64,000 nt of DNA, from positions 372,001-436,000 of the forward strand of contig NZ_CP045293.1 in the NCBI RefSeq assembly GCF_009363075.1, read 5' to 3'. How positions within the stretch are numbered: the first letter of the stretch is position 1; every line of letters begins with the position of its first letter. Of the stretch, positions 1 to 64,000 are shown in pieces. The position numbers were made by a program, and so were the translations under genes. The stretch comes from Paenibacillus guangzhouensis. GTDB lineage: Bacteria > Bacillota > Bacilli > Paenibacillales > Paenibacillaceae. A model generated the notes under the pieces. It did no database searches and had not been told where the DNA came from. It saw nothing but the letters and a program-made list of their open reading frames with translations.

Positions 1-303
1 AAGGAGTATACGGCACAAATGTACACTGACTCCGAGTTGACCCTGTACCGGGTTGCTGAATATGTTGAACGTCCCGAGAAATATATCTCTCAGCTGTTTA
101 AGGAGGTCACTGGCGTCAATTTCTCTGATCATTTGGTGAAGGTAAGAATGGACCAGGCTGAAATTTTGTTAAAAGAAAGCGGATTTACGGTGGACGAGAT
201 CGCAGCACGGGTGGGCTATAACAGCTCACACTCATTCCGGCGTGCCTTTAAGCGTTTGATCGGCGTTTCACCAAGCTCCTACAGACAATCTGCCAGCGAA
301 TAA
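1..303 (+). CDS. AraC-type transcriptional regulator, C-terminal part (5' end outside window)
   Basis: The reading frame is open from the first base (KEYTAQMYTDSELT...), so the ATG at 19 is internal and the gene starts before the window. About 100 residues are visible, and they form an AraC/XylS double helix-turn-helix DNA-binding domain: YISQLFKEVTGVNFSDHL is the first recognition segment and VGYNSSHSFRRAFKRLIGVSP the typical C-terminal signature. In this genomic setting (next to an LplB/LplC-type transporter) it is probably the output domain of a YesN-type response regulator or a membrane-bound AraC regulator that controls the sugar importer downstream. The sensory part cannot be seen. Confidence 0.9.
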   Translation, partial: KEYTAQMYTDSELTLYRVAEYVERPEKYISQLFKEVTGVNFSDHLVKVRMDQAEILLKESGFTVDEIAARVGYNSSHSFRRAFKRLIGVSPSSYRQSASE

Positions 304-319
304 ACTATTCAGCGGCTGA

Positions 320-359
320 GGCTGTGCGATCCCAGGTTCGGGACCGTACAGCCCTTTTT
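320..359 (+). terminator. Rho-independent terminator after the AraC-type gene
   Basis: GGCTGTGCG at 320-328 pairs with CGTACAGCC (345-353, one G-U) and TCCC 330-333 pairs with GGGA 340-343 around a six-base loop. CTTTTT follows. It separates the regulator from the transporter operon. Confidence 0.85.
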
Positions 360-370
360 CATAGGCTGTA

Positions 371-420
371 GCCCCTAAATACGGAAAAATGGCTGTACAC
401 CGCCATTTTGTGCCCCTAAA
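371..420. repeat. Direct repeat GCCCCTAAA flanking a small hairpin
   Basis: GCCCCTAAA occurs at 371-379 and again at 412-420. Between them AAAATGGC (386-393) pairs perfectly with GCCATTTT (402-409). The unit sits just upstream of the transporter operon. It could be a second terminator, a leader hairpin or a small dispersed repeat. The 11-mer CACCGCCATTT also occurs in the hairpin at 21819-21858. Confidence 0.35.
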
Positions 421-554
421 AACAGGTGAAGTGTACGCTAGAACGCCGAATTGTACCTATCCTTGAGTCCGAAAAATCTACTATGATCAAGGCGGGAAAG
501 CGCTATCAAATCAAACCATACACAAAAGAAGCAGTTTTTAGGGGGGAGATTACT

Positions 555-1520
555 CTGGAAAAAGAAATCATCTTAAATCAACCGTCGCTAGCGAAGAGAA
601 AGGAAACGGGTTTCTTGTACAATGCCCGCAAGAGTATCAATAAGTACTGGCAGCTATATCTGCTGGTGATTCCGCCCTTGTTGTTTTTCCTCGTCTTTAA
701 GTATTATCCGATGCTTAATGCGGTGCTTGCTTTTAAGGACTACAACGTAATCAAGGGGATCTGGGAGAGTCCTTGGGTCGGCTTCAAGAATTTTGAGCTG
801 TTCTTCGAAAATCCATTATTCTGGACACTTGTAAAGAACACAATCATGCTGAGCGGATATCTACTGCTGGCAGGATTTCCGATTCCGATCCTTCTGGCAT
901 TAATGATTAATGAGGTCCGCAACACCAAATTCAAGAAATTCTTTCAGCTTGTATCGTTTGCACCTTATTTCATCTCTACGGTCGTCATGGTATCGATCAT
1001 CATGTTATTCCTGGCACCGCGGCTGGGCTTTGCCAATATCGCTCTGAATTTCTTCGGCTTCCATTCCGTGAATTTCCTGGGCGAGCCAGGGATGTTCCGT
1101 TCAATCTATGTCTGGTCTGATATTTGGCAAACTGCGGGGTACAGCGCCGTGATATATTTGGCAGCGCTTGCAGGTATTGATCCTACGTTGTATGAAGCGG
1201 CCAAGATAGACGGGGCGTCACGTTTTCAAAAAATCCGACATGTCGACTTGCCGGGAATTATGCCCACCATTGTGATCATCTTGATATTGAACGTTGGTAA
1301 TGTAATGGCACTTGGCTTTGAAAAAGTCTATCTGCTTCAGAACCCGCTTAACCTTGCCAATTCCGAGATCATAGCAACCTATGTGTACCGGGTCGGACTG
1401 CTGAATGCCAACTATAGCTTTGCAACAGCAGTCGGATTGTTCAACTCGGTAATCAACTTGGTTCTACTGCTGACCGTGAACGGTCTGGCGAAGCGAATTA
1501 CCAACAACAGCATCTGGTAG
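555..1520 (+). CDS. ABC sugar transporter permease, LplB type
   Basis: Integral membrane subunit of an ABC importer for an oligosaccharide. The protein shows a basic N-terminus, a first membrane segment (LYLLVIPPLLFFLVF), the FKDYN stretch typical of LplB/YtcP-neighbour permeases, further membrane helices, and the cytoplasmic EAA loop 'EAAKIDGASRFQKIRHVDLPG' that contacts the ATPase. The start is uncertain. No ATG/GTG/TTG with a ribosome binding site is seen, since GTG 426 and ATG 483 lack one. GGGGGGAG at 541-548 is well placed for CTG 555, giving 321 residues, the usual family length. It is first in an operon with the second permease (15 bp gap) and the lipoprotein. No ATPase gene is present. 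Confidence 0.9.
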   Translation: MEKEIILNQPSLAKRKETGFLYNARKSINKYWQLYLLVIPPLLFFLVFKYYPMLNAVLAFKDYNVIKGIWESPWVGFKNFELFFENPLFWTLVKNTIMLSGYLLLAGFPIPILLALMINEVRNTKFKKFFQLVSFAPYFISTVVMVSIIMLFLAPRLGFANIALNFFGFHSVNFLGEPGMFRSIYVWSDIWQTAGYSAVIYLAALAGIDPTLYEAAKIDGASRFQKIRHVDLPGIMPTIVIILILNVGNVMALGFEKVYLLQNPLNLANSEIIATYVYRVGLLNANYSFATAVGLFNSVINLVLLLTVNGLAKRITNNSIW

Positions 1521-1535
1521 GAAAGGAGCACACCT

Positions 1536-2435
1536 ATGGCAATAGCAGTTCAAAAGAAGATTAAAGAATCCGCAGGAGACCGTGCATTTCTGATCACAAT
1601 TCATATTGTGCTGATTCTTGTAGCGATCGCGGTTATTTATCCGCTTATCTTCATTCTCAGCAGTTCAATCAGTAGTCCGGCAGCCGTTACGTCTGGCAAA
1701 GTGTGGCTCTGGCCTGTAGATATTTCCTTTAAGGGCTTCAAGGTACTGTTCAATACGTCAGAGATTATTACCGGCTACGCCAACTCTATTTTCTATACCG
1801 CGGCCGGAACGATCATCAGTGTGATTCTGACGATCATGATTGCATATCCGCTGTCCCGTAAAGGTTTCTTCGGACGGAATACGCTGATGATGATGATTAC
1901 CTTCACGATGATCTTCAGCGGTGGACTGATCCCCACTTATATGGTAGTCAAACAGCTTCATCTGATTGATACTCGCTGGGCGCTGCTAATCCCGAACGCC
2001 ATTTGGGTCTGGCAGGTCATTATCGCCCGCTCGTTCTTCCAATCCTCTATTCCGGAAGAGCTTTTGGAAGCCAGCGAAATTGACGGCTGCAGCGATCTGC
2101 GCTTCATCTGGAGTGTGGTCATCCCGCTGTCAAAACCGATCATTGCTGTACTCGTGCTCATGTATGCAGTAGGCCAGTGGAATGCGTATTTTGATGCTTT
2201 GATTTATTTGAAATCTGCAGACCTCTTCCCGCTTCAGCTTGTCCTGCGAAGTATCATCATCCAGAACAATAGCTCGGGCAACATGGACGCAGCGGCGATG
2301 GTAGAGCGTCAGCAGCTTGCCGAATTGTTGAAATATGCCTTGATTGTAGTCGCTACATTGCCTGTACTTGTAATCTATCCGTTCGTACAGCGCTATTTCG
2401 TGCAAGGGATGCTGGTCGGGTCTGTAAAGGGCTGA
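1536..2435 (+). CDS. ABC sugar transporter permease, LplC/YtcP type
   Basis: Second membrane subunit of the same importer, 299 residues with about six membrane helices. The first is near residues 20-45 (IHIVLILVAIAVIYPLIFILSSSIS) and the EAA loop reads 'EASEIDGCSDLRFIWSVVIP'. It ends in the characteristic 'PFVQRYFVQGMLVGSVKG' tail of this family. AAAGGAG precedes the ATG. It would form a heterodimer with the preceding permease and receive substrate from the lipoprotein encoded next. Family assignment is secure and substrate is inferred only from the neighbouring glycosidases. Confidence 0.95.
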   Translation: MAIAVQKKIKESAGDRAFLITIHIVLILVAIAVIYPLIFILSSSISSPAAVTSGKVWLWPVDISFKGFKVLFNTSEIITGYANSIFYTAAGTIISVILTIMIAYPLSRKGFFGRNTLMMMITFTMIFSGGLIPTYMVVKQLHLIDTRWALLIPNAIWVWQVIIARSFFQSSIPEELLEASEIDGCSDLRFIWSVVIPLSKPIIAVLVLMYAVGQWNAYFDALIYLKSADLFPLQLVLRSIIIQNNSSGNMDAAAMVERQQLAELLKYALIVVATLPVLVIYPFVQRYFVQGMLVGSVKG

Positions 2436-2530
2436 TCCAGTATCAACTTCACCTGAGAGGGGGGATGCGGGCAGCTTTAGAACATGCGTTCAAGCCTCAC
2501 CTGCAAAACTATAAAAGGGAGTGATCAGAT

Positions 2531-4195
2531 TTGAAGAAGAGCATGGTAACATTATTAATGCTGGTTATGATATTCACGGTTGTGCTTAGCGGATGCGCAA
2601 GTAAAAATATAGATAACGCATCCAGCGGTCAGACCGGGAATGCAGGTTCCGAAGGTTCCGGCAAGCCGGTGAACATTAGCGTGTTTTCTGTTCAGGAATC
2701 CGGGATTGATATCCCAACTAACAAATTTACTCAATTTGTTTCAGAGAAATTCAATATCAAATTCAACTGGCAGATCAACCCTTCAGACGGGGCCAAAGAA
2801 AAACGCCAAATCTCGCTTGCGAGCGGCGACTACCCGGATGCCTACATGCTGACCCACTATATCGACCAGTTCTCCCAGGCAGATCTGCTGAAATACGGTA
2901 AGCAAGGCGTACTTCTCCCGCTGAATGATCTGATTGATAAGTATGGTCCAAATATCAAAGCAGCGATGGAAAATTATCCTGCAATGAAAACATTTAATAC
3001 AGCACCGGACGGCAATATTTATGGTCTTGGCGCCTTTACAGAATGTTTCCACTGTTCCTACCCGAACAAGATGTGGATCAATACCGAATGGCTGAAGAAG
3101 CTGAACCTGGAAATGCCAAAAACAACCGAAGAATTCAAGCAAGTGCTGGAAGCCTTTAAAAGCGAAGATCCGAACGGCAATGGCAAGGCTGATGAAGTAC
3201 CGCTGAGCGGTTCTACTGAAGATTTCGGCGTACGGATTATTCCATTCCTGATGAACGCTTTCGTCTACGACGATGACCGCAACTATCTGAATCTGGTTGC
3301 TGGAAAAGTACAATCCGCAGCAATCTCGCCAGAATGGAAAGAAGGATTGACTTACATCAAGTCCTTGTTCGATGCAGGGCTGATCGACCCAGGTGCCTTT
3401 ACACAGAACGCAGAAGCGTTCAAGAAAATCGGTGAAAATGCCGGTGCAGAAATTCTTGGCGCAGGCGCAGGGATGCACCCGGCGATCTTCATCAACATTG
3501 ATCCAGGCAACACCCGTTCCGCTCATTACAATCCGGTACCGCCGCTTACTGGACCGAACGGAATCTCTTATGCAACTCATGACGCTGGCGGTGTAGCTCC
3601 AGGCGCGAAGTTTGTCATTACGAACAAAGCCAGCGAAGAAGCACAAATCGCACTGATTAAAATGGTTGACTACATGTTCACCCCAGAAGGACAAACGAAT
3701 GCAGGAAGCGGTATGAAAGGCATTGACTGGACAGATCCGGAACCGGGCGATGTTGCACTTGGCAAAGATGTGAAGCCGGTGGTGAAGTCCATCCCGATGA
3801 AGGAAGGCGAAGCACCGCGTAATGCAGGCTGGAGCGGTATGGGTCACTTCTTTATGCCGAAGGATTACCGTGATACGTTTGTTCAAGCAACAGATATCTA
3901 TGCTTCCAACGGTTATGAACGCAGATTGTATGATGCGACGCTGCTCTACCAAGGCCATGAGCCAAAAGACATCTTCCCAATCTGGTCAATCTGGATCGAT
4001 CCTGCCGAGATTGATGAAGCCAGCTTATTGCAAACGAACCTCAGAAACTATATCGAGCAGAATGAGCTGCAATTTATCACCGGCAACAAGGATATTAACA
4101 AGGATTGGGATGATTATGTAAAAGGTCTGGAGAACCTGAAGCTTGATCGTTACCTGGAAATTTTACAAAAAGCGTATGACAATACGAAAAAATAA
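2531..4195 (+). CDS. Extracellular solute-binding lipoprotein (LplA-like, large type)
   Basis: Membrane-anchored sugar-binding protein of the importer, 554 residues. The N-terminus is a lipoprotein signal peptide ending in the lipobox LSGC (Cys22). The mature part resembles the ~500-residue LplA/YtcQ binding proteins: 'LASGDYPDAYML', 'LNDLIDKYGPNIK', and a calcium-loop-like 'EDPNGNGKADEVPL' around residue 215. The start is TTG 2531 with AAAGGGAG about nine bases upstream. It is third in the operon after the two permeases and closed by a terminator. The glycosidases downstream suggest it delivers alpha-galactosyl/fucosyl oligosaccharides, which is inference. Confidence 0.95.
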   Translation: MKKSMVTLLMLVMIFTVVLSGCASKNIDNASSGQTGNAGSEGSGKPVNISVFSVQESGIDIPTNKFTQFVSEKFNIKFNWQINPSDGAKEKRQISLASGDYPDAYMLTHYIDQFSQADLLKYGKQGVLLPLNDLIDKYGPNIKAAMENYPAMKTFNTAPDGNIYGLGAFTECFHCSYPNKMWINTEWLKKLNLEMPKTTEEFKQVLEAFKSEDPNGNGKADEVPLSGSTEDFGVRIIPFLMNAFVYDDDRNYLNLVAGKVQSAAISPEWKEGLTYIKSLFDAGLIDPGAFTQNAEAFKKIGENAGAEILGAGAGMHPAIFINIDPGNTRSAHYNPVPPLTGPNGISYATHDAGGVAPGAKFVITNKASEEAQIALIKMVDYMFTPEGQTNAGSGMKGIDWTDPEPGDVALGKDVKPVVKSIPMKEGEAPRNAGWSGMGHFFMPKDYRDTFVQATDIYASNGYERRLYDATLLYQGHEPKDIFPIWSIWIDPAEIDEASLLQTNLRNYIEQNELQFITGNKDINKDWDDYVKGLENLKLDRYLEILQKAYDNTKK

Positions 4196-4210
4196 TAATT
4201 GAAATCATAT

Positions 4211-4248
4211 TCAGGTGCTGTATGATAGACCCGGCACCTGATTTCTTT
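4211..4248 (+). terminator. Terminator after the first transporter operon
   Basis: TCAGGTGC (4211-4218) pairs with GCACCTGA (4234-4241), followed by the T-rich TTTCTTT. Confidence 0.65.
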
Positions 4249-4304
4249 CATTTCCGGGAAATCAGGCCCAATTCGATCAAGAGAAATGGACGGAGGAAGA
4301 GTTC

Positions 4305-5441
4305 ATGTCGGAGGAGAAACACTGTAATCATCACTTTATCGTCCCGCGCCGGGGACTGCCAGGAATCAATGGGAAACTTGGGAATCAATCGCATGTAACC
4401 GTAGCCTTTTTAGGTGGCTCCATTACTGAAGGAGCAGGCGCTTCTGAGGCAGATACGCATAGCTGGCGAGCACTCACCGGGAAATATCTGCAGGAACGTT
4501 TTCCGAACAAGGCATTCACTTTTATCAACGCCGGGGTCGGAGGAACGAACTCCACGCTGGGCGCACACCGGCTGCAGGAGCATGTGCTTCTGCAAGGAGG
4601 GATTGACCTGATGTTCGTTGAATTCAGCGTCAATGACAACGAAAGTGACCGGGAAGAATCCATCCGGGGCATGGAGGGAATTGTGCGGCAAATGGGACGG
4701 CTCTCTCCGGAGACGGATCTGTGTTTCCTCTACACGGCAGCGGAGAAAAATCTGTCGGGCAGCAATCCGTTTAACATTGCCGTGCACGAAGAAGTGGCGG
4801 AGCATTATGGAGTTCCGTCCGTCAACTTCGCAGGCCGGGTCTATAAAGAGACCACGGCGGGACGGATGGAGTGGATGGCTCTTGCGCCGGATGGCTATCA
4901 TCCCAATGATGATGGGCATGCGCTTTATGCGGGTTATTTGCGGGAGTACCTGGACGCAGAACTGATTCCAGGTGCTTCGGCTGCTGCCCAGTCATCTGAT
5001 ATCCTTGGCCTCCCGGCGCTAGAAGAACACAATTACGAATACGGCAGCCTGTTAAGCTTCCGCACAGGACACGGTGAGGAGTTCGAACTGCGCAAGCTGG
5101 CTGCCGATGACCCGCTGATGAACTGGCGCTTCGATACCGAACATCTGTATACAGACAGTCTGGAGGCAGAATACAGTTACACGGTCACCGGCCAACAAGC
5201 AGGTCTGCTTCTGCTGTACGGCCCGGATAGCGGGATTTTTGAATATTCTGTTAATGGCAGCCCTTACACTGCTGTTAACCTCTTTGACGAATGGTGTCCT
5301 ATGGCTTTTCGCCCCATTATCGCTATGTTCCCCGTGCAGGAGCAGCGCCAGGAAATAGCGGTAAAGGTGCGGATTACGGGTCAAAAGGATGAACAGAGCC
5401 AGGGCACCAGTTTGCGAATTATGAAATTACTTTGCAGTTGA
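4305..5441 (+). CDS. SGNH/GDSL-family esterase (probable carbohydrate acetylesterase)
   Basis: A 378-residue hydrolase of the SGNH superfamily. All four blocks are visible: block I 'FLGGSITEG' with nucleophile Ser39, block II 'GVGGTNS' with oxyanion Gly80, block III 'FSVND' with Asn110, and block V 'DGYHPND' with the Asp196/His199 pair. The C-terminal ~150 residues look like an additional beta-rich domain. There is no signal peptide, so it should act in the cytoplasm, probably removing acetyl or other ester groups from imported oligosaccharides before the glycosidases encoded just downstream act on them. The substrate is inferred from context. The start is ATG 4305 behind GGAGGAAGAG. Family confidence is high. 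Confidence 0.9.
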   Translation: MSEEKHCNHHFIVPRRGLPGINGKLGNQSHVTVAFLGGSITEGAGASEADTHSWRALTGKYLQERFPNKAFTFINAGVGGTNSTLGAHRLQEHVLLQGGIDLMFVEFSVNDNESDREESIRGMEGIVRQMGRLSPETDLCFLYTAAEKNLSGSNPFNIAVHEEVAEHYGVPSVNFAGRVYKETTAGRMEWMALAPDGYHPNDDGHALYAGYLREYLDAELIPGASAAAQSSDILGLPALEEHNYEYGSLLSFRTGHGEEFELRKLAADDPLMNWRFDTEHLYTDSLEAEYSYTVTGQQAGLLLLYGPDSGIFEYSVNGSPYTAVNLFDEWCPMAFRPIIAMFPVQEQRQEIAVKVRITGQKDEQSQGTSLRIMKLLCS

Positions 5442-5510
5442 TAAACAGAAAAAGAGAGTTTATATCACCTCTTATTAAGCAGTTACAATGTTTGAAAGGC
5501 GGGGTTACTC

Positions 5511-7211
5511 ATTAACTCGAAAGAAAAAGGAGCCGCAGCTTCTCCAACCATTCTCTGGCTTACCGATTTCGGTGCCCGTCCGGATTCGGAGCAGGATACG
5601 CAGACAGCTATGGCTGCCGCTCTTCAGGCTGCTGCCAACATTTCCGGTCCAGTTATATTGGATTGCCCGAAGGGAACCTATCATTTCTACCCGGATAAAG
5701 CCATTCGGGAGCCCTATAACATTACGAATACTGCCAGTGAAGAAGAGAACCGTGATGTGACCAAGACGATAGGTCTATTGCTGAAAGACCAGAATCAGGT
5801 GACGCTGGAGGGTAATGGTTCTTTATTTATTTTTCATGGCAAACAGACGATGATTCTGCTGGATGGCTGCAGACATGTCGAGATCCGCAATCTGCATACC
5901 GACTACTATAGGCCGACCGTAACTGAAATGACGATTACTGCTGTTGGCAGTCAGTGCTTTGATACGGAGATTCATCCTGACTCACGTTATGTGATCAGAG
6001 ACGGTCGACTGGTCTGGATCGGTGAGGGCTGGAGCTTTTCAGAAGGTCCGACGCAGACCTATGATCCCGTGCGGAATACGACCTGGCGGATGGAAAACTG
6101 GCTGGAACGGGCGCTTCGGGTAGAAGAACTGGAACCGATGAAGCTTCGCCTGCACTTTGATTTCCAGCCTGAGGCGGTCGTCGGACAGGTGCAGCAGAGT
6201 CGGGATGGTATTCGGGATCAGGTCGGCGTATTTATTACGCGGAGCTCGGGCATTACCTTCACGGATGTTGGCCTGCACTTCCTCCATGGTCTTGGTGTGG
6301 TAGGTCAGTTCAGCGAGAACCTGACGTTCCGCCGGATCAATCTGTCGCCGCGTCCGGAGACAGGACGAACCGTTGCAGGGTTTGCTGATTTCGTGCACAT
6401 GTCCGGCTGCCGGGGCAAGATCACCGTGGCGGACTGCTATTTTGCCGGGTCGCATGATGATCCCGTTAATGTCCACGGCACCTATCTGCGGATTGTGGAG
6501 CAGCCAGCGGACAATGTCATCAAGGTGCGCTTTATGCACCCGCAGACGTATGGCTTCTTGGCCTTTCATCCTGGAGACGACATTGATTTTGTCCGATCCG
6601 AAGCGCTGACTACCTATGCCTCTAACCAAGTAACAGATGTGCAAATGGTCAGTCCGCGTGAGCTGCTGCTGACGCTTGCTCAACCGGTGCCAGAAGATAT
6701 CGGCAACCACGATGTGATCGAGAACGTCACTTGGACGCCGGAGGTTGAAGTGGTGAACAATCATTTCGCTCGCGTACCTACCCGCGGCGTCCTCTTAACA
6801 ACCCGCCGCAAAGCTGTCATTGCGAACAATACGTTTGAGCGAATGCATATGAACGCCGTTCTTATCGCGGTTGACGCCGAGTCCTGGTATGAATCGGGCC
6901 GGGTTGATGATGTGACGATTACCGGTAACCGCTTTATCGAATGTGGCAACGGTGAACATCCGGTCATTTTCATTGCTCCAGAGAATACAGAGATTGATGA
7001 GCATAACCCTGTCCATCGGCAGGTGGTTATCGAGAATAACGTCTTTGAGATGCAGGGGAAGAACCCGGTACTAAGTGCCAAGAGCACCTCGGGGCTGGTC
7101 TTAAGAGATAATAAGATTGCGGGCGTTGGACAAACGGACGGTTATGAAGAGAAGTTTGCCTTCCACGTGTGCAGTGAAGTGGAGCTTAATAACAACACGT
7201 TTACTGCTTAA
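5511..7211 (+). CDS. GH110-type alpha-1,3-galactosidase (parallel beta-helix)
   Basis: Parallel beta-helix glycosidase, 566 residues from the proposed start. It matches the GH110 exo-alpha-1,3-galactosidases, which release terminal alpha-1,3-galactose, for example from blood-group-B-type glycans. The core 'ADFVHMSGCRGKITV' near residue 290 and the acidic 'SHDDPVNVHGTY' near 315 (candidate catalytic Asp pair) are characteristic. It has no signal peptide, so it is cytoplasmic. The first beta-helix motif 'WLTDFGARPDSEQDT' lies upstream of the first in-frame ATG (5610). The only initiator with a ribosome binding site (AAAGGCGGGG, 5495-5504) is ATT at 5511, after an in-frame stop at 5493. It is either a rare ATT start or a mutated ATG. 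Linkage specificity is from the family. Confidence 0.85.
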   Translation: MNSKEKGAAASPTILWLTDFGARPDSEQDTQTAMAAALQAAANISGPVILDCPKGTYHFYPDKAIREPYNITNTASEEENRDVTKTIGLLLKDQNQVTLEGNGSLFIFHGKQTMILLDGCRHVEIRNLHTDYYRPTVTEMTITAVGSQCFDTEIHPDSRYVIRDGRLVWIGEGWSFSEGPTQTYDPVRNTTWRMENWLERALRVEELEPMKLRLHFDFQPEAVVGQVQQSRDGIRDQVGVFITRSSGITFTDVGLHFLHGLGVVGQFSENLTFRRINLSPRPETGRTVAGFADFVHMSGCRGKITVADCYFAGSHDDPVNVHGTYLRIVEQPADNVIKVRFMHPQTYGFLAFHPGDDIDFVRSEALTTYASNQVTDVQMVSPRELLLTLAQPVPEDIGNHDVIENVTWTPEVEVVNNHFARVPTRGVLLTTRRKAVIANNTFERMHMNAVLIAVDAESWYESGRVDDVTITGNRFIECGNGEHPVIFIAPENTEIDEHNPVHRQVVIENNVFEMQGKNPVLSAKSTSGLVLRDNKIAGVGQTDGYEEKFAFHVCSEVELNNNTFTA

Positions 7212-7274
7212 TCATTCCTTTTTCAAATTCAAGACTGGATACGTTACTGAAAGATTGATATGGGGAGAGAGCGC

Positions 7275-9653
7275 ATGAAACTTCAATTCAACAAACCTGC
7301 AAGCGTATGGACTGAAGGTCTGCCTATCGGCAACGGCCGTTTGGGTGGGATGATCTTTGGTGGAGTGGAACAGGAGAAAATCAGTCTGAACGAAGACACC
7401 TTATGGTCGGGATATCCGAAGGACGGAAACAATCCTGGCGCGAAGGATGTGCTGCCGAAGGTTCGACAGCTGATCGAAGAAGAGCGTTATGTGGAAGCCG
7501 ACACGCTGACCAGACAAATGCTTGGGCCGTACACCCAGTCGTTCCTGCCTTTTGGCGATCTGCTGTTGCGCTTTGAGCACGGAGCTGTGTATCAAGGCTA
7601 CCGGCGTTCGCTAGATATCGAGAATGCTGTTCATCATCTGGAATACAAGATTGGCAATGTTACTTATACACGTGAAATGTTTGCCTCGCACCCGGATCAG
7701 GTACTAGCCATTCGTCTGACTGCAAGCGCTCCTGGCGCACTGAATGTGCATGCCAAACTGGACAGTCCGCTGCGTCACAGCCTGTCTGCACAGGGCGATA
7801 GCTTCGTGATGGCAGGACATGCACCGGAGCATGTAGATCCGAGCTATTTCACAACGGACAACCCGATTCGATACGGGGAGCCAGGGAATACGAAAGGAAT
7901 GGCGTTTAATGGTCGCATCGCTGCTGAGAGCACAGATGGTCATGTAACCGTTGATGACACAGGCTTACATATTCTTGGTGCAACCACGGCGGTCCTATAC
8001 TTCAGCGCAGCTACCAGTTTCAATGGCTATGACAAAATCCCGGGTCTTGAAGGAAAAGATGCTTCCGCTATCGCAGAAGCTTACCTGACAGGTGCGGCTG
8101 CTAAGGCCTACGGCACCTTGCGTGAAGCCCATGTTGCAGATTATCGTTCGCTGTTTGACCGCGTGAAGCTGAACCTTGGCTCACCGCTGGCTCCGCCTGA
8201 CATGTCTACCGATGAGCGGATCACGACGTATGCCGCGAAGGACCCTGGTCTGGTCGAACTGCTTTTCCACTATGGACGTTATCTCTTAATTGCAAGTTCC
8301 CGTCCTGGTACACAGGCGGCTAATCTTCAAGGAATCTGGAATGCGTTAACGCGACCGCCTTGGAGCAGTAACTATACGCTCAATATCAATACGGAAATGA
8401 ACTATTGGCCCGCTGAAATCTGCAACCTGTCGGAATGTCATGAGCCGCTGCTGGATATGATCGGCAATCTAGCGATAACCGGTGCTGAGACCGCACGGGT
8501 CAATTACGGCACTCGCGGCTGGGTGGCGCATCATAATGCCGATCTTTGGGCACATGCAGCTCCGGCGGGCGATTATGGCGATGGCGATCCAGGCTGGGCG
8601 TACTGGCCGATGGGCGGCATCTGGCTGACACAGCATGTCTGGGAGCATTTTGCATTCACTGGAGATGTGGATTATTTGCGGGAGAAGGGATATCCGATTC
8701 TTCGCGAAGCGGCACTGTTCGCACTGGATTGGCTGATTGATGACGGCAGCGGCAGACTGGTGACCTCGCCTTCCACCTCACCGGAGCACAAGTTCCGCAT
8801 ACCGGATGGCGTAGCGGCAGTGAGCCCGAGTTCCACGATGGACATCTCGCTGATCTGGGAGCTGTTCACGAACGTTATCGAGGCCTCGACGAAGCTGGAA
8901 ACAGACGAAGAACTGCGCGCTGAGCTAGCGGCAGCCCGTGAACGTCTGCTGCCGCTACAGATCGGCAAGTATGGCCAACTGCAGGAATGGTATAAGGACT
9001 TCGAGGATGAGGATGTCTACCACCGTCATACATCGCACCTGGTAGGTGTCTACCCGGGACGGCAGTTGTCGGAAGAAGAGACGCCGGAGCTCTTCGCAGC
9101 GGCGAAGACTTCGCTCGAGCGGCGCGGCGACGAGAGTACCGGCTGGAGCCTCGGCTGGAGAGTCGCTCTGTGGGGCCGCTTCCGGGACGGCAACCGTTCG
9201 CTGCGTCTGCTTGCGAACATGCTGCGGCTCGTGAAGGACGGCGAATCAGAGGAGTACAACCATGGTGGCGTATACGCCAACTTGCTCGGGGCACATCCGC
9301 CGTTCCAGATTGACGGCAACTTCGCCGCTTCTGCCGGCATTGCCGAGATGCTGCTGCAATCGCATCGTCCGTACCTGGAACTGCTTCCTGCATTGCCGGA
9401 TGAGTGGCAGGACGGCAGCATAGAGGGCTTACGCGCTCGCGGTGGCTTTGAAGTGAACCTGGTCTGGAAGGCTGGACGACTCGTGGAAGCCACTATTACG
9501 TCACTATTAGGTACTCCTTGTACGATTCGCACGAAGGAAGCACTGCTGGTGAGCGAGGAAGGCCGGGAAGTTCAGACTAGCCGGACCGTAGAAGAGATCG
9601 TGAGTTTCGCCACCGAGGCTGGCAAGACTTATAAGCTGACTCTTGGGACGTAA
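7275..9653 (+). CDS. GH95 alpha-L-fucosidase-type glycoside hydrolase
   Basis: Inverting glycosidase of family GH95 (alpha-1,2-L-fucosidase or alpha-L-galactosidase), 792 residues. The N-terminal beta-domain begins with the signature '[16 protein letters not shown]'. The (alpha/alpha)6 barrel carries '[10 protein letters not shown]' (Asn370, Asn372), 'SPSTSPE' (Glu504, general acid) and 'QIDGNFAAS' (Asp680), which correspond to the catalytic Asn/Asn/Glu/Asp set known for Bifidobacterium AfcA. It lacks a signal peptide and so acts on imported sugar. ATG 7275 is preferred over ATG 7260 because GGGGAGAGA lies directly before it. It follows the GH110 gene by 63 bp, so the two are probably co-transcribed. 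Fucose versus L-galactose preference cannot be told from sequence alone. Confidence 0.93.
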
Positions 9654-9720
9654 TACTAGACATTCCTCCGGATTTCAACCGTAAGAATCGGTGATCATCA
9701 AAGATATCTGGCAACAGCGA

Positions 9721-9765
9721 ATGAAATTCCATACTTTCACCGGAGTGACGCCGAGCCTATGTTAG
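9721..9765 (+). pseudogene. Possible remnant of an AraC C-terminus
   Basis: One frame reads 'MKFHTFTGVTPSLC' followed by a stop, resembling the TGVTPS end of AraC-family DNA-binding domains. Nothing convincing precedes it. This may be a decayed fragment or chance. Confidence 0.25.
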
Positions 9766-9801
9766 TTTCATAAAGTTCATTTTTATACAGCAATTAAGTT
9801 C

Positions 9802-9845
9802 AGCGGCAGGGGAGAGTCAGACGACGCATCTCTGCCGCTTTTTTA
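9802..9845 (+). terminator. Terminator after the SGNH-GH110-GH95 genes
   Basis: AGCGGCAG (9802-9809) pairs with CTGCCGCT (9832-9839), followed by TTTTTT. It ends the run of genes that starts at 4305. Confidence 0.85.
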
Positions 9846-9947
9846 TTCTCTTGGACTGCACAGGGATTGCTGCTTAGAAGAATGATCAGGAGAGTGGAGA
9901 GGGCCTTTTGTAAGATGTGTTAAATCGCGGTATGGATCGGAAGATCG

Positions 9948-9981
9948 TTGCATAGAAAACGCTTTATCGTGTCTTTATAAT
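9948..9981 (+). promoter_or_regulatory. Candidate promoter with a LacI/CcpA-like operator
   Basis: A perfect -10 TATAAT lies at 9976-9981. TTGCAT at 9948 is too far (22 bp) for an ideal -35, so the promoter may need an activator. Between them AGAAAACGCTTTAT (9954-9967) is a near-palindrome with the central AACG/CGTT core of LacI-family and cre sites, matching about 12 of 15 cre positions. It lies about 75 bp upstream of the galactosidase-like gene. Confidence 0.4.
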
Positions 9982-10056
9982 GAGGGCAGAACGGGCTATC
10001 AAGCGATAAGATCGTCCTGTACAAGATCCAGCATGCAAACCAAAGGAGGCATAATA

Positions 10057-12105
10057 ATGCTAACTAACGATACAACCCTACACGTAGAACGGAAGAATGA
10101 GACACTCCTGCAAGCAAGCAACGGCCTGGTAATTCTGATCATTGATCTGGAGAAAGGGGAGGCTTCCGTAACTTCCGGCGTTTCACAGATGAATGGCATC
10201 CGCAGCGCGATCCGCTGGCAAGGCCGGGAATATAATACAGAGCTTTACAAGGTTCATCAGCTCCAAAAACAGCGTGAGATTGAGCAAGAAGGCTTCGGCA
10301 AAGGGATCGAGTTGATCATTCGGCACGAATCGCCATCTTTGCCGCAACTGGAACAGCACTTTTATATCTACGAAGCTTCACCGTATGTACTGGTACAAGT
10401 CGTTGCAGTAGGCGACGAGAGCTTGAAAGCGAATCGTATGGCAGTTGTTCAGACCCGGTCAGTGACTGTGGGCGGAGCAGACGGGCAGCAAGAAGAGTTA
10501 AGCGTTCTGCGCGTCCCTTTTGACAATGACAAATGGGTTAGATATACGGTGGTACAGCCGCCGCTAGATACAGAGAGCTATGAGGTGACGGCACTGTTCG
10601 CACCGGAGAGCCGCCGCGGCATTATTCTGGGTTCCGTTACCCATAAGGTCTGGAAGACCGGGATTCGTATCAAAAGCGAAGTTAGCGGTCAGCTTCAGGA
10701 GCTCGACCTTTATGGCGGTGCGGTAAGCGAACTGACTCGTGATTTCCAGCCGCACGGGTATGTGAAAGGTCCGAGAATCGAATCTCCGCTGGTGTTCATC
10801 GGATTCTACGATGATTATCGCGAAGGGCTGGAAGCTTACGGCCTGGCAAATACCTGGATTGAAGCACCGCTGGCCTGGGAGGGCGGCGTTCCGGTCGGCT
10901 GGAACAGCTGGTCTGCTGCGATGGCGGAGCTGAATTATGATCTGTACACCTCTACCACGGATTTTCTGAAAAATGAAGTACAGCCGCTTGGCTTCCAGAA
11001 CGAAGATACAGTGTACATCAACTTTGACGCTTTCTGGGACAACTTCACGCCAGAAGAAATGAAGGATGCGCTGGAGCGAGTCCGGAAGAACGGCCACAGA
11101 CCAGGAACGTACTGGACACCGTTTGCGTTCTGGGGAGGGCCGGACCACTTCGACAATCCGGTTGAAGGCACAGACGGGAAATATACCTACCGCGATATTC
11201 TGCTAAGAGACAGCGAGGGCGAAATTCTGCCTGACGTCGATGGTGGTCTGGCTATTGATCCGACGCATCCAGCCAACCTGCAGCGGACGGACTGGTTCAT
11301 GAACAAGTTCATCACCGAGGGCTTCGAGTACATCAAGCTGGATTTCCTGGCTCACGGTGCATTGGAAGGGCAGCATCATAACCCGGAGATCACAACAGGG
11401 ATTGCAGCTTACCATTACGGCATGACCTATTTGCAGCAAAAGCTCACACCGGAAGCTGTCGGTCGGCCGTTCTTCGTTAACTTGTCCATTGCCCCGCTAT
11501 TCCCGTATTCGTTTGCTCACAGCCGCCGGATTTCCTGCGATGTCTTCGGCAAGCTGCAGGATACGGAGTACATGCTGAACTCGCTAACACATGGCTGGTG
11601 GATGAGCAATACGCTATACCGCTATAATGACCCTGACCACTCAGTCATTTACAAGAGCTTCAACCAGGAGGCTACAGGCTGGCATGAAGGTCGCTCCCGT
11701 CTTACAGCTTCTGTCATTTCCGGTACGGTGCTGCTGCTCGGGGACGACTTCCGCAAGGCAGAGGCCGCTGAACGGGCCAAAGCATGGCTGGGCAACAAGG
11801 AAGTTATGGACGTTGCTCGCTTGGGAAAAACCTTCCGTCCGCTAGAGGGCGGACTTGGTAAAGGCGCTTCCGACGTGTTCGTGCTGAACGTTCCGGAAAA
11901 GAATGCCTTTTACTTGGCTATTTTCAACTTCGATCTTGAACAGGCTGCACAGAAATCCGTCTCGCTGGTTCGTGCCGGTCTGGACGCTGAAGCCCAGTAT
12001 GTGCTGAACGACCTGTGGGAAGGAATCGAAGGAGCAACGTCTGGTGTACTCGATATTACATTGGAGCCGGCAGAATCGAAGATTTTCAGATTGACGGTAA
12101 AATAG
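10057..12105 (+). CDS. Clan GH-D alpha-galactosidase-like hydrolase (cytoplasmic)
   Basis: A 682-residue enzyme with an N-terminal beta-sandwich (about residues 1-270) and a TIM barrel of the GH27/GH36 type. 'VGWNSW' begins the barrel, 'FINFDAFWDN'-like strands follow, 'EYIKLDFLAHGALEG' contains the probable nucleophile Asp429, and 'AHSRRISCDVFG' is a conserved later motif. It has no signal peptide. The same catalytic unit occurs in the SLH-anchored protein at 16855-21705, so the locus has an intracellular and a surface version. ATG 10057 is chosen because AAAGGAGG (10042-10049) precedes it. Expected reaction is release of terminal alpha-galactose or a related alpha-galacto sugar. The exact CAZy family was not determined. 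Confidence 0.85.
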   Translation: MLTNDTTLHVERKNETLLQASNGLVILIIDLEKGEASVTSGVSQMNGIRSAIRWQGREYNTELYKVHQLQKQREIEQEGFGKGIELIIRHESPSLPQLEQHFYIYEASPYVLVQVVAVGDESLKANRMAVVQTRSVTVGGADGQQEELSVLRVPFDNDKWVRYTVVQPPLDTESYEVTALFAPESRRGIILGSVTHKVWKTGIRIKSEVSGQLQELDLYGGAVSELTRDFQPHGYVKGPRIESPLVFIGFYDDYREGLEAYGLANTWIEAPLAWEGGVPVGWNSWSAAMAELNYDLYTSTTDFLKNEVQPLGFQNEDTVYINFDAFWDNFTPEEMKDALERVRKNGHRPGTYWTPFAFWGGPDHFDNPVEGTDGKYTYRDILLRDSEGEILPDVDGGLAIDPTHPANLQRTDWFMNKFITEGFEYIKLDFLAHGALEGQHHNPEITTGIAAYHYGMTYLQQKLTPEAVGRPFFVNLSIAPLFPYSFAHSRRISCDVFGKLQDTEYMLNSLTHGWWMSNTLYRYNDPDHSVIYKSFNQEATGWHEGRSRLTASVISGTVLLLGDDFRKAEAAERAKAWLGNKEVMDVARLGKTFRPLEGGLGKGASDVFVLNVPEKNAFYLAIFNFDLEQAAQKSVSLVRAGLDAEAQYVLNDLWEGIEGATSGVLDITLEPAESKIFRLTVK

Positions 12106-12225
12106 CATTTTTGTACCTTAAATTGGATAAATCCGATGCTAGGGCGTAAGACGGAACGAATCAAACGCCCGGGCTATGTCATTCATAACGAAGAAGTGAT
12201 GTCTGTTCATAGGAGGATACAGGGA

Positions 12226-14571
12226 GTGCAGAATTTTAAACTATGGTATTCCACACCGGCAGATGGCTGGGCTGAGGGACTGCCGCTGGGGAACGGAAGA
12301 ATTGGGGCAGTCGTTATGGCCGCCCCGCACCGTGAAGTATGGAACATGACAGAGGCCACTTACTGGTCAGGCCAGACCGATCCGGAGCTGCAGCCAATTG
12401 TAGGAAAAGCCGTACTGGAGGAGATTCGGCAGCCCTTTTTCGCTGGTGATTACAAGACCGGCGATCGACTAGCTAAGCAGTATTTGCAGCCGCAAAAAGG
12501 GAATTTCGGGACGAATCTCGCGCTGTGCGAGGTGGTCATCGACTGGAACGGGCAGCGGCGAGGCGCAGCCAGAGTCGAAGCGGACATTCCTTCAGCTGGC
12601 AGCTTCCGGCGTGAGCTGGATTTGACCACTGCGGTGGCCTTGGCGGTGACTTCGCAGAGCGCTACAGCTGTGCATCGCGAGGTTTTTGCTTCTCATGCTG
12701 ACGATGTGGTGGTTTCACGGGTATGGAGCGATACGCCAGGCGGCGTATCCTTCACCGTCTGTCTGAAAGGTGGAACGGAGTCTTTCCAGGCGACCGTATT
12801 GGATAACAACACGTTAGAATTCAAGGGGCAGGCCATTGAACGTGTGCATAGTAATGGGGCCTGCGGTGTATGGGCACACGGTCTGCTCAAGGTTGAGGTA
12901 TCTGGTGGTGCAGTCCACGGGGAGAACGGGAGCTTGACCGTTACTGGAGCAAATGCTGCCCGGATATATTTTACGGTAAGCACAGATTACCGGCGAACAG
13001 ATGACAGCTGGCAAACAGAGAGCCGCCTTACGATGGAGCGGGCCTTATCCAAAGATTACGCTGCGTTAAAAGAAAGCCATATCGCGGATTATCGCAGTCA
13101 GTATGATAAGGTAAGTCTTGATCTTGGAACGACCGGTAAAGCCGAGCTTCCTACCGACCTCCGGATTAAGCTTCTGGAGCAAGGTGGAATCGACGATCCG
13201 CAATTGTTCGCTTTATTCCTGCAATACGGGCGTTACCTGACCATAGCCGGCTCGCGCAGTGATTCTCCGCTGCCGCTGCATCTGCAAGGCATCTGGAATG
13301 ACGGCGAAGCATGCCGGATGGGCTGGAGTTGTGACTATCATCTTGATGTCAATACGGAAATGAATTATTACCCTACAGAGGTGATCAACCTTGGGGACAG
13401 TCATTTGCCGCTGATGCGATATGTGGAAGACTTGGCTGGGGCGGGAAGATCCACCGCGCGCAATCTGTACGGCAGCGAAGGCTGGGTAGCGCATGTGTTC
13501 TCCAATGTCTGGGGCTTCACCCTGCCGGGCTGGGACACTTCATGGGGGCTGAATGTAACAGGCGGACTGTGGCTGGCTACGCATCTAATTCAGCACTATG
13601 AATACAGTCTGGACCGGAACTTTCTGGAGCGGCAGGCTTATCCGGTGCTGATAGAAGCAGCGCTCTTCTATCTGGACTATATGACGATTCATCCCCGGTA
13701 CGACTGGCTGGTTACCGGTCCTTCGAACTCGCCGGAGAATCATTTCTATCCTGGCGACCCAGAAGAAGGCGGGCAGCAGCTGTCGATGGGATCAACAATG
13801 GATCAAATGCTGGTACGCGAACTGTTTGAATTCTGCCTGAAATCGGCGGAATTGCTGGATATAGACGAAGCGCTAAGGGAGAAGCTGCGGGAAGCAATTG
13901 ACAACCTGCCGCCGCTGCAAATCGGCCGGAAAGGACAGCTTCAGGAATGGCTGGAGGACTATACGGAAGGTCAGCCGGAGCACCGTCATTTGTCTCATCT
14001 GTATGCCTTGTATCCAGGCAGTGAGATTACACCGGATCAGACCCCAGAGCTCAGTGCAGCCGTCCGGGTGACGCTGGAGAACCGGATGTTGCAGGATGAT
14101 TTGGAGGATGTGGAATTCACTGCCGCACTCTTCGGACTTGGCTTTGCCAGACTGCATGACGGAGAGAAGGCCTACAGACATATTTCCCATCTGATTGGGG
14201 GGCTGTGCTTCGATAATCTGTTCACTTACTCCAAATCGGGGATTGCGGGTGCAGAAAGCAATATCTTCGTCATCGATGGCAATTTTGGAGGCACAGCGGT
14301 TATCGCGGAAATGCTGCTTCAAAGCCATGGCGGAGAGATTCATCTATTGCCGGCGCTGCCGCTTGCTTGGGACACCGGGTCTGTAACCGGACTGCGGGCT
14401 AAAGGCAATGCGGAGGTGGACATTACCTGGGCGGAAGGCCAATTGACCTCGGCCAAAATTACGCTTTATTCACCAGGCACCGTTACCGTCCGTTGGGGCG
14501 GGAAGCGCACCGAATTGCAGGGCGAAGCGGGTAAAAGCTACTGTTTCAACAGCCAACTAGAGCTGCTATAA
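12226..14571 (+). CDS. Second GH95-family glycoside hydrolase
   Basis: A 781-residue GH95 paralogue, divergent from the first. The N-terminal signature 'GLPLGNGRIGAVVM' and barrel motifs are present: 'GPSNSPE' holds the presumed general acid Glu and 'VIDGNFGGTAV' the Asp. At the position of the first catalytic-site Asn the sequence is 'HLDVNTEMNYYP', so Asp374 replaces the Asn seen in the neighbour, while Asn376 is kept. This may mark another specificity such as alpha-L-galactose. No signal peptide was seen. GTG 12226 follows AGGAGG (12211-12216) at good spacing, and earlier in-frame ATGs lack a binding site. It lies 120 bp after the galactosidase gene, probably in the same transcript. Confidence 0.9.
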   Translation: MQNFKLWYSTPADGWAEGLPLGNGRIGAVVMAAPHREVWNMTEATYWSGQTDPELQPIVGKAVLEEIRQPFFAGDYKTGDRLAKQYLQPQKGNFGTNLALCEVVIDWNGQRRGAARVEADIPSAGSFRRELDLTTAVALAVTSQSATAVHREVFASHADDVVVSRVWSDTPGGVSFTVCLKGGTESFQATVLDNNTLEFKGQAIERVHSNGACGVWAHGLLKVEVSGGAVHGENGSLTVTGANAARIYFTVSTDYRRTDDSWQTESRLTMERALSKDYAALKESHIADYRSQYDKVSLDLGTTGKAELPTDLRIKLLEQGGIDDPQLFALFLQYGRYLTIAGSRSDSPLPLHLQGIWNDGEACRMGWSCDYHLDVNTEMNYYPTEVINLGDSHLPLMRYVEDLAGAGRSTARNLYGSEGWVAHVFSNVWGFTLPGWDTSWGLNVTGGLWLATHLIQHYEYSLDRNFLERQAYPVLIEAALFYLDYMTIHPRYDWLVTGPSNSPENHFYPGDPEEGGQQLSMGSTMDQMLVRELFEFCLKSAELLDIDEALREKLREAIDNLPPLQIGRKGQLQEWLEDYTEGQPEHRHLSHLYALYPGSEITPDQTPELSAAVRVTLENRMLQDDLEDVEFTAALFGLGFARLHDGEKAYRHISHLIGGLCFDNLFTYSKSGIAGAESNIFVIDGNFGGTAVIAEMLLQSHGGEIHLLPALPLAWDTGSVTGLRAKGNAEVDITWAEGQLTSAKITLYSPGTVTVRWGGKRTELQGEAGKSYCFNSQLELL

Positions 14572-14577
14572 TCAGTG

Positions 14578-14607
14578 AGCGGGGGCGTATAAGCCTTCGC
14601 TTTCTTT
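14578..14607 (+). terminator. Terminator after the second GH95 gene
   Basis: AGCGGGGGC (14578-14586) pairs with GCCTTCGCT (14593-14601) with two G-U pairs, followed by TTTCTTT. Confidence 0.6.
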
Positions 14608-14874
14608 ATATACTCTGCAGCGATGATCCCGACATCCCCTGCTGATCTGGACAAATAACGATTCATGCTTGAAGATGACATTCATTTATTTGAGGATTTT
14701 GCAAAAATCCAAGGAGCGGCTTTCAATCAGCAATATATAAAGCGAAACGGTTTAGTTCGTCTATTTGTACCCGGGAGCGGATGGGATCGAATTTTGCAAA
14801 ATCCTGATTTAGAGCATGGTTGGGCTAAGGGAAAAGAACAAAATAGAGGAACATATAACAAAGGAGGGGCTCGG

Positions 14875-16416
14875 ATGTATAGTATATTTTTGGTAGATGA
14901 CGAGGAACTCGAGATGGAGATGCTTAGAGACCATGTCCGCTGGGAAGAGATGGGACTTTATGTTGTAGGAACAGCCAGCAACGGGATGGAGGCGCTGGAG
15001 AAGATCGAGGCCACCGAGCCTGATATTGTGCTTACGGATGTGCAGATGCCGATGATGAACGGGATTGAGCTGGCTCAACATATCCACGATCGTTTTGACT
15101 GGATTCAAGTGATGTTCTTGACCGGTCACGATGAGTTTCATTATGTCAAATCCGCCCTTAACGTAGGAGCCGTCGGCTACTTGTTAAAACCACTTGATTT
15201 AAATGAAATTGAAAGCGTTATCGTGAAGGTGAAGCAGCTTTGTGAGGAAGTGCGCATGAAGCTCCGTTCTATAGAAGCGGCCAAGGCCAACCTCTTTAAA
15301 GAGCTCTCGCATGAAAAAGATAGGGAACGCACCGCTGCACTGGTTGCTAGCTTCAGCCGGCTGACCCGTCTGCCAGAGACCTCCCGCTATGCACTGGCTT
15401 TGTTCAGTGTCGATCCCAAGGAAGCTCAGAACGAACAGGATAGTCTGGAGGATTGGCTGGGCCGGCTGATCACCTTCCTGACTTCTTTTTTTAAGTTGAA
15501 AAATCTCGAGCCGATCTTTGTTCCTTTTAAAGAAGGAGAAATAGGGGTATTCATGGCCGCATCACAGCAGCCGGGCCACTATGCCTGGGAGGATCTGGCC
15601 GAAGGTATTCGCGGCGCACTCGATTTTACTGTTACGGCCGCGGTAGGCATGCAGGAAACCGATTTATCACACATCCATGACCTGTATGGGCAGAGTCGTG
15701 TTATTTTAAATGAACGTTTTTATGAGGGAACTGGCAAGGTTATTCATGCGGAGGCTGTACGGAATCAATTCTATAGCGAGCATGTGCCGCCTTTTGCTGC
15801 CAAAGAATGGTTTGAGGCTATTAACCGTCTGGATTTTGAGCAGGCTGCGCAGCGTCTGCACCGCCAAATGGAAGGGCTTGCAACCTTACGGGTCAAGAAG
15901 AAGGTGATTTCCGATTGGGCGATCGATCTTATTGATGAGCTGCTGGAACAGCTGCACAAGCCGGCTACGGAAGGGTTCAAGCGGGCGGAGCTGTATTATT
16001 CCATCTATAATGCACTGACCTTACACGAAATTGAAGACTTGATTTTGAAGATGGCTGGAGAAGCTGTGAGCATGCTGGGCGAACGGTTCATGGACAAAAA
16101 CGAGAAGCTGGTACATAAAGTCCGTACCGTCATCGACCAGAATTATGATCAGCCGATCACGATCAACAGCTTGTCAGAGCAGGTGTATCTGTCTCCGAAC
16201 TATTTGCGGTCCCTGTTCAAGGAGAAGACTGGCATGACTATTCACGATTATATGACCCGCATCCGTCTGGGCAAAGCGAAGGAACTGCTCGCCGATGGCT
16301 CGCTGAAAATTCAGGATATCGCCCAGCGGGTAGGGTATGAGAGCACGTCCTATTTCATTTCGCTTTTTGTAAAAAATGAAGGGGTCACGCCCAACGAATA
16401 TCGTAAAAATCTGTAG
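14875..16416 (+). CDS. YesN-type response regulator with AraC output domain
   Basis: Cytoplasmic two-component regulator, 513 residues. The receiver domain has the acidic pocket 'LVDDEE', phospho-acceptor Asp55 in 'LTDVQMPMMNG' and Lys in 'YLLKPLD'. A long helical linker follows, then a C-terminal AraC double helix-turn-helix ('VYLSPNYLRSLFKEKTGM', 'RVGYESTSYFISLFVKNEGVTPNEYR'). ATG 14875 follows AAGGAGG. The frame is open further upstream but without a binding site. No kinase gene adjoins it. The nearest is the YesM-type kinase at 21937-23688, on the other strand beyond the SLH galactosidase. It probably controls the surrounding glycan genes, which is inferred from position. Confidence 0.93.
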   Translation: MYSIFLVDDEELEMEMLRDHVRWEEMGLYVVGTASNGMEALEKIEATEPDIVLTDVQMPMMNGIELAQHIHDRFDWIQVMFLTGHDEFHYVKSALNVGAVGYLLKPLDLNEIESVIVKVKQLCEEVRMKLRSIEAAKANLFKELSHEKDRERTAALVASFSRLTRLPETSRYALALFSVDPKEAQNEQDSLEDWLGRLITFLTSFFKLKNLEPIFVPFKEGEIGVFMAASQQPGHYAWEDLAEGIRGALDFTVTAAVGMQETDLSHIHDLYGQSRVILNERFYEGTGKVIHAEAVRNQFYSEHVPPFAAKEWFEAINRLDFEQAAQRLHRQMEGLATLRVKKKVISDWAIDLIDELLEQLHKPATEGFKRAELYYSIYNALTLHEIEDLILKMAGEAVSMLGERFMDKNEKLVHKVRTVIDQNYDQPITINSLSEQVYLSPNYLRSLFKEKTGMTIHDYMTRIRLGKAKELLADGSLKIQDIAQRVGYESTSYFISLFVKNEGVTPNEYRKNL

Positions 16417-16854
16417 CGGTGCCGTGGCGGCTCGCTGCTCTGAGCTGAAATGTAAGGCGTTTTCCTCTATGAATAGTAAGAATACGGTATAGATAATTCA
16501 TCGTTAGCTTTTTAAAATTAGGCATGTATTACAACTCAATACAAGAGAGGGTCTGGCACCCGCAGCAGCCTAGAGGTTTTGCTTCTTCTAGATCCGATAG
16601 CGCTTTCATATTGTGCAGCATGATTACACCTTAACAAGGAAGGAGGGTCTTGGATAGCGTTCTTTGGAAGACGATTACATCCAGGGAACAGGTTAGGGAA
16701 TGGCGTTTTATCGACTTTTGGAAGCAATGCCATAAGTAGAATATAGCGAGTGGCGCTAACGAGTTTTTTCAAAATGTATTGAGTAAAGCTCCAGAGCAGT
16801 TAATGATTGCGCCCCCAGTCTTACTAAGACAAGATCACCTAACGGAGGGATGTT
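16417..16854. other. Intergenic region upstream of the SLH galactosidase
   Basis: 438 bp without a convincing gene. It holds a cre-like box (16595-16609). No terminator with a clear U-tract and no strong promoter was recognised. GGAGGG just before 16855 is the ribosome binding site of the next gene. Confidence 0.5.
16595..16609 (-). promoter_or_regulatory. Catabolite-responsive (cre) element, CcpA site
   Basis: Read on the minus strand the box is ATGAAAGCGCTATCG, which matches 14 of 15 positions of the Bacillus consensus WTGNAANCGNWWNCA. It lies about 245 bp before the SLH galactosidase gene, suggesting carbon catabolite repression. The promoter itself is not located, so whether the site blocks initiation or elongation is unknown. 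Confidence 0.55.
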
Positions 16855-19800
16855 ATGCTTAGGCAAGTGATGAAAAAAGGGTTTTTGCTCCTCATCATCT
16901 TCTGTCTCGTGACTGCTGGCGGCACCCAGTTCGCGAGAGTAGCTTATGCCGATGATACGATCAATACTTACGAAGCTGAAGACTCAGGCAATACACTTTC
17001 AAAAAATGCTTCCGTCTATGACAGCGCGGCCGCTTCCGGCGGCAAGAAAGTCGGAGGCATGTATCAAGGCAGCTCCATTCGGTTCAACAATGTTACTGTA
17101 AGCCAGACTGGCAATTATAAAATCACAGTGTACTACATTTCGGGCGATCAACGCTCATTCAATATCAGTACCAATGGTGGCGACAAGCAGTATGAATCAC
17201 CGCCTAAGACTCCAGACTGGGAGACGGTAGGTACCTATGACGTAACGCTTCCGCTGAATGCAGGTGTAAATACGATCTTGATTGATGATAACGACTGGTA
17301 TGCTCCCGACATTGATAAGATCGTCATTCGTGGTATGGACGGTAGTCAGGAACCGGGTGGCGGTCATGGCGGGGATTGGAAGAGCAAACTCCGCGGAACC
17401 GTGATCGAGGCAGAAGCCACTGAGAATGAATTGGGCGGAAAGGCCAAACGTGCGGACAGCAGCATCAGCTCCGGGGGGCAAAAAGTCGCCGATCTGTACC
17501 AAGGCAGCTCCCTGAAGTTCCCGAATGTGAAGGCTCCGGCTGACGGAACGCATATCATTCGCATCTCTTATATTTCCGGTGATCAACGCCCGGTGTACAT
17601 GCAGGTGAATAATGGATCGGATGATCTGATCGATCTACCGAAGACTGCCAATTGGAACACGGTAGGAACGTATGATGTGGAGGTTGAACTCCATGCCGGT
17701 ACGAACACCATCACGTTCTCCGATCATGACTGGTATTCTCCGGATATGGACAAAATCGAGGTTATTCCGTTCAAACTCAGCTATGAGGCGGAATCTGCTG
17801 CAAATACGCCGACTGGCGAAGCGCGTGTTGCGGATAGCACTAATGCATCCGGAGGCAAGAAAGTAGGCTATCTCAATCACGGCAGCTCCTTGACCTTCAA
17901 CGGAATTAAGGCGCCGCTGACTGGAGATTACAAGATTACGGTTGCTTATTTTTCCGGAGATCCGCGCAGCTTTTATGTTAGCGCAAACGGCGGTGAACCG
18001 CAGTATTACTCTCCGCCGAAGACAGCGGATTGGGAAACCGTAGGCACATATGAACTAATCCTGCCGCTGAACGAAGGCGATAACTCGATCACGTTCTCGG
18101 ACGGCAACTCGTATTCGCCGGATTTGGACCGCATTATTGTAGAACCGGCTATGGATTCAGAGCCTGGCACGCCGGGGGAAGAAGATGACAATCTTGGTAC
18201 ACCAGGATCTTCGCAAAGCTACGGAGCCATCACGGTTACCGAATATACTTACGGTCAATTGGTATCGGGTGGACAATATGAAGTAGCTTTTAACACCAAG
18301 ACTGGACTTATCGGCTATTCGCTGGGTCAGGGCCTGAAGCTGAAAGCTATCTACAGCAGCATTAAACTGAACGATACTCTGGTAGATAGCAAAGGCTATG
18401 AGAGCCATGTCATTGCCGGAGCGCCGACAGCCATTGAAGACGGTTTTGGTAAAGGGATTGAAGTTACTTTTGTTCATACCTCGGCTGGTAAACCGACAAT
18501 GAAGCAGAGCTACAAGTTCTATGACAACAAGACATACTTCCTGACCGCATTGAATGTTGAAAGCGATTCCGTAATCAAAACCAACTACATGGCTCCAATT
18601 GCCTTAAAGCGGACGGGTGGCCTGGATATCGGTGCCAGCAGTGATAACCGTGTACTGACGGTACCGTTTGACAATGATGCTTGGATTCGATACAAAACCC
18701 AGAACATGAACCGTTCGGATACGAGTTATGAAATGACAACGGTGTTCAACAATACAACTCGCGTCGGGCTGGTGCTTGGTTCTGTAACACATGATACCTG
18801 GAAGACAGGAATCGATTGGAAAGGTTCCTCTAACCGTATCAACGAACTGGTCGTGTATGGCGGTGCAGCTAGCGATGTTACCCGTGATACTCAGCCTCAT
18901 GGCAGCCTGACCGGTACGAATCTGTCCTCGCCGACCATTATGGTGGGCGGATTCAGTGATTACCGTACAGGACTTGAAGAATACGGCAGAGCGAATGCTG
19001 TTATCGCACCTCCGCTGGAACTGAATCCGGAGCTGCCACAAGGCGTACCGGTGGGCTGGAACAGCTGGGGAGCTTATGAAAGCTCACTGTCCTATCAAGA
19101 CGTAGTGGATGTCTCGAATTTCTTCAAGGATAACTTGAAGAAGTTCAACAATAACGGCAATGTGTTCATTAATATGGATTCCTATTGGGATAATCTGAAC
19201 GATCAGCAGCTTGCCGATGTGGTCTCGGTGATCAAGGGCAACGGGCAGCATGCCGGCATCTACTGGGCGCCGTTTGTATATTGGGGCAATAATATGGACC
19301 AGGTGGTAGACGGTACCGACGGGAAGTACAAGTACGGGGATATTGTCCTGAAGGATGCTAACGGCAAGCCGCTGCCGACGCTGGACGGCGCATATCCACT
19401 GGATGTGACCCATCCGGGAACGAAGCTGCGTATGAATTACTTCCTGGACAAATTTAAACGCCTGGGTTTCACCTTTATCAAGCTGGACTTCCTGACCCAT
19501 GGCGCTTTGGAAGGACAACACTATGATCCAAATGTAACTACAGGCATTCAGGCGTATAACGAGGGAATGCGTTATGTTAAAGACCGGATCGACGGCAAGA
19601 TGTTCATCAGCGAATCAATCGCGCCGATTTTTCCAAGCCAATATGCACACAGCAGACGAATTTCCTGTGATACGTATGGCAGAATCAATGAGACAGAATA
19701 CATGCTTAATTCGTTAACTTATGGCTTCTGGCAAAATGGCACGATCTACACGTACACCGACCCGGATCACCTGGCGCTGAGCCGCGCTGCTACACTGACA

Positions 19801-21705
19801 GAGGCTCGCAGCCGGATGAACTCCGGTGTGATCTCCGGAACCGTGCTGCTGGATTCCGATAATGTGAACGATCCGAAGGCACAAGAGTACATGACCGCTC
19901 TGTATAACAACACAGATGTGCTTGATGTAGCCCTGAAAGGCAAAGCGTTCAAGCCGCTTGAAGGCAATACTAACGCTAATGCTGCGGATACGTTTGTTCT
20001 GAAGGACGGTAACGATTACTACCTGGCTGTATTCAACTACAGTGGCAATGCTTCCGTGAACAAGACGGTGGATCTGGCTCGTGCTGGACTGGACCCTTCT
20101 GTAACCTACATGGTGAAGGACCTGTGGACAGGTGAAACTTCGACTGCGATCGGTTCTTGGACTGCTGCGTTGGAAGCTGCGGATTCCAAGCTGGTCAAAC
20201 TGACAACCGCTCCTAAGCAAGCGGCGGGTGTCTCACTCGATAAGAAGGAGCTGACGTTGGCTGTTGGTGAAACCGGCAAGCTGATTGCAACGGTAACACC
20301 ACAAGATGCAGCGAACAAAGCTGTAACCTGGAGTTCCAGCGACACATCAGTAGCCGCTGTAACCTATGGTGTAACTGGAGAGGCAATCTACGGCAACATT
20401 ACTGCTGTGAAACCGGGCAAGGCTGTAATTACAGTTGAAACGGTGGATGGAGGCTTCAAAGCGTCCGCAGAGATTACAGTCAAGGCTGCGGATGAGAGTC
20501 CAGGAACGCCAGAAAATCCAGGGACACCTGAGAATCCAATAAATTCGGGTAATAACAACAATAACGGCAACAGCGCAGGAAGCAATGCGCCAAGCCCTGC
20601 CGGTACACTGAATGTAACACTTGATATGCTGAAGGTGGACAGCGCTGCTGGTAAGGCGGTTGTTGAACTCAAGGCCGACACCAAGGTTGTGCAGCTGTCT
20701 GCGGCAGCTCTGCGCCAGCTTGGCGACCAATCTCTGGAACTCAAATCCGACAAGCTGTCCGTACAATTGCCGGCTGCTGTGATCAAGCAGCTGCAGAATA
20801 AGCTGCCGGAAGGTCAGCGCGGGGACAGCACGATCTCGCTACAAATGGTTCCGCTTGCTGGCAAGTCTGATGAAGTCGTTGCAGCGGCAGCAGGAGCGAC
20901 CCATGCAAAGGTTAGCCTGAAAGGCGAGGTTTACGAGTTCAGTCTGTCCGTGACGTCCAAAGAAGGCGTAACGGAGAAGCTGGCTGTGTTTGATTCGCCG
21001 ATTACGCTGAGCCTTAAGCCGGCAGATGGTTTCGATGCCAAATTAGGCGGCATCTACTACATTGCCGATAATGGCAAGCTAGAGTATGTCCCTGCAGAAT
21101 ATAGCGGCGGTGTATTGACCGCCCAAATCAGCCATTTCAGCAAATATGCTGTGCTGGAACTGAATCGCACCTTTGTGGATGTGCGAGCTAATCACTGGGC
21201 TAACGCAGTGATCAAGGAGTTGTCGGCAAAGCTGCTAGTTCAAGGCACTAGCGGTGATAAGTTTGAACCGGACCGGGCGATAACTCGTGCGGAGTTCACC
21301 TCCATGCTGGTTCATTCTTTGGGACTGACTGCAACGGATACTACAAGCTTTACAGATGTAGCATCAGGCGCATGGTATGCCGAGCCGATCGCGGTGGCTT
21401 ACAAAGCCGGAATCGTGAGCGGACGCAGCGCGAGCATGTTCGAGCCTTCCGCCAAGATAACGCGTGAGGAAATCACGGTGATGTTGATGAAGGCCTATGA
21501 ACTGAAGAACGGCAAGGTTCATGCGCCTGCTGCAGAATCAGGATTCACAGATATGAACCTGGTGTCGGATTGGGCAGCAGCTTCCGTGAATGAGGCGGCA
21601 ACACTTGGCTTAATTCAAGGCCAAAGTCAAGGACAGTTTGCGCCTAAAGAGATTGCTTCCCGTGCGGAAGCCGCTCAAGTGATCTACAATTTGATTTTGA
21701 AATAG
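16855..21705 (+). CDS. S-layer-anchored multimodular alpha-galactosidase-like enzyme with three CBMs
   Basis: A 1616-residue exported enzyme. Order: signal peptide (1-32, AYA|DD); three CBM35/CBM6-like modules of about 125 residues (36-162, 180-305, 307-435), each with 'EAE' at the start and a 'GGKKVG/GGQKVA...GSS' core; a beta-sandwich plus GH-D TIM barrel (455-1120) with GWNSWG, 'FIKLDFL' (probable nucleophile Asp878) and 'RRISCDTYG'; a Big_2 immunoglobulin-like domain (1122-1210); a Pro/Gly/Asn linker; a beta-rich domain (about 1245-1430); and three SLH repeats (1438-1616) that tether it to the cell-wall polymer. The catalytic unit is a paralogue of the cytoplasmic enzyme at 10057. It should release galactose from, or trim, a glycan outside the cell. 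Confidence 0.93.
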   Translation: MLRQVMKKGFLLLIIFCLVTAGGTQFARVAYADDTINTYEAEDSGNTLSKNASVYDSAAASGGKKVGGMYQGSSIRFNNVTVSQTGNYKITVYYISGDQRSFNISTNGGDKQYESPPKTPDWETVGTYDVTLPLNAGVNTILIDDNDWYAPDIDKIVIRGMDGSQEPGGGHGGDWKSKLRGTVIEAEATENELGGKAKRADSSISSGGQKVADLYQGSSLKFPNVKAPADGTHIIRISYISGDQRPVYMQVNNGSDDLIDLPKTANWNTVGTYDVEVELHAGTNTITFSDHDWYSPDMDKIEVIPFKLSYEAESAANTPTGEARVADSTNASGGKKVGYLNHGSSLTFNGIKAPLTGDYKITVAYFSGDPRSFYVSANGGEPQYYSPPKTADWETVGTYELILPLNEGDNSITFSDGNSYSPDLDRIIVEPAMDSEPGTPGEEDDNLGTPGSSQSYGAITVTEYTYGQLVSGGQYEVAFNTKTGLIGYSLGQGLKLKAIYSSIKLNDTLVDSKGYESHVIAGAPTAIEDGFGKGIEVTFVHTSAGKPTMKQSYKFYDNKTYFLTALNVESDSVIKTNYMAPIALKRTGGLDIGASSDNRVLTVPFDNDAWIRYKTQNMNRSDTSYEMTTVFNNTTRVGLVLGSVTHDTWKTGIDWKGSSNRINELVVYGGAASDVTRDTQPHGSLTGTNLSSPTIMVGGFSDYRTGLEEYGRANAVIAPPLELNPELPQGVPVGWNSWGAYESSLSYQDVVDVSNFFKDNLKKFNNNGNVFINMDSYWDNLNDQQLADVVSVIKGNGQHAGIYWAPFVYWGNNMDQVVDGTDGKYKYGDIVLKDANGKPLPTLDGAYPLDVTHPGTKLRMNYFLDKFKRLGFTFIKLDFLTHGALEGQHYDPNVTTGIQAYNEGMRYVKDRIDGKMFISESIAPIFPSQYAHSRRISCDTYGRINETEYMLNSLTYGFWQNGTIYTYTDPDHLALSRAATLTEARSRMNSGVISGTVLLDSDNVNDPKAQEYMTALYNNTDVLDVALKGKAFKPLEGNTNANAADTFVLKDGNDYYLAVFNYSGNASVNKTVDLARAGLDPSVTYMVKDLWTGETSTAIGSWTAALEAADSKLVKLTTAPKQAAGVSLDKKELTLAVGETGKLIATVTPQDAANKAVTWSSSDTSVAAVTYGVTGEAIYGNITAVKPGKAVITVETVDGGFKASAEITVKAADESPGTPENPGTPENPINSGNNNNNGNSAGSNAPSPAGTLNVTLDMLKVDSAAGKAVVELKADTKVVQLSAAALRQLGDQSLELKSDKLSVQLPAAVIKQLQNKLPEGQRGDSTISLQMVPLAGKSDEVVAAAAGATHAKVSLKGEVYEFSLSVTSKEGVTEKLAVFDSPITLSLKPADGFDAKLGGIYYIADNGKLEYVPAEYSGGVLTAQISHFSKYAVLELNRTFVDVRANHWANAVIKELSAKLLVQGTSGDKFEPDRAITRAEFTSMLVHSLGLTATDTTSFTDVASGAWYAEPIAVAYKAGIVSGRSASMFEPSAKITREEITVMLMKAYELKNGKVHAPAAESGFTDMNLVSDWAAASVNEAATLGLIQGQSQGQFAPKEIASRAEAAQVIYNLILK

Positions 21706-21749
21706 GCTCTGCGGTTGGAGTAATTGCTGCGAGTATGATAACAAAGGAG

Positions 21750-21787
21750 CTGTCTCAAAAGCGGATAGAATCACTGAGGGGACAGCT
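21750..21787. repeat. Inverted repeat AGCTGTC...GACAGCT
   Basis: AGCTGTC pairs with GACAGCT around an imperfect stem downstream of the SLH gene. It may be part of the terminator region or a remnant of a mobile-element end. No transposase is present. Confidence 0.3.
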
Positions 21788-21818
21788 TGCTTGATGAAAA
21801 AGCGAACGGAAAACGAAG

Positions 21819-21858
21819 AAATGGCGGTGCTAAGGAGAATATCCTTGCACCGCCATTT
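21819..21858. terminator. Strong hairpin between convergent genes
   Basis: AAATGGCGGTGC (21819-21830) pairs perfectly with GCACCGCCATTT (21847-21858), and AAGGA/TCCTT extends the stem inside. It lies between the convergent SLH galactosidase and the histidine kinase. There is no U-tract on either side, so it may act as a bidirectional terminator, an mRNA-stabilising hairpin or a REP-like unit. Confidence 0.5.
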
Positions 21859-21936
21859 CTGCATTGTAGGCGAATTGTCACTTTTCTGAATTAGAATTTA
21901 AGGTGCAAAAATGCTGTTAATTTCGTCTGCAGTGAC

Positions 21937-23688
21937 CTACACCATTTTTTGCGGCAAACGAATTTGAACGGTGGTGCCTATGCCGAGCCGGCTATAAATG
22001 TTCACTCCATAATACTCGCCAAATTTCAGCTTGATCCGGCGATTCACGTTCGAAATCCCGTAGCCCCGACCCGGTTTCTCCTCCAGCAGCGACTCCAGCG
22101 TTTCCGGTCTCATGCCCATCCCATCATCAATAACGGACAAGATGATGTCGTTCTCCTGGGTGTTTCCTTTAATATGAATATTCAGCGGGCTCTCCTGCGT
22201 CCAAATGGCATGAATGACTGCATTTTCAATAAAAGGCTGCAGGGTCAGCTTGACTGTCGAGTAGGGCAGGATCGCTTCATCTATCGAGTAAGTGATATTC
22301 AGTTGGCCCTTGAAGCGGATAAGCTGAATGGCATTGTAGCTCTGCGTCAACCTGATTTCTTCGTTAATCGTTAGGATGCTTTTCCCTTTATTGAGCGAGA
22401 TCCGGTAGAACTTGGCCAAATGCAGCACCATATCCTGAATGCGCGTATCACTATGCTTGGCCGCCAGTGACGAGATGGAGCCGAGCGTATTGTATAGAAA
22501 ATGTGGGTTGATCTGCGCCTGCAGAAGGTCGAGCTCTGCCTCTTTGCCGAGCAGCTCCTTGTGATACACCTCGTTGATCAAATTGTTCAGCCTCGCCGTC
22601 ATCTGTTTGAAGGCAAAATGGAGCTGGCCAATCTCATCGCTGCCGAACTGCTCTTCCTTGGTCGTAAAATTCCCCCGTTCAATCTGCCGGACCATGCGAA
22701 TTAACGTACGGATACGTTTGCTGAACATGGAAGCAGTAATGAAGATCAGCAGCAGCGCTACGCCGATGAAGGAGAGGGAGATTTTGATAATCAGATTGGA
22801 TAGTGAGGTGGCGTCCTTGATAATGCTCTCGTAAGGGAAAATGGACACCGTCTTCCAGCCATTCTTCAGCGTATTATAGACCGCAAACGCCTTAACCCCT
22901 TTGTAGGTCGTATCAAACCGCCCCGATGGTATTTTCTCGAATTGATGATCCAACAGCTCCGGCAGGCTGGCATTCAATAATTGCTTATCAGCAGCTGATA
23001 GTATAATCCCCTTGTCATTCATGATGAAGATATCTTTGCCGCCGGCTTCTTTCTCCATTAGCGAGTAAATGACTGACTCAGAAATCCGAAAGACGAGAAC
23101 ACCATAAGGATACTGGTTGCGGTTGTTGTTCAGCAGCCGGGCCAGGGTGAACATGGCGGGACTGTCTTTCGTCTGTGGTGAAGAGAGATAAATGATGTTC
23201 CCATGAGATTGCAGTAGTTGCTTATACAGTTCACTATGCTCCACCTCTGGTATTACCGGTCTTATATAGTAGTTGTCCTTCGGCAGAGAAGGATTGTCAG
23301 AATAGATGAATACGCTATCAAAATCGGGATAGGCAGCCATCACCGTATCGAACCGGTTGCCGATGTATTTATAGACATCCAGATAAGAGGGATCATCCTG
23401 ATACTCACTGGTCAAGTAATTGGTCAGCCGGTTGTCGAGATAGATAGAAGCGGAGATATGCTCATAGCTATCCAGCTTATTCTCCAGGTTCTTGTTAATC
23501 TGGGCGGTGGAATTCATCATATTAATGTAGATTTGATCCGTCAGCTTCGACTTCGTCAGTTCATAGGAGAAGTAGACTAGCAGCATCATCGGAAGGATGG
23601 TAACCAGTACGAAGACGAAGAAGAGCTTGGCGCGGAAGCTCAGGTCAATAAAAGGCATGTAGATATATTTTCTGAATAATTGTAGCAT
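21937..23688 (-). CDS. YesM-type sensor histidine kinase
   Basis: Membrane sensor kinase, 583 residues. The first membrane helix is near residues 20-42, followed by a ~250-residue extracellular dCACHE-like sensor domain. A second helix ('ISLSFIGVALLLIFITASMF') is near 300-320, then a HAMP linker. The His_kinase box 'QAQINPHFLYNTL' contains the phospho-acceptor His396. The HATPase domain has the N-box 'PFIENAVIHA' and G-box 'DDGMGM'. It is divergent from the second importer (23918 on the plus strand) and convergent with the SLH enzyme. Its likely partner is a YesN regulator, of which the closest is at 14875-16416. The signal sensed is unknown. Confidence 0.95.
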   Translation of the reverse strand: MLQLFRKYIYMPFIDLSFRAKLFFVFVLVTILPMMLLVYFSYELTKSKLTDQIYINMMNSTAQINKNLENKLDSYEHISASIYLDNRLTNYLTSEYQDDPSYLDVYKYIGNRFDTVMAAYPDFDSVFIYSDNPSLPKDNYYIRPVIPEVEHSELYKQLLQSHGNIIYLSSPQTKDSPAMFTLARLLNNNRNQYPYGVLVFRISESVIYSLMEKEAGGKDIFIMNDKGIILSAADKQLLNASLPELLDHQFEKIPSGRFDTTYKGVKAFAVYNTLKNGWKTVSIFPYESIIKDATSLSNLIIKISLSFIGVALLLIFITASMFSKRIRTLIRMVRQIERGNFTTKEEQFGSDEIGQLHFAFKQMTARLNNLINEVYHKELLGKEAELDLLQAQINPHFLYNTLGSISSLAAKHSDTRIQDMVLHLAKFYRISLNKGKSILTINEEIRLTQSYNAIQLIRFKGQLNITYSIDEAILPYSTVKLTLQPFIENAVIHAIWTQESPLNIHIKGNTQENDIILSVIDDGMGMRPETLESLLEEKPGRGYGISNVNRRIKLKFGEYYGVNIYSRLGIGTTVQIRLPQKMV

Positions 23689-23917
23689 GATGAAAGCCCT
23701 TTCTTTATCTGGAGTTTCATAGCATAGCCTAGTTCATCATAGCAGACAACATACCAGAATCCAAGACTGGAATAGCTCAAAACATCTTTAAAAAGCGGTA
23801 TCTTTCGGAGGATTCAAGTATAGAAAGGGACCTGGCACGGATTTAATATAAATGTATCAGATGTTGATTCGATTTGCCGCTAGGCACGCTGCTGTATAGA
23901 ACAAGGGAGGGTATTTG

Positions 23918-24874
23918 ATGCAGAAAGCAAGCGCTATCAAAGCAACAGGGGGTAGCAGTCTGTTTAGCAGACTCCGAGAGCAAAAATGGTTATTTTTACT
24001 AATGCTGCCCGCCTTTATTGCGACATTGCTATTTTCTTATGGTCCTATGTTCGGATTGTATATGGCGTTTACGAACTATCAGCCGGGCGGAGGAACATTC
24101 TTTGAGCAGTTCTTCCATGCTGAATTCGTAGGTTTTAAATGGTTTGAGTACTTCTTTACAACAGGCGATTTCTACCGCGTAATGCGGAATACACTTGCAA
24201 CCAGTTTGCTGACATTGTTCTTCGGCTTCCCGGCACCGATCTTGCTGGCGCTGATGCTGAATGAAGCGAGACAAGGATTCTTCAAACGATTCGTGCAAAC
24301 GGTTTCTTACCTACCGCACTTTATCTCCTGGGTTATCGCGGCGAACATTGTTATCACACTGCTGGCTTCCGACGGTATGCTGAACAACCTGCTGGTCCTG
24401 CTGGGTATTGTAAAAGAGCCGGTAGCGTTCTTGCAGAACGGTCCGCTCTTCTGGTGGATTATCGCACTATCTAACATGTGGAAAGAGATGGGCTTTAGCG
24501 CCATCATGTATCTCGCAGCGATTTCGGCGATCAACCCTGAGCTTTATGAAGCAGCTAAGGTAGACGGTGCCAGCCGTTTCCGGCAAATGTGGCACATCAC
24601 GCTGCCAGCCCTGCGCCCAACGATTGTAATTCTGGGGATTCTGGCTGTCGGCGGCATTTTGAATGCAGGCTTTGAACAGCAGTACTTGCTGCAAAATAAC
24701 ACCGTGCTTGAATACTCCGAAGTTATCGATATCTATGCATACAAATACGGTCTGCAAAACAGCATGTTCTCTTATGGGGCTGCCGTAGGGATGTTCAAAT
24801 CCGTTGTCGCCTTCATCCTAGTCGTGATTGTGAATCGGATTTCCAGAAAAGTGAACGACCAGGCGTTGTTCTAA
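23918..24874 (+). CDS. ABC sugar transporter permease, LplB type (second importer)
   Basis: A 318-residue membrane subunit. The N-terminal helix 'WLFLLMLPAFIATLLFSYGPMFGLYMAF' and the EAA loop 'EAAKVDGASRFRQMWHITLPAL' are diagnostic. ATG 23918 follows AAGGGAGG at seven bases, and the TTG just before it is too close to the site. It is first in an operon with 24901 and 25921. The pair is distinct in sequence from the first importer, so a different or overlapping substrate is expected. The divergent YesM kinase next to it is a plausible regulator. Confidence 0.95.
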   Translation: MQKASAIKATGGSSLFSRLREQKWLFLLMLPAFIATLLFSYGPMFGLYMAFTNYQPGGGTFFEQFFHAEFVGFKWFEYFFTTGDFYRVMRNTLATSLLTLFFGFPAPILLALMLNEARQGFFKRFVQTVSYLPHFISWVIAANIVITLLASDGMLNNLLVLLGIVKEPVAFLQNGPLFWWIIALSNMWKEMGFSAIMYLAAISAINPELYEAAKVDGASRFRQMWHITLPALRPTIVILGILAVGGILNAGFEQQYLLQNNTVLEYSEVIDIYAYKYGLQNSMFSYGAAVGMFKSVVAFILVVIVNRISRKVNDQALF

Positions 24875-24900
24875 TACAAAAATCGAGAGGAGCGCTTGTG

Positions 24901-25791
24901 ATGCTTTTAAATAGATTCGGGGATCATATTTTTAAACTTTTTGTATATCTCTTTTTGATCATCATCTTGTTGGTCACTTTCCTGCCGTTCTGGAACATTC
25001 TTGTTCTTTCATTAAATAGTGCGGAGGACACGGTTCGCGGAGGTGTCTATTTTTGGCCAAGAGCGCTGACCTTTGACAGCTATAATCAGATTTTCAAAGA
25101 TAGCGAGATTTTGAGCGGGCTTTGGGTAACCGTCAAACGTACAATTATCGGCGCACCGTTGTCGGTAATGGTCATCACGATGCTGGCCTATCCGCTCAGC
25201 CGACGCAACTTGGTTGGACGCAAGGGCTGGAACCTATACTTTGTCTTCACAATGTATTTCGGCGGTGGTCTGATTCCGTACTACATGGTACTCAAGGCGC
25301 TGCACATGATCGATACCTTCTCGGTTTTCATTCTGCCAAGTTTGATGAACGTCTTCTATATGATTATTGTCCGTACCTTCATGGAAGGCCTGCCCAACGA
25401 GATTGAAGAGTCGGCAAAAGTGGATGGCGCGAGCGACCTGACGATTTTCTTCCGGATCGTGCTGCCACTGACCACACCGGTACTTGCTACGGTCGGACTC
25501 TTTCAGGCTATCGGCCACTGGAACTCCTGGTTTGACTCTTATGCGTTTACATATCGTTCGGACCTGAAGACACTTCAGGCAGTGCTGGTAAAAATCTTGA
25601 GTCAGTTCCAGACCGGCGGTATGATCTCACAGACGCAAATGCTGGCGAACTCGGCGAAACGGAATGCGGTCTCTAGTGATACGATTCGGATGGCGGCAAC
25701 CATGGTTGCTACACTGCCTATCGTTCTGGTTTATCCATTCTTGCAAAAGTACTTTGTTAAAGGGATGACACTGGGTGCTGTTAAGAGTTGA
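24901..25791 (+). CDS. ABC sugar transporter permease, LplC/YtcP type (second importer)
   Basis: A 296-residue partner permease. The first membrane segment is 'LFVYLFLIIILLVTFLPFWNILVLSL', the EAA loop is 'ESAKVDGASDLTIFFRIVLPL', and it ends 'PFLQKYFVKGMTLGAVKS', the family's usual tail. GAGAGGAG lies 8 bp before ATG 24901, and GTG 24898 is an alternative start. The gap to the preceding permease is short, which supports co-transcription. Confidence 0.95.
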   Translation: MLLNRFGDHIFKLFVYLFLIIILLVTFLPFWNILVLSLNSAEDTVRGGVYFWPRALTFDSYNQIFKDSEILSGLWVTVKRTIIGAPLSVMVITMLAYPLSRRNLVGRKGWNLYFVFTMYFGGGLIPYYMVLKALHMIDTFSVFILPSLMNVFYMIIVRTFMEGLPNEIEESAKVDGASDLTIFFRIVLPLTTPVLATVGLFQAIGHWNSWFDSYAFTYRSDLKTLQAVLVKILSQFQTGGMISQTQMLANSAKRNAVSSDTIRMAATMVATLPIVLVYPFLQKYFVKGMTLGAVKS

Positions 25792-25920
25792 TATAGTTAA
25801 GTAAATAGAAGGCCGTCGGATGAGTGTCCAGCGGTCTACCCTGAAAGGGGGTGAGCGGGGAAATCTGCTCGGTTGCTGAATGAACTAGATAAGTTACTTA
25901 CTCATATGGGAGGAATTAGG

Positions 25921-27540
25921 GTGTCTATTGTAAAGAAAAACAAATGGTTGAACGTAAGTGTTACTGCTGCACTGGCTGTTGGACTTTTAGCTGGATGCGC
26001 TTCCAAAGATGAAAAAGGGAGTAATAACCAATCGGCCGGAGACGATACAACAAAAGGGCCGATTACACTGACTTGGTTCGACGCCAATACCAAAGGTGAG
26101 CCGTTCACTGATGCAGTAGCGCAAGAAATTACGAAGAAAACTGGAGTTCAGGTTTCCATTCAGCAGCCTACCGGTAACCCTACAGAGAAACTGAGCCTGA
26201 TGCTGGCTAGTGGTGACTATCCTGACGTCGTGCTGATGAGTCGTGGAGACGCTTCCTTGGATAAATACATCAATAGCGGTGCGTTCATTCCACTGGATGA
26301 TCTGATTGAGAAGTTCGGACCAGATTTGAAAGCGATGTACGGTGATACACTGACCAAAACCCGCTATAAAGATGGAAAGAACTACTATCTGGCTAACTGG
26401 TACGGTCTGGACAGCGACCCTGTATTCGGGATGCTGATGAGACAGAACCTGCTGGAGGAGCTGGCTCCAGACAAAGCTGACGGAAGCAAGCCGCTCACCA
26501 CGGATGAATTCGAAACGCTGCTGAAGAGCTTCAAAGAGAAACATAAACAAATCGACGGTAAAGAGACTGTGCCAATGACCATGAACGGTGAGAACATGGG
26601 CGCAATCCTGGGTACCTTCAAAGGCATGTGGGGCCTGAAGACTTACTATGATAACAACGGCACATTGCAATATGATGTTAAAGACCCTAAATACCGCGAG
26701 ATGATTTTGTACGTAAACCGTCTGTACAGAGAAGGGCTGATTGAGAAAGAATTTGCGATCAGCAAAACACAAACTTGGATTCAAAAGCTGACCACGGGTA
26801 CAGTATTTGCTACTCCGGCTGCGTATTGGGACCCAGGTAACGCGAACGGCGCGCTGAAGAAAGACGGCGGCGAGAAAAATCAGTTCTACCCGTATAAAGT
26901 TGTAGCTCCAGGCGTTGACCCTGCTCATACTACCTTTGGACCAAGAAGCTCTCTGGGATGGGATGCTATTGCGATTACGAAGAACAACAAACATCCTGAA
27001 GAAACGATGAAACTGTTCAACTACCTGGCTAGCGACGAAGGACAACACTTGCTGCTGTGGGGTAAAGAAGGTGAGCAGTACAAGATGGAAGACGGCAAGA
27101 GAGTACCAGATCCTGCGTTCCTACAAAGCTTCAAGGATAACTGGGATGATACAGTGAAGAAGAGCGGCGTTCGTAAATGGCTGTGGTTCGTCAAGAACGG
27201 TCTGGATCCAAACGGCCAGCCTTACGACATGGCAGTTAAATACAAACGTAGTGAAGTCGACAACTTGGCCCTTAAGAGCCTTGGTGATTCCGTATGGGAT
27301 ACTGCACCTTATGATAACCTGAACCCAGATGGCGGTACACCTGAAGCACTGACTGCTCAAAAGGTTAAAGACATCATGGACCAAAGCATTACTCGTGTTA
27401 TCATTGCACCAAACGAAGCAGAAGCTAATGCTACCTTCGACAAAATGCTGGATGATATGAAAAAAGCAGGCGATGAGAAAGTAGAAGAAATCATCAACCA
27501 GAAGTATAAAGAGCGTGTGGAATTGTGGGGCAATAAATAA
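25921..27540 (+). CDS. Extracellular solute-binding lipoprotein (second importer)
   Basis: A 539-residue binding protein anchored by a lipidated cysteine (lipobox LAGC, about residue 26). It shows the family motifs 'LASGDYPDVVLMSRGD', 'LDDLIEKFGPDLKAM' and the C-terminal 'WVNE'-like helical tail of large LplA-type proteins. GTG 25921 is chosen because GGGAGGA (25908-25914) precedes it and the signal peptide then starts with basic KKNK. Earlier in-frame ATGs would add a non-signal extension. It completes the second importer operon. Substrate is unknown. Confidence 0.93.
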   Translation: MSIVKKNKWLNVSVTAALAVGLLAGCASKDEKGSNNQSAGDDTTKGPITLTWFDANTKGEPFTDAVAQEITKKTGVQVSIQQPTGNPTEKLSLMLASGDYPDVVLMSRGDASLDKYINSGAFIPLDDLIEKFGPDLKAMYGDTLTKTRYKDGKNYYLANWYGLDSDPVFGMLMRQNLLEELAPDKADGSKPLTTDEFETLLKSFKEKHKQIDGKETVPMTMNGENMGAILGTFKGMWGLKTYYDNNGTLQYDVKDPKYREMILYVNRLYREGLIEKEFAISKTQTWIQKLTTGTVFATPAAYWDPGNANGALKKDGGEKNQFYPYKVVAPGVDPAHTTFGPRSSLGWDAIAITKNNKHPEETMKLFNYLASDEGQHLLLWGKEGEQYKMEDGKRVPDPAFLQSFKDNWDDTVKKSGVRKWLWFVKNGLDPNGQPYDMAVKYKRSEVDNLALKSLGDSVWDTAPYDNLNPDGGTPEALTAQKVKDIMDQSITRVIIAPNEAEANATFDKMLDDMKKAGDEKVEEIINQKYKERVELWGNK

Positions 27541-27732
27541 GACCTATTCCTGATTTGATAAATAACCCGTAAGACGGCAGGGCAGGGACTCACTCCTACC
27601 AGCTTTTTCATATCTCTTGATAGCTTCACCAAAGATTAATTTTCGCAGCAGGTTGAAATGTTATTCGGCAAATACGTGATGCAAAAGAAAAGAATATGGA
27701 TTTGAGACCATCATTTTTTATGCTGGACTATA

Positions 27733-27771
27733 AAACCGAGCTCTGTAAGGACACAGTGTTCGGTTTGTTTT
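27733..27771 (+). terminator. Terminator downstream of the second importer
   Basis: AAACCGA (27733-27739) pairs with TCGGTTT (27760-27766) with further pairing inside, followed by GTTTTC. It lies about 190 bp after the lipoprotein stop. Confidence 0.6.
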
Positions 27772-27789
27772 CTTTGGCTGACATCGTTT

Positions 27790-27919
27790 CGTGTTCACAT
27801 CGTCAAAAAAATTGATAACGCTGGCGAAGACCTTGAGGATCTGATCTCGATCGGTACCATTGATCGAGAAGCGGTTGCTCATGAAGCTGTACCATGAGTT
27901 TTATAAGGCGAAGCGGTAG
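27790..27919 (+). pseudogene. Fragment of a sporulation sigma factor (SigK/SigE-like)
   Basis: From 27796 the frame reads 'HIVKKIDNAGEDLEDLISIG', a clear match to region 2 of sporulation sigma factors ('HIVKKFDNTGED..DLISIG' in sigma-K), then drifts to a stop at 27895. In another frame the next stretch reads 'IEKRLLMKLYHEFYKAKR', which resembles the following 'IENEILM.LR' segment, so the fragment appears to carry an internal deletion and frameshift. There is no start and no DNA-binding region 4. It marks the left edge of the AT-rich accessory zone. Confidence 0.6.
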
Positions 27920-27968
27920 ACATATATTAATTTAAAGGCAGACACGTCATTTTAAACAAACTGTAGGG

Positions 27969-28004
27969 GCATGAATTCGGTCTTGTAGCGGATTCATGCT
28001 TTTA
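27969..28004 (+). terminator. Plus-strand terminator
   Basis: GCATGAAT (27969-27976) pairs with ATTCATGC (27992-27999), followed by TTTT. It probably served the degraded gene upstream. Confidence 0.6.
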
Positions 28005-28020
28005 ATTTTGACTTGAGTAG

Positions 28021-28054
28021 AAAAAAGGGAAGAACCCTTCATAAGGGTTCTTCC
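28021..28054 (-). terminator. Terminator of the GGDEF-EAL/TPP/CMD operon
   Basis: GGAAGAACCCTT (28028-28039) pairs perfectly with AAGGGTTCTTCC (28043-28054) around a CAT loop. AAAAAA on the plus strand (28021-28026) gives the U-tract on the minus strand. Confidence 0.9.
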
Positions 28055-28072
28055 GGAATTGTAGCAAAGTGC

Positions 28073-28465
28073 TTAGCCCTCTACCTGAATACCTCTTTGC
28101 TCAAATACAGTCATGACCTGTACCATCGCACTGCATGCTTTTGGAAACCCAACATAAGCGGCACAATGAATCACGAGTTCAATGATTTCTTTTGGACTCA
28201 TCCCCACATTGAGCGCTGCGTTAATATGAAATCCCATTTGCTCAAAAGCGCCCTGTGAAATTAATGCAGTCAGCGTGATGGTTTCTCTTTGTTTATAATC
28301 TAATATTTCTCTGGAGTAGATTTCCCCAAAACCAAATGAAACTAGAAAATCTGCAAAATCGGGATAGAATTTATGGAAGGATTCGATGGCTTTTAAACCT
28401 TGTTCACCAACCATCTCATTTAGAACTTCCATTCCCTTGTTATAATGATCTGAATTTCTACTCAT
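28073..28465 (-). CDS. Carboxymuconolactone decarboxylase-family protein
   Basis: A 130-residue all-helical protein of the CMD/AhpD-like fold. The conserved block 'YKQRETITLTALISQGAFEQMGFHINAALNVGMSPKEI' matches the core of gamma-carboxymuconolactone decarboxylase-like proteins, and 'HINAAL' holds the usual histidine. The AhpD CxxC redox pair is absent, so peroxidase activity is unlikely. It is the last gene of a minus-strand operon, two bases after the TPP enzyme, with GAGGGGAT as ribosome binding site. A role with the TPP enzyme on a keto-acid or decarboxylated product is possible, but the substrate is unknown. Confidence 0.88.
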   Translation of the reverse strand: MSRNSDHYNKGMEVLNEMVGEQGLKAIESFHKFYPDFADFLVSFGFGEIYSREILDYKQRETITLTALISQGAFEQMGFHINAALNVGMSPKEIIELVIHCAAYVGFPKACSAMVQVMTVFEQRGIQVEG

Positions 28466-28467
28466 AT

Positions 28468-30105
28468 TTATCCCCTCTTCGTTGTTGGTGGAATCTCTAA
28501 CGGATCAACCATTGCTTCAATAACGACTGTTCTATTGGCAACTTTAGCATGTTCTATCGCATTTTCGAGTTCCTCAGCATCGAAACATTTGAAAGAAAGA
28601 GCCCCCATGGATTCAGCAAACTTTTGAACATCTAACATGGTTTGATAGACAGTTCCTACAGCTTTTCCTAAGTGCAAAGTCATTCCTGTATCAACCATAT
28701 CGATTTTCCCATTATTGAAAACGATAAAAATGACATTCGCTTCGTAGTTAACAGCAGTAGAAATTTCAGTTCCATGCATAAACGTGCATCCGTCCCCGGT
28801 TAAGCAGACGATTTTAGCTTTGGGATTTGAAAGCTTGGCTCCAATCGAATACCCTATGGCATGGCCCATGGTACCGAACACATCATCAAAATAAAAAGTA
28901 CCGGGCATCTTAATATCATAATGTTTTATCGCATAAAACGTATGACTCCCATCATCGCCGAAAATGATCGTATCTTCATCCAACGTTGCGTTCATCACTT
29001 TAACAGCTTCAACGGCTGACATTGGAGATTTCATTTCCATGGGAGGTTCTATTAGTTTATGATCATCCATATGAAGGGTCATTTTATTAATTTCTTTGTA
29101 ATTCAGTTTTTCAAATAACGCATTTAGATTCGTTTTAATATCGCCAACAATAGGTAATGTTTCAACCTGAATCGTTTTACCTATGAAAGTTTGGTCCATA
29201 TCAAAATGAATGACGGTTTTGGGATAATTGGAGGGTGTTAGACCGGCAACGGACATATCGGAAAGTTTAGTCCCAATGACGATCATCAAATCTAAACCGG
29301 ATTCAACGTATGCGCTAGACGCCTCAGTCCCTCCAAGACCGTAAGCCCCCAATGACAAATGGTGATTACTCTCAAATGCGCCCTTTCCTCCTGGCGTGGT
29401 CATGACTGGAATATCGAAAATCTCGGCTAACATTTTCACTTCGCGATAGGCCCTGCTCGAATGTACCCCTTTGCCTACAAAAATAACTTTTCTACCAGGA
29501 CGGTTTATTAAGTTCTTACACTGATCTAAGTTTGGAGCAATCGGATAAATAACCTCCGGTAAGTCCATTTCAAACTCAGGTATATGTTCAGCTAACACGT
29601 CTGCAGCGATGGATAGATGCACCGGACCTTTAACTCCGGAGTAGGCTTTCTCTATAGCATGCTGAAAATAAGACTTAAACGTATCCGCTCTTTCCACTCT
29701 GGCGCTATACTTGGTCACAGGTTCAAACATTTTAACAACATCTGTTCCAAACATCGTTGAATCTTGGCCTATCGCTTTACCTGAATCTTGGATCGATGGA
29801 TGACCGGTAATAAATAAAACAGGTAGATGAGATGCTTTTGCTTGACCGGCAGACGTTAACAGATTTGTGGCACCTGGGCCCGATGTTCCAATCACAACGG
29901 CTAATTGATTACTCATTAAGGCATAACCAGCTGCCTCGAATCCAGCGCCCGACTCATGCTTCGATAATACAAACTCAATACCGTTATGATGTAAATCAAG
30001 AATGAGTGGAGTGACTGGTTTGCCGGGTATGCCAAATATATGATTAACGCCCCATTTTTTGAAATGGATTGCTAATATCTCAGAAATTCTTTTCATTTTT
30101 ACCAT
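28468..30105 (-). CDS. Thiamine-diphosphate-dependent enzyme, acetolactate synthase-like
   Basis: A 545-residue enzyme with the three-domain TPP fold. The N-terminal Pyr domain carries the catalytic Glu51 in 'SKHESGAGFEAAGYA' and 'GTSGPGATNL'. A central domain follows, then the PP domain with the metal/TPP motif beginning 'GDGCTFMHG' (about residue 434) and ending in Asn-Asn about 29 residues later. The layout is that of acetolactate synthase (IlvB/AlsS), benzoylformate decarboxylase and related carboligases or decarboxylases. It lacks the branched-chain biosynthesis neighbours, so a biosynthetic role is unlikely. It lies 8 bp downstream of the GGDEF-EAL gene and 2 bp before the CMD gene. AT-rich codon use contrasts with flanking genes. 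Substrate unresolved. Confidence 0.9.
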   Translation of the reverse strand: MVKMKRISEILAIHFKKWGVNHIFGIPGKPVTPLILDLHHNGIEFVLSKHESGAGFEAAGYALMSNQLAVVIGTSGPGATNLLTSAGQAKASHLPVLFITGHPSIQDSGKAIGQDSTMFGTDVVKMFEPVTKYSARVERADTFKSYFQHAIEKAYSGVKGPVHLSIAADVLAEHIPEFEMDLPEVIYPIAPNLDQCKNLINRPGRKVIFVGKGVHSSRAYREVKMLAEIFDIPVMTTPGGKGAFESNHHLSLGAYGLGGTEASSAYVESGLDLMIVIGTKLSDMSVAGLTPSNYPKTVIHFDMDQTFIGKTIQVETLPIVGDIKTNLNALFEKLNYKEINKMTLHMDDHKLIEPPMEMKSPMSAVEAVKVMNATLDEDTIIFGDDGSHTFYAIKHYDIKMPGTFYFDDVFGTMGHAIGYSIGAKLSNPKAKIVCLTGDGCTFMHGTEISTAVNYEANVIFIVFNNGKIDMVDTGMTLHLGKAVGTVYQTMLDVQKFAESMGALSFKCFDAEELENAIEHAKVANRTVVIEAMVDPLEIPPTTKRG

Positions 30106-30113
30106 CCATTTCG

Positions 30114-32402
30114 CTATAGAAATTGATTTTTAATATCGTCATTCAGTTGATAAAACGACTTTTCAAAATCATCGACAGAAAGAGGTTTACTAAAATAATA
30201 TCCTTGAACCGTATCGCATTTCTTCAATTGTAAGAAATTAAGTTGATCTTTGGTTTCTACACCCTCTGCGACAACAACTAAATTTAAATTGTGTGCCATT
30301 GAAATAATGGTGCTAACAATATTTAAATCATTTTTATTGAACATGATATCTCTGACAAAAGACTTGTCTATTTTCAACGTATGAATAGGGAACTTCTTCA
30401 GATAATTCAAAGAGCTGTACCCCGTCCCGAAATCATCAATACTTATCCTTACGCCTAAAGCGTTTAATTGACCTAAAACGTTTATCGCACGCTCAACATC
30501 CATGGTCATCGTCTCCGTAATTTCTAGCTCTAAATCATTCGGATCCATGCCAGTTTCAATTAAGGTATTGGAAATGACTTCAACTAAGTTATCCTTTAAA
30601 AATTGCTGAGAAGAAAGATTAACCGCTATTCTGAATTTAGGAAGTCCCATGTCAAGCCACCGTTTACTTTGATTACATACCTCACGTAATACCCATTCAC
30701 CCACTTGAGAAATTAATCCGCTGTCTTCTAGGATTGGAATAAATGCATCCGGTGCTACAATGCCATATTGCGGACTATTCCATCTTAGGAGTGCCTCCAC
30801 GCCAATGATTTCCTTTGTTATTAAGTCAACTTGTGGTTGATAGTACACAATAAACTCTTTATTGTCTAAAGCCTCTCTTAATGAGACTTCCAATGATAGT
30901 TTATCTTTTTCCTTCGCATTGGACTTCATGTTTGAATCGAATAGGGTATAATTATTTCTTCCCTTTGATTTCGACTTGTACATGGCATTATCTGCGTATA
31001 CCATGAACGTTTCAGCATCCGTCCCGTCATTGGGATAGATGGCTATGCCGATACTCGCAGTGACATGGAACTTGGAATCATTGATGGTGAAGGGAGTGTC
31101 AAATAAGTCAATAATTCGCTTGCCTGTAGAAGCCACTTCTTTTTGCCCATTGAGGCCATGAAATAGGAAAATAAATTCATCTCCGCCCATTCTAAATACT
31201 TTTCCAGTGTCACCTAGGAAATGTACCAGTCTAGAGGAAACTTGCTTAAGTAAATTATCGCCATTGGAATGTCCAAAAGCATCGTTAATCGTCTTAAAGT
31301 GGTCTAAATCCAGGAACATGAGTACCAAATCAATATGATTGCCAGAGGTTAGAGATGAAGAAATATGATGATTTAAGGTTTCATGAAGTGAGCGTCTATT
31401 GGGTAATGATGTTAATTCATCGTGATAGGCCAAATAATTGTGCCGTTCTTCATTTAAATAACGTTCTGTAATATCTCGAAGTTGAGAGTATGAACCAATA
31501 AAATTATTTGTTTCATCATAGATGGGTTGAGCGTCGAATAAACAGACTACTTTTTGATAATCTACGGTTTGTAAAATCATTTGGACATTATCAAAACTCA
31601 TTTTGTTATGTATGACTTGTTTCATGTGACTACTTACGAGACATTCCGGGTTTTGTTGGCTTCGATCAACGATGTTGATACCCTTGTGAATATGAAATGA
31701 TTCAGCTACAAAATCGTTAACGGAATTAATGATGCCATCAGCATTTGTAATGATAATGCCATTTCTATTTTTATTAACGATGATCTGATTTAACATATTT
31801 AACTTTCGATTCTGTTTTCGAAGTAAAAGCTCTCTTTCAATAGAGTCTACTACGGTAGATAACATGGTTAAGAAAAATGGATTATGCAATTCAGTTGCAG
31901 TCATAATACATATACTTCCTAGTAAATTGTTGTTATCTGTATAATGAAAGGCAGCCCCATAGCATGCTGAGTCATGAAGGATTGTATGATAATGATTTGA
32001 GCCTATAAGTTGAACTGGATGGCCTTGTTGAAGAGATAAGCTGATGACATTCGTACCCATATCTTCATGCGTAAATTGTGCGCCTACTTGTATACCTAAT
32101 TGTTGAATTGTAATTTTGATGGTTTCATCGCCAACGATATGCAGCAAATATCCATTTTCGTCCGATATGACAATAAGTACAGGTGTTCCGCTTAACGAGT
32201 CTAAAATCTTCTTGGAGAAAAAATCAACAACAGATAAAATTTCACTGTACGTGTTTCTTTTCTGGAGCAATTCTTGTTCTGACATTGAACGTTTTGGTTT
32301 TCTAATTTCATTTGGATCCATACCAGCTTCGATACATTTCCGCTTAGACTGGGCAATATAGTCCTCTTCATGAATCAGTTCTTTGATTTTAATCACCCCC
32401 AT
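30114..32402 (-). CDS. GAF-PAS-GGDEF-EAL cyclic-di-GMP protein
   Basis: A 762-residue cytoplasmic signalling protein. The first ~190 residues resemble the GAF-containing sensor region of AcoR-type activators ('RKCIEAGMDPNEIRKP', then 'GAQFTHEDMGTNVISL', 'YGAAFHYTDNNNLLGSICI'). A PAS domain follows at about 210-320. A GGDEF domain with intact 'RMGGDEF' near residue 405 and an EAL domain with intact 'VEALLRW' near 533 and 'DDFGTGYSSL' suggest both synthesis and hydrolysis of c-di-GMP are possible. There is no membrane helix. It is first in an operon with a TPP carboligase-like enzyme and a CMD protein, an unusual pairing. ATG 32402 has no clear ribosome binding site, and GGGGGTGAT lies just inside the frame. 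Confidence 0.92.
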   Translation of the reverse strand: MGVIKIKELIHEEDYIAQSKRKCIEAGMDPNEIRKPKRSMSEQELLQKRNTYSEILSVVDFFSKKILDSLSGTPVLIVISDENGYLLHIVGDETIKITIQQLGIQVGAQFTHEDMGTNVISLSLQQGHPVQLIGSNHYHTILHDSACYGAAFHYTDNNNLLGSICIMTATELHNPFFLTMLSTVVDSIERELLLRKQNRKLNMLNQIIVNKNRNGIIITNADGIINSVNDFVAESFHIHKGINIVDRSQQNPECLVSSHMKQVIHNKMSFDNVQMILQTVDYQKVVCLFDAQPIYDETNNFIGSYSQLRDITERYLNEERHNYLAYHDELTSLPNRRSLHETLNHHISSSLTSGNHIDLVLMFLDLDHFKTINDAFGHSNGDNLLKQVSSRLVHFLGDTGKVFRMGGDEFIFLFHGLNGQKEVASTGKRIIDLFDTPFTINDSKFHVTASIGIAIYPNDGTDAETFMVYADNAMYKSKSKGRNNYTLFDSNMKSNAKEKDKLSLEVSLREALDNKEFIVYYQPQVDLITKEIIGVEALLRWNSPQYGIVAPDAFIPILEDSGLISQVGEWVLREVCNQSKRWLDMGLPKFRIAVNLSSQQFLKDNLVEVISNTLIETGMDPNDLELEITETMTMDVERAINVLGQLNALGVRISIDDFGTGYSSLNYLKKFPIHTLKIDKSFVRDIMFNKNDLNIVSTIISMAHNLNLVVVAEGVETKDQLNFLQLKKCDTVQGYYFSKPLSVDDFEKSFYQLNDDIKNQFL

Positions 32403-32587
32403 TAAATTAGCTTTCTATATAAAGATACCCCGGACATAACGAATTTGTGAGTGAATGTAGAATCTATTTCTTGTCATCATATCTTCCATGATTATTCGAC
32501 AAAAAAGGACAGTACCCTGCAACACGAAATGTAAAATTTCAGGACTTTAGTAATGTGTTCGCCAACACTTTGGGTATAATCCGGTAC

Positions 32588-32752
32588 CTAGGTTGATCTC
32601 CCGTATTGGCCGGGAGAAATGCCGGTTATATTTTGAATGTACGAATAAAAATTGGCATAGTCATTGAAGCCTGACAAATGACAGGTCTCGGAAACCGTAT
32701 GACCCGTGGATAATAGTTGCTTGGCCTGAGCCACCCGTTTCAATAAAAGTGG
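32588..32752 (-). pseudogene. AraC-family regulator, C-terminal fragment
   Basis: About 54 codons in one open frame to a stop at 32588-32590. The translation includes 'LLLKRVAQAKQLLSTGHTVSE' cut from both ends and 'GFNDYANFYSYIQNITGISP', the second helix-turn-helix of AraC proteins. The rest of the gene is missing and its upstream end abuts a plus-strand sugar-kinase fragment. Confidence 0.7.
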
Positions 32753-32967
32753 TGGATACCGTAGGCGCGGGAGATGGATTTTGCGTTGGATTTATCGTGG
32801 TGTCGTACACGGAGTCGCTTGTGGAAGCGGTTCTCGTCTTGGTAATGTAATCGGATCAATGGTCAACCAGATGGAAGGCGATTAGGAGCAAGCCATTCGA
32901 GGTGGAATTAAGATCATTGAGATTACGATGACGGTGGCGTTTGCGTTACAAGCAATAGAGGCGTGAA
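32746..32967 (+). pseudogene. Fused fragments of KDG kinase (PfkB) and KDPG aldolase
   Basis: One frame reads 'KVVDTVGAGDGFCVGF', the ATP-binding/catalytic motif of PfkB-family 2-keto-3-deoxygluconate kinase, continuing to 'RLGNVIGSMVNQMEGD' and a stop (32884-32886). The same frame then reads 'RGGIKIIEITMT' and ends at 32965-32967, matching the start of the KDPG/KHG aldolase barrel. Neither has a start or the remainder of the gene. They look like leftovers of a kdgK-kdgA operon joined by a deletion. Confidence 0.65.
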
Positions 32968-32979
32968 ATGGCTAAACAG

Positions 32980-33032
32980 CGCTTGGCGACGATGTCGGTT
33001 TATACGGCGCAGCGGCTTTTGCCGCTAGCAGT
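32980..33032 (+). pseudogene. Possible ROK-family sugar kinase C-terminal fragment
   Basis: 'ALGDDVG' in one frame continues as 'LYGAAAFAAS' in another, together resembling the conserved C-terminus of ROK kinases ('LGDDAGLYGAA'). This implies a one-base frameshift in a fragment of about 18 codons. The match is short. Confidence 0.45.
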
Positions 33033-33188
33033 ACATTTCTTCTTTTATTTTCATACGGATATTATTTGTCTGTATTCGTTAGATCATTCAAACAAATGTC
33101 TGTTTAACTATACCCTTATTCTTCCTTGTATGACTTAGAGTCCTACAAGCTATATTATTTTTGTTAACTATGAATGGAGGTCATCAAA

Positions 33189-33407
33189 ATGGCACAACAA
33201 ATTGATACAAATTCATTGAAAAGGGCAGAAGCAGTCACGTCTATCGCGAAAGACCTGATTACACAAGCGATTGAGCAATCTTCTTCCAATCAAATTCTTT
33301 GTGAAGAAGCTCTAAAACAAGCTTCAAACGAAATTAAACAAGCTCAAACGATGATCAGTCAAGTGCAATCGACGTTTCAAACAGACAAAGCTCAGCAAGC
33401 AAAGTAA
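33189..33407 (+). CDS. Small helical protein of unknown function
   Basis: A 72-residue hydrophilic protein with no membrane segment, Gln- and Ala-rich, and predicted helical throughout ('KRAEAVTSIAKDLITQAIEQ', 'EEALKQASNEIKQAQTM'). ATG 33189 follows GGAGG (33176-33180), a better start than the upstream ATG 33174. A possible promoter is TTGTAT (33126) with TATATT (33151), though the spacer of 19 bp is long. It is monocistronic and ends in a strong terminator, so it looks like a genuine expressed gene. I do not recognise the family. A sporulation- or stress-related helical protein is one possibility, which is not shown by the sequence. Confidence 0.75.
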   Translation: MAQQIDTNSLKRAEAVTSIAKDLITQAIEQSSSNQILCEEALKQASNEIKQAQTMISQVQSTFQTDKAQQAK

Positions 33408-33427
33408 GTAACATTTAGATAATAATT

Positions 33428-33454
33428 GAGTTGAGATTATCTCAACTCTTTTTC
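33428..33454 (+). terminator. Terminator of the small helical protein gene
   Basis: GAGTTGAGA (33428-33436) pairs perfectly with TCTCAACTC (33440-33448), followed by TTTTT. Confidence 0.9.
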
Positions 33455-33546
33455 ATTCTGGCCCCTTTTTCACAAATATCCTCATAATGTATCCATTATC
33501 TTTAGTAATATTCACCATCCAAGTAGATTTGTACTGGATTGATAGA

Positions 33547-33592
33547 AAATAACAAAAGGAGGGAGCTTAGGCATCCCTCCTTTTGTTATTTT
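33547..33592. terminator. Perfect 18-19 bp hairpin, probable bidirectional terminator
   Basis: Left arm 33547-33564 (AATAACAAAAGGAGGGA core) pairs with right arm 33574-33591 around the loop GCTTAGGCA. Runs of A and T flank the stem, so it could terminate on either strand. No gene ends immediately beside it. It may be left from a lost gene. Confidence 0.6.
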
Positions 33593-33678
33593 AAGAGTTT
33601 TCTCCATCATGATAATCGGCTATTCGAGACTTAGGGACAGCCTCCTCTTTGCATGCTCTATGAAAAATAGGAAAAATT

Positions 33679-33707
33679 TTGAAACAGATTGACGCATATA
33701 TGATAAA
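33679..33707 (+). promoter_or_regulatory. Candidate sigma-A promoter for the SBP-kinase-regulator operon
   Basis: TTGAAA (33679-33684), a 17-bp spacer and GATAAA (33702-33707) lie about 80 bp before the lipoprotein start. The -10 matches four of six positions. Confidence 0.4.
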
Positions 33708-33784
33708 CTGTTGATTTAGCAAAAGCAAAACACAACTCCATGATTGTTTGTAGATTTTGAGCAGCAAGGGAGGGATTAGAGCGC

Positions 33785-35308
33785 ATGAGGAGCAAATTAC
33801 GATTCGGTTCGACAATTATTGTAACCGCTTTCTTATTTATCGCGGGATGTAATGTTCCAGCTAGTGAGAAGAACAGGGAGGCGCAGCACAAAGGCGCAGC
33901 CAAGTCTATCGGCATTGTTATTTCTAATCTGGGGATGACGTTTCCTGCCGGAATGGACGAGAACGACAACCGCTACCTGAGCTATATTGAGGCGCAAACG
34001 GGACTGGATATTAAGATTACGACACCCCCTACGGAAGTATACGACGAGAAGCTCGATGTGATCATGTCCTCCGGGAATCTGCCTGATATGCTCCATGTGT
34101 ACAAGGCGGTATGGTTTGGCAATTATGCGAAGCAAGGGGCTTTTCAGCCGCTTGACGATCTGATTGATCAATACGGACCCCATCTGAAAGAAAAAATCCC
34201 TGCTGAGGCGTGGGATCGGGTCAGATATGGCGGAAAAATATACGCCATTCCCAGCTTGAACGAAGTTAGCGGCGTTGAACTGATGTATGGTAGAAAAGAC
34301 TGGCTTGACCGTCTTGGGCTGCAGCCACCCGAGACGCTGGAGGAATACCATGAGGTCATTCGCGCATTTGCGCAGGACGACCCCGATGGCAATGGCATCG
34401 ACGATACGATCGGTCTGGCCTTGATGATTGATCTTGGACGGTCCTCCCCGTTTTTCGGTGCTTTCGGAACGCAGCTGGATACGTGGCTTGAACGGGATGG
34501 CAAGCTGGTCAACGGCAGCATTTTGCCGGAAACGAGACAAGCGCTGGCTTATCTAGCCGGCTTATATGAGGAAGGCTTGCTGGACCGCGAGTTTCCGCTC
34601 AATTTGCAGAACAACCTTTTCGAAAAAATCCAGGACGGCAAAGTTGGACTGTTCTCGGCCACCTGGTATGATACCCGCGGCCCCATTGCGGCGAACAAAC
34701 AGAAGGATCCGAAGGCCGAATGGATCGCTCTTCCGTATCCCACCGGACCTGACGGGCAAAAGGGAGTGTACGAAACAGATATGATCCGCGGTTATAATGT
34801 GATCCCGGTCGGCTCTCCTAACGCGAAGGAAGTCATTCAGTTCCTCGATTTTATCGCGAGCGATTATAAAAACTTGAAGCTTGGCTTTGAGAACGAAATA
34901 TGGAAATGGGAGAACGGCAGGATGGTGACGGATTTCCAGAAGCACGACGAGCAGCTGTACAGGGGCATTTATCAGTCGCTGGTGGATGTGCCGGATCCTG
35001 TGCTGTCCAAGGAACGGCTGGATTCCTTGGGGGACTTTCATTTATACGACAATCTGGAGATGATACGCCAAAATGTGATCCACAACGCGTTCTACGGCAT
35101 TCCCACGCCGGCCATGAGCAAATACGACAAAAAGCTGAGAGAGCTTCAGAGCATTTTTACGAATATCATTTTAGGGATTGAGCCGATCGAGTCGTTTGAC
35201 CGTTATGTGGAACAGTGGAAGCGGGAAGGCGGGGATGAAATGACGAGAGAGGTGAATCGATGGTTTGAGCGCAGTGGACGGCAAATGGTCAGGGGGGAAG
35301 GAGGATGA
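33785..35308 (+). CDS. Solute-binding lipoprotein coupled to a two-component system
   Basis: A 507-residue lipoprotein with lipobox IAGC (Cys22) and the large LplA/YtcQ-type binding fold: 'MSSGNLPDMLHV', 'LDDLIDQYGPHLKEKIP', a Ca-loop-like 'DPDGNGIDD' near residue 200, and 'WKREGGDEM' at the end. Its stop overlaps the start of the kinase gene by four bases (ATGA), so the two are translationally coupled. The importer permeases lie further downstream with their own binding protein (41243). This one may therefore work as a ligand-presenting sensor subunit for the kinase rather than, or as well as, a transport subunit. That role is inferred from gene order. Confidence 0.92.
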   Translation: MRSKLRFGSTIIVTAFLFIAGCNVPASEKNREAQHKGAAKSIGIVISNLGMTFPAGMDENDNRYLSYIEAQTGLDIKITTPPTEVYDEKLDVIMSSGNLPDMLHVYKAVWFGNYAKQGAFQPLDDLIDQYGPHLKEKIPAEAWDRVRYGGKIYAIPSLNEVSGVELMYGRKDWLDRLGLQPPETLEEYHEVIRAFAQDDPDGNGIDDTIGLALMIDLGRSSPFFGAFGTQLDTWLERDGKLVNGSILPETRQALAYLAGLYEEGLLDREFPLNLQNNLFEKIQDGKVGLFSATWYDTRGPIAANKQKDPKAEWIALPYPTGPDGQKGVYETDMIRGYNVIPVGSPNAKEVIQFLDFIASDYKNLKLGFENEIWKWENGRMVTDFQKHDEQLYRGIYQSLVDVPDPVLSKERLDSLGDFHLYDNLEMIRQNVIHNAFYGIPTPAMSKYDKKLRELQSIFTNIILGIEPIESFDRYVEQWKREGGDEMTREVNRWFERSGRQMVRGEGG

Positions 35309-37182
35309 TTAACGTATTTCGCAGGGTAACGGACCGCTTTGCCAGTAACATCCAGACCAGGCTGACCGGTTATTTTCTGCTTATTCTCCTGCCGCTCGTT
35401 CTCATCAGCTTGTTTGCGGTAGAACGTTCAAGGGATATTTTATACGAGCAGGCCGTGAAAAGAACGGAGGTAGCGCTGTCTTCGGCGATGAACCACTTTG
35501 ATCTGGCGCTGCAAAATGTGGAGGAGATCTCCACGCTGATCTCAGCGGACCCGAACCTGAATGAGCTATTGAACAAGAACGGAGCGGATTTCTCGCCAAA
35601 ATCGATCGTTGATTTCTCCAACGTGCTTCAGCAGCTGTCGAACTCGGTCTCAGTCAACCGATTTGTATCGCAAATCTCGGTGTACCACCAAGCCACGCAC
35701 ATGTTCATCTCGACTCATTTCGGCGGCCGCAAGCTGACATCGGAGCCTGAACAGGAATGGCTGGTGGAATCCGCCCGGAATAACGGGACAGGGATTTCGT
35801 ACGTCATGGCCGATTATCCGGTATCGGACGCCCGGACGTTCGGCAAGCTGACGGGAACGGACAGCGTTTCTTTGATCCGTTCCATGGATCTATACAATAT
35901 GGACCGTAAGTCCAATTTGCTCGTGGTTACCTTTAACCGAAGCAAGCTGCTTAACATTCTGAAGACGCTGCTTCCGTCGGAGAACAGTCGGGTATCGCTG
36001 TTCAATGATCGAGGGGAAGTTATCGTCGAGACGGGGAAGGCCGCAGTAAGCGGAGCTCCTTCTTCCAAGGATATGGAGGTATCGATGAACTCCGAATATT
36101 CCTCCTGGCGGCTCGAACTCGTTCAGCCGAAAAGCGAGCTTTACCGGGAGACCGATCAGCTCCGGCTGTTCACTTTTACGATTATTGGAATCAGCGTCCT
36201 GCTTGCTTTTATTATCTCTTGGGTTGTGTACAGCGGAATCGCTTCCCCAGTGCTCAAGCTGTCGCGCGGGATGAGGTCCCTGAGCAGCGGTGAAATGAAC
36301 GTCCACGTGGAGACCCGAAGGAAGGATGAGTTCGGCTTCTTGATCCAGTCCTTTAACCGCATGGTATCCGTACAAAAGCATTTGATTGAAGACCATTACG
36401 AGCAGCAGCTCCGGCTCACGACAACGGAACTGAAATTTCTGCAATCCCAGATCAATCCGCATTTCTTGTATAACACGCTGGATTCCATCTATTGGGCAGC
36501 CAAAAATTATGAGGCGGACGAGATCAGTGAGATGGTGATGAACCTGTCGAAGTTTTTCCGTCTCAGCTTGGATAAGGGAAGGCAGGTATTTACTGTTGAA
36601 GAGAGCATGACCCACCTGCACTATTATATTCGGATCCAGCAGCTGCGTTTTCTGGACAGCTTTGAAGTAGAGTATCGGATTTCCGATGACACGAGAGCAC
36701 TTCCGATCCTGAAGCTGCTGCTTCAGCCGCTCGTGGAAAATGCAATTTTGCACGGGCTGGAGGGGAAGGAGAGCGGAGGAAGGCTCATCGTGTCTAGTTG
36801 GATGGAACAGAACTGCGTGGTGATCTCTGTGCAGAATAACGGCCCAGGAATCGAGGAGGAGCGTCTGTCCTATATCCGGAGCGAGCTCGGGCGGATGAGG
36901 TCCCGGAGCTTTCCGTCCCTGTCGCAGGATGAGGAGAACATCAAGGATTTGTTCGGTCTGCGGAATGTCTTTACACGAATGAGGCTGTACTACGGGGAAG
37001 AGGTGGACTTGACGATCGAGAGCATGCCCGGGACCGGAACGATTGTTGCGATTCGAATCCCCTTGAATCCGGCAGGCAGCGGCAGCATGGAGACGGATGC
37101 GGTGCTTGTTCCACGGCAGAGACCGGAGATCCAAGATCGAAGTCGTACAGATGACCCCTATGAAGGAGGGCGGGAAGTTTGA
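35305..37182 (+). CDS. YesM-type sensor histidine kinase
   Basis: A 625-residue membrane kinase. Two membrane helices (about 20-40 and 290-312, 'LFTFTIIGISVLLAFIISWVV') bracket a ~250-residue extracellular sensor domain. A HAMP linker ('GIASPVLKLSRGMRSLSSGEM') follows. The His box 'QSQINPHFLYNTLDSIYWA' has phospho-acceptor His386, and the HATPase domain has 'PLVENAILHGLEG' and 'NNGPGI'. The gene overlaps the preceding lipoprotein and the following regulator by four bases each, a tight three-gene unit. The C-terminus has an extra ~30-residue charged tail. Confidence 0.95.
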   Translation: MINVFRRVTDRFASNIQTRLTGYFLLILLPLVLISLFAVERSRDILYEQAVKRTEVALSSAMNHFDLALQNVEEISTLISADPNLNELLNKNGADFSPKSIVDFSNVLQQLSNSVSVNRFVSQISVYHQATHMFISTHFGGRKLTSEPEQEWLVESARNNGTGISYVMADYPVSDARTFGKLTGTDSVSLIRSMDLYNMDRKSNLLVVTFNRSKLLNILKTLLPSENSRVSLFNDRGEVIVETGKAAVSGAPSSKDMEVSMNSEYSSWRLELVQPKSELYRETDQLRLFTFTIIGISVLLAFIISWVVYSGIASPVLKLSRGMRSLSSGEMNVHVETRRKDEFGFLIQSFNRMVSVQKHLIEDHYEQQLRLTTTELKFLQSQINPHFLYNTLDSIYWAAKNYEADEISEMVMNLSKFFRLSLDKGRQVFTVEESMTHLHYYIRIQQLRFLDSFEVEYRISDDTRALPILKLLLQPLVENAILHGLEGKESGGRLIVSSWMEQNCVVISVQNNGPGIEEERLSYIRSELGRMRSRSFPSLSQDEENIKDLFGLRNVFTRMRLYYGEEVDLTIESMPGTGTIVAIRIPLNPAGSGSMETDAVLVPRQRPEIQDRSRTDDPYEGGREV

Positions 37183-38789
37183 ATTTAATTATTGTGGAAG
37201 ACGAGCCCAGGCTCCGAAATTCGCTAGCGTACAATATCCCCTGGGAAGACCACGGGATTGAGGTGGTTGGACTCGCGGCAAACGGGGTTGAGGCGCTTCA
37301 GTTGGCGGAACGCAAAATGCCGGATTTGATGCTGATCGACGTTCAGATGCCGGAAATGGATGGCTTGACCTTGATTGCCCGGCTCAAGGAAAAGCAGGTC
37401 GGTAAGCGGTTTATGAAGATGATCATTTTAAGCGGCCATGACAATTTCGAATTTGCCCAGCAGGCGATGGAGCATGGGGTGTCCCGTTATTTGTTAAAGC
37501 CTGCCGGGGAGGAGGTCATCCTGCAGGCGGTGCTTGAAGCACGTGATGGGCTCCGGGAGGATTTAGAGCAGTGGAGAGGGAAGGCGGAGCTTGAGCGGAA
37601 GTGGAAGGACCATATGCCGAGCCTTCAGAACGACTTCATTCTGAATTGGGTGAGCGGCAAATACGACGAAAGGGAGATACTGAATCGGAGCACCGAGCTG
37701 TATATGGGCTTGGAAAAGGATACGAAGCTGGCCGCAGTCGTCTTAGACTTGGATCCCGTTCCGGAACATGACGCCAGGTTTGGTCCGAACGACCGTGAGC
37801 TGCTGCGGTTTACGATTCGGTGTCTGGCCGGGGAACTGCTGTCGAATTCCTCCTGCTGGGTATGCACGGACCCGGATTCGGACGTACTTCTTGTGTTTAG
37901 GGCGGAGCCCGAACAAAATACGCAGGAATTCATGCTGCACATCAATGCGTCCGTCGTCAAGCTGCTCTCGCATGCGAAGGAAATTTTGAAGCTGACGGCG
38001 AGCGCCGGCATTTGCGGCAGGGCGGGAAGGATCGAGGAGCTGCCGCAGCTATATTCGGAAGCCTGTAGAGCCCTCCAGGAAAGAGTCGTGTACGGGCCAG
38101 ATATCGCCATTCCTTACCGGGAAGAAGAAAGAGGGAACAGGCCTGAAATTTCCGTACAGTTGCATTTAGAAAAAATGCTGGAGATTGCGCTGGAGACGGC
38201 GCATGAGGCTAAAGCGGCCGAGGCCGTGGAGGGCCTGTGGCAGGAGCTATTCGCGCGTACCGGGACATCGCAGCAGTTCCAGGAGGGCGTCATGTATATG
38301 AACAGCTTGTTCATTCGGATCATGGTCAAGCAGGGCTGGAGCATCCGGGAGGTGATCGGCGAGGACTGGGCATTTATGCAGAACATCCAACTCCTGAACA
38401 CGAAATCGCAGACACGATCTTGGCTGGAAAGAACTGTAGGGCGTATCACAGATTATATGAAGGGACAGCGTAAGAGCAGCAGTCACCAGATCGTCCAAAA
38501 AATAGCGAGCCTCATTGAGCAGGAAATCGATCAGGATATTACGCTGCATACCGTGGCCGATCGGTTGTACGTCAATTCCTCCTATCTGAGCCGGCTCTTC
38601 AAGCAGGAGATGGGGATGGCTTTTTCGGCTTACGTGCTCGAGCAGAAAATGGAGAGGGCCAAGCGGGTCCTGCAGGACGGGCAAAAAGTGTACGATGCCG
38701 CAAGGCAGACGGGCTACCGTGATGTCAGTTATTTTACAAAGGTGTTCCGCAAGTACTGGGGCGTCAATCCGGGGGAGTTCAAACCGTAG
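37179..38789 (+). CDS. YesN-type response regulator with AraC output domain
   Basis: A 536-residue partner of the preceding kinase. The receiver domain has 'IVEDEPR', phospho-acceptor Asp54 in 'LIDVQMPEMDG' and 'YLLKPAG'. A ~270-residue linker follows, then a C-terminal AraC domain ('LYVNSSYLSRLFKQEMGM', 'TGYRDVSYFTKVFRKYWGVNPGEF'). The start is TTG 37179, overlapping the kinase stop, with AAGGAGGG at 37163-37170. It probably activates the importer and SLH genes that follow after the terminator at 38826. Confidence 0.95.
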   Translation: MNLIIVEDEPRLRNSLAYNIPWEDHGIEVVGLAANGVEALQLAERKMPDLMLIDVQMPEMDGLTLIARLKEKQVGKRFMKMIILSGHDNFEFAQQAMEHGVSRYLLKPAGEEVILQAVLEARDGLREDLEQWRGKAELERKWKDHMPSLQNDFILNWVSGKYDEREILNRSTELYMGLEKDTKLAAVVLDLDPVPEHDARFGPNDRELLRFTIRCLAGELLSNSSCWVCTDPDSDVLLVFRAEPEQNTQEFMLHINASVVKLLSHAKEILKLTASAGICGRAGRIEELPQLYSEACRALQERVVYGPDIAIPYREEERGNRPEISVQLHLEKMLEIALETAHEAKAAEAVEGLWQELFARTGTSQQFQEGVMYMNSLFIRIMVKQGWSIREVIGEDWAFMQNIQLLNTKSQTRSWLERTVGRITDYMKGQRKSSSHQIVQKIASLIEQEIDQDITLHTVADRLYVNSSYLSRLFKQEMGMAFSAYVLEQKMERAKRVLQDGQKVYDAARQTGYRDVSYFTKVFRKYWGVNPGEFKP

Positions 38790-38825
38790 AGAAGGCTCGT
38801 TGGAGAATATTTAATCAATTGAAGC

Positions 38826-38870
38826 AAAGGCATCCTCCGGTTGTTCGCCAACTGGAAGGGATGCCTTTTT
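38826..38870 (+). terminator. Terminator after the YesM/YesN genes
   Basis: AAAGGCATCC (38826-38835) pairs with GGATGCCTTT (38859-38868) with further pairing inside (CCGGTT/AACTGG), followed by TTTT. Confidence 0.9.
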
Positions 38871-38995
38871 AGCATTCGCCAAAGGAGCATCAAATTACCA
38901 CAAACAGTAATGATTGTCGCCTACCGGGCTTTTTAGCCTCGCATTACAATTTTAAATATCGAAGTTAGAGCTCATTCATCAGAGGGGGGAATTGC

Positions 38996-39955
38996 ATGAA
39001 GCTAGGATCGAAGAAACTGCCCGTAGCCGGGCCATACCGCCGAGGATATTTTCCCTCGCTGTGGCGCGATATCTGGAAGGAATGGGATTTGTACTTGCTG
39101 CTGGTTCCGGGGGTTCTGTTTATTTTGCTGTTTAAGTACACACCCATGTACGGCATTACGATCGCGTTTAAGGATTTCAACATATTTACCGGCTTTGCGG
39201 ATAGCCCCTGGGTCGGATGGAAGCATTTTGAGAAGCTGTTTACCTCACCGGACTTTGCGCGGGTATTCCAAAATACCGTCATCATCAGCCTGCTGAAAAT
39301 CCTCATTCTGTTCCCGCTGCCGATCATCGTGGCGCTGATGCTGAACGAGATGAAAAACATGATCATCAAGCGCTCGGTACAGACCGTCATTTACCTGCCG
39401 CACTTTCTATCCTGGGTCATCGTAAGCGGCCTGTTCATCGATCTGTTGTCCACGAACGGCGGTCTGGTGAACAAGCTGCTGGTATCGCTCAACCTGGAGC
39501 CGGTCGCTTTCTTCCTCGATAACAGCGTGTTCCGAAGCGTGCTGGTCACCTCGGCTGGATGGAAGGAAACCGGATGGAGCACGATCGTGTACCTTGCTGC
39601 TTTTAGCATGGTTGATCCCACCCTCTACGAGGCGGCCAAAATCGACGGAGCAGGCAAATGGAAACAATTGTGGCATATTACGCTTCCCGGCATCGCTCCG
39701 ATCATCATTCTCATGTTCATCTTGCGTCTCGGAAGCATTCTGGAAGCGGGAACCGAGCAAATTCTGGTCATGTACAACCCGGTGGTGTATAAAGTTTCAG
39801 ATGTCATCGGCACGTATGTATATCGACAGGGTCTTGGCAATCAGGATTATAGCTTCACGACGGCGGTCGGGCTCTTCGAAGCTGTGATCTCGTTCACGCT
39901 GGTCATTGTCGGCAACGCGCTCAGCAAAAAATACCTGCAACGGGGAATCTGGTAA
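38996..39955 (+). CDS. ABC sugar transporter permease, LplB type (third importer)
   Basis: A 319-residue membrane subunit with 'DLYLLLVPGVLFILLFKYTPMYGITIAFKDFN' as the first helix region and the EAA loop 'EAAKIDGAGKWKQLWHITLPGI'. GAGGGGGG precedes the ATG. It starts the transport part of the third locus, downstream of the two-component system that probably controls it, and is followed after 14 bp by its partner. Unlike its neighbours at 1536 and 24901 it is the upstream-type (LplB) subunit. Confidence 0.95.
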   Translation: MKLGSKKLPVAGPYRRGYFPSLWRDIWKEWDLYLLLVPGVLFILLFKYTPMYGITIAFKDFNIFTGFADSPWVGWKHFEKLFTSPDFARVFQNTVIISLLKILILFPLPIIVALMLNEMKNMIIKRSVQTVIYLPHFLSWVIVSGLFIDLLSTNGGLVNKLLVSLNLEPVAFFLDNSVFRSVLVTSAGWKETGWSTIVYLAAFSMVDPTLYEAAKIDGAGKWKQLWHITLPGIAPIIILMFILRLGSILEAGTEQILVMYNPVVYKVSDVIGTYVYRQGLGNQDYSFTTAVGLFEAVISFTLVIVGNALSKKYLQRGIW

Positions 39956-39969
39956 AGGAGGGGAGCACG

Positions 39970-40893
39970 ATGAGACAGGATCTTGATTTAAAAACCATTT
40001 CAGCAAGTGCAGGGGTTAACGCCATCAAACCTTCCACGGGTGAGAAAGTATTTACCGTATTCAATTACTTTGTTTTCATTCTGATCGGGATTACGACCTT
40101 GGTTCCTTTTATTAATTTATTGGCAAAATCCCTCAGCAGCGAGGATGCGGTGGTGTCTGGGCGTGTCGGGCTATTCCCGGTCGGCATTCAATTTGAGACC
40201 TACAAATACGTACTACAGGATTCCTTGTTCCTGACTTCTCTGAAGACGTCTGTGCTGCTGACCGTGATCGGAACGGGGCTTAGCCTGATCATGACCACGA
40301 TAACCGCCTATCCCCTCTCCAAGATCCGGCTGCGCGGGCGCAAATGGCTGCTGCTTATGTTCGTGTTCACGATGCTGTTCAGCGGCGGTTTGATTCCAAC
40401 GTATCTCCTCATGCACAACCTGAATCTGGTCAACACGTTCGCGGTTTTATTTCTACCTGCAATGGTAAACGTTTTCAATATGCTGATCATCAAAAATTAC
40501 TTCGAGGGGCTGCCGGACTCGCTGGAGGAATCCGGTAAGCTGGACGGCGCGGGAAATATTCGGATTTTGATTCATATCATGCTTCCGCTTTCCCTACCGG
40601 TACTCGCCACGATCGCGCTGTTTTTTGCAGTTGCCTTCTGGAACGATTATTTTACCTCCATGATTTATATTACCGATCCGGATCTTAAGCCGCTCCAATT
40701 GTATCTGAAGGAGTTGATCGTTTCTTCCAGCGGAGATTTTCTGAAAAATAACGTGGATCTGGCCATCAACATGACCCCGCAATCGATTCAAGCGTCGTCC
40801 ATTTTGCTCGCGACCATCCCGATTCTGCTCGTGTATCCGTTCCTGCAGAAATATTTCGTCAAGGGCGTACTGGTCGGCTCGGTCAAGGGTTGA
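39970..40893 (+). CDS. ABC sugar transporter permease, LplC/YtcP type (third importer)
   Basis: A 307-residue partner permease with a hydrophilic N-terminus of about 35 residues, six predicted helices, the EAA loop 'ESGKLDGAGNIRILIHIMLPL' (Ser-Gly replacing the usual Ala-Ala) and the usual tail 'PFLQKYFVKGVLVGSVKG'. AGGAGGGG precedes the ATG. The binding protein gene follows only after a hairpin and a 240-bp repeat, so transcription may be reduced or restarted before it. Confidence 0.95.
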   Translation: MRQDLDLKTISASAGVNAIKPSTGEKVFTVFNYFVFILIGITTLVPFINLLAKSLSSEDAVVSGRVGLFPVGIQFETYKYVLQDSLFLTSLKTSVLLTVIGTGLSLIMTTITAYPLSKIRLRGRKWLLLMFVFTMLFSGGLIPTYLLMHNLNLVNTFAVLFLPAMVNVFNMLIIKNYFEGLPDSLEESGKLDGAGNIRILIHIMLPLSLPVLATIALFFAVAFWNDYFTSMIYITDPDLKPLQLYLKELIVSSSGDFLKNNVDLAINMTPQSIQASSILLATIPILLVYPFLQKYFVKGVLVGSVKG

Positions 40894-40933
40894 AGAGGGC
40901 AAAGATCATTCCATAAAGGCGGTGATGCCCTCT
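40894..40933 (+). terminator. Hairpin after the third-importer permeases
   Basis: AGAGGGCA (40894-40901) pairs with TGCCCTCT (40926-40933). There is no U-tract, so it may be an attenuator, an mRNA 3'-end protector, or a terminator whose tail was displaced by the adjacent repeat element. Confidence 0.45.
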
Positions 40934-40943
40934 ATTAAAGGTA

Positions 40944-41186
40944 GTTCAAAAAGTCAACATTTGATCACGAAGTAATACAAGAAGCATAATCGACATCGAA
41001 TCTTGCGATCACCTTCGAAGAGTATATGCTTACGGAGTATGTTTCCTTTGGAAACATTTCAGGTACTCATTTAGGTTTAGCCTAAACTCCGTTCCTCCTA
41101 CAAGTTTTTCGAAGAAAAACTCGCTACGGAAGCTTGGCTTCAGGTTCTCGCAACCTTCTCGGTGCTGAAATGCCCACTTTTTGAAC
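40944..41186. mobile_element. MITE-like repeat element (243 bp)
   Basis: The ends are inverted: GTTCAAAAAGT at 40944-40954 and ACTTTTTGAAC at 41176-41186. Inside are several short palindromes: GTTTCC/GGAAAC, GTTTTTC/GAAAAAC and TTTAGG/CCTAAA. It has no coding capacity, and no target-site duplication was found. It sits between the permeases and the binding protein of one transport operon. It looks like a non-autonomous mobile or structured dispersed repeat. Confidence 0.5.
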
Positions 41187-41242
41187 ACGCATTATTATAA
41201 GGGTTCGGCGTAACGGTTATCCCATTCCAAGGAGGTTAACGT

Positions 41243-42733
41243 ATGAGAAAAAGAATAACAATGGTTGTCGCGTTACTGGGTCTGAGTCTAGCGGTGTCCG
41301 GCTGCGGCGGAGGAGCTTCAAAGTCGGAGTCGCCAGGAGCCTCTTCAGAGGGGGCGAACGGAGGAGACGGTAAGAAAGAGATCCGCATGATCATGCAGTA
41401 CGGTTTGTTTGATCCAGCCAAGGAGTATATCAGCCAGTACATTAACGAGAAGACGGGATACAACGTCAAGTACGAAATGCTGCCGGCGGAAAATGGGAAT
41501 GAGAAGCTGAATCTGCTCATGGCCAACAAAGAAAGCTTTGATGTAATGAAGCTGAATTCCGAGCAGTTCTACAATCTCGCGACGTCGGGCGCGCTGGAGC
41601 CGATCGATGATCTTCTTGCCGCTCACGGCAATTACATCAATCAGGCGATCAAACCGGAATCGTGGGGCAGTGCGACCATCGACGGCAAGAAGTACGCCAT
41701 TCCGGAGACGGGGACGGGCGCGACCGTCGGCGAGGAGTTGGTCGTACGCCAGGATTGGCTGGATGAGCTGGGCCTGTCGATTCCGACCACGACGGATGAA
41801 TTGTACAATGTGCTGAAAACGATCAAGGAAAAGAAAAACATCGTCCCGCTAACTGGCAGTAAGGACTCCATCTATGGCGATATCGCGGCGACGTTCGGTT
41901 TGCTTACCGACTGGAAAGAGGTTGACGGCAAGCTGATGCACAAGGCCGAGCTTCCAGAAATGAAAGAAACCCTGGCCTTTATGAACAAATTGTATAAGGA
42001 AGGGCTGCTGGATACGGAAATGCCGATCAACACGGCGCAAAAAGCGATAGAGAAATTTACAACCGGCAAGGCGGCCGTCTACAAGCTGGCCTGGTGGAAC
42101 GCGGGCAGCACGATGTCCGCGCTGAAGCAGAACTTCCCGGATGCCAAAGTAACGGTTATCCCTTATTTGAAAGGGAAAGATGGTAAAGCTGTCACCGGTG
42201 TAGACACGAAAACCAACTGGTTCATTGCCATACCGAAAGCCTCCAAAAACAAGGAAGAGGCGATGAAATTCCTGAATGCGAAGCTGGAGCCGGAGACGTT
42301 TAAAGGTCTCGCCATCGGTCAGGAAGGCGTTCACCATGAGGTGAAGGACGGCAAATATTATCCGATTCTTCCTAAATTCAATGAAGATTTGGGCAATGCC
42401 AGTGCGTTCATTACCGGCGTTGACGAGGAGAAGTATCCGATTTATTGGCAGGCCCGTGTTCGGAAGGATCCGGTGCTTCAGAATTATTTTGAAACGTTCC
42501 AGAAAAATGCCGAGGGCATTATCGTGATTGACCCGATGTCCGTTGCGCCGCCGATTGATGCCATTTCGAGAAATACGCTGAAGCTCAGAACGCTGCTCGA
42601 TGATAACGTACTGAAATTCATCAGCGGTTCCGAGCCTTTGGAGAACTACGATACGTTCCTGGAGCAATGGCGCGCGGAAGGCGGAGATGATATGGTGAAG
42701 GCCGCTAATGCGTGGTATCAGTCGAAAAAATAA
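41243..42733 (+). CDS. Extracellular solute-binding lipoprotein (third importer)
   Basis: A 496-residue binding protein with lipobox VSGC (Cys21) followed by a Gly/Ser/Glu-rich spacer. Typical motifs are 'LEPIDDLLAAHGNYINQAI', 'VVRQDWLDELGLSIPTTTDELYNVL' and 'LEQWRAEGGDDMVKAANAWY' at the end. AAGGAGG lies before the ATG. It belongs functionally to the permeases at 38996-40893, from which it is separated by a hairpin and a MITE-like repeat. Confidence 0.94.
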   Translation: MRKRITMVVALLGLSLAVSGCGGGASKSESPGASSEGANGGDGKKEIRMIMQYGLFDPAKEYISQYINEKTGYNVKYEMLPAENGNEKLNLLMANKESFDVMKLNSEQFYNLATSGALEPIDDLLAAHGNYINQAIKPESWGSATIDGKKYAIPETGTGATVGEELVVRQDWLDELGLSIPTTTDELYNVLKTIKEKKNIVPLTGSKDSIYGDIAATFGLLTDWKEVDGKLMHKAELPEMKETLAFMNKLYKEGLLDTEMPINTAQKAIEKFTTGKAAVYKLAWWNAGSTMSALKQNFPDAKVTVIPYLKGKDGKAVTGVDTKTNWFIAIPKASKNKEEAMKFLNAKLEPETFKGLAIGQEGVHHEVKDGKYYPILPKFNEDLGNASAFITGVDEEKYPIYWQARVRKDPVLQNYFETFQKNAEGIIVIDPMSVAPPIDAISRNTLKLRTLLDDNVLKFISGSEPLENYDTFLEQWRAEGGDDMVKAANAWYQSKK

Positions 42734-42746
42734 AAAGAAGTCATCC

Positions 42747-42776
42747 AAGCAGCTTGCATTCGCGGCTGCTTTTTTC
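42747..42776 (+). terminator. Terminator between the binding protein and the SLH enzyme
   Basis: AAGCAGC (42747-42753) pairs with GCTGCTT (42765-42771), with T's from 42770 to 42775. The downstream gene starts only 30 bp later, so partial read-through is likely. Confidence 0.7.
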
Positions 42777-42807
42777 CTAAAAATATGTCGTGAAAGGCGG
42801 TTATGTT

Positions 42808-45800
42808 ATGAGGTTAAATGTCCGAAGACGTATGGCCGTTCTGCTGAGTTTGGTCCTGATCATCTCTTCAGTAACCTTGGGAGCTCCCGCGGCAGTTGTG
42901 GCTGCTTTCGATACGGGAGGCAGCGAAATTACGTCTGCGGCCGCAACCGACCCCGTAAGCCTTGTTTCGAAGGATGAAGGCTTCATCCTGGAACTGACGG
43001 ATATCAACCCCGGGGAGGAGGCGTTGTCTCAAAAACCGGGTTATCTGGCTTTATTCACGTATGGTGCCCGGGTGACGAGTGCCGTGTACGCGAATGATGA
43101 TGTGCTTATCCGGGAGCAGAACGTTGCCCTTATGGTGGATGCCGCCGGCGTGGTGCAGGAAAAACATGGGCCGGAAAGCGACCCGCCGAATGTATGGGAT
43201 CCGGAGGAACAGGTCAAGATTCCGGAAGGTGGTTATATCGTTCTGGCTAGCGACGGCTCGTGGGACGATTCCGGATATCGAAAGCCGCTGTTCCAGCATT
43301 ATGAAGTCGGGGATCGGATTGCGCTGCTACGCGGCGGCGTCGAAGTGACAGCGGCGGATTTTCTGACGCAGACCCCGGAGCCCGAACCTGTGGAGAAACC
43401 CGAGCTTATGCTTATTACCCCGCCCGACACGACTGTAACTATCCCGCTGGTGGAGGTATCTGGGTACGTGAAAAACTACATGGAGGGCAAATCGATGCGC
43501 GTTACGGTTGATGATAAGGAGGTCCCCCTTACGGCCAGCGGAAGCTTCAAGCTGAATGTTTACCTGCAGCCAGGTTCGAACACGGTGACGGTCCGGCTGT
43601 GGGATGGCGAAATCGAGCAGGCTTCGGTTACGCTGAATGTCGTTTACGATACGTCGGGCCAAACGGAGGATTACATTGAGGTGGAGGCCGCGCCGACCGA
43701 TATTACGATCGGTATTAAGGGGCCGCGCAAAAAGCTGGACTTTATCGACAAAGACGTCACCGGAATCGATAATATGATTGCTTTATACACCCGCGATTTC
43801 GCTGCTTCGCTGCTTGTGCCGAGGTATAACGTGGCGGTATTGGTAGATGGCAACAACCGGGTCGTTCAGATGGTCAATCCGTCTGTGGGCGGTAAGCCTC
43901 CGGTCTGGACGGGACCGACGGAGCTGGCGATCCCGGAGGACGGGTATGTGCTCATGGCCCAGGACAACAGTTACACGGGCAATGACATCAAGCGTTTCCT
44001 GGCTGAAAAATTCAAGGTTGGCGACATGATCAAGCTGCGTAAGAACGGGGAGGTCGTCGCTGTTCAGGATTTGAGAAGCGGTAATGGCTTTATTGCCAGG
44101 CTGAAGCTTGAAAATCCGCCGATGTACACGGTTACCGATCCCCAGACGGAGATTAAGGGGATGATTGAAAATATCGATGATCCGTCGGCCATCGAGCTTA
44201 CGGTGAATGACGCGGTGGTTCCTTTTGCACCTGACGGTTCCTTCTCCTATTCGGCTCAGCTCCAATCTGGAACGAATTATGTGGATGTTAAGGTTTTGAA
44301 GCGCGGCACGCAACAGGATGCGAGGAGTCTTGTGATATTCAACCGTCCCGGATTGTCAACGCAGAAGGATGTTATTTTGTGGGTGGATCAGGCGTCAAAC
44401 GCGAGAAGATTCCAATCCACCGACCAAGTGCGGGATTTTCTGAAGCAGGCGAAGCAAGCTGGTGTCACTTCCATCGTGCTGGACGTCAAGGGCGTGGAGG
44501 GCTTTGTCTCCTATAAGAAGAACGATTTGACCGGACGGCCTTATGTGAGCGAGATCAAGGCGCAGCAAAAAGCCGGAGCCAATCCCAATTTGGATTTGCT
44601 GCAGGAATTCATTACGCACGGCCACACGCTCGGCCTGAAAATCCATGCGGCGATTAATGATTTTGCGGAAGGGTCCATTGCTTATCAAGAATTTGCCGTC
44701 TTGAACGATCATTTGGACTGGGAGGAACGGGTTCATGTTGCTGAGAACAACGGAGAGATTAAGCGCCTTCGGGAAAGCGCCAAGCAGGGATTAGTCGCCT
44801 TCGTCAATCCTTCGAACGATGAAGTCCGGCAGTATCAGCTCGACACGTTTGAAGAAATTATCAAAAACTATCAGGTTGACGGCGTCGTCCACGATCGGGG
44901 ACGTTATGACAACGAGGGGGCCGATTTTAGCGACGAAACGAGGGCCAAATTCGAGCAGTTTCTTCAGGTAAGAGGCAAACAGCTGGTAAATTGGCCGAAC
45001 GACATTTTCTACTACGATCAATCGGTTCGCGTGTATGGACCGCTGATTCAGGACTGGTGGGAGTTCCGCTCGGCTACGATCCAGAGCTTTTTCGGGGAAG
45101 TCAAAAGCCTCGTTGATTCTTATGAAGCTTCCTCCGGAAGAAGTATTCAGGTATCCTCTTACGTTGGCTCTTGGTATGAGACGTATTATTTGAATGGCGT
45201 GAACTGGGGCAGCAAAAACTTCCGTTTCGATTCCCGGCTGGGGATGCCTGATGAATCGGTGTATACGCCGGCTTATTACGATACGGGGTATATTGAATAT
45301 TTGGACTTTCTGATGATCGGTGCCTATCAGACCACGAGCAGCGAGGTTAAAAAGTACATTACCCTCGGCAATATCGTGACCAACGGGGAAATTCCGCTAT
45401 ACGCGGGCATCGCCTTGAATAATGTGCAGGAACCGGCCGTGCAGCGCGAAGTGTTTCAGGCCGGACTTGTCAGCACGAATGGTCTGATGATGTTCGACGC
45501 TTCGCAGGTGAATTGGCCCTTGATTACGGCATCGCTTCAGGATAAGGATTGGGTCAAAGACTATCAGCTCGGCACGAGCCTTCCGGGAAATCCGAACGGC
45601 TTCCTGGAAGGGGATTTTTATAACGTCAATCGGGTAGAGGGCAACATGAACGTGATGACCGACGCTTTCGGATATTCCACGGGAACGAATCATTTCGGCG
45701 TGGAGGTGGTTGTGAACGCCTCCGGGGAAGTAACGCATGTGGCTAACCGGGAGCAGGCGATCCGGTGGAACTGGGGGACGCCGGAGGAGAATAATAGCGT

Positions 45801-47457
45801 TATTCCGCAGGGCGGCTTTGTCATCTCCACGATCGATCCTTCTGGCGTACGCACCAAACGTCAGCTGGTGGCGAATGCTTACCATACAGGAGACCAGGTT
45901 CGTTCCGCCGTGCTTAGCGGACTGCAGGACGATGAAGGGAAGCAGGTTGCGGACAACCAGGTAAAGGTCGAGGGGCGCGCGGAAGTGCTCGGTCCCGGCA
46001 AGGTGGAGGTGCGGTTTAACGGCCAGAAGGCGGACGTGAAGTCGAACGGGGAATTTTCGGCCGTCATCCCGCTGTCTCCTGGAGCCAATGCGATAACGTT
46101 TGAAGTATATGTGGATGGGCTGAAAACCAACGGCAAGACGATCGAGATCACGCGGACGACGGGCGGGGACAACAGCGGTGGACCGGGAAGTCCCGCAAAT
46201 CCAGGAAATCCTGGAAAACCATCTGCTCCCGAACGGATCAAGATGGCCAAAGAGACCGGGACGGATGGACGTATGGTTGTCCGCGCCGATGTCCAGCTTG
46301 AGACGATGATGCAGGAGCTGGAGCAGTTAGTGAAAGAAAACGCGAAGAAGCCTGAGCTTCTATACGCGATAAAAGAAGCTTCGGACAGGGTGGAGTTGAG
46401 CTTGCCCGCCGGCGGACTGCATACGGCGCTGCAGAAACTCCCCGCCGGAACGATCGTCTTGGAGACGCCAGCTGGGCGCCTAGATTTGCCGATCGCCACT
46501 GTAAAGGCGGAAATAATGGCGGCACCGGATGCCGAGGTGTTGGTGATCGCCCTTGGCAGGCTTCCCGATGCCGAGGCGTCTGCGTTAAAGACGAGGTTGT
46601 CCAAGGAGGACGCGGCAAAGCTGCTATCCTCCGTCAAGGTGAACTTTGCGCTAAGAACAGGACAGAAATTGGAGGCGTTGCCCCGGTTCAAGCAAGGATA
46701 TGCCGTGCTGACGCTGTCGGTAAATGGCACCGATAAAGCTGGGCATGTTGGGGCCTATAGGTATATGCACCCACAGGATCAGCTTGTTTTTAACCCGGCC
46801 GTCATGTCGGGGTCCCAAGAAGGAAGTTTTGCCAAGCTAAGACTGCAGACCGGTGGAATATTGGCGGTTGTGCAGAAAGATAAGAGGTTCCAGGATCTGA
46901 AGGAGGATCACTGGGCTGCTCGGGCGATCGAAGAGCTGGCCTCGAAGGGATTGGTTCAAGGCGTAAGCGGGGAAGTATTCGCCCCGAACCGGCCGGTGAC
47001 CCGGGCGGAGTTCACATCCCTGCTCGTTCGGGCGCTCGGGCTGAACGAAACGGCGGCGACAGCGTCCGCATATCGCGATGTGAGCGGGGACGAATGGTAT
47101 GCCGGCGCGGTCACGGCAGCAGCAGCGTCAGGGCTCGTTAACGGCTATCAGGACGGCGCGTTCCGCCCGAACGAGAGCATTACGCGGGAGCAGATGAGTC
47201 TTCTGCTGGTACGCGCCATGGCGCTTGCGGGGGGCAGGCTGGATACGGGAGGCGAATCCCCAGTTAGTCTAGAGCAGTTTAACGATGCCGAAGCCATTGC
47301 CTCCTGGTCCAAGTCGGCCGTTGCCGCGGTGGTGAACGCCGGGCTCATGCAAGGGCGTTCCTCCGGTTATTTCGCTCCGTACGCCCCTTCGTCAAGAGCC
47401 GAATCGGTCGTGGTGCTGAAGCGGATGCTGCAGCTTCTCGGATATATGAACGGCTAG
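42808..47457 (+). CDS. S-layer-anchored protein with GHL10-like glycosidase barrel
   Basis: A 1549-residue exported protein. Order: signal peptide (1-33); a ~135-residue repeat domain (about 48-185); an Ig-like domain similar to glucodextranase domain B (198-285); a second copy of each (288-425, 438-510); a TIM-barrel putative glycosidase of the GHL10/DUF187 (YngK-like) type (515-918; 'VILWVDQASNARRF', 'VDGVVHDRGRYDNEG', 'IGAYQTTSSEVKKYI'); a third copy of the repeat domain (928-1033) with an Ig-like domain; a Pro/Gly linker; a beta-rich domain (1145-1355); and three SLH repeats (1360-1549). The start is ATG 42808 after AAAGGCGG. It probably cuts a polysaccharide at the cell surface for the third importer. 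Substrate and catalytic residues are not established. Confidence 0.88.
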   Translation: MRLNVRRRMAVLLSLVLIISSVTLGAPAAVVAAFDTGGSEITSAAATDPVSLVSKDEGFILELTDINPGEEALSQKPGYLALFTYGARVTSAVYANDDVLIREQNVALMVDAAGVVQEKHGPESDPPNVWDPEEQVKIPEGGYIVLASDGSWDDSGYRKPLFQHYEVGDRIALLRGGVEVTAADFLTQTPEPEPVEKPELMLITPPDTTVTIPLVEVSGYVKNYMEGKSMRVTVDDKEVPLTASGSFKLNVYLQPGSNTVTVRLWDGEIEQASVTLNVVYDTSGQTEDYIEVEAAPTDITIGIKGPRKKLDFIDKDVTGIDNMIALYTRDFAASLLVPRYNVAVLVDGNNRVVQMVNPSVGGKPPVWTGPTELAIPEDGYVLMAQDNSYTGNDIKRFLAEKFKVGDMIKLRKNGEVVAVQDLRSGNGFIARLKLENPPMYTVTDPQTEIKGMIENIDDPSAIELTVNDAVVPFAPDGSFSYSAQLQSGTNYVDVKVLKRGTQQDARSLVIFNRPGLSTQKDVILWVDQASNARRFQSTDQVRDFLKQAKQAGVTSIVLDVKGVEGFVSYKKNDLTGRPYVSEIKAQQKAGANPNLDLLQEFITHGHTLGLKIHAAINDFAEGSIAYQEFAVLNDHLDWEERVHVAENNGEIKRLRESAKQGLVAFVNPSNDEVRQYQLDTFEEIIKNYQVDGVVHDRGRYDNEGADFSDETRAKFEQFLQVRGKQLVNWPNDIFYYDQSVRVYGPLIQDWWEFRSATIQSFFGEVKSLVDSYEASSGRSIQVSSYVGSWYETYYLNGVNWGSKNFRFDSRLGMPDESVYTPAYYDTGYIEYLDFLMIGAYQTTSSEVKKYITLGNIVTNGEIPLYAGIALNNVQEPAVQREVFQAGLVSTNGLMMFDASQVNWPLITASLQDKDWVKDYQLGTSLPGNPNGFLEGDFYNVNRVEGNMNVMTDAFGYSTGTNHFGVEVVVNASGEVTHVANREQAIRWNWGTPEENNSVIPQGGFVISTIDPSGVRTKRQLVANAYHTGDQVRSAVLSGLQDDEGKQVADNQVKVEGRAEVLGPGKVEVRFNGQKADVKSNGEFSAVIPLSPGANAITFEVYVDGLKTNGKTIEITRTTGGDNSGGPGSPANPGNPGKPSAPERIKMAKETGTDGRMVVRADVQLETMMQELEQLVKENAKKPELLYAIKEASDRVELSLPAGGLHTALQKLPAGTIVLETPAGRLDLPIATVKAEIMAAPDAEVLVIALGRLPDAEASALKTRLSKEDAAKLLSSVKVNFALRTGQKLEALPRFKQGYAVLTLSVNGTDKAGHVGAYRYMHPQDQLVFNPAVMSGSQEGSFAKLRLQTGGILAVVQKDKRFQDLKEDHWAARAIEELASKGLVQGVSGEVFAPNRPVTRAEFTSLLVRALGLNETAATASAYRDVSGDEWYAGAVTAAAASGLVNGYQDGAFRPNESITREQMSLLLVRAMALAGGRLDTGGESPVSLEQFNDAEAIASWSKSAVAAVVNAGLMQGRSSGYFAPYAPSSRAESVVVLKRMLQLLGYMNG

Positions 47458-47524
47458 ACATAATCCAAGCTTTCATATCCGGTGTTTATGATCGCCATAG
47501 AATCCCATGCTTCATGACGAACTC

Positions 47525-47572
47525 AAAGAGGCATTCCCCGGGTCTTTTCGGACTAGGGGAATGCCTCTTTTT
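47525..47572. terminator. Bidirectional terminator between convergent genes
   Basis: AAAGAGGCATTCCCC (47525-47539) pairs perfectly with GGGGAATGCCTCTTT (47556-47570), followed by TT on the plus strand. It serves the SLH enzyme and the convergent oxidoreductase. Confidence 0.92.
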
Positions 47573-47589
47573 GCCGTTAGTACAGCTAT

Positions 47590-49164
47590 TCAAACCGAGT
47601 GAATGGACGGCCACGTGAGCTCGATGCCCGCTTGGCTGAGCCGCCGCTGAAAATCGACCAGCTCGGTCTTGTTGTTCCGCACGGCGGAAGGAATAAGCCC
47701 GCGGTCGAGACAGTAGCTCGCACAGTATCCCGCGGCTTCTCCGATGTTCCACTCCACGGGATGGAGACGGTAGCAGCCGTTCGTAATATGGGTGACCCCG
47801 ATATTTTTGCAGGCGGCCAGCATATTCGTGATCCGTTTCGGGACAAGGCTGCCGAGCGGAATTTGGAAGGGCACGGAGGAGATGTCGATGTAAGGCTGGC
47901 CGCCGGTGCTCGGATGCAGATCGATGCGGTAGCAGCCGATGCCCACCGAATCGTGGAACGTCTCCGCTCGTCCGTCTGGACGGCAGTCGGTGGCTACATG
48001 CTGCTCAAGCACCGTAAATTCCGCTTGAATCCGTCTGGATTCGCGGATATACGGATACATTGCCAGTCCGTCTCTTGTGCCGACGACATCTGGGCGAAGG
48101 CGAAGGCCGGGATAGCCCTGTCCCCCGTCCCGACGGGGAGCCTCCGTCTGAAGCCAATAGAGCAGGGAGAGGCTCAACTGCTGTGCTCCATACAGATGGC
48201 GATTTCGTTCTTCTTCGCTTACGTCGATGACCGGTCCGAGCCAGTAATCGTTCTGCGGCCAGTTCACGAGCGTGACAGGGCTGTCGAACAGTCCATCCCG
48301 GAACAGGGAGGGATTCAAAATTTGGCGGTATTCGTATAGCGAAAACTTCCCGAAGCCGGGAAACAGCTCGTAGGAGACAGGCTCCATCGTTGACGGTTTG
48401 ACACCGGTCAGGCTGAGCAGATGATCTGGCCAAAACGCCGGCTTGTAGTCGCGCCAAAAGGAATACTGCTCCGGTTTGTCGATTGTGTGATCTTCACCTT
48501 GTGCATAATCCAGCGCATAACACCAGGTAAAGCCCTGCATATCCATTGGCTGTGCCTCCCCTACCACGGCATGCGGCTCACCTGTCTGGCTTTGGGACTC
48601 TGCTCCTGTTATGTATTCGATGCCTGCTGCGGGAAGAAGGTCGCCGCATTCCGTGGCATCCAGGTAAAAAGGCGCGATGAGCTCAGTCAAATCACCGGTG
48701 ACGCTGCATTGCATGGTGACGCTCACGATCCGGTCACCGGACGTTTCGGCCCGCAGCAGTTTATGCCGGTACAAAATCATCAAACGTCCGCTGTGGATGT
48801 AGGGCGCCAGCATTCGCTCCAGCACGGCCAGCGCTGCGCGTGGCTCATGGCAAAGTCTGCTGACGATGCCGCCGCCGGGGTTCAGCGGAACAGTGCCTCG
48901 CCCGTTATCCTTTAAAGGAAAAAAGGTTCTGTAGTATTGGCGCACGCCATCCCGGAACGCTCGATAGCTTGCCGTGCAGCCGAACGATTCGATCCATGGG
49001 TGCTCATCGGGTGGCACCGCTTGGCTGGTCAGCTGACCACCGATCCATTCGGTCTCTTCCGTCATAATCACTCTTTTTCCGGATTTGGCCGCCGCGAGCG
49101 CCGCGGCCGTACCGCCGGTTCCGCCTCCGACAATGATGATATCGGCATGCATTTCTTTACGCAT
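47590..49164 (-). CDS. FAD-dependent oxidoreductase (FAD_oxidored family)
   Basis: A 524-residue flavoprotein. The N-terminal Rossmann motif 'IIIVGGGTGGTAAALAAAKSG' cut at its ends binds FAD, followed by 'MTEETEWIGGQLTSQAVP', 'DATECGDLLPAAGIEYITGAE' and a C-terminal 'NMLAACKNIGVTHITNGCYRLHPVEWNIGEAAG'-type segment that closes the nucleotide site. This family is common in polysaccharide loci, but its substrate is generally unknown. There is no signal peptide. AAGGAAGG precedes ATG 49164. It is convergent with the SLH enzyme and apparently monocistronic. A role in oxidising a sugar released by the locus is conjecture. Confidence 0.88.
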   Translation of the reverse strand: MRKEMHADIIIVGGGTGGTAAALAAAKSGKRVIMTEETEWIGGQLTSQAVPPDEHPWIESFGCTASYRAFRDGVRQYYRTFFPLKDNGRGTVPLNPGGGIVSRLCHEPRAALAVLERMLAPYIHSGRLMILYRHKLLRAETSGDRIVSVTMQCSVTGDLTELIAPFYLDATECGDLLPAAGIEYITGAESQSQTGEPHAVVGEAQPMDMQGFTWCYALDYAQGEDHTIDKPEQYSFWRDYKPAFWPDHLLSLTGVKPSTMEPVSYELFPGFGKFSLYEYRQILNPSLFRDGLFDSPVTLVNWPQNDYWLGPVIDVSEEERNRHLYGAQQLSLSLLYWLQTEAPRRDGGQGYPGLRLRPDVVGTRDGLAMYPYIRESRRIQAEFTVLEQHVATDCRPDGRAETFHDSVGIGCYRIDLHPSTGGQPYIDISSVPFQIPLGSLVPKRITNMLAACKNIGVTHITNGCYRLHPVEWNIGEAAGYCASYCLDRGLIPSAVRNNKTELVDFQRRLSQAGIELTWPSIHSV

Positions 49165-49378
49165 CTGAACAACCTTCCTTTCACTGCAACTTTCTTTGAC
49201 TAATATGGCGGCCAGAAGGCAGCCATCTCTAGTTTAAGAGCTACAGCGGCGGAACAGTACGGTCCAGCGGTGACCTTTTATGGTAATTTGATGCGGAGTT
49301 GGTATAAAAACCACCGTAATACACCTGAACGGGTACTGTGAATGTAAGGGTTTCCTATATCTGGAGTCAGGCGCCATA

Positions 49379-49407
49379 TTGACAATCTAAACTTTTTTTA
49401 TTATCCT
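49379..49407 (+). promoter_or_regulatory. Sigma-A promoter of the riboswitch-controlled deaminase gene
   Basis: A perfect -35 TTGACA (49379-49384), a 17-bp spacer and TATCCT (49402-49407). Transcription would begin near 49414, about 20 bases before the aptamer. Confidence 0.7.
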
Positions 49408-49432
49408 TTTTAAAAAATTATGAATTCAATAG

Positions 49433-49502
49433 AATGTCGTATAACTCCAATAATATGGTTTGGAGGTCTCTACCAGGAACCGAAATTCCTGATTACGAAG
49501 AA
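49433..49502 (+). promoter_or_regulatory. Purine riboswitch aptamer, adenine type
   Basis: The conserved purine-riboswitch core is present: TCGTATAA at the P1 5' side, ATAATATGG in the P2 region, the TCTACC joining segment, and ATTACGA at the P1 3' side. P1 is short (TCGTA 49437-49441 with TACGA 49494-49498). The base that sets specificity (xpt position 74: C for guanine, U for adenine) is T at 49493, so adenine is predicted. It lies directly upstream of an adenosine/adenine deaminase gene, which fits. Confidence 0.88.
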
Positions 49503-49545
49503 AGTACAAGCTTTGTATTTTCTCCGTAGTCAGGAATTTTTTTCT
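49484..49545 (+). terminator. Riboswitch expression platform: conditional terminator
   Basis: AATTCCTGATTACG (49484-49497) pairs with CGTAGTCAGGAATT (49525-49538, one G-U), extended by AGAAA/TTTCT-type pairs, and followed by TTTTT. The left arm is the 3' part of the aptamer (P3 and P1 strands). Folding of the ligand-bound aptamer and the terminator are therefore mutually exclusive, predicting gene ON with adenine. Confidence 0.85.
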
Positions 49546-49583
49546 GGTTTTTTTTGTAAAAACATATTTTCAGGAGGTCAAAA

Positions 49584-50576
49584 ATGAACTTTTTAGCATT
49601 GCCAAAAATTGAACTTCACTGTCATTTGGATGGCAGCCTTAGGGGCGAAACGATTATCGATATTGCTCAGAAGGATGGTATTCCGTTACCCACTTTTGAT
49701 AAGGATGAACTGCAAAAGGAACTGATTGCTCCGTTAGAATGTGAATCCCTTGATGAGTATTTAAAAAGATTTTCTCTTCCTAATTTGGTCATGCAGTCCA
49801 AGGAGAACTTAAGAAGAATTACTTTTGAGCTATTTGAGGATGCAACAAGGGAAAATGTGAAATATTTAGAAGTCAGATTTGCCCCGTTACTTCACACATT
49901 AAAAGGTCTTGATGTAGAAGAAGTTATTCAATCGGTTATAGAGGGGATGAGGGAAGCTGAACGCTGTTACGAAATAAAGGGAAATATCATCCTGTCTTGC
50001 ATGAGGACGATGTCCGTAGAAAGCGCATTTGAGGTGGTTGAAAAGGGTAAAAAGTTCCTTGGAAAAGGTGTAGTAGCAATTGACCTATGTGCATCAGAAG
50101 AAGAAGGTTTTTGTGAAAGATTCATAGATCCAATCGCATTAGCCAAACAATATGGCTACAGGGTCACGATTCATGCCGGTGAAACGGGAATTGGTAAAAA
50201 TGTTCTAGAAGCTGTTGAACTGTTGGGTGCTGAAAGAATAGGACACGGCGTATTTATTAAAGAATGCGCTGAGGCTTATAAGATCGTGAAAGAAAGACAG
50301 GTAGTGCTTGAAATGTGTCCAACAAGTAATGTCCAAACGAAAGCTGTTCAACATTATTCTGAACATCCGATTTATCAGTTTCATAAAGATGGAATTAAAG
50401 TGACAATAAATACGGATAACAGAACAGTATCAGATACTACAATGGCAAAAGAAATTCAATTCGTTGACAAAGAATTTATTCTAAGCGAAGAAGATTACCG
50501 GCAGATTTATGTAAATAGTGTAGAAGCATCCTTTGCCGACCCAGAAACGAAAGAATGGTGCATGGCACAATATTAA
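49584..50576 (+). CDS. add: Adenosine/adenine deaminase
   Basis: A 330-residue metal-dependent amidohydrolase that deaminates adenosine to inosine (or adenine to hypoxanthine) in purine salvage. The zinc motif 'ELHCHLDGS' (His12, His14) is present, with 'TIHAGET' (His197, Glu200), 'RIGHGVF' and 'TINTDNRTVSDT' (Asp278). CAGGAGG precedes the ATG. The codon use is AT-rich compared with flanking genes. It is transcribed alone behind an adenine-type riboswitch, as known for the add gene of Vibrio vulnificus. This supports adenine, rather than only adenosine, as the physiological signal and possibly the substrate. Confidence 0.93.
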   Translation: MNFLALPKIELHCHLDGSLRGETIIDIAQKDGIPLPTFDKDELQKELIAPLECESLDEYLKRFSLPNLVMQSKENLRRITFELFEDATRENVKYLEVRFAPLLHTLKGLDVEEVIQSVIEGMREAERCYEIKGNIILSCMRTMSVESAFEVVEKGKKFLGKGVVAIDLCASEEEGFCERFIDPIALAKQYGYRVTIHAGETGIGKNVLEAVELLGAERIGHGVFIKECAEAYKIVKERQVVLEMCPTSNVQTKAVQHYSEHPIYQFHKDGIKVTINTDNRTVSDTTMAKEIQFVDKEFILSEEDYRQIYVNSVEASFADPETKEWCMAQY

Positions 50577-50633
50577 TAGAAAATTAGGCGAAGCGGTGAG
50601 AGATAGATTCATCTAATACAGTCATGCCGGAAA

Positions 50634-50671
50634 AGCCCGTCAAAGCATATCGCTCTGACGGGCTCTTTTTA
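50634..50671. terminator. Bidirectional terminator between add and the convergent secreted-protein gene
   Basis: AGCCCGTCA (50634-50642) pairs with TGACGGGCT (50656-50664), followed by CTTTTT on the plus strand. AAAA before the stem gives a short U-run on the minus strand. Confidence 0.88.
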
Positions 50672-52447
50672 TTTCTCAGAGATGGGCATAAAAAATAGGG
50701 CAAACGGCAAATTGCTGCCGGAGGCAGGGGATAGCCAGATTTCGACTTTCTCCTCCTGGTCTTTGGTACGGTACAACACCGTGGCACTTTGCTGGGATCC
50801 GCTAGACTTAATATCGACGACTTGCTGGTTGACCCTTGCTGAACCAAAGTATCTTCCGCCTCGAGGGTTAAAGGCGATCAGCGTATTTGGCGAGACGTGA
50901 TTCAAAGTGATTTTGTAGAGCACGCCGTAATTGCCTGAATTAATAGCAACGGTGTTAAGGATCCCGTCCATCCCCTCCTGAAAACGATCTCTTGCGTTAT
51001 CGGTGAGCGGCAGACGTTCCGGCTTTTGTCCAATGATCCCATCATAGGTGAACACTCGGGTTGAATCTGCAAACGTTCCGCGGACGATCGCCTCGTTCGG
51101 GTTCAAATTAGGCAGGGAGGGCATAGCCGCGATGGGGTCTTGATCCGCCCGGACCATCAACATGGTGTATTCGATCGGCCCATCGCTCGTCAGATCGGCG
51201 TTCATCGATATAATATCTCCAGGAGCAGCAACAGCAGCTCCCAGTTGAGGGAAGATCGCCACGCTCTGACCTGGTTCAATTTGTTGGTTCGACCGTTCAT
51301 TACCGGTTAGGGTAGACTGCAAATACCTTGCGCCAGCCATCCGTCCAGTCACTTCAGGATGTGGAGACGGACCTGCTAAGCCTGCACTTTCAATCTGGAT
51401 CGAGACGGCCGTGTCATTCCGATTGGTGGCAATCAAGTAAAATCGCGCCTTGGTATTCAAGCTGTTTTTGTGATGAGCCATCAGGCGGGTCGGTCCGGAA
51501 ATGGTGTCCCGATACAGAATGCCTTCCTGATTGACGGATTCAGGTCCGCTGGTGCGGAATAAAATATAGGGCTCGGTCGTGTAAGTATACGGCAGTGCAT
51601 CAAAAGATAACACCATCTCATTAATAGCGATCGAACTGCCTGGTGGAGCGATGCGCTTACCGTATTCTTCCCTGCTGTACAATACCTCGGATGTCACCTC
51701 AATCTGCTTGGTATAGGTCGAGGACAGCCCGTGCTTGTCTTTCACCGTGAGCTTGATTTCGACTATGCCGGCTTCGAAAAAGACAGGTTCGTTGTTCACC
51801 CATTCCCGGCTAGTAATCGCGTTCTCGTCATCGGTACTCTCGTCATAGATCGCTACTGGTTCACCGATCCGATACTGTTCCTTATCTGTTCGAAAATAAG
51901 CTGTTGGAGGTTCGTTCGGCGGTATTTCCGTATCGGTACTGGAACCTGAGTCCGTATTCGGGCTAACGGGGGACAGGTTGATTCGATCTCCGTCGAGCTT
52001 ATAAGGGATCGCAAAGGCGGCTGTCAGCGAGGTGAGCGGGACCATCAGGACGCCTTTGTCTTCGTAGGCCTCGCCGCTCATCGTTTTCTGGCTTCCGTTG
52101 ACATCGAATGTCTTCGTATGTACCCGGTACCGGGCCTCAATACTGTCTGTGGCTGCGCTTACGATTTTGGTGGTGGCATCGTAGGTGATCTTATAATTCA
52201 AGAAGCCGGCGAGAGAACGGAGACTTACATACGTTACGCCTTTCTTCACGATCGTAGAGCTGCTTAAGGTTTGCATGGTTCCGTTACTCTGGATCCGGTT
52301 GCTGTTAAGATAGAGTACGGTGATGGTTGCATTTGGAACTGCCAGCGATGCAGACTCCGTCTGAGCGGTTTCTGCGAATGCAGAAGGTGCTCCAGAAGAG
52401 GCTAACAAAATCGAGGCGGTGAGCAGAATGGCTTTTTGCAATTTCAT
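50669..52447 (-). CDS. Secreted protein with copper-amine-oxidase N1-like and PKD-like domains
   Basis: A 592-residue exported protein: signal peptide (1-25, AFA|ET), a copper amine oxidase N1-type domain at about 40-160 ('STIVKKGVTYVSLRSLAGFL', 'EDKGVLMVPLTSLTAAF') as seen in many Paenibacillus wall proteins, an acidic Ser/Thr linker, a PKD/Ig-like domain at about 185-270, and a ~320-residue beta-rich C-terminal region without a recognised family. It has no lipobox, sortase signal or SLH repeats. It follows the glycosylation genes on the same strand (77 bp gap), so it may be the end of their operon and perhaps a protein that binds or is decorated by the surface glycan (inference). Confidence 0.82.
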   Translation of the reverse strand: MKLQKAILLTASILLASSGAPSAFAETAQTESASLAVPNATITVLYLNSNRIQSNGTMQTLSSSTIVKKGVTYVSLRSLAGFLNYKITYDATTKIVSAATDSIEARYRVHTKTFDVNGSQKTMSGEAYEDKGVLMVPLTSLTAAFAIPYKLDGDRINLSPVSPNTDSGSSTDTEIPPNEPPTAYFRTDKEQYRIGEPVAIYDESTDDENAITSREWVNNEPVFFEAGIVEIKLTVKDKHGLSSTYTKQIEVTSEVLYSREEYGKRIAPPGSSIAINEMVLSFDALPYTYTTEPYILFRTSGPESVNQEGILYRDTISGPTRLMAHHKNSLNTKARFYLIATNRNDTAVSIQIESAGLAGPSPHPEVTGRMAGARYLQSTLTGNERSNQQIEPGQSVAIFPQLGAAVAAPGDIISMNADLTSDGPIEYTMLMVRADQDPIAAMPSLPNLNPNEAIVRGTFADSTRVFTYDGIIGQKPERLPLTDNARDRFQEGMDGILNTVAINSGNYGVLYKITLNHVSPNTLIAFNPRGGRYFGSARVNQQVVDIKSSGSQQSATVLYRTKDQEEKVEIWLSPASGSNLPFALFFMPISEK

Positions 52448-52524
52448 GTAAGTGATTAACTCCTTTATAGATGGTAATAGGGTGAAAAATATTATGATGC
52501 CTTAAGCGTATCTTGCGTTGGACG

Positions 52525-52869
52525 TCATTTGGCGGCAATAATGGCCGCGCCCAGAACGATGACGGCGGCCCCGATCCAGCGGTTCAGCGGTACGCTCTCG
52601 CCGAAGACATACCAGGCGGCAAAAATGCCGATCGCATAAGCCAGACTTTGTAAAGGATAGGCCAGACTCAAAGGCAGACGGGACAGCACGACAAGCCACA
52701 GTCCCGTGGCCAAGGCGTAAAGCGCAATTCCGAGCAGGATCAATGGCGAGAACAAGACCGAAAAGAGATTTCCGAAGTGGATGCCCCCAGCTTGCTGCAG
52801 GCCGATTTTCCAAGCGATCTGCCCCGCAACAAGGAGAATGATATTGAGCATAAGCATCGAGTACGCCAT
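52525..52869 (-). CDS. SMR/EamA-like small membrane transporter (probable lipid-linked sugar flippase)
   Basis: A 114-residue protein with four membrane helices of the EmrE/ArnE-F fold ('LMLNIILLVAGQIAWKIGL', 'LILLGIALYALATGLWLVVL', 'LQSLAYAIGIFAAWYVFGE', 'RWIGAAVIVLGAAIIAAK'). Although such proteins are often called multidrug transporters, the context (GT2, DUF2304 and a GT-C enzyme in one operon) points to flipping of an undecaprenyl-phosphate-linked sugar across the membrane, as ArnE/ArnF do. It follows the DUF2304 gene by one base. Confidence 0.85.
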   Translation of the reverse strand: MAYSMLMLNIILLVAGQIAWKIGLQQAGGIHFGNLFSVLFSPLILLGIALYALATGLWLVVLSRLPLSLAYPLQSLAYAIGIFAAWYVFGESVPLNRWIGAAVIVLGAAIIAAK

Positions 52870-52870
52870 G

Positions 52871-53275
52871 TCAACGAATCACCTCTGTCATCTGGACGTG
52901 AGAGGGAGCCTGCGCCGGTTGAACAGACAGGGCCTCGAGCTCTTTGATCCGCTGCTCCTGAAGCCCCAGCGTCTGGGTCAGAATAATAACCCGGTGCGTA
53001 AGGGAGGAGACGGCCATCGTCAGATGGAGCAGAATGAACAGCACGGCCACCACGCAGAGAAAATACAGCAAGGATGGCGGATAATAGATATGAATCCACT
53101 GCGCAACGATGTCGAGCAAGGACGGGAATAGAGACAGCACCATCATGACCGTGCTCATCAGCAGCCAGAGAAGCGCATATTGCTCTCGCAGTTTGCGCTT
53201 CCGAATTAATACTAGAATCGTGCCAGCGAACGCCAGGCTGATGCAAAAACTAATAAGGTAAATATTAAGATTCAT
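52871..53275 (-). CDS. DUF2304 membrane protein
   Basis: A 134-residue protein with three hydrophobic helices (about 5-20, 32-55, 65-92) and a C-terminal amphipathic or coiled-coil tail ('QTLGLQEQRIKELEAL'). It matches the DUF2304 family, which is regularly found beside GT2 glycosyltransferases and small flippases in surface-polymer operons. Its biochemical role is not known. Perhaps it organises the glycosyltransferase at the membrane. The start overlaps the GT2 stop by 11 bp. Confidence 0.85.
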   Translation of the reverse strand: MNLNIYLISFCISLAFAGTILVLIRKRKLREQYALLWLLMSTVMMVLSLFPSLLDIVAQWIHIYYPPSLLYFLCVVAVLFILLHLTMAVSSLTHRVIILTQTLGLQEQRIKELEALSVQPAQAPSHVQMTEVIR

Positions 53276-54017
53276 AGCGATTTTCCCACGCTTTCCTTTT
53301 CATCGTCTTCATGAGCAGGACGGACAGGATGACCTTGGACATGTAGTACACCGATTTAAGCGACGATATGCTCGACACGCCGCCCTGGCGCTCATGCATG
53401 ACGACCGGGATTTCGGCAAAGGACAGCTCCCGGTTATAGAGCAGCATCAGTGCCTCCACTTCGGGATAATCGGTCGGGTACTCCCGGGCGAAGAGGGAGA
53501 TGGCTCGTCTTCCGCACAGACGGTAGCCCGAAGTAGGATCCGTTACAGTCCTTCCGGTCAATCGGGTCAGGAGGGTCGACAGGATACCGATCCCCATTTT
53601 GCGGGCAAAGGTGGACTGAAAGCCTTCCTTCGTGATAAACCGGGAGCCGATCACCATGTCGGCATTGGTATCGAACATGGCGAACAGAAGCCGGCCCAGA
53701 TCGGACGGGCTATGTTGTCCGTCGCCATCAATTTGCACAGCATAATCGTAATGATGCTCCGCTGCATAGCGGTATCCGGTCTGAACGGCACCGCCGATAC
53801 CCAAATTGCAGGTGAGGTCGATGACGTTGACCCCGGCGGCCCTAGCAATTGTGCTGGTCGCGTCGCTGGACCCGTCGTTGATGACAAGAACGTCTGCGTA
53901 AGGCGTTTCCCGGCGAAGCTGGTCGATGACCTGTGCGATGCCCTCGGCTTCGTTATAGGCAGGTACGATGACGAGCACCTTAAGAGATTGATTATGAGTT
54001 TCAGCTTGGTTCGACAT
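53265..54017 (-). CDS. GT2 glycosyltransferase (dolichol-/undecaprenyl-phosphate sugar transferase type)
   Basis: A 250-residue GT-A-fold enzyme. 'VIVPAYNEAEGIAQVIDQL' cut after 19, 'VINDGSSD' and 'YAVQIDGDGQHSPSDL' (the DXD-like metal/donor site) are typical of DPM1/GtrB-like enzymes that load a sugar from a nucleotide donor onto a polyprenyl phosphate on the cytoplasmic face. There are no C-terminal membrane helices, unlike GtrB. It overlaps the upstream GT-C gene by 17 bp and the DUF2304 gene by 11 bp, showing tight coupling. Confidence 0.93.
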   Translation of the reverse strand: MSNQAETHNQSLKVLVIVPAYNEAEGIAQVIDQLRRETPYADVLVINDGSSDATSTIARAAGVNVIDLTCNLGIGGAVQTGYRYAAEHHYDYAVQIDGDGQHSPSDLGRLLFAMFDTNADMVIGSRFITKEGFQSTFARKMGIGILSTLLTRLTGRTVTDPTSGYRLCGRRAISLFAREYPTDYPEVEALMLLYNRELSFAEIPVVMHERQGGVSSISSLKSVYYMSKVILSVLLMKTMKRKAWENRYES

Positions 54018-55281
54018 GAGAAACGTCTCCTTTCTGTGAGCGGGTTGATGATGGGGTTAATTTCATCCATATGGAGCGGAGGATCGCCGCAGCGATCACC
54101 GCATCCATCATGATAATCAGCGGCATAACGGTATAGTTGTAGCGGTACTCAGGCACGAATGCCAGACGGGTGACCGTCATGACGACGACGATCAGCATGA
54201 GCAGCGTCAAAGGCTGCTTCCATCTTCGTAACGCTGCGATGAAGGCAATCGGGCAGAACCAGACAAGCGCCACATGCAGCAGGCTGCCCAGCGGACTCGG
54301 AAGCACGCGGTATAGCGGGCCGTGGCCGCTGCCGAAGTACATATTGGAATAAATGTACTTGAGCTTTCCGACGGTGTACCACTTCACAAATTCCCAGGTA
54401 TGCTGCGTAAAACCGATTTTCAGCCGCTCTTTGGCGACTTCCATCTGGGTTTTGCCATGGCGGTCCACTAGGCCGTCTTCGTAGTTTTTGTCCGGGTAGG
54501 TGCCAGCCGCAAAAGGATTCACCTGAGTCGAAGCGACAACCACCTCATGCAGGGAGACGATATTACGAATCACCCATGGCGAGAGGACAATGGCGGTTCC
54601 GATGCAGGTGAATAGCAGCAGCTTTAGCGTGATACGATGTTCTTTTTTCCAGAGAAAATGAAATATGTACACCGGTACAATTAAGATCAGAAACTCTGGC
54701 CGGGTCAGTACCAACAGACCCATGATGCTTCCGCTAAGGAGAGCGAGCGTCCGTGTCTTGTTCTCAAAGGCCGCCAATTGCAAGCGAATATAGAGCATTA
54801 GGAAGAAGCAAGCCAGCGTCTCCGTGAGAATGGCTCCGTTGCTCCAGACAAAAGGCGGATATACGCTGCAGATCAGCAGTACGATGATGGCTGCCTTCGT
54901 TCCGGCTAGCTTGCGCGTGATCGTGTACGTCAGCCATAGCGTGACCAGACTCAGGATGAACTGGATATATCGGATGTGTGGGAACGGGTCATGGTTCTGA
55001 TAATCGACCAGTTTGTACACCGCTGCCATGAACAGAGGGTATCCCGGGGTAACCTGAGCATTCGGCTCGGTGTCTTTATAAGCGTAAATCCCTTTTTCCA
55101 GCAGTTGTCGGACCATCACGTCGTAGTTTTTGGTGTCGTGTGAGACATGGTGGTTCACTGAGACCAGGAAATCGAGCCGCAAATACGTTGCCAGCGTGAA
55201 GATGAGTAAGATCAATAGGACGAGCAGCGTTTTTTTATAAGTGGGTGAAGCCTTGGACCTTCTTGAGCTCCTTGTGTACAT
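54001..55281 (-). CDS. GT-C membrane glycosyltransferase (GT39/ArnT-like)
   Basis: A 426-residue polytopic membrane protein with about ten helices. After the first helix comes an extracytoplasmic loop with acidic residues 'HDTKNYD', the region where GT-C enzymes (ArnT, PMT) place the catalytic Asp. It should transfer a sugar from undecaprenyl phosphate to a cell-surface acceptor outside the membrane. As first gene of the operon with GT2, DUF2304 and a flippase it forms a complete three-component surface glycosylation set. The acceptor (teichoic acid, S-layer glycan or other) is unknown. Confidence 0.87.
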   Translation of the reverse strand: MYTRSSRRSKASPTYKKTLLVLLILLIFTLATYLRLDFLVSVNHHVSHDTKNYDVMVRQLLEKGIYAYKDTEPNAQVTPGYPLFMAAVYKLVDYQNHDPFPHIRYIQFILSLVTLWLTYTITRKLAGTKAAIIVLLICSVYPPFVWSNGAILTETLACFFLMLYIRLQLAAFENKTRTLALLSGSIMGLLVLTRPEFLILIVPVYIFHFLWKKEHRITLKLLLFTCIGTAIVLSPWVIRNIVSLHEVVVASTQVNPFAAGTYPDKNYEDGLVDRHGKTQMEVAKERLKIGFTQHTWEFVKWYTVGKLKYIYSNMYFGSGHGPLYRVLPSPLGSLLHVALVWFCPIAFIAALRRWKQPLTLLMLIVVVMTVTRLAFVPEYRYNYTVMPLIIMMDAVIAAAILRSIWMKLTPSSTRSQKGDVSHVEPS

Positions 55282-55401
55282 TCGAGATTCGTACTCCTTC
55301 CTTCATAGACATTCAACGTATCGGGATGATTCGTCCGATGCCGATGTCTTTATCTGTATCCAAGAGTACCGGAGACATCTTAACGGGCGACTACCCAAAT
55401 G

Positions 55402-55418
55402 CTTAACAAATACTTAAG
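55402..55418. promoter_or_regulatory. Direct-repeat operator CTTAACAAATACTTAAG upstream of the glycosylation operon
   Basis: TTAACA and TTAAGT repeat with an 11-bp period, the layout bound by OmpR/PhoB-type regulators. An almost identical 17-mer (CTTAACATTCACTTAAG) lies before the adjacent response-regulator gene at 57575-57591. Confidence 0.55.
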
Positions 55419-55473
55419 TATTTAGTGGGTTTTGGTAATTTTTAATCGGACGGATAGCGGCAAGCGTGAACAC

Positions 55474-55504
55474 AAAAAAGCTCCCGCCTAGTGGCTGGAG
55501 CTTT
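55474..55504 (-). terminator. Terminator after the OmpR/VanS-type two-component genes
   Basis: AAAGCTCC (55477-55484) pairs with GGAGCTTT (55497-55504) with an inner GCC/GGC extension. The AAAAAA before it on the plus strand makes the minus-strand U-tract. Confidence 0.85.
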
Positions 55505-55531
55505 CATTGCATGCTTCAATGATGGTACGTT

Positions 55532-56767
55532 TCAATTTAATGGCGACGGGACTGCAGCGGGAAACCGGGTTTCAAATACCGTTTGTTTGGTAGAGCTCTC
55601 TACGGAGATTTGACCTCCGTGCACCTCGATAATACTCTTGGTGATCGCCAGTCCGAGCCCCGTGCCGCCGGTCGATTTGGAACGGGATTTTTCGACGCGG
55701 TAGAAGCGATCGAATATAAACGGAAGGTCCTGTTTCGGAATCGGTTCTCCGTAGTTGCAGATGCGCGCGCTGACGTGCCCGTTCTCCTGAACAATATATA
55801 AGTCGATATACTTGCCGCTGGTTCCGTATTTAATCGCATTGGAAATTAGATTTTCATATGCACGCACCAAGTGATCCCCATCGGCTCGTATCGTCACAGG
55901 CTGTTCCGGAGCGTGAATTTGAAGTGTCATGCCCGCCTTCTCCAAGCTGGGAACGAATTCTTCGGCCAGCTGTTTGAAGAACCCGCCCACATCAAGCTCT
56001 TCCAGATGAAGGGGCATGCCGTTGTTGATACGGGTGTACTCGAAGAGATCGTCGACGAGCTTTTTAAGAGTGAGTGATTTTTCATAAGCGATATTCATGT
56101 AATAGCGTAACTCCACCTCATCGGTATAACGATCCTTATCGATGATCTCCAGGAAACCAAGAATGGTGGTGAGGGGGGTCCGCAGATCATGGGAAACGCC
56201 TGTAATCAAGTCGTTTTTCGTCTTCTCGGCATTACGTTCTTCTTGAATGGAACGGTCGAGCTGTTCGCTCATCGCGTTGATGTTGTCCGCAATCCGGCCG
56301 AGCTCATGGTTCTCCCTGACCGGGATTTGATAATCGAAATGTCCCTTGGCGATTTCGGTTAACCCGTAATGGATTTCTTCAAGATACGAGTGTATCTGTT
56401 CGGACAAGCTGTTGATATTCTCAGCGATCGTACCAAGTTCATCGGTTGTTTTTACATCCGTGGAAGCGTGAAGCCTGCCGCTCGCCATATCCTCCAGAAC
56501 AGCGCCAAGTTCCTTGGCATTCCGTACGAACGGCCGAGTGGCGTATACGTAGAGAAGCACAAAAAAGCTTAAGCCTAATACCACGGCCGTGGGCTGGGAA
56601 CCGATATGGTTGATCACCCATATGAGGGGCCGGTTATAAGGGGGATAATTAATCAAATAGGTAACGAGGAGCCTGCCGAGCAGGACGAACAGCAGCGTAA
56701 GTCCGAAACAAGCGACGATGACTGCAAGGAACTTCCAGCGTATGCCGATGGATATCTTGGTCTTCAT
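55532..56767 (-). CDS. Sensor histidine kinase (HisKA type) with two HAMP domains
   Basis: A 411-residue membrane kinase. Two membrane helices (about 13-35 and 60-76) enclose only a short outside loop of about 25 residues, so it is an intramembrane-sensing type. Two consecutive HAMP-like segments follow (about 77-130 and 135-185). The HisKA box 'SHDLRTPLTTILGFLE' has His193, and the HATPase has 'NLISNAIKYG' and 'GGTGLGLAI'. The short loop is typical of kinases that respond to cell-envelope stress or antibiotics, as in VanS/BceS-like systems. It lies five bases after its regulator gene. Confidence 0.94.
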   Translation of the reverse strand: MKTKISIGIRWKFLAVIVACFGLTLLFVLLGRLLVTYLINYPPYNRPLIWVINHIGSQPTAVVLGLSFFVLLYVYATRPFVRNAKELGAVLEDMASGRLHASTDVKTTDELGTIAENINSLSEQIHSYLEEIHYGLTEIAKGHFDYQIPVRENHELGRIADNINAMSEQLDRSIQEERNAEKTKNDLITGVSHDLRTPLTTILGFLEIIDKDRYTDEVELRYYMNIAYEKSLTLKKLVDDLFEYTRINNGMPLHLEELDVGGFFKQLAEEFVPSLEKAGMTLQIHAPEQPVTIRADGDHLVRAYENLISNAIKYGTSGKYIDLYIVQENGHVSARICNYGEPIPKQDLPFIFDRFYRVEKSRSKSTGGTGLGLAITKSIIEVHGGQISVESSTKQTVFETRFPAAVPSPLN

Positions 56768-56772
56768 GGCAG

Positions 56773-57480
56773 CTACACCTCCTTCGTCGATTTCATTTTA
56801 TAGCCGATGCCCCAGACGGTTTTTATGAAATCGGGGTGCTGGGAATCCTTCTCGATTTTTTCACGGAGTTTGCGAATATGGACCATGACCGTGTTTTTCG
56901 ATTCCATGAATGGCTCGTTCCATACTTCCTCATAAATTTTGTCCATGCTGAGCACGATTCCTTGATTAAAGGCGAGCAGTTTCAAAATATCAAACTCACG
57001 GGGCGTCAGCTTCACCTCTTGATCATCTACCGTTACGGTATGCGTGGCGGTGTTTATTACCAAGTCGTCGATGATGATTTCATTTTCTGCGGGCTTGCTG
57101 CGGTAGTTTAACAGCTTGTACCGGCGAATTTGGGATTTGACCCGGGCGACCAGCTCCAGCGGATTGAACGGCTTGGTGACATAGTCGTCAGCACCGATGC
57201 TGAGGCCAGAAATTTTGTCGATATCCTGGCTTTTCGCCGATAGCATAATGATCGGGGTATTGTTCTCCTCGCGGATTTTCATGCACGCCTCAATCCCGTC
57301 CATTTTGGGCATCATGACATCGAGAATGATCAGATCCACTGGATTGCTGCGCAGGACGTCCAAGGCTTCCAGGCCGTTCGCCGCTTTATATAGAACGTAT
57401 CCTTCATTTTTTAGATAAATTTCGATCAGTTTAATGATTTCTTTCTCATCATCAACGAGAAGAATGGCTTCTCTGGACAT
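56773..57480 (-). CDS. OmpR-family response regulator
   Basis: A 235-residue regulator with receiver domain (acidic 'VDDEKE', phospho-acceptor Asp54 in 'ILDVMMPKMDG', 'VTKPFNP' with the conserved Lys) and a C-terminal winged helix ('LTPREFDILKLLAFNQG', 'VHIRKLREKIE', 'TVWGIGYKM'). It is the first gene of a two-gene operon with the HisKA kinase. Direct repeats with an 11-bp period precede it and also precede the glycosylation operon. This suggests autoregulation and control of that operon. Confidence 0.95.
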   Translation of the reverse strand: MSREAILLVDDEKEIIKLIEIYLKNEGYVLYKAANGLEALDVLRSNPVDLIILDVMMPKMDGIEACMKIREENNTPIIMLSAKSQDIDKISGLSIGADDYVTKPFNPLELVARVKSQIRRYKLLNYRSKPAENEIIIDDLVINTATHTVTVDDQEVKLTPREFDILKLLAFNQGIVLSMDKIYEEVWNEPFMESKNTVMVHIRKLREKIEKDSQHPDFIKTVWGIGYKMKSTKEV

Positions 57481-57551
57481 GCTGTATTTACACCTCTTTG
57501 AATGATATAAGAACTAAGCGTTAGCTATACATAGGATTATACACCAAAACC

Positions 57552-57591
57552 CTTAACAGGTAGGTTATGAAATCCTTAACATTCACTTAAG
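57552..57591. promoter_or_regulatory. Tandem OmpR-type direct repeats upstream of the response regulator
   Basis: Four TTAACA-like units follow one another: TTAACA at 57553, GTTATG at 57564, TTAACA at 57576 and TTAAGT at 57587, with 11-12 bp periods. The last two form CTTAACATTCACTTAAG, matching the site at 55402-55418 except at the central three bases. Confidence 0.55.
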
Positions 57592-57604
57592 TTCCATAGG
57601 AATG

Positions 57605-57655
57605 AAAAAAAGGAAAGGATGGATACCTTCCATGGCTATCCATCCTTTCCTTTTT
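57605..57655. terminator. Perfect 19-bp hairpin terminator at the end of the fourth importer operon
   Basis: Left arm 57607-57625 pairs with right arm 57637-57655 (core GGAAAGGATGGATA), loop CCTTCCATGGC, flanked by A and T runs on both sides. It ends the minus-strand transport operon and insulates the two-component promoter. Confidence 0.9.
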
Positions 57656-57833
57656 ATTTGTATTTGCGATTATAGATCCACAGTAGGCCAATCAACATCG
57701 CGAGTCCTAAGAGCATGAGTCCAAGCCCGGAAGCGCCGATATTTTTCTGACCGATGACGACGAACGCGATTGCGGCAATAAAAATGATCAACATGAACAC
57801 TTTGCGTAACGAGTTTATGAATGAATCGCTCAT
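57654..57833 (-). CDS. Small two-helix membrane protein (59 aa, DUF6903-like)
   Basis: A short gene lies 9 bp after the permease at 57843, with AAGGTGAT as ribosome binding site before ATG 57831-57833. The product begins MSDSFINSLRKVF, has two hydrophobic helices ('VFMLIIFIAAIAFVVIG' and 'LGLMLLGLAMLIGLLWIY') joined by QKNIGASG, and ends NRKYK. The QKNIG...YNRKYK pattern resembles the DUF6903 family of tiny proteins encoded with sugar ABC importers. I rely on memory for that link. It may be an accessory subunit of the importer. It is too short for usual gene-length cut-offs. Confidence 0.75.
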   Translation of the reverse strand: MSDSFINSLRKVFMLIIFIAAIAFVVIGQKNIGASGLGLMLLGLAMLIGLLWIYNRKYK

Positions 57834-57842
57834 AATATCACC

Positions 57843-58733
57843 TTAACCTTTCAGCCCGCCCATGGTCATGCCTTGGGTAAGCTTCTTTTGTACGAGAATA
57901 TAAAGAATAAGGGTTGGCAGCATGACAAGTACGAGGCCTGCATACATCTGGCCATACTGGACAGCAGATTTTTGCGCTGCCATCAGATTCATGAGGCCGA
58001 CGGGCAGAGTTCTCAGTCCCGGCTTGGTCAATAGCGTCATGGAAATGATATATTCGTTCCAGAAGGAAAGGAAATTGAACAAGATTACGGTTACAATGCT
58101 CGGTTTAGCCATCGGCATAATGATTTGCACCATCGTTCGGAAATAGCCGGCACCGTCTACCGAAGCCGCTTCTTCGTATTCCTTAGGCAACGACTTGAAA
58201 TATCCCGACAGAAGGTAGATGGTGAACGGCAGCGCCATCGCGGCGTACACCAACGCCAGCATAAACAAATTATTCAGGAAAAAAGGATGTCCGATGATGC
58301 TGCGCATCGCTTTATCTCCGTTGTTGAGCATGAGAAAGATCGGTACGACAATATAGTTCACATTAATGAACAATCCAGCCATGAACAGCATGTTCCAGAA
58401 AGCATTCCCTTTAAATTTGAACCTTGATAGAACATAGGCTGCCGGCAAGGCAATGACGAGAAGCAGACCAAGCGCGATTACCGTGACGATAACGGAGTTG
58501 AGCATGTAGCTGCCCATTTGTGCTTTTTGCCATGCATCCGCAAAGTTGGTCAGATAGATCCCTTCTGGAAATGTCCATGGATTGCCGTAAAATTCAGCAT
58601 CTTGTTTAATCGAGGCAATGAATACCCAAGCTACCGGGACGATAATGAGGATCGCAAGTGTAATCAGCAGCAAGTAGATGAAGGCTTTATAGAACTTGCC
58701 TCCCGTCTTCCGTGTATGGTTGTCTGTCTTCAT
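57843..58733 (-). CDS. ABC sugar transporter permease, MalG type (fourth importer)
   Basis: A 296-residue membrane subunit with six predicted helices, 'FIYLLLITLAILIIVPVAWVFIASIK' at the start, the EAA loop 'EAASVDGAGYFRTMVQIIMPMAKP' and a C-terminal 'LTQGMTMGGLKG'. It belongs to the classical MalG/MsmG group rather than the LplC group seen elsewhere in the window. It follows its partner permease by 12 bp. Confidence 0.95.
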   Translation of the reverse strand: MKTDNHTRKTGGKFYKAFIYLLLITLAILIIVPVAWVFIASIKQDAEFYGNPWTFPEGIYLTNFADAWQKAQMGSYMLNSVIVTVIALGLLLVIALPAAYVLSRFKFKGNAFWNMLFMAGLFINVNYIVVPIFLMLNNGDKAMRSIIGHPFFLNNLFMLALVYAAMALPFTIYLLSGYFKSLPKEYEEAASVDGAGYFRTMVQIIMPMAKPSIVTVILFNFLSFWNEYIISMTLLTKPGLRTLPVGLMNLMAAQKSAVQYGQMYAGLVLVMLPTLILYILVQKKLTQGMTMGGLKG

Positions 58734-58745
58734 TTTGTCCCCTCC

Positions 58746-59639
58746 TTAATATTCCAGATGCTCTCGTCTGGTAACTGCGTTCAGGATTGCCGCAAGCGCA
58801 AAGGAGAACAGGAACACCACGACACCGATTGCCATGCCGTAACCATACGAGGAATTCGTATAGGCTTCCTTGTACATGTAACTCAGGATGACCTCGGTCG
58901 CGCCGTCCGGACCGCCACCTGTCATCGCCGTTACGAACAAGAAGCTCATATTAATCGTGCTGATGATGAAAAAGGTTAGCGTCGTGCGGATATTCGTCCA
59001 GATGAGTGGAATCGTGATATTGAAAAATTGATGCATCCGACTTGCGCCCTCGAGCCCAGCCGATTCATATAAGCTTTCCGGGATGTTAGCCATGCTTGCC
59101 ATGTACATGACCATGTAATAACCGATGGCTTGCCAGATCATCGCGCCTGCGAGACTGAAAATAACAATTTTCTGATTTCCAAGCCAGAGGGTCGGTTCTG
59201 ATCCGGCTCCACGGAATAGATTGAGGAATGCGTTCAACAGTCCGCTGTTCGGATCATAAATCGCCGAGAAGATGGCGCTAATCACGACAACCGATAGAAT
59301 GTTCGGAATGTAAAACACGATTCGGAACATATTTTGTCCCTTCAGCTTCTCGCGTGTCAGCATGGACGCAAATACAAGGGCGAAGGCGAATGTCACGACG
59401 GACACGATGACGATCAGCAGGATGCTGTTTTGAAATGCTTGATAAAATTTATCGCTGTGAAAAAGTTTGGTGAAATTTTGCATTCCCACAAAGGTTTTGT
59501 CATCTGTGTAACCACCCCACTTGTACAATGACATACGGAACACGTCAATCGTCGGGATAATTAGAAAGATGACAAACAGGATTACAGCGGGTGTAAGACA
59601 AAAGAAGATAAATCTTCCTTTTCCTTTGTTGTATTTCAT
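58746..59639 (-). CDS. ABC sugar transporter permease, MalF/MsmF type (fourth importer)
   Basis: A 297-residue partner subunit. The first helix is 'FIFFCLTPAVILFVIFLIIPTIDVF', a conserved 'NFTKLFHSDKFYQAFQNS' segment follows, and the EAA-type loop is 'ESAGLEGASRMHQFFNITIPLIW', where Gly-Leu-Glu replaces the usual acidic residue pattern. AAGGAAGG precedes the ATG. It is separated from the upstream binding protein by a terminator-like hairpin. Confidence 0.95.
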   Translation of the reverse strand: MKYNKGKGRFIFFCLTPAVILFVIFLIIPTIDVFRMSLYKWGGYTDDKTFVGMQNFTKLFHSDKFYQAFQNSILLIVIVSVVTFAFALVFASMLTREKLKGQNMFRIVFYIPNILSVVVISAIFSAIYDPNSGLLNAFLNLFRGAGSEPTLWLGNQKIVIFSLAGAMIWQAIGYYMVMYMASMANIPESLYESAGLEGASRMHQFFNITIPLIWTNIRTTLTFFIISTINMSFLFVTAMTGGGPDGATEVILSYMYKEAYTNSSYGYGMAIGVVVFLFSFALAAILNAVTRREHLEY

Positions 59640-59660
59640 TGTCTTAACTCCTTCCTAAGG

Positions 59661-59704
59661 TAAAAATAATGGTGGGTAGCCTTGCTTCCCACCATTATTT
59701 TTTG
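59661..59704 (-). terminator. Attenuator-type terminator between binding protein and permeases
   Basis: AAAAATAATGGTGGG (59662-59676) pairs perfectly with the arm 59688-59702, with an inner AGC/GCT pair. TTTTT follows on the minus strand. Placed inside the operon, it should let more binding protein than permease be made. Confidence 0.85.
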
Positions 59705-59731
59705 GGATGAACCTTATCTAGCAGCGCGTAA

Positions 59732-61084
59732 TTATTTTTTCAAAGCCTGGCGTAATGCGTCGCTTGCTTTCGTAATGGCTTCAACCCATTGCTGCTCGGT
59801 TTTAGCGCCAGTAACAAGGGAATCCACGGTACCGAACACCGCATCGGAAATGTTGACGCCTTCGACAGGATCCGTTGTAGCGAACGCGCCCATTGCGGCT
59901 TTGGCACCGTTATCATAAATGCTGTAGAAGAGCTTGTTATCGCCATCCAGCTTGCCGGACATCCCCTTGATTGGTTGAACAGCGCCGACTTTGGCAAAAA
60001 TCGCGGCAGCTTCGTCCGAGTAGAGGTATGCGATAAATTGCTTAGCAAGATCGGCATTTTCCGCTTTGGCTGGAACCCAAATTTGCTCAAAGAAGGTGTA
60101 GGAGTAACGGTCACCGCCATCTTTGACAGCAGGCAGCGAAGTGAATCCCCATTTGAAGCCGTCAGCACGAGGGGCTTTCCCCATTTCTCCGACAACCCAA
60201 GTGCCGTTAGGCATGAAGAGTGCTTTATTATCAAGAATGAGCTGTTGGTTCTTCGTAAAGTTATCTTTGTTGCCATTCGCCGGTACGGTCTTCTCCGTAT
60301 ACGTAGCAAGCTTAGCGATCGTGTCGAACACTTGGGTCGCTTCAGGGGATTGCCATACGCCTTCGGTGTAATTCATCGCTTTGGTGAAGAACTCCGGACC
60401 GCCTGCTTCATTTAGCAGCGCATAGAAGAATGCATCGAAATAACCCGTTGTCGGATAAGAGAATAAGGAAATGCCTTCAGCCTTCGCTTTGTCGCCTAGA
60501 GCCCACATTTCGTCCCACGTTTTAGGAACTTCCCATCCCTTTTGCTCAAATAAGCCTGCATTATAGAATAGACCACAAGGACTATAGAACATAGGCATCA
60601 GGAAAGTCTTGCCATCGCCATAAGGGTTCGTAATCGTTGTGTCCGTAAAGCCTGGAATAAGCTTGTCCTTCACGGTAACGCTTTCATTTGGGACCGTCAT
60701 GGAGAGGACATCCGAAAGATCCGTAAGGTTATTATCTTTGATGAAGGTTTCGGTGAGCCCCTTAGGCTGGCCAACCGCTAGATGAATAATATCCGGGAAA
60801 TCGCCTGATTTCATGCCAGGTCCAATCAAATCTTCGATATTCTTATCGATCGTCATATCGACCTTAACGCCAGGGTTGTTCTTCTCAAATGCTGCGGCAA
60901 CTTCTTTCCATATATCCGTACCGTAAGCGGTTTCCAAAGCAGCGAATTTTAAAGTACGCGTCTCGCCGCTCGAAGACGTTGAATCACCCGAGGCTGTGCT
61001 CGCGTTACTATCCGTACTACCGCCACAACCCGCTAGACCCAGTGTCAATGATGCCGTAAGTACAAGACCGAGAATTTTTTTCAT
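59732..61084 (-). CDS. Extracellular solute-binding lipoprotein, family 1 (fourth importer)
   Basis: A 450-residue sugar-binding protein with lipobox LAGC (Cys20) and a Ser/Thr/Gly-rich spacer. The fold is the MalE/UgpB type: 'FEKNNPGVKVDMTI', 'LFYNAGLFEQKGWEVPKTWDEMWALGDK' cut into usual family blocks, and 'FTKNQQLILDNKALFMPNGTWVVGEM' style motifs. AGGAGGG precedes the ATG. It is first in a minus-strand operon with two MalF/MalG-type permeases and a tiny membrane protein. The adjacent divergent gene (61346) encodes a related but membrane-anchored protein, probably a sensor. Confidence 0.94.
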   Translation of the reverse strand: MKKILGLVLTASLTLGLAGCGGSTDSNASTASGDSTSSSGETRTLKFAALETAYGTDIWKEVAAAFEKNNPGVKVDMTIDKNIEDLIGPGMKSGDFPDIIHLAVGQPKGLTETFIKDNNLTDLSDVLSMTVPNESVTVKDKLIPGFTDTTITNPYGDGKTFLMPMFYSPCGLFYNAGLFEQKGWEVPKTWDEMWALGDKAKAEGISLFSYPTTGYFDAFFYALLNEAGGPEFFTKAMNYTEGVWQSPEATQVFDTIAKLATYTEKTVPANGNKDNFTKNQQLILDNKALFMPNGTWVVGEMGKAPRADGFKWGFTSLPAVKDGGDRYSYTFFEQIWVPAKAENADLAKQFIAYLYSDEAAAIFAKVGAVQPIKGMSGKLDGDNKLFYSIYDNGAKAAMGAFATTDPVEGVNISDAVFGTVDSLVTGAKTEQQWVEAITKASDALRQALKK

Positions 61085-61345
61085 GTTAACCCTCCTAATG
61101 TTTTGTCTGTATTTGACTTCTCGGAGATTAGATTACGCATCCGAATAATCGATTTCAATAGATTTGCATGATGTGGATAGGATCGTCCATAGAGATGCAC
61201 AAATTATCTATAAGAGCGATAGGAAGGAGGGGGAAAAGCTAAAATTGTACATAGATCCAGCTTGATTCGCCATGTACGTTTGCGGAATAGATGTTTATAG
61301 TAGTAATGTTAGAGATATGCTGGATACGGATTAGGAGTGGGCTTC

Positions 61346-62779
61346 ATGCGGAAAAGGGTTGGCTTATTATTAGTCATGATTCTTATAATGGGGTTGATTG
61401 GATTAAGTAAATATTTCATTTCAATGCATGACCGGCCAGCACCCACAACCGATTCTTTAGCCGATTTTAATAATAAGGAATTAAGCATTGCCGTATTTCA
61501 AGGCGGATATGGTCCTGAATATTGGGAAGAAGTTATCGCGATGTTTGAGAAAGCTTATCCGGGCGTGAAAGTCAATTTGACGATCAGTCCTCGAATCGCC
61601 GATGTCATCAGGCCACAGTTAGTCGCGGGTAACCCGCCCGATTTTTTAGCGATTATGGATACGGAGCAAAGTGGGCTAATCGACTCCTTAGTGAAGGAAA
61701 AAGCTTTGTTAGACATTACGGATGTTTTTGAGAGCAAAGCATTGGACAAGAACCAGCTGCTGAAGGATATGGTTCTTCCAGGCATGTTGGAGAGCACCAG
61801 ATTTTCCCCTTACCAAGACGGAAGAATCTATATGGCGCCATTTAATGCCGGGCCGATGGGGTTGATTTACAATAAAAATTTGTTTCGGGAAAAAGGGTGG
61901 AAGCTGCCGGAAACATGGGATGAATTCTTCGCATTGGAGAAGGAATTGAAGAAGGAAGAGAATGATGTTGTCGATGAGCATGGCAACAAGAAGAAGAGGG
62001 CCTTATTCACCTATCAAGGCATTTATCCCAATTACCTGGAGGAAATCATGTATCCATCCATTGCGAATGCGGGGGGCATGGACCATCTTAAACGCATTTT
62101 CGCCTATGAACCGGGTTCTTTCAAGACAAAAGAGGTAAAGAAGGTGCTCGATACATTCGCCAAGATTGGTACGAAAGGTTATTTAATGAACGGTACGGTA
62201 GCCTTGAACCATACGCAGTCACAGACCGATATGATGCTGGGGAAAGCTGTATTTATTGTCAATGCAACCTGGATGGAGAATGAAATGAAGAATTCGCCTC
62301 GAGAACCGGGCTTTGAATTCGGCATGATACCCGTTCCTGTATTTAATAAAGGGGATCAACGATATATTCTTACAAGCTACGAGCAATTTTCGATCCCAGC
62401 AAGGGCCAAAAATCCGGAGCTTGCCAAGACATTCCTGAAATTTCTGTACACCGATGCCTCCGTTAAACTATTTGCTGAGAAATCGAATGGGGTATATGCG
62501 CTTAAGGATGCCAAAGAGCTTTCCAAACCTTATTTATCGCCGGGCGTATATGAAATGTTCAGCGCGTATGATGGCGCAACGACGATTCTGCAAGATTGGA
62601 AGGCGCTTCCGAAGGGTTCGGATATCGATATGAAGACAGAATTGTTCAAGAAGACGATGACTCCGATCATGACGGGGAAGATGACGACGGATGAATGGAT
62701 GGATAATGTCGAGAAGGTCTTTCGAAAAGCGCAAGCTGAGATGGCAGCTGGAAAACAAGAAGTGTCCCCCACGTCATAG
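61346..62779 (+). CDS. Membrane-anchored solute-binding-like protein without lipobox
   Basis: A 477-residue protein with the family 1 binding fold ('FEKAYPGVKVNLTI', 'LIYNKNLFREKGWKLPETWDEFF', 'YEQFSIPARAKNPELAKTFLKFLY'). It is related to the lipoprotein at 59732, but its N-terminus is an uncleaved-looking helix ('VGLLLVMILIMGLIGLSKYF') with no cysteine. ATG 61346 is preferred over GTG 61337, which lies on the AGGAG site. It is divergent from the importer and adjacent to a YesN-type regulator. The membrane tether and position suggest a ligand-sensing partner of a histidine kinase rather than a transport subunit (inference). Confidence 0.9.
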   Translation: MRKRVGLLLVMILIMGLIGLSKYFISMHDRPAPTTDSLADFNNKELSIAVFQGGYGPEYWEEVIAMFEKAYPGVKVNLTISPRIADVIRPQLVAGNPPDFLAIMDTEQSGLIDSLVKEKALLDITDVFESKALDKNQLLKDMVLPGMLESTRFSPYQDGRIYMAPFNAGPMGLIYNKNLFREKGWKLPETWDEFFALEKELKKEENDVVDEHGNKKKRALFTYQGIYPNYLEEIMYPSIANAGGMDHLKRIFAYEPGSFKTKEVKKVLDTFAKIGTKGYLMNGTVALNHTQSQTDMMLGKAVFIVNATWMENEMKNSPREPGFEFGMIPVPVFNKGDQRYILTSYEQFSIPARAKNPELAKTFLKFLYTDASVKLFAEKSNGVYALKDAKELSKPYLSPGVYEMFSAYDGATTILQDWKALPKGSDIDMKTELFKKTMTPIMTGKMTTDEWMDNVEKVFRKAQAEMAAGKQEVSPTS

Positions 62780-62800
62780 TGACACAGGGGACGCTTTTTT
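62763..62800 (+). terminator. Terminator overlapping the end of the 61346 gene
   Basis: GTCCCC (62764-62769) pairs with GGGGAC (62787-62792), with an inner GTCA/TGAC stem, followed by TTTTTT. The stop codon (62777-62779) lies in the loop, so the hairpin includes the last codons. Confidence 0.85.
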
Positions 62801-62802
62801 AT

Positions 62803-64000
62803 TTAGCTATTTCTTTTGGACTCGAATTGTCTAGGTTTATATTCGGAAGGCGAAATGCCGAAATGCTTCTTGAATAATCGGTTGAAGTAGAATTGATCGC
62901 TAATCCCGACCATAGCGGAGATCTCCTTCATATAATTGCTGCCCTGCATAATTAGCTCTGCGGCTTTATTCATTCTTACATTGTTGATATAGGTAATCAG
63001 GCTCGTCCCGACTTGTTCCTTAAACACGCGGCACAAATAATTTTCGCTGAAATTCACATGATCCGCGATCATTTCGAGCGTAATTTTATCTTGATAATGC
63101 GATTCGATATAATGAATAACGTCTTGTACTTCTTTTTTTAATATTGGCAGGGTGGAGACTTCCGACGATAAAGTTAAGCATTCGAACGCTTGCCATGTGG
63201 CTGTCAATAGCGCATCCATTGTCTTGCATTTGGCTATTTTTTTTCGATGGTGTTCATATTGTTCTGCGTCATGGACTTGAATTCTGCTCTCGCTTAATGG
63301 AATATAATCGAGGCACTTCATCATAAATTCTTTGACGGTATCCGGGTGAATTTGGTTACGCTTACATTTCTCAGCCAATGACTCAAGCTTATTTTTGATC
63401 GAATCTTTGCCATCCTTATGCCACTGCTGAATGATGGATATCGAGTAATCCACGTAGTTTGTTTGCCCCATCTCTAACGCAAATTTGATTACGCTTACAT
63501 CAATCGCATGAAGATGATCATAAAAATTGATATTTAAGGCGTCCGTACATGCCCAATATTTCCGTCTTGCTTCATCATAGCCAACAATTTCTTGCGTATA
63601 GACAATAATCGGCTCTAATGAAATATACATTTCGATTAATTTGCGAATTTTGTTCATGAAATCGATCGGTTCCATCCGATGATTCTTTAGCTGCTGCGTG
63701 GAAATCAACGCAATAATACTGTTGGCTTCAACTTGAAATACCTCGATATCGTTGACCGTCTCAATGAGGTTGAGGATCGTATTCTCTATAAATGCAGCCG
63801 AAATATCGCTTTTTGCACGATGATCATCGGAAGGGTCCAAATCAAACGTGATATAGAACAGATAACAGGGGGTATCCCTTAAATGCAGTGCGATTTGTTT
63901 GTTTTGCAGAAAATGATTGATATCATAATACGTATCCGTAAAGTAATCTTTTAAAACGGAATTCTTGACGCTCTTCAGGTTGTTGCGCAGAAATTGGTCC
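62803..64000 (-). CDS. YesN-type regulator with AraC output domain (5' end outside window)
   Basis: The frame is open through the window end (upstream residues read 'DQFLRNNLKSVKNSVLKDYF' and onward), so the TTG at 63840 is internal and at least 398 codons are visible. The C-terminal ~100 residues are an AraC domain ('HVNFSENYLCRVFKEQVG', 'VGISDQFYFNRLFKKHFGISPSEYKP'). The preceding ~300 residues look like the helical linker of YesN response regulators. The receiver domain would lie beyond position 64000, and a partner kinase probably too. It is convergent with the membrane-anchored binding-like protein and probably controls the fourth importer. Confidence 0.9.
   Translation of the reverse strand, partial: DQFLRNNLKSVKNSVLKDYFTDTYYDINHFLQNKQIALHLRDTPCYLFYITFDLDPSDDHRAKSDISAAFIENTILNLIETVNDIEVFQVEANSIIALISTQQLKNHRMEPIDFMNKIRKLIEMYISLEPIIVYTQEIVGYDEARRKYWACTDALNINFYDHLHAIDVSVIKFALEMGQTNYVDYSISIIQQWHKDGKDSIKNKLESLAEKCKRNQIHPDTVKEFMMKCLDYIPLSESRIQVHDAEQYEHHRKKIAKCKTMDALLTATWQAFECLTLSSEVSTLPILKKEVQDVIHYIESHYQDKITLEMIADHVNFSENYLCRVFKEQVGTSLITYINNVRMNKAAELIMQGSNYMKEISAMVGISDQFYFNRLFKKHFGISPSEYKPRQFESKRNS

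What the first reader, a model, noticed from the sequence alone, without database searches (positions are those of the whole stretch)
49379..49620. Adenine riboswitch with ON-type terminator controlling a deaminase
Promoter, aptamer, specificity base U (T49493), mutually exclusive terminator and deaminase gene are all visible. Adenine riboswitches are much rarer than guanine ones. The pairing with add is known in Vibrio vulnificus, where control is translational. Here it would be transcriptional in a Gram-positive.
Basis: partly seen in the sequence, partly recalled or inferred. Interest (0 to 1): 0.62.

Follow-up and report, generated by a model that had tools for sequence, protein, structure and literature searches.

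The report
Adenine riboswitch before adenosine deaminase
An RNA switch of a well-known kind that probably senses adenine and, when adenine is present, lets transcription continue into an adenosine-deaminase gene; it is real and well conserved, but the same switch-and-gene pair occurs in dozens of other Gram-positive bacteria, so it is ordinary.

Summary
Window 49417-49515 matches Rfam RF00167 (purine aptamer) at 72.5 bits (cut-off 37). The specificity base is T49493 (U74, adenine type). A consensus promoter lies at 49379-49407. The 3' half of the aptamer also forms the 5' arm of a 24-pair terminator, ahead of add (49584-50576, adenosine deaminase).

The arrangement is not unusual. The same unit (promoter, U74 aptamer, overlapping terminator, add) is found at 67 of 74 related add genes in Bacillaceae and Clostridium. 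All have U74 and the overlapping terminator, whose stem shows compensatory changes.

Two extra points. Leader plus gene is a low-GC island, 92-93% identical in DNA to Lysinibacillus/Neobacillus, probably acquired horizontally. A second, 90.6% identical promoter-aptamer-terminator copy lies 17 kb away, just outside the window, before a secreted nucleotidase whose orthologues in three relatives lack it.

Ligand binding and read-through are inferred, not measured. Verdict: new member of a known kind, low interest.

The parts
49379..49407 (+). promoter: TTGACA (49379-49384), 17-nt spacer, TATCCT (49402-49407)
   Evidence: same position in 63 of 69 homologous leaders
49417..49515 (+). purine riboswitch aptamer (RF00167 match)
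   Evidence: 72.5 bits
49437..49441 (+). P1 5' strand UCGUA, pairs with 49494-49498; only 5 uninterrupted pairs (G.A mismatch next), shorter than the usual 6-7
49445..49465 (+). P2 stem and L2 loop (CUCCAAU / AAUAUGG / UUUGGAG)
49466..49473 (+). J2/3 junction GUCUCUAC: U47 and U51 kept; C instead of U at position 48, as in most relatives
49474..49491 (+). P3 stem and L3 loop; its 3' strand is shared with the terminator
49493..49493 (+). specificity base U74 (adenine type); T in all 69 riboswitches scored upstream of add or the nucleotidase
49482..49540 (+). intrinsic terminator: 5' arm 49482-49497 (takes P3 3' strand, J3/1 and P1 3' strand), inner P4-like hairpin 49499-49523, 3' arm 49525-49540
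   Evidence: covariation
49537..49543 (+). U-tract of the terminator (T7)
   Evidence: sequence
49573..49577 (+). Shine-Dalgarno GGAGG
   Evidence: sequence
49584..50576 (+). add, adenosine deaminase, 330 aa
49302..50620 (+). low-GC island (about 29-43% GC in a 51-58% GC neighbourhood): the leader plus add unit, probably acquired horizontally

Best explanation
It is an adenine-sensing purine riboswitch (RF00167, U74 type) that works as a transcriptional ON switch, like B. subtilis pbuE. Transcription starts just after 49407. The three-way-junction aptamer folds first. If adenine pairs with U74 the junction locks, and the polymerase passes the U-tract at 49537-49543 and transcribes add. Without adenine the 3' arm 49525-49540 invades P1, J3/1 and P3 from the toehold of the inner hairpin, and transcription stops. 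Shown: the aptamer match, base U74, the overlap of aptamer and terminator, conservation and covariation, the gene family. Inferred: ligand identity, read-through rising with adenine, induction of Add, and the enzyme's substrate.
For: RF00167 at 72.5 bits. U74 in all 69 leaders scored, upstream of add or the nucleotidase. An overlapping terminator helix with a T-run in 69 of 69 leaders, and a promoter in 63. The terminator stem covaries: 9 pairs with changes on both sides, 0 of 500 shuffles reach any of the five measures, 97.7% paired against at most 49% when slid. The aptamer fold stays within about 3 kcal/mol of the minimum up to nt 111, then the terminator wins by up to 20 kcal/mol, as expected of a co-transcriptional switch. 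pbuE has the same layout: a terminator made at the expense of P1 and P3, nucleated by P4 with a U-tract on its 3' side (PMC7707468). The gene is in the purine pathway.
Against: No binding or transcription data. P1 in this copy has only 5 uninterrupted pairs because of a G.A mismatch, so its affinity or dynamic range may differ; pbuE work reports tolerance of P1 length (PMC7707468). The physiological logic of adenine inducing an adenosine deaminase is not obvious, and the genome also holds an adenine deaminase and a second adenosine deaminase.
Confidence: 0.94

Rival explanations
1. A guanine, 2'-deoxyguanosine or xanthine riboswitch of the same scaffold.
For: The same scaffold is used by guanine and 2'-dG classes and by variants found in Paenibacillus (PMC9295807); three other purine switches of this genome are of guanine type.
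Against: Base 74 is U, not C; U22, U47 and U51 are kept, and there is no insertion in J2/3 or J3/1 as in the xanthine variants. The association with add and the ON-type terminator fits adenine.
Confidence: 0.02
2. An adenine aptamer with an OFF switch, or with translational control as in V. vulnificus add.
For: The V. vulnificus add switch is translational (PMC3280964).
Against: The terminator uses P3 and P1 3' strands directly, so ligand-stabilised P1 excludes it; no antiterminator is predicted. The GGAGG at 49573-49577 lies about 30 nt past the U-tract, outside the switching helices.
Confidence: 0.02
3. A degenerate, non-functional copy left by horizontal transfer.
For: The unit is a foreign low-GC island; P1 is shortened to 5 pairs by a G.A mismatch against 6-7 in most relatives.
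Against: The core is identical to intact relatives; promoter, terminator, Shine-Dalgarno and reading frame are intact, and the P. terrigena copy at the same site is 95% identical.
Confidence: 0.02

Closest known systems
Bacillus subtilis pbuE (ydhL) adenine riboswitch
   Same: U74 aptamer; transcriptional ON switch; terminator formed at the expense of P1 and P3, with an inner P4-type hairpin (PMC7707468)
   Different: controls a purine exporter instead of add; here P1 has only 5 uninterrupted pairs
add adenine riboswitches of Clostridium and Bacillaceae (C. perfringens add recalled from Mandal and Breaker 2004, paper not held)
   Same: same aptamer, terminator and gene; Clostridium and Bacillaceae relatives seen here have the same unit
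   Different: nothing essential; this copy sits in a Paenibacillus-type genome, probably by transfer
Vibrio vulnificus add adenine riboswitch
   Same: adenine aptamer in front of add
   Different: translational control there (PMC3280964), transcription terminator here

Membership tests
Purine riboswitch RF00167 | covariance-model score above the gathering score | tested here: met
   72.5 against 37 bits, full length 1-102
Adenine subclass of RF00167 | U at position 74 in J3/1 | tested here: met
   T49493
Adenine subclass of RF00167 | ligand-contacting U22, U47 and U51 kept | tested here: met
   J2/3 GUCUCUAC and J1/2 UAA
Adenine subclass of RF00167 | binds adenine in preference to guanine | not testable with these tools
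   needs in-line probing or calorimetry
pbuE-type transcriptional ON switch | intrinsic terminator mutually exclusive with P1 and P3 | tested here: met
   covariation; 69 of 69 leaders
pbuE-type transcriptional ON switch | ligand-dependent read-through | not testable with these tools
   needs a transcription assay
Adenosine deaminase (add) | TIGR01430 above its curated cut-off | tested here: met
   312.5 against 216.55 bits
Adenosine deaminase (add) | substrate adenosine rather than adenine | tested here: inconclusive
   best solved relatives are adenosine deaminases and the HLDG, HAGE and GHG motifs align; assay needed

The most novel reading that the evidence does not exclude
The promoter-aptamer-terminator unit behaves as a portable adenine-responsive module. 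Here it was acquired with add from a Bacillaceae donor and then copied, promoter to terminator only, in front of a secreted 2',3'-cyclic-nucleotide phosphodiesterase/nucleotidase gene 17 kb away. This would put an extracellular nucleotide-salvage enzyme and the deaminase under one adenine signal in a single lineage.
Probability: 0.5. Interest if true: 0.38.

Novelty: new member of a known kind. Interest (0 to 1): 0.2.

Why it matters
As a riboswitch it adds one more member to a well-studied class and shows that transcriptional ON control of add by adenine is the common Gram-positive form. The more useful point is the second copy nearby: a case of a gene coming under riboswitch control by capture of a ready-made promoter-switch unit, with riboswitch-free orthologues in close relatives for comparison.

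Tried and rejected
Idea that adenine induces add because these bacteria lack adenine deaminase, so that adenine must go through adenosine: rejected, 49 of 50 genomes including this one carry a PF13382 adenine deaminase. Idea that the twin copy came straight from the window copy in recent time: not settled, since the whole twin leader is no closer to the window copy than to Neobacillus leaders, although it shares the AAGCTTTG loop with the window copy and TCTCCGTA with the window and P. terrigena copies. Laying the whole genome in Python was not available. Literature searches for C. perfringens add found no held paper, so that precedent rests on memory. In the family scan a group of 52-nt pattern matches such as L129 and L133 were false adenine calls: ATTAC falls in the P3 loop and the switch is of guanine type in front of purE/purK. 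The seven add loci without an R1 match gave no RF00167 hit either.

Full report
What was checked. Rfam gives one match in the whole 64 kb: RF00167, purine aptamer, 49417-49515 on the + strand, 72.5 bits against a gathering score of 37. The base that decides between adenine and guanine, position 74 in J3/1, is T49493. U47, U51 and the J1/2 and J2/3 core are kept; position 48 is C, as in most of the relatives found. A consensus promoter (TTGACA, 17 nt, TATCCT) lies at 49379-49407. The leader folds far better than shuffled sequence (z -7.1) into a long terminator whose 5' arm (49482-49497) is made of the P3 3' strand, J3/1 and the P1 3' strand, followed by an inner hairpin and a T7 tract at 49537-49543. 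The simple terminator scan missed it. The gene, 49584-50576, is an adenosine deaminase by TIGR01430 (312.5 bits, cut-off 216.55), by Pfam and by solved relatives.

Mechanism. Folding of growing transcripts shows the aptamer within about 3 kcal/mol of the minimum until nt 111, after which the terminator gains up to 20 kcal/mol (no ligand or loop-loop energy included). That is the order of events of the B. subtilis pbuE switch, in which the terminator grows by strand exchange through P1, J3/1 and P3 from a P4 hairpin, and adenine blocks the exchange (PMC7707468). The logic is ON: adenine allows transcription. Binding and read-through were not measured; they are inferred from U74 and the shared architecture.

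Comparative evidence. A search of one genome per species (84,980 species) with the deaminase brought 74 full or nearly full relatives (65-95% identity), mostly Lysinibacillus, Neobacillus, Cytobacillus, other Bacillaceae and Clostridium. A covariance model built from this genome's and two sister genomes' switches found a riboswitch directly upstream of 67 of them, besides the window. In all 69 leaders scored (window, 67 relatives and the twin described below) base 74 is T, a terminator helix overlaps P3/P1 and is followed by a T-run, and in 63 a promoter stands at the same place. On 39 leaders the terminator stem is 97.7% paired, 9 of 24 pairs show changes on both sides, none of 500 shuffles reaches any of the five measures, and sliding the strands drops pairing to 44-49%. 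Terminator and aptamer are thus both under selection. Several sequences in this set are closely related, so counts of sequences are not counts of events.

Where this copy came from. Leader plus gene form a low-GC island (add 38%, GC3 32%; neighbours 51-58%, GC3 58-68%). Its DNA is 92-93% identical to Lysinibacillus and Neobacillus genes, which lie in surroundings of 33-39% GC, and 96% identical to Paenibacillus terrigena at the same site. In a third species of the genus, G001, homology to the left flank stops at window 49302, where the island begins, and no adenine-type switch is present. Horizontal acquisition by the ancestor of this species and P. terrigena is the best reading; the right-hand boundary was not fixed, because G001 has no close counterpart of the right neighbour.

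The twin. The genome holds five purine switches: this one, a second adenine-type one 17 kb downstream (G000:C1:438351-438449, outside the window), and three of guanine type, in front of an NCS2-type permease, purE and an FAD-dependent oxidoreductase (gene names from the translated sequence). The twin is 90.6% identical over 170 bp, from the -35 to the end of the terminator and no further, with an identical aptamer core and an 8-pair P1. The gene behind it is a metallophosphatase with a signal-peptide-like start, a 5'-nucleotidase C-terminal domain and an SH3 domain, of the 2',3'-cyclic-nucleotide 2'-phosphodiesterase/3'-nucleotidase type. Orthologues of 79-90% identity in three relatives have no riboswitch. 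The nucleotidase therefore came under this control in one lineage. Whether the unit was copied from the local add leader or arrived separately is open.

Regulon in relatives. Among 295 genomes of the family, 52 matched an adenine-type pattern, some of them false (guanine type) as noted. True matches among the loci read precede a pbuE-like exporter, an adenine deaminase, a purine nucleoside phosphorylase and a nucleoside hydrolase (names from the translated sequence). In 44 add-switch genomes add is mostly the only adenine-switch gene; three have a second one, before a methylthioadenosine/adenosylhomocysteine-type deaminase, a LOG-type protein and an adenine deaminase.

Verdict. What it took to be unusual, transcriptional control of add by adenine in a Gram-positive, is the common arrangement. 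The item is a new member of a known kind.

Noticed in passing
G000:C1:438351-438449 (L090:2351-2449), 2.4 kb beyond the window's right end: A second, near-identical adenine-type promoter-aptamer-terminator unit in front of a secreted nucleotidase (L090:2585-4843); absent from orthologues in G002, G008 and G026.
   Followed up: yes
L187 (G322:C33:5500-7950), riboswitch near 2220-2276 on the - strand: In Lysinibacillus sphaericus an adenine-type switch precedes a LOG-type (Lysine_decarbox, PF03641) gene, a family whose plant members release cytokinin bases from nucleotides.
   Followed up: partly
L186 (G320:C1:3163200-3165500): In Neobacillus sp. DY30 a second adenine-type switch precedes an amidohydrolase of the methylthioadenosine/adenosylhomocysteine/5'-deoxyadenosine deaminase group.
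   Followed up: partly
L090:7858-9372 (-), outside the window: A gene of the thiol-activated (cholesterol-dependent) cytolysin family (PF01289, PF17440) about 3 kb past the nucleotidase.
   Followed up: no
G000:C1:3506670-3506769 (L002, minus strand): A guanine-type purine switch with its own terminator in front of an FAD-dependent oxidoreductase, not an obvious purine gene; similar aptamers exist in two sister species (L086, L089).
   Followed up: no
L007 (G000:C1:352276-353247): A second adenosine deaminase (39% identical, TIGR01430 314.7 bits) in the same genome, without a purine riboswitch.
   Followed up: partly
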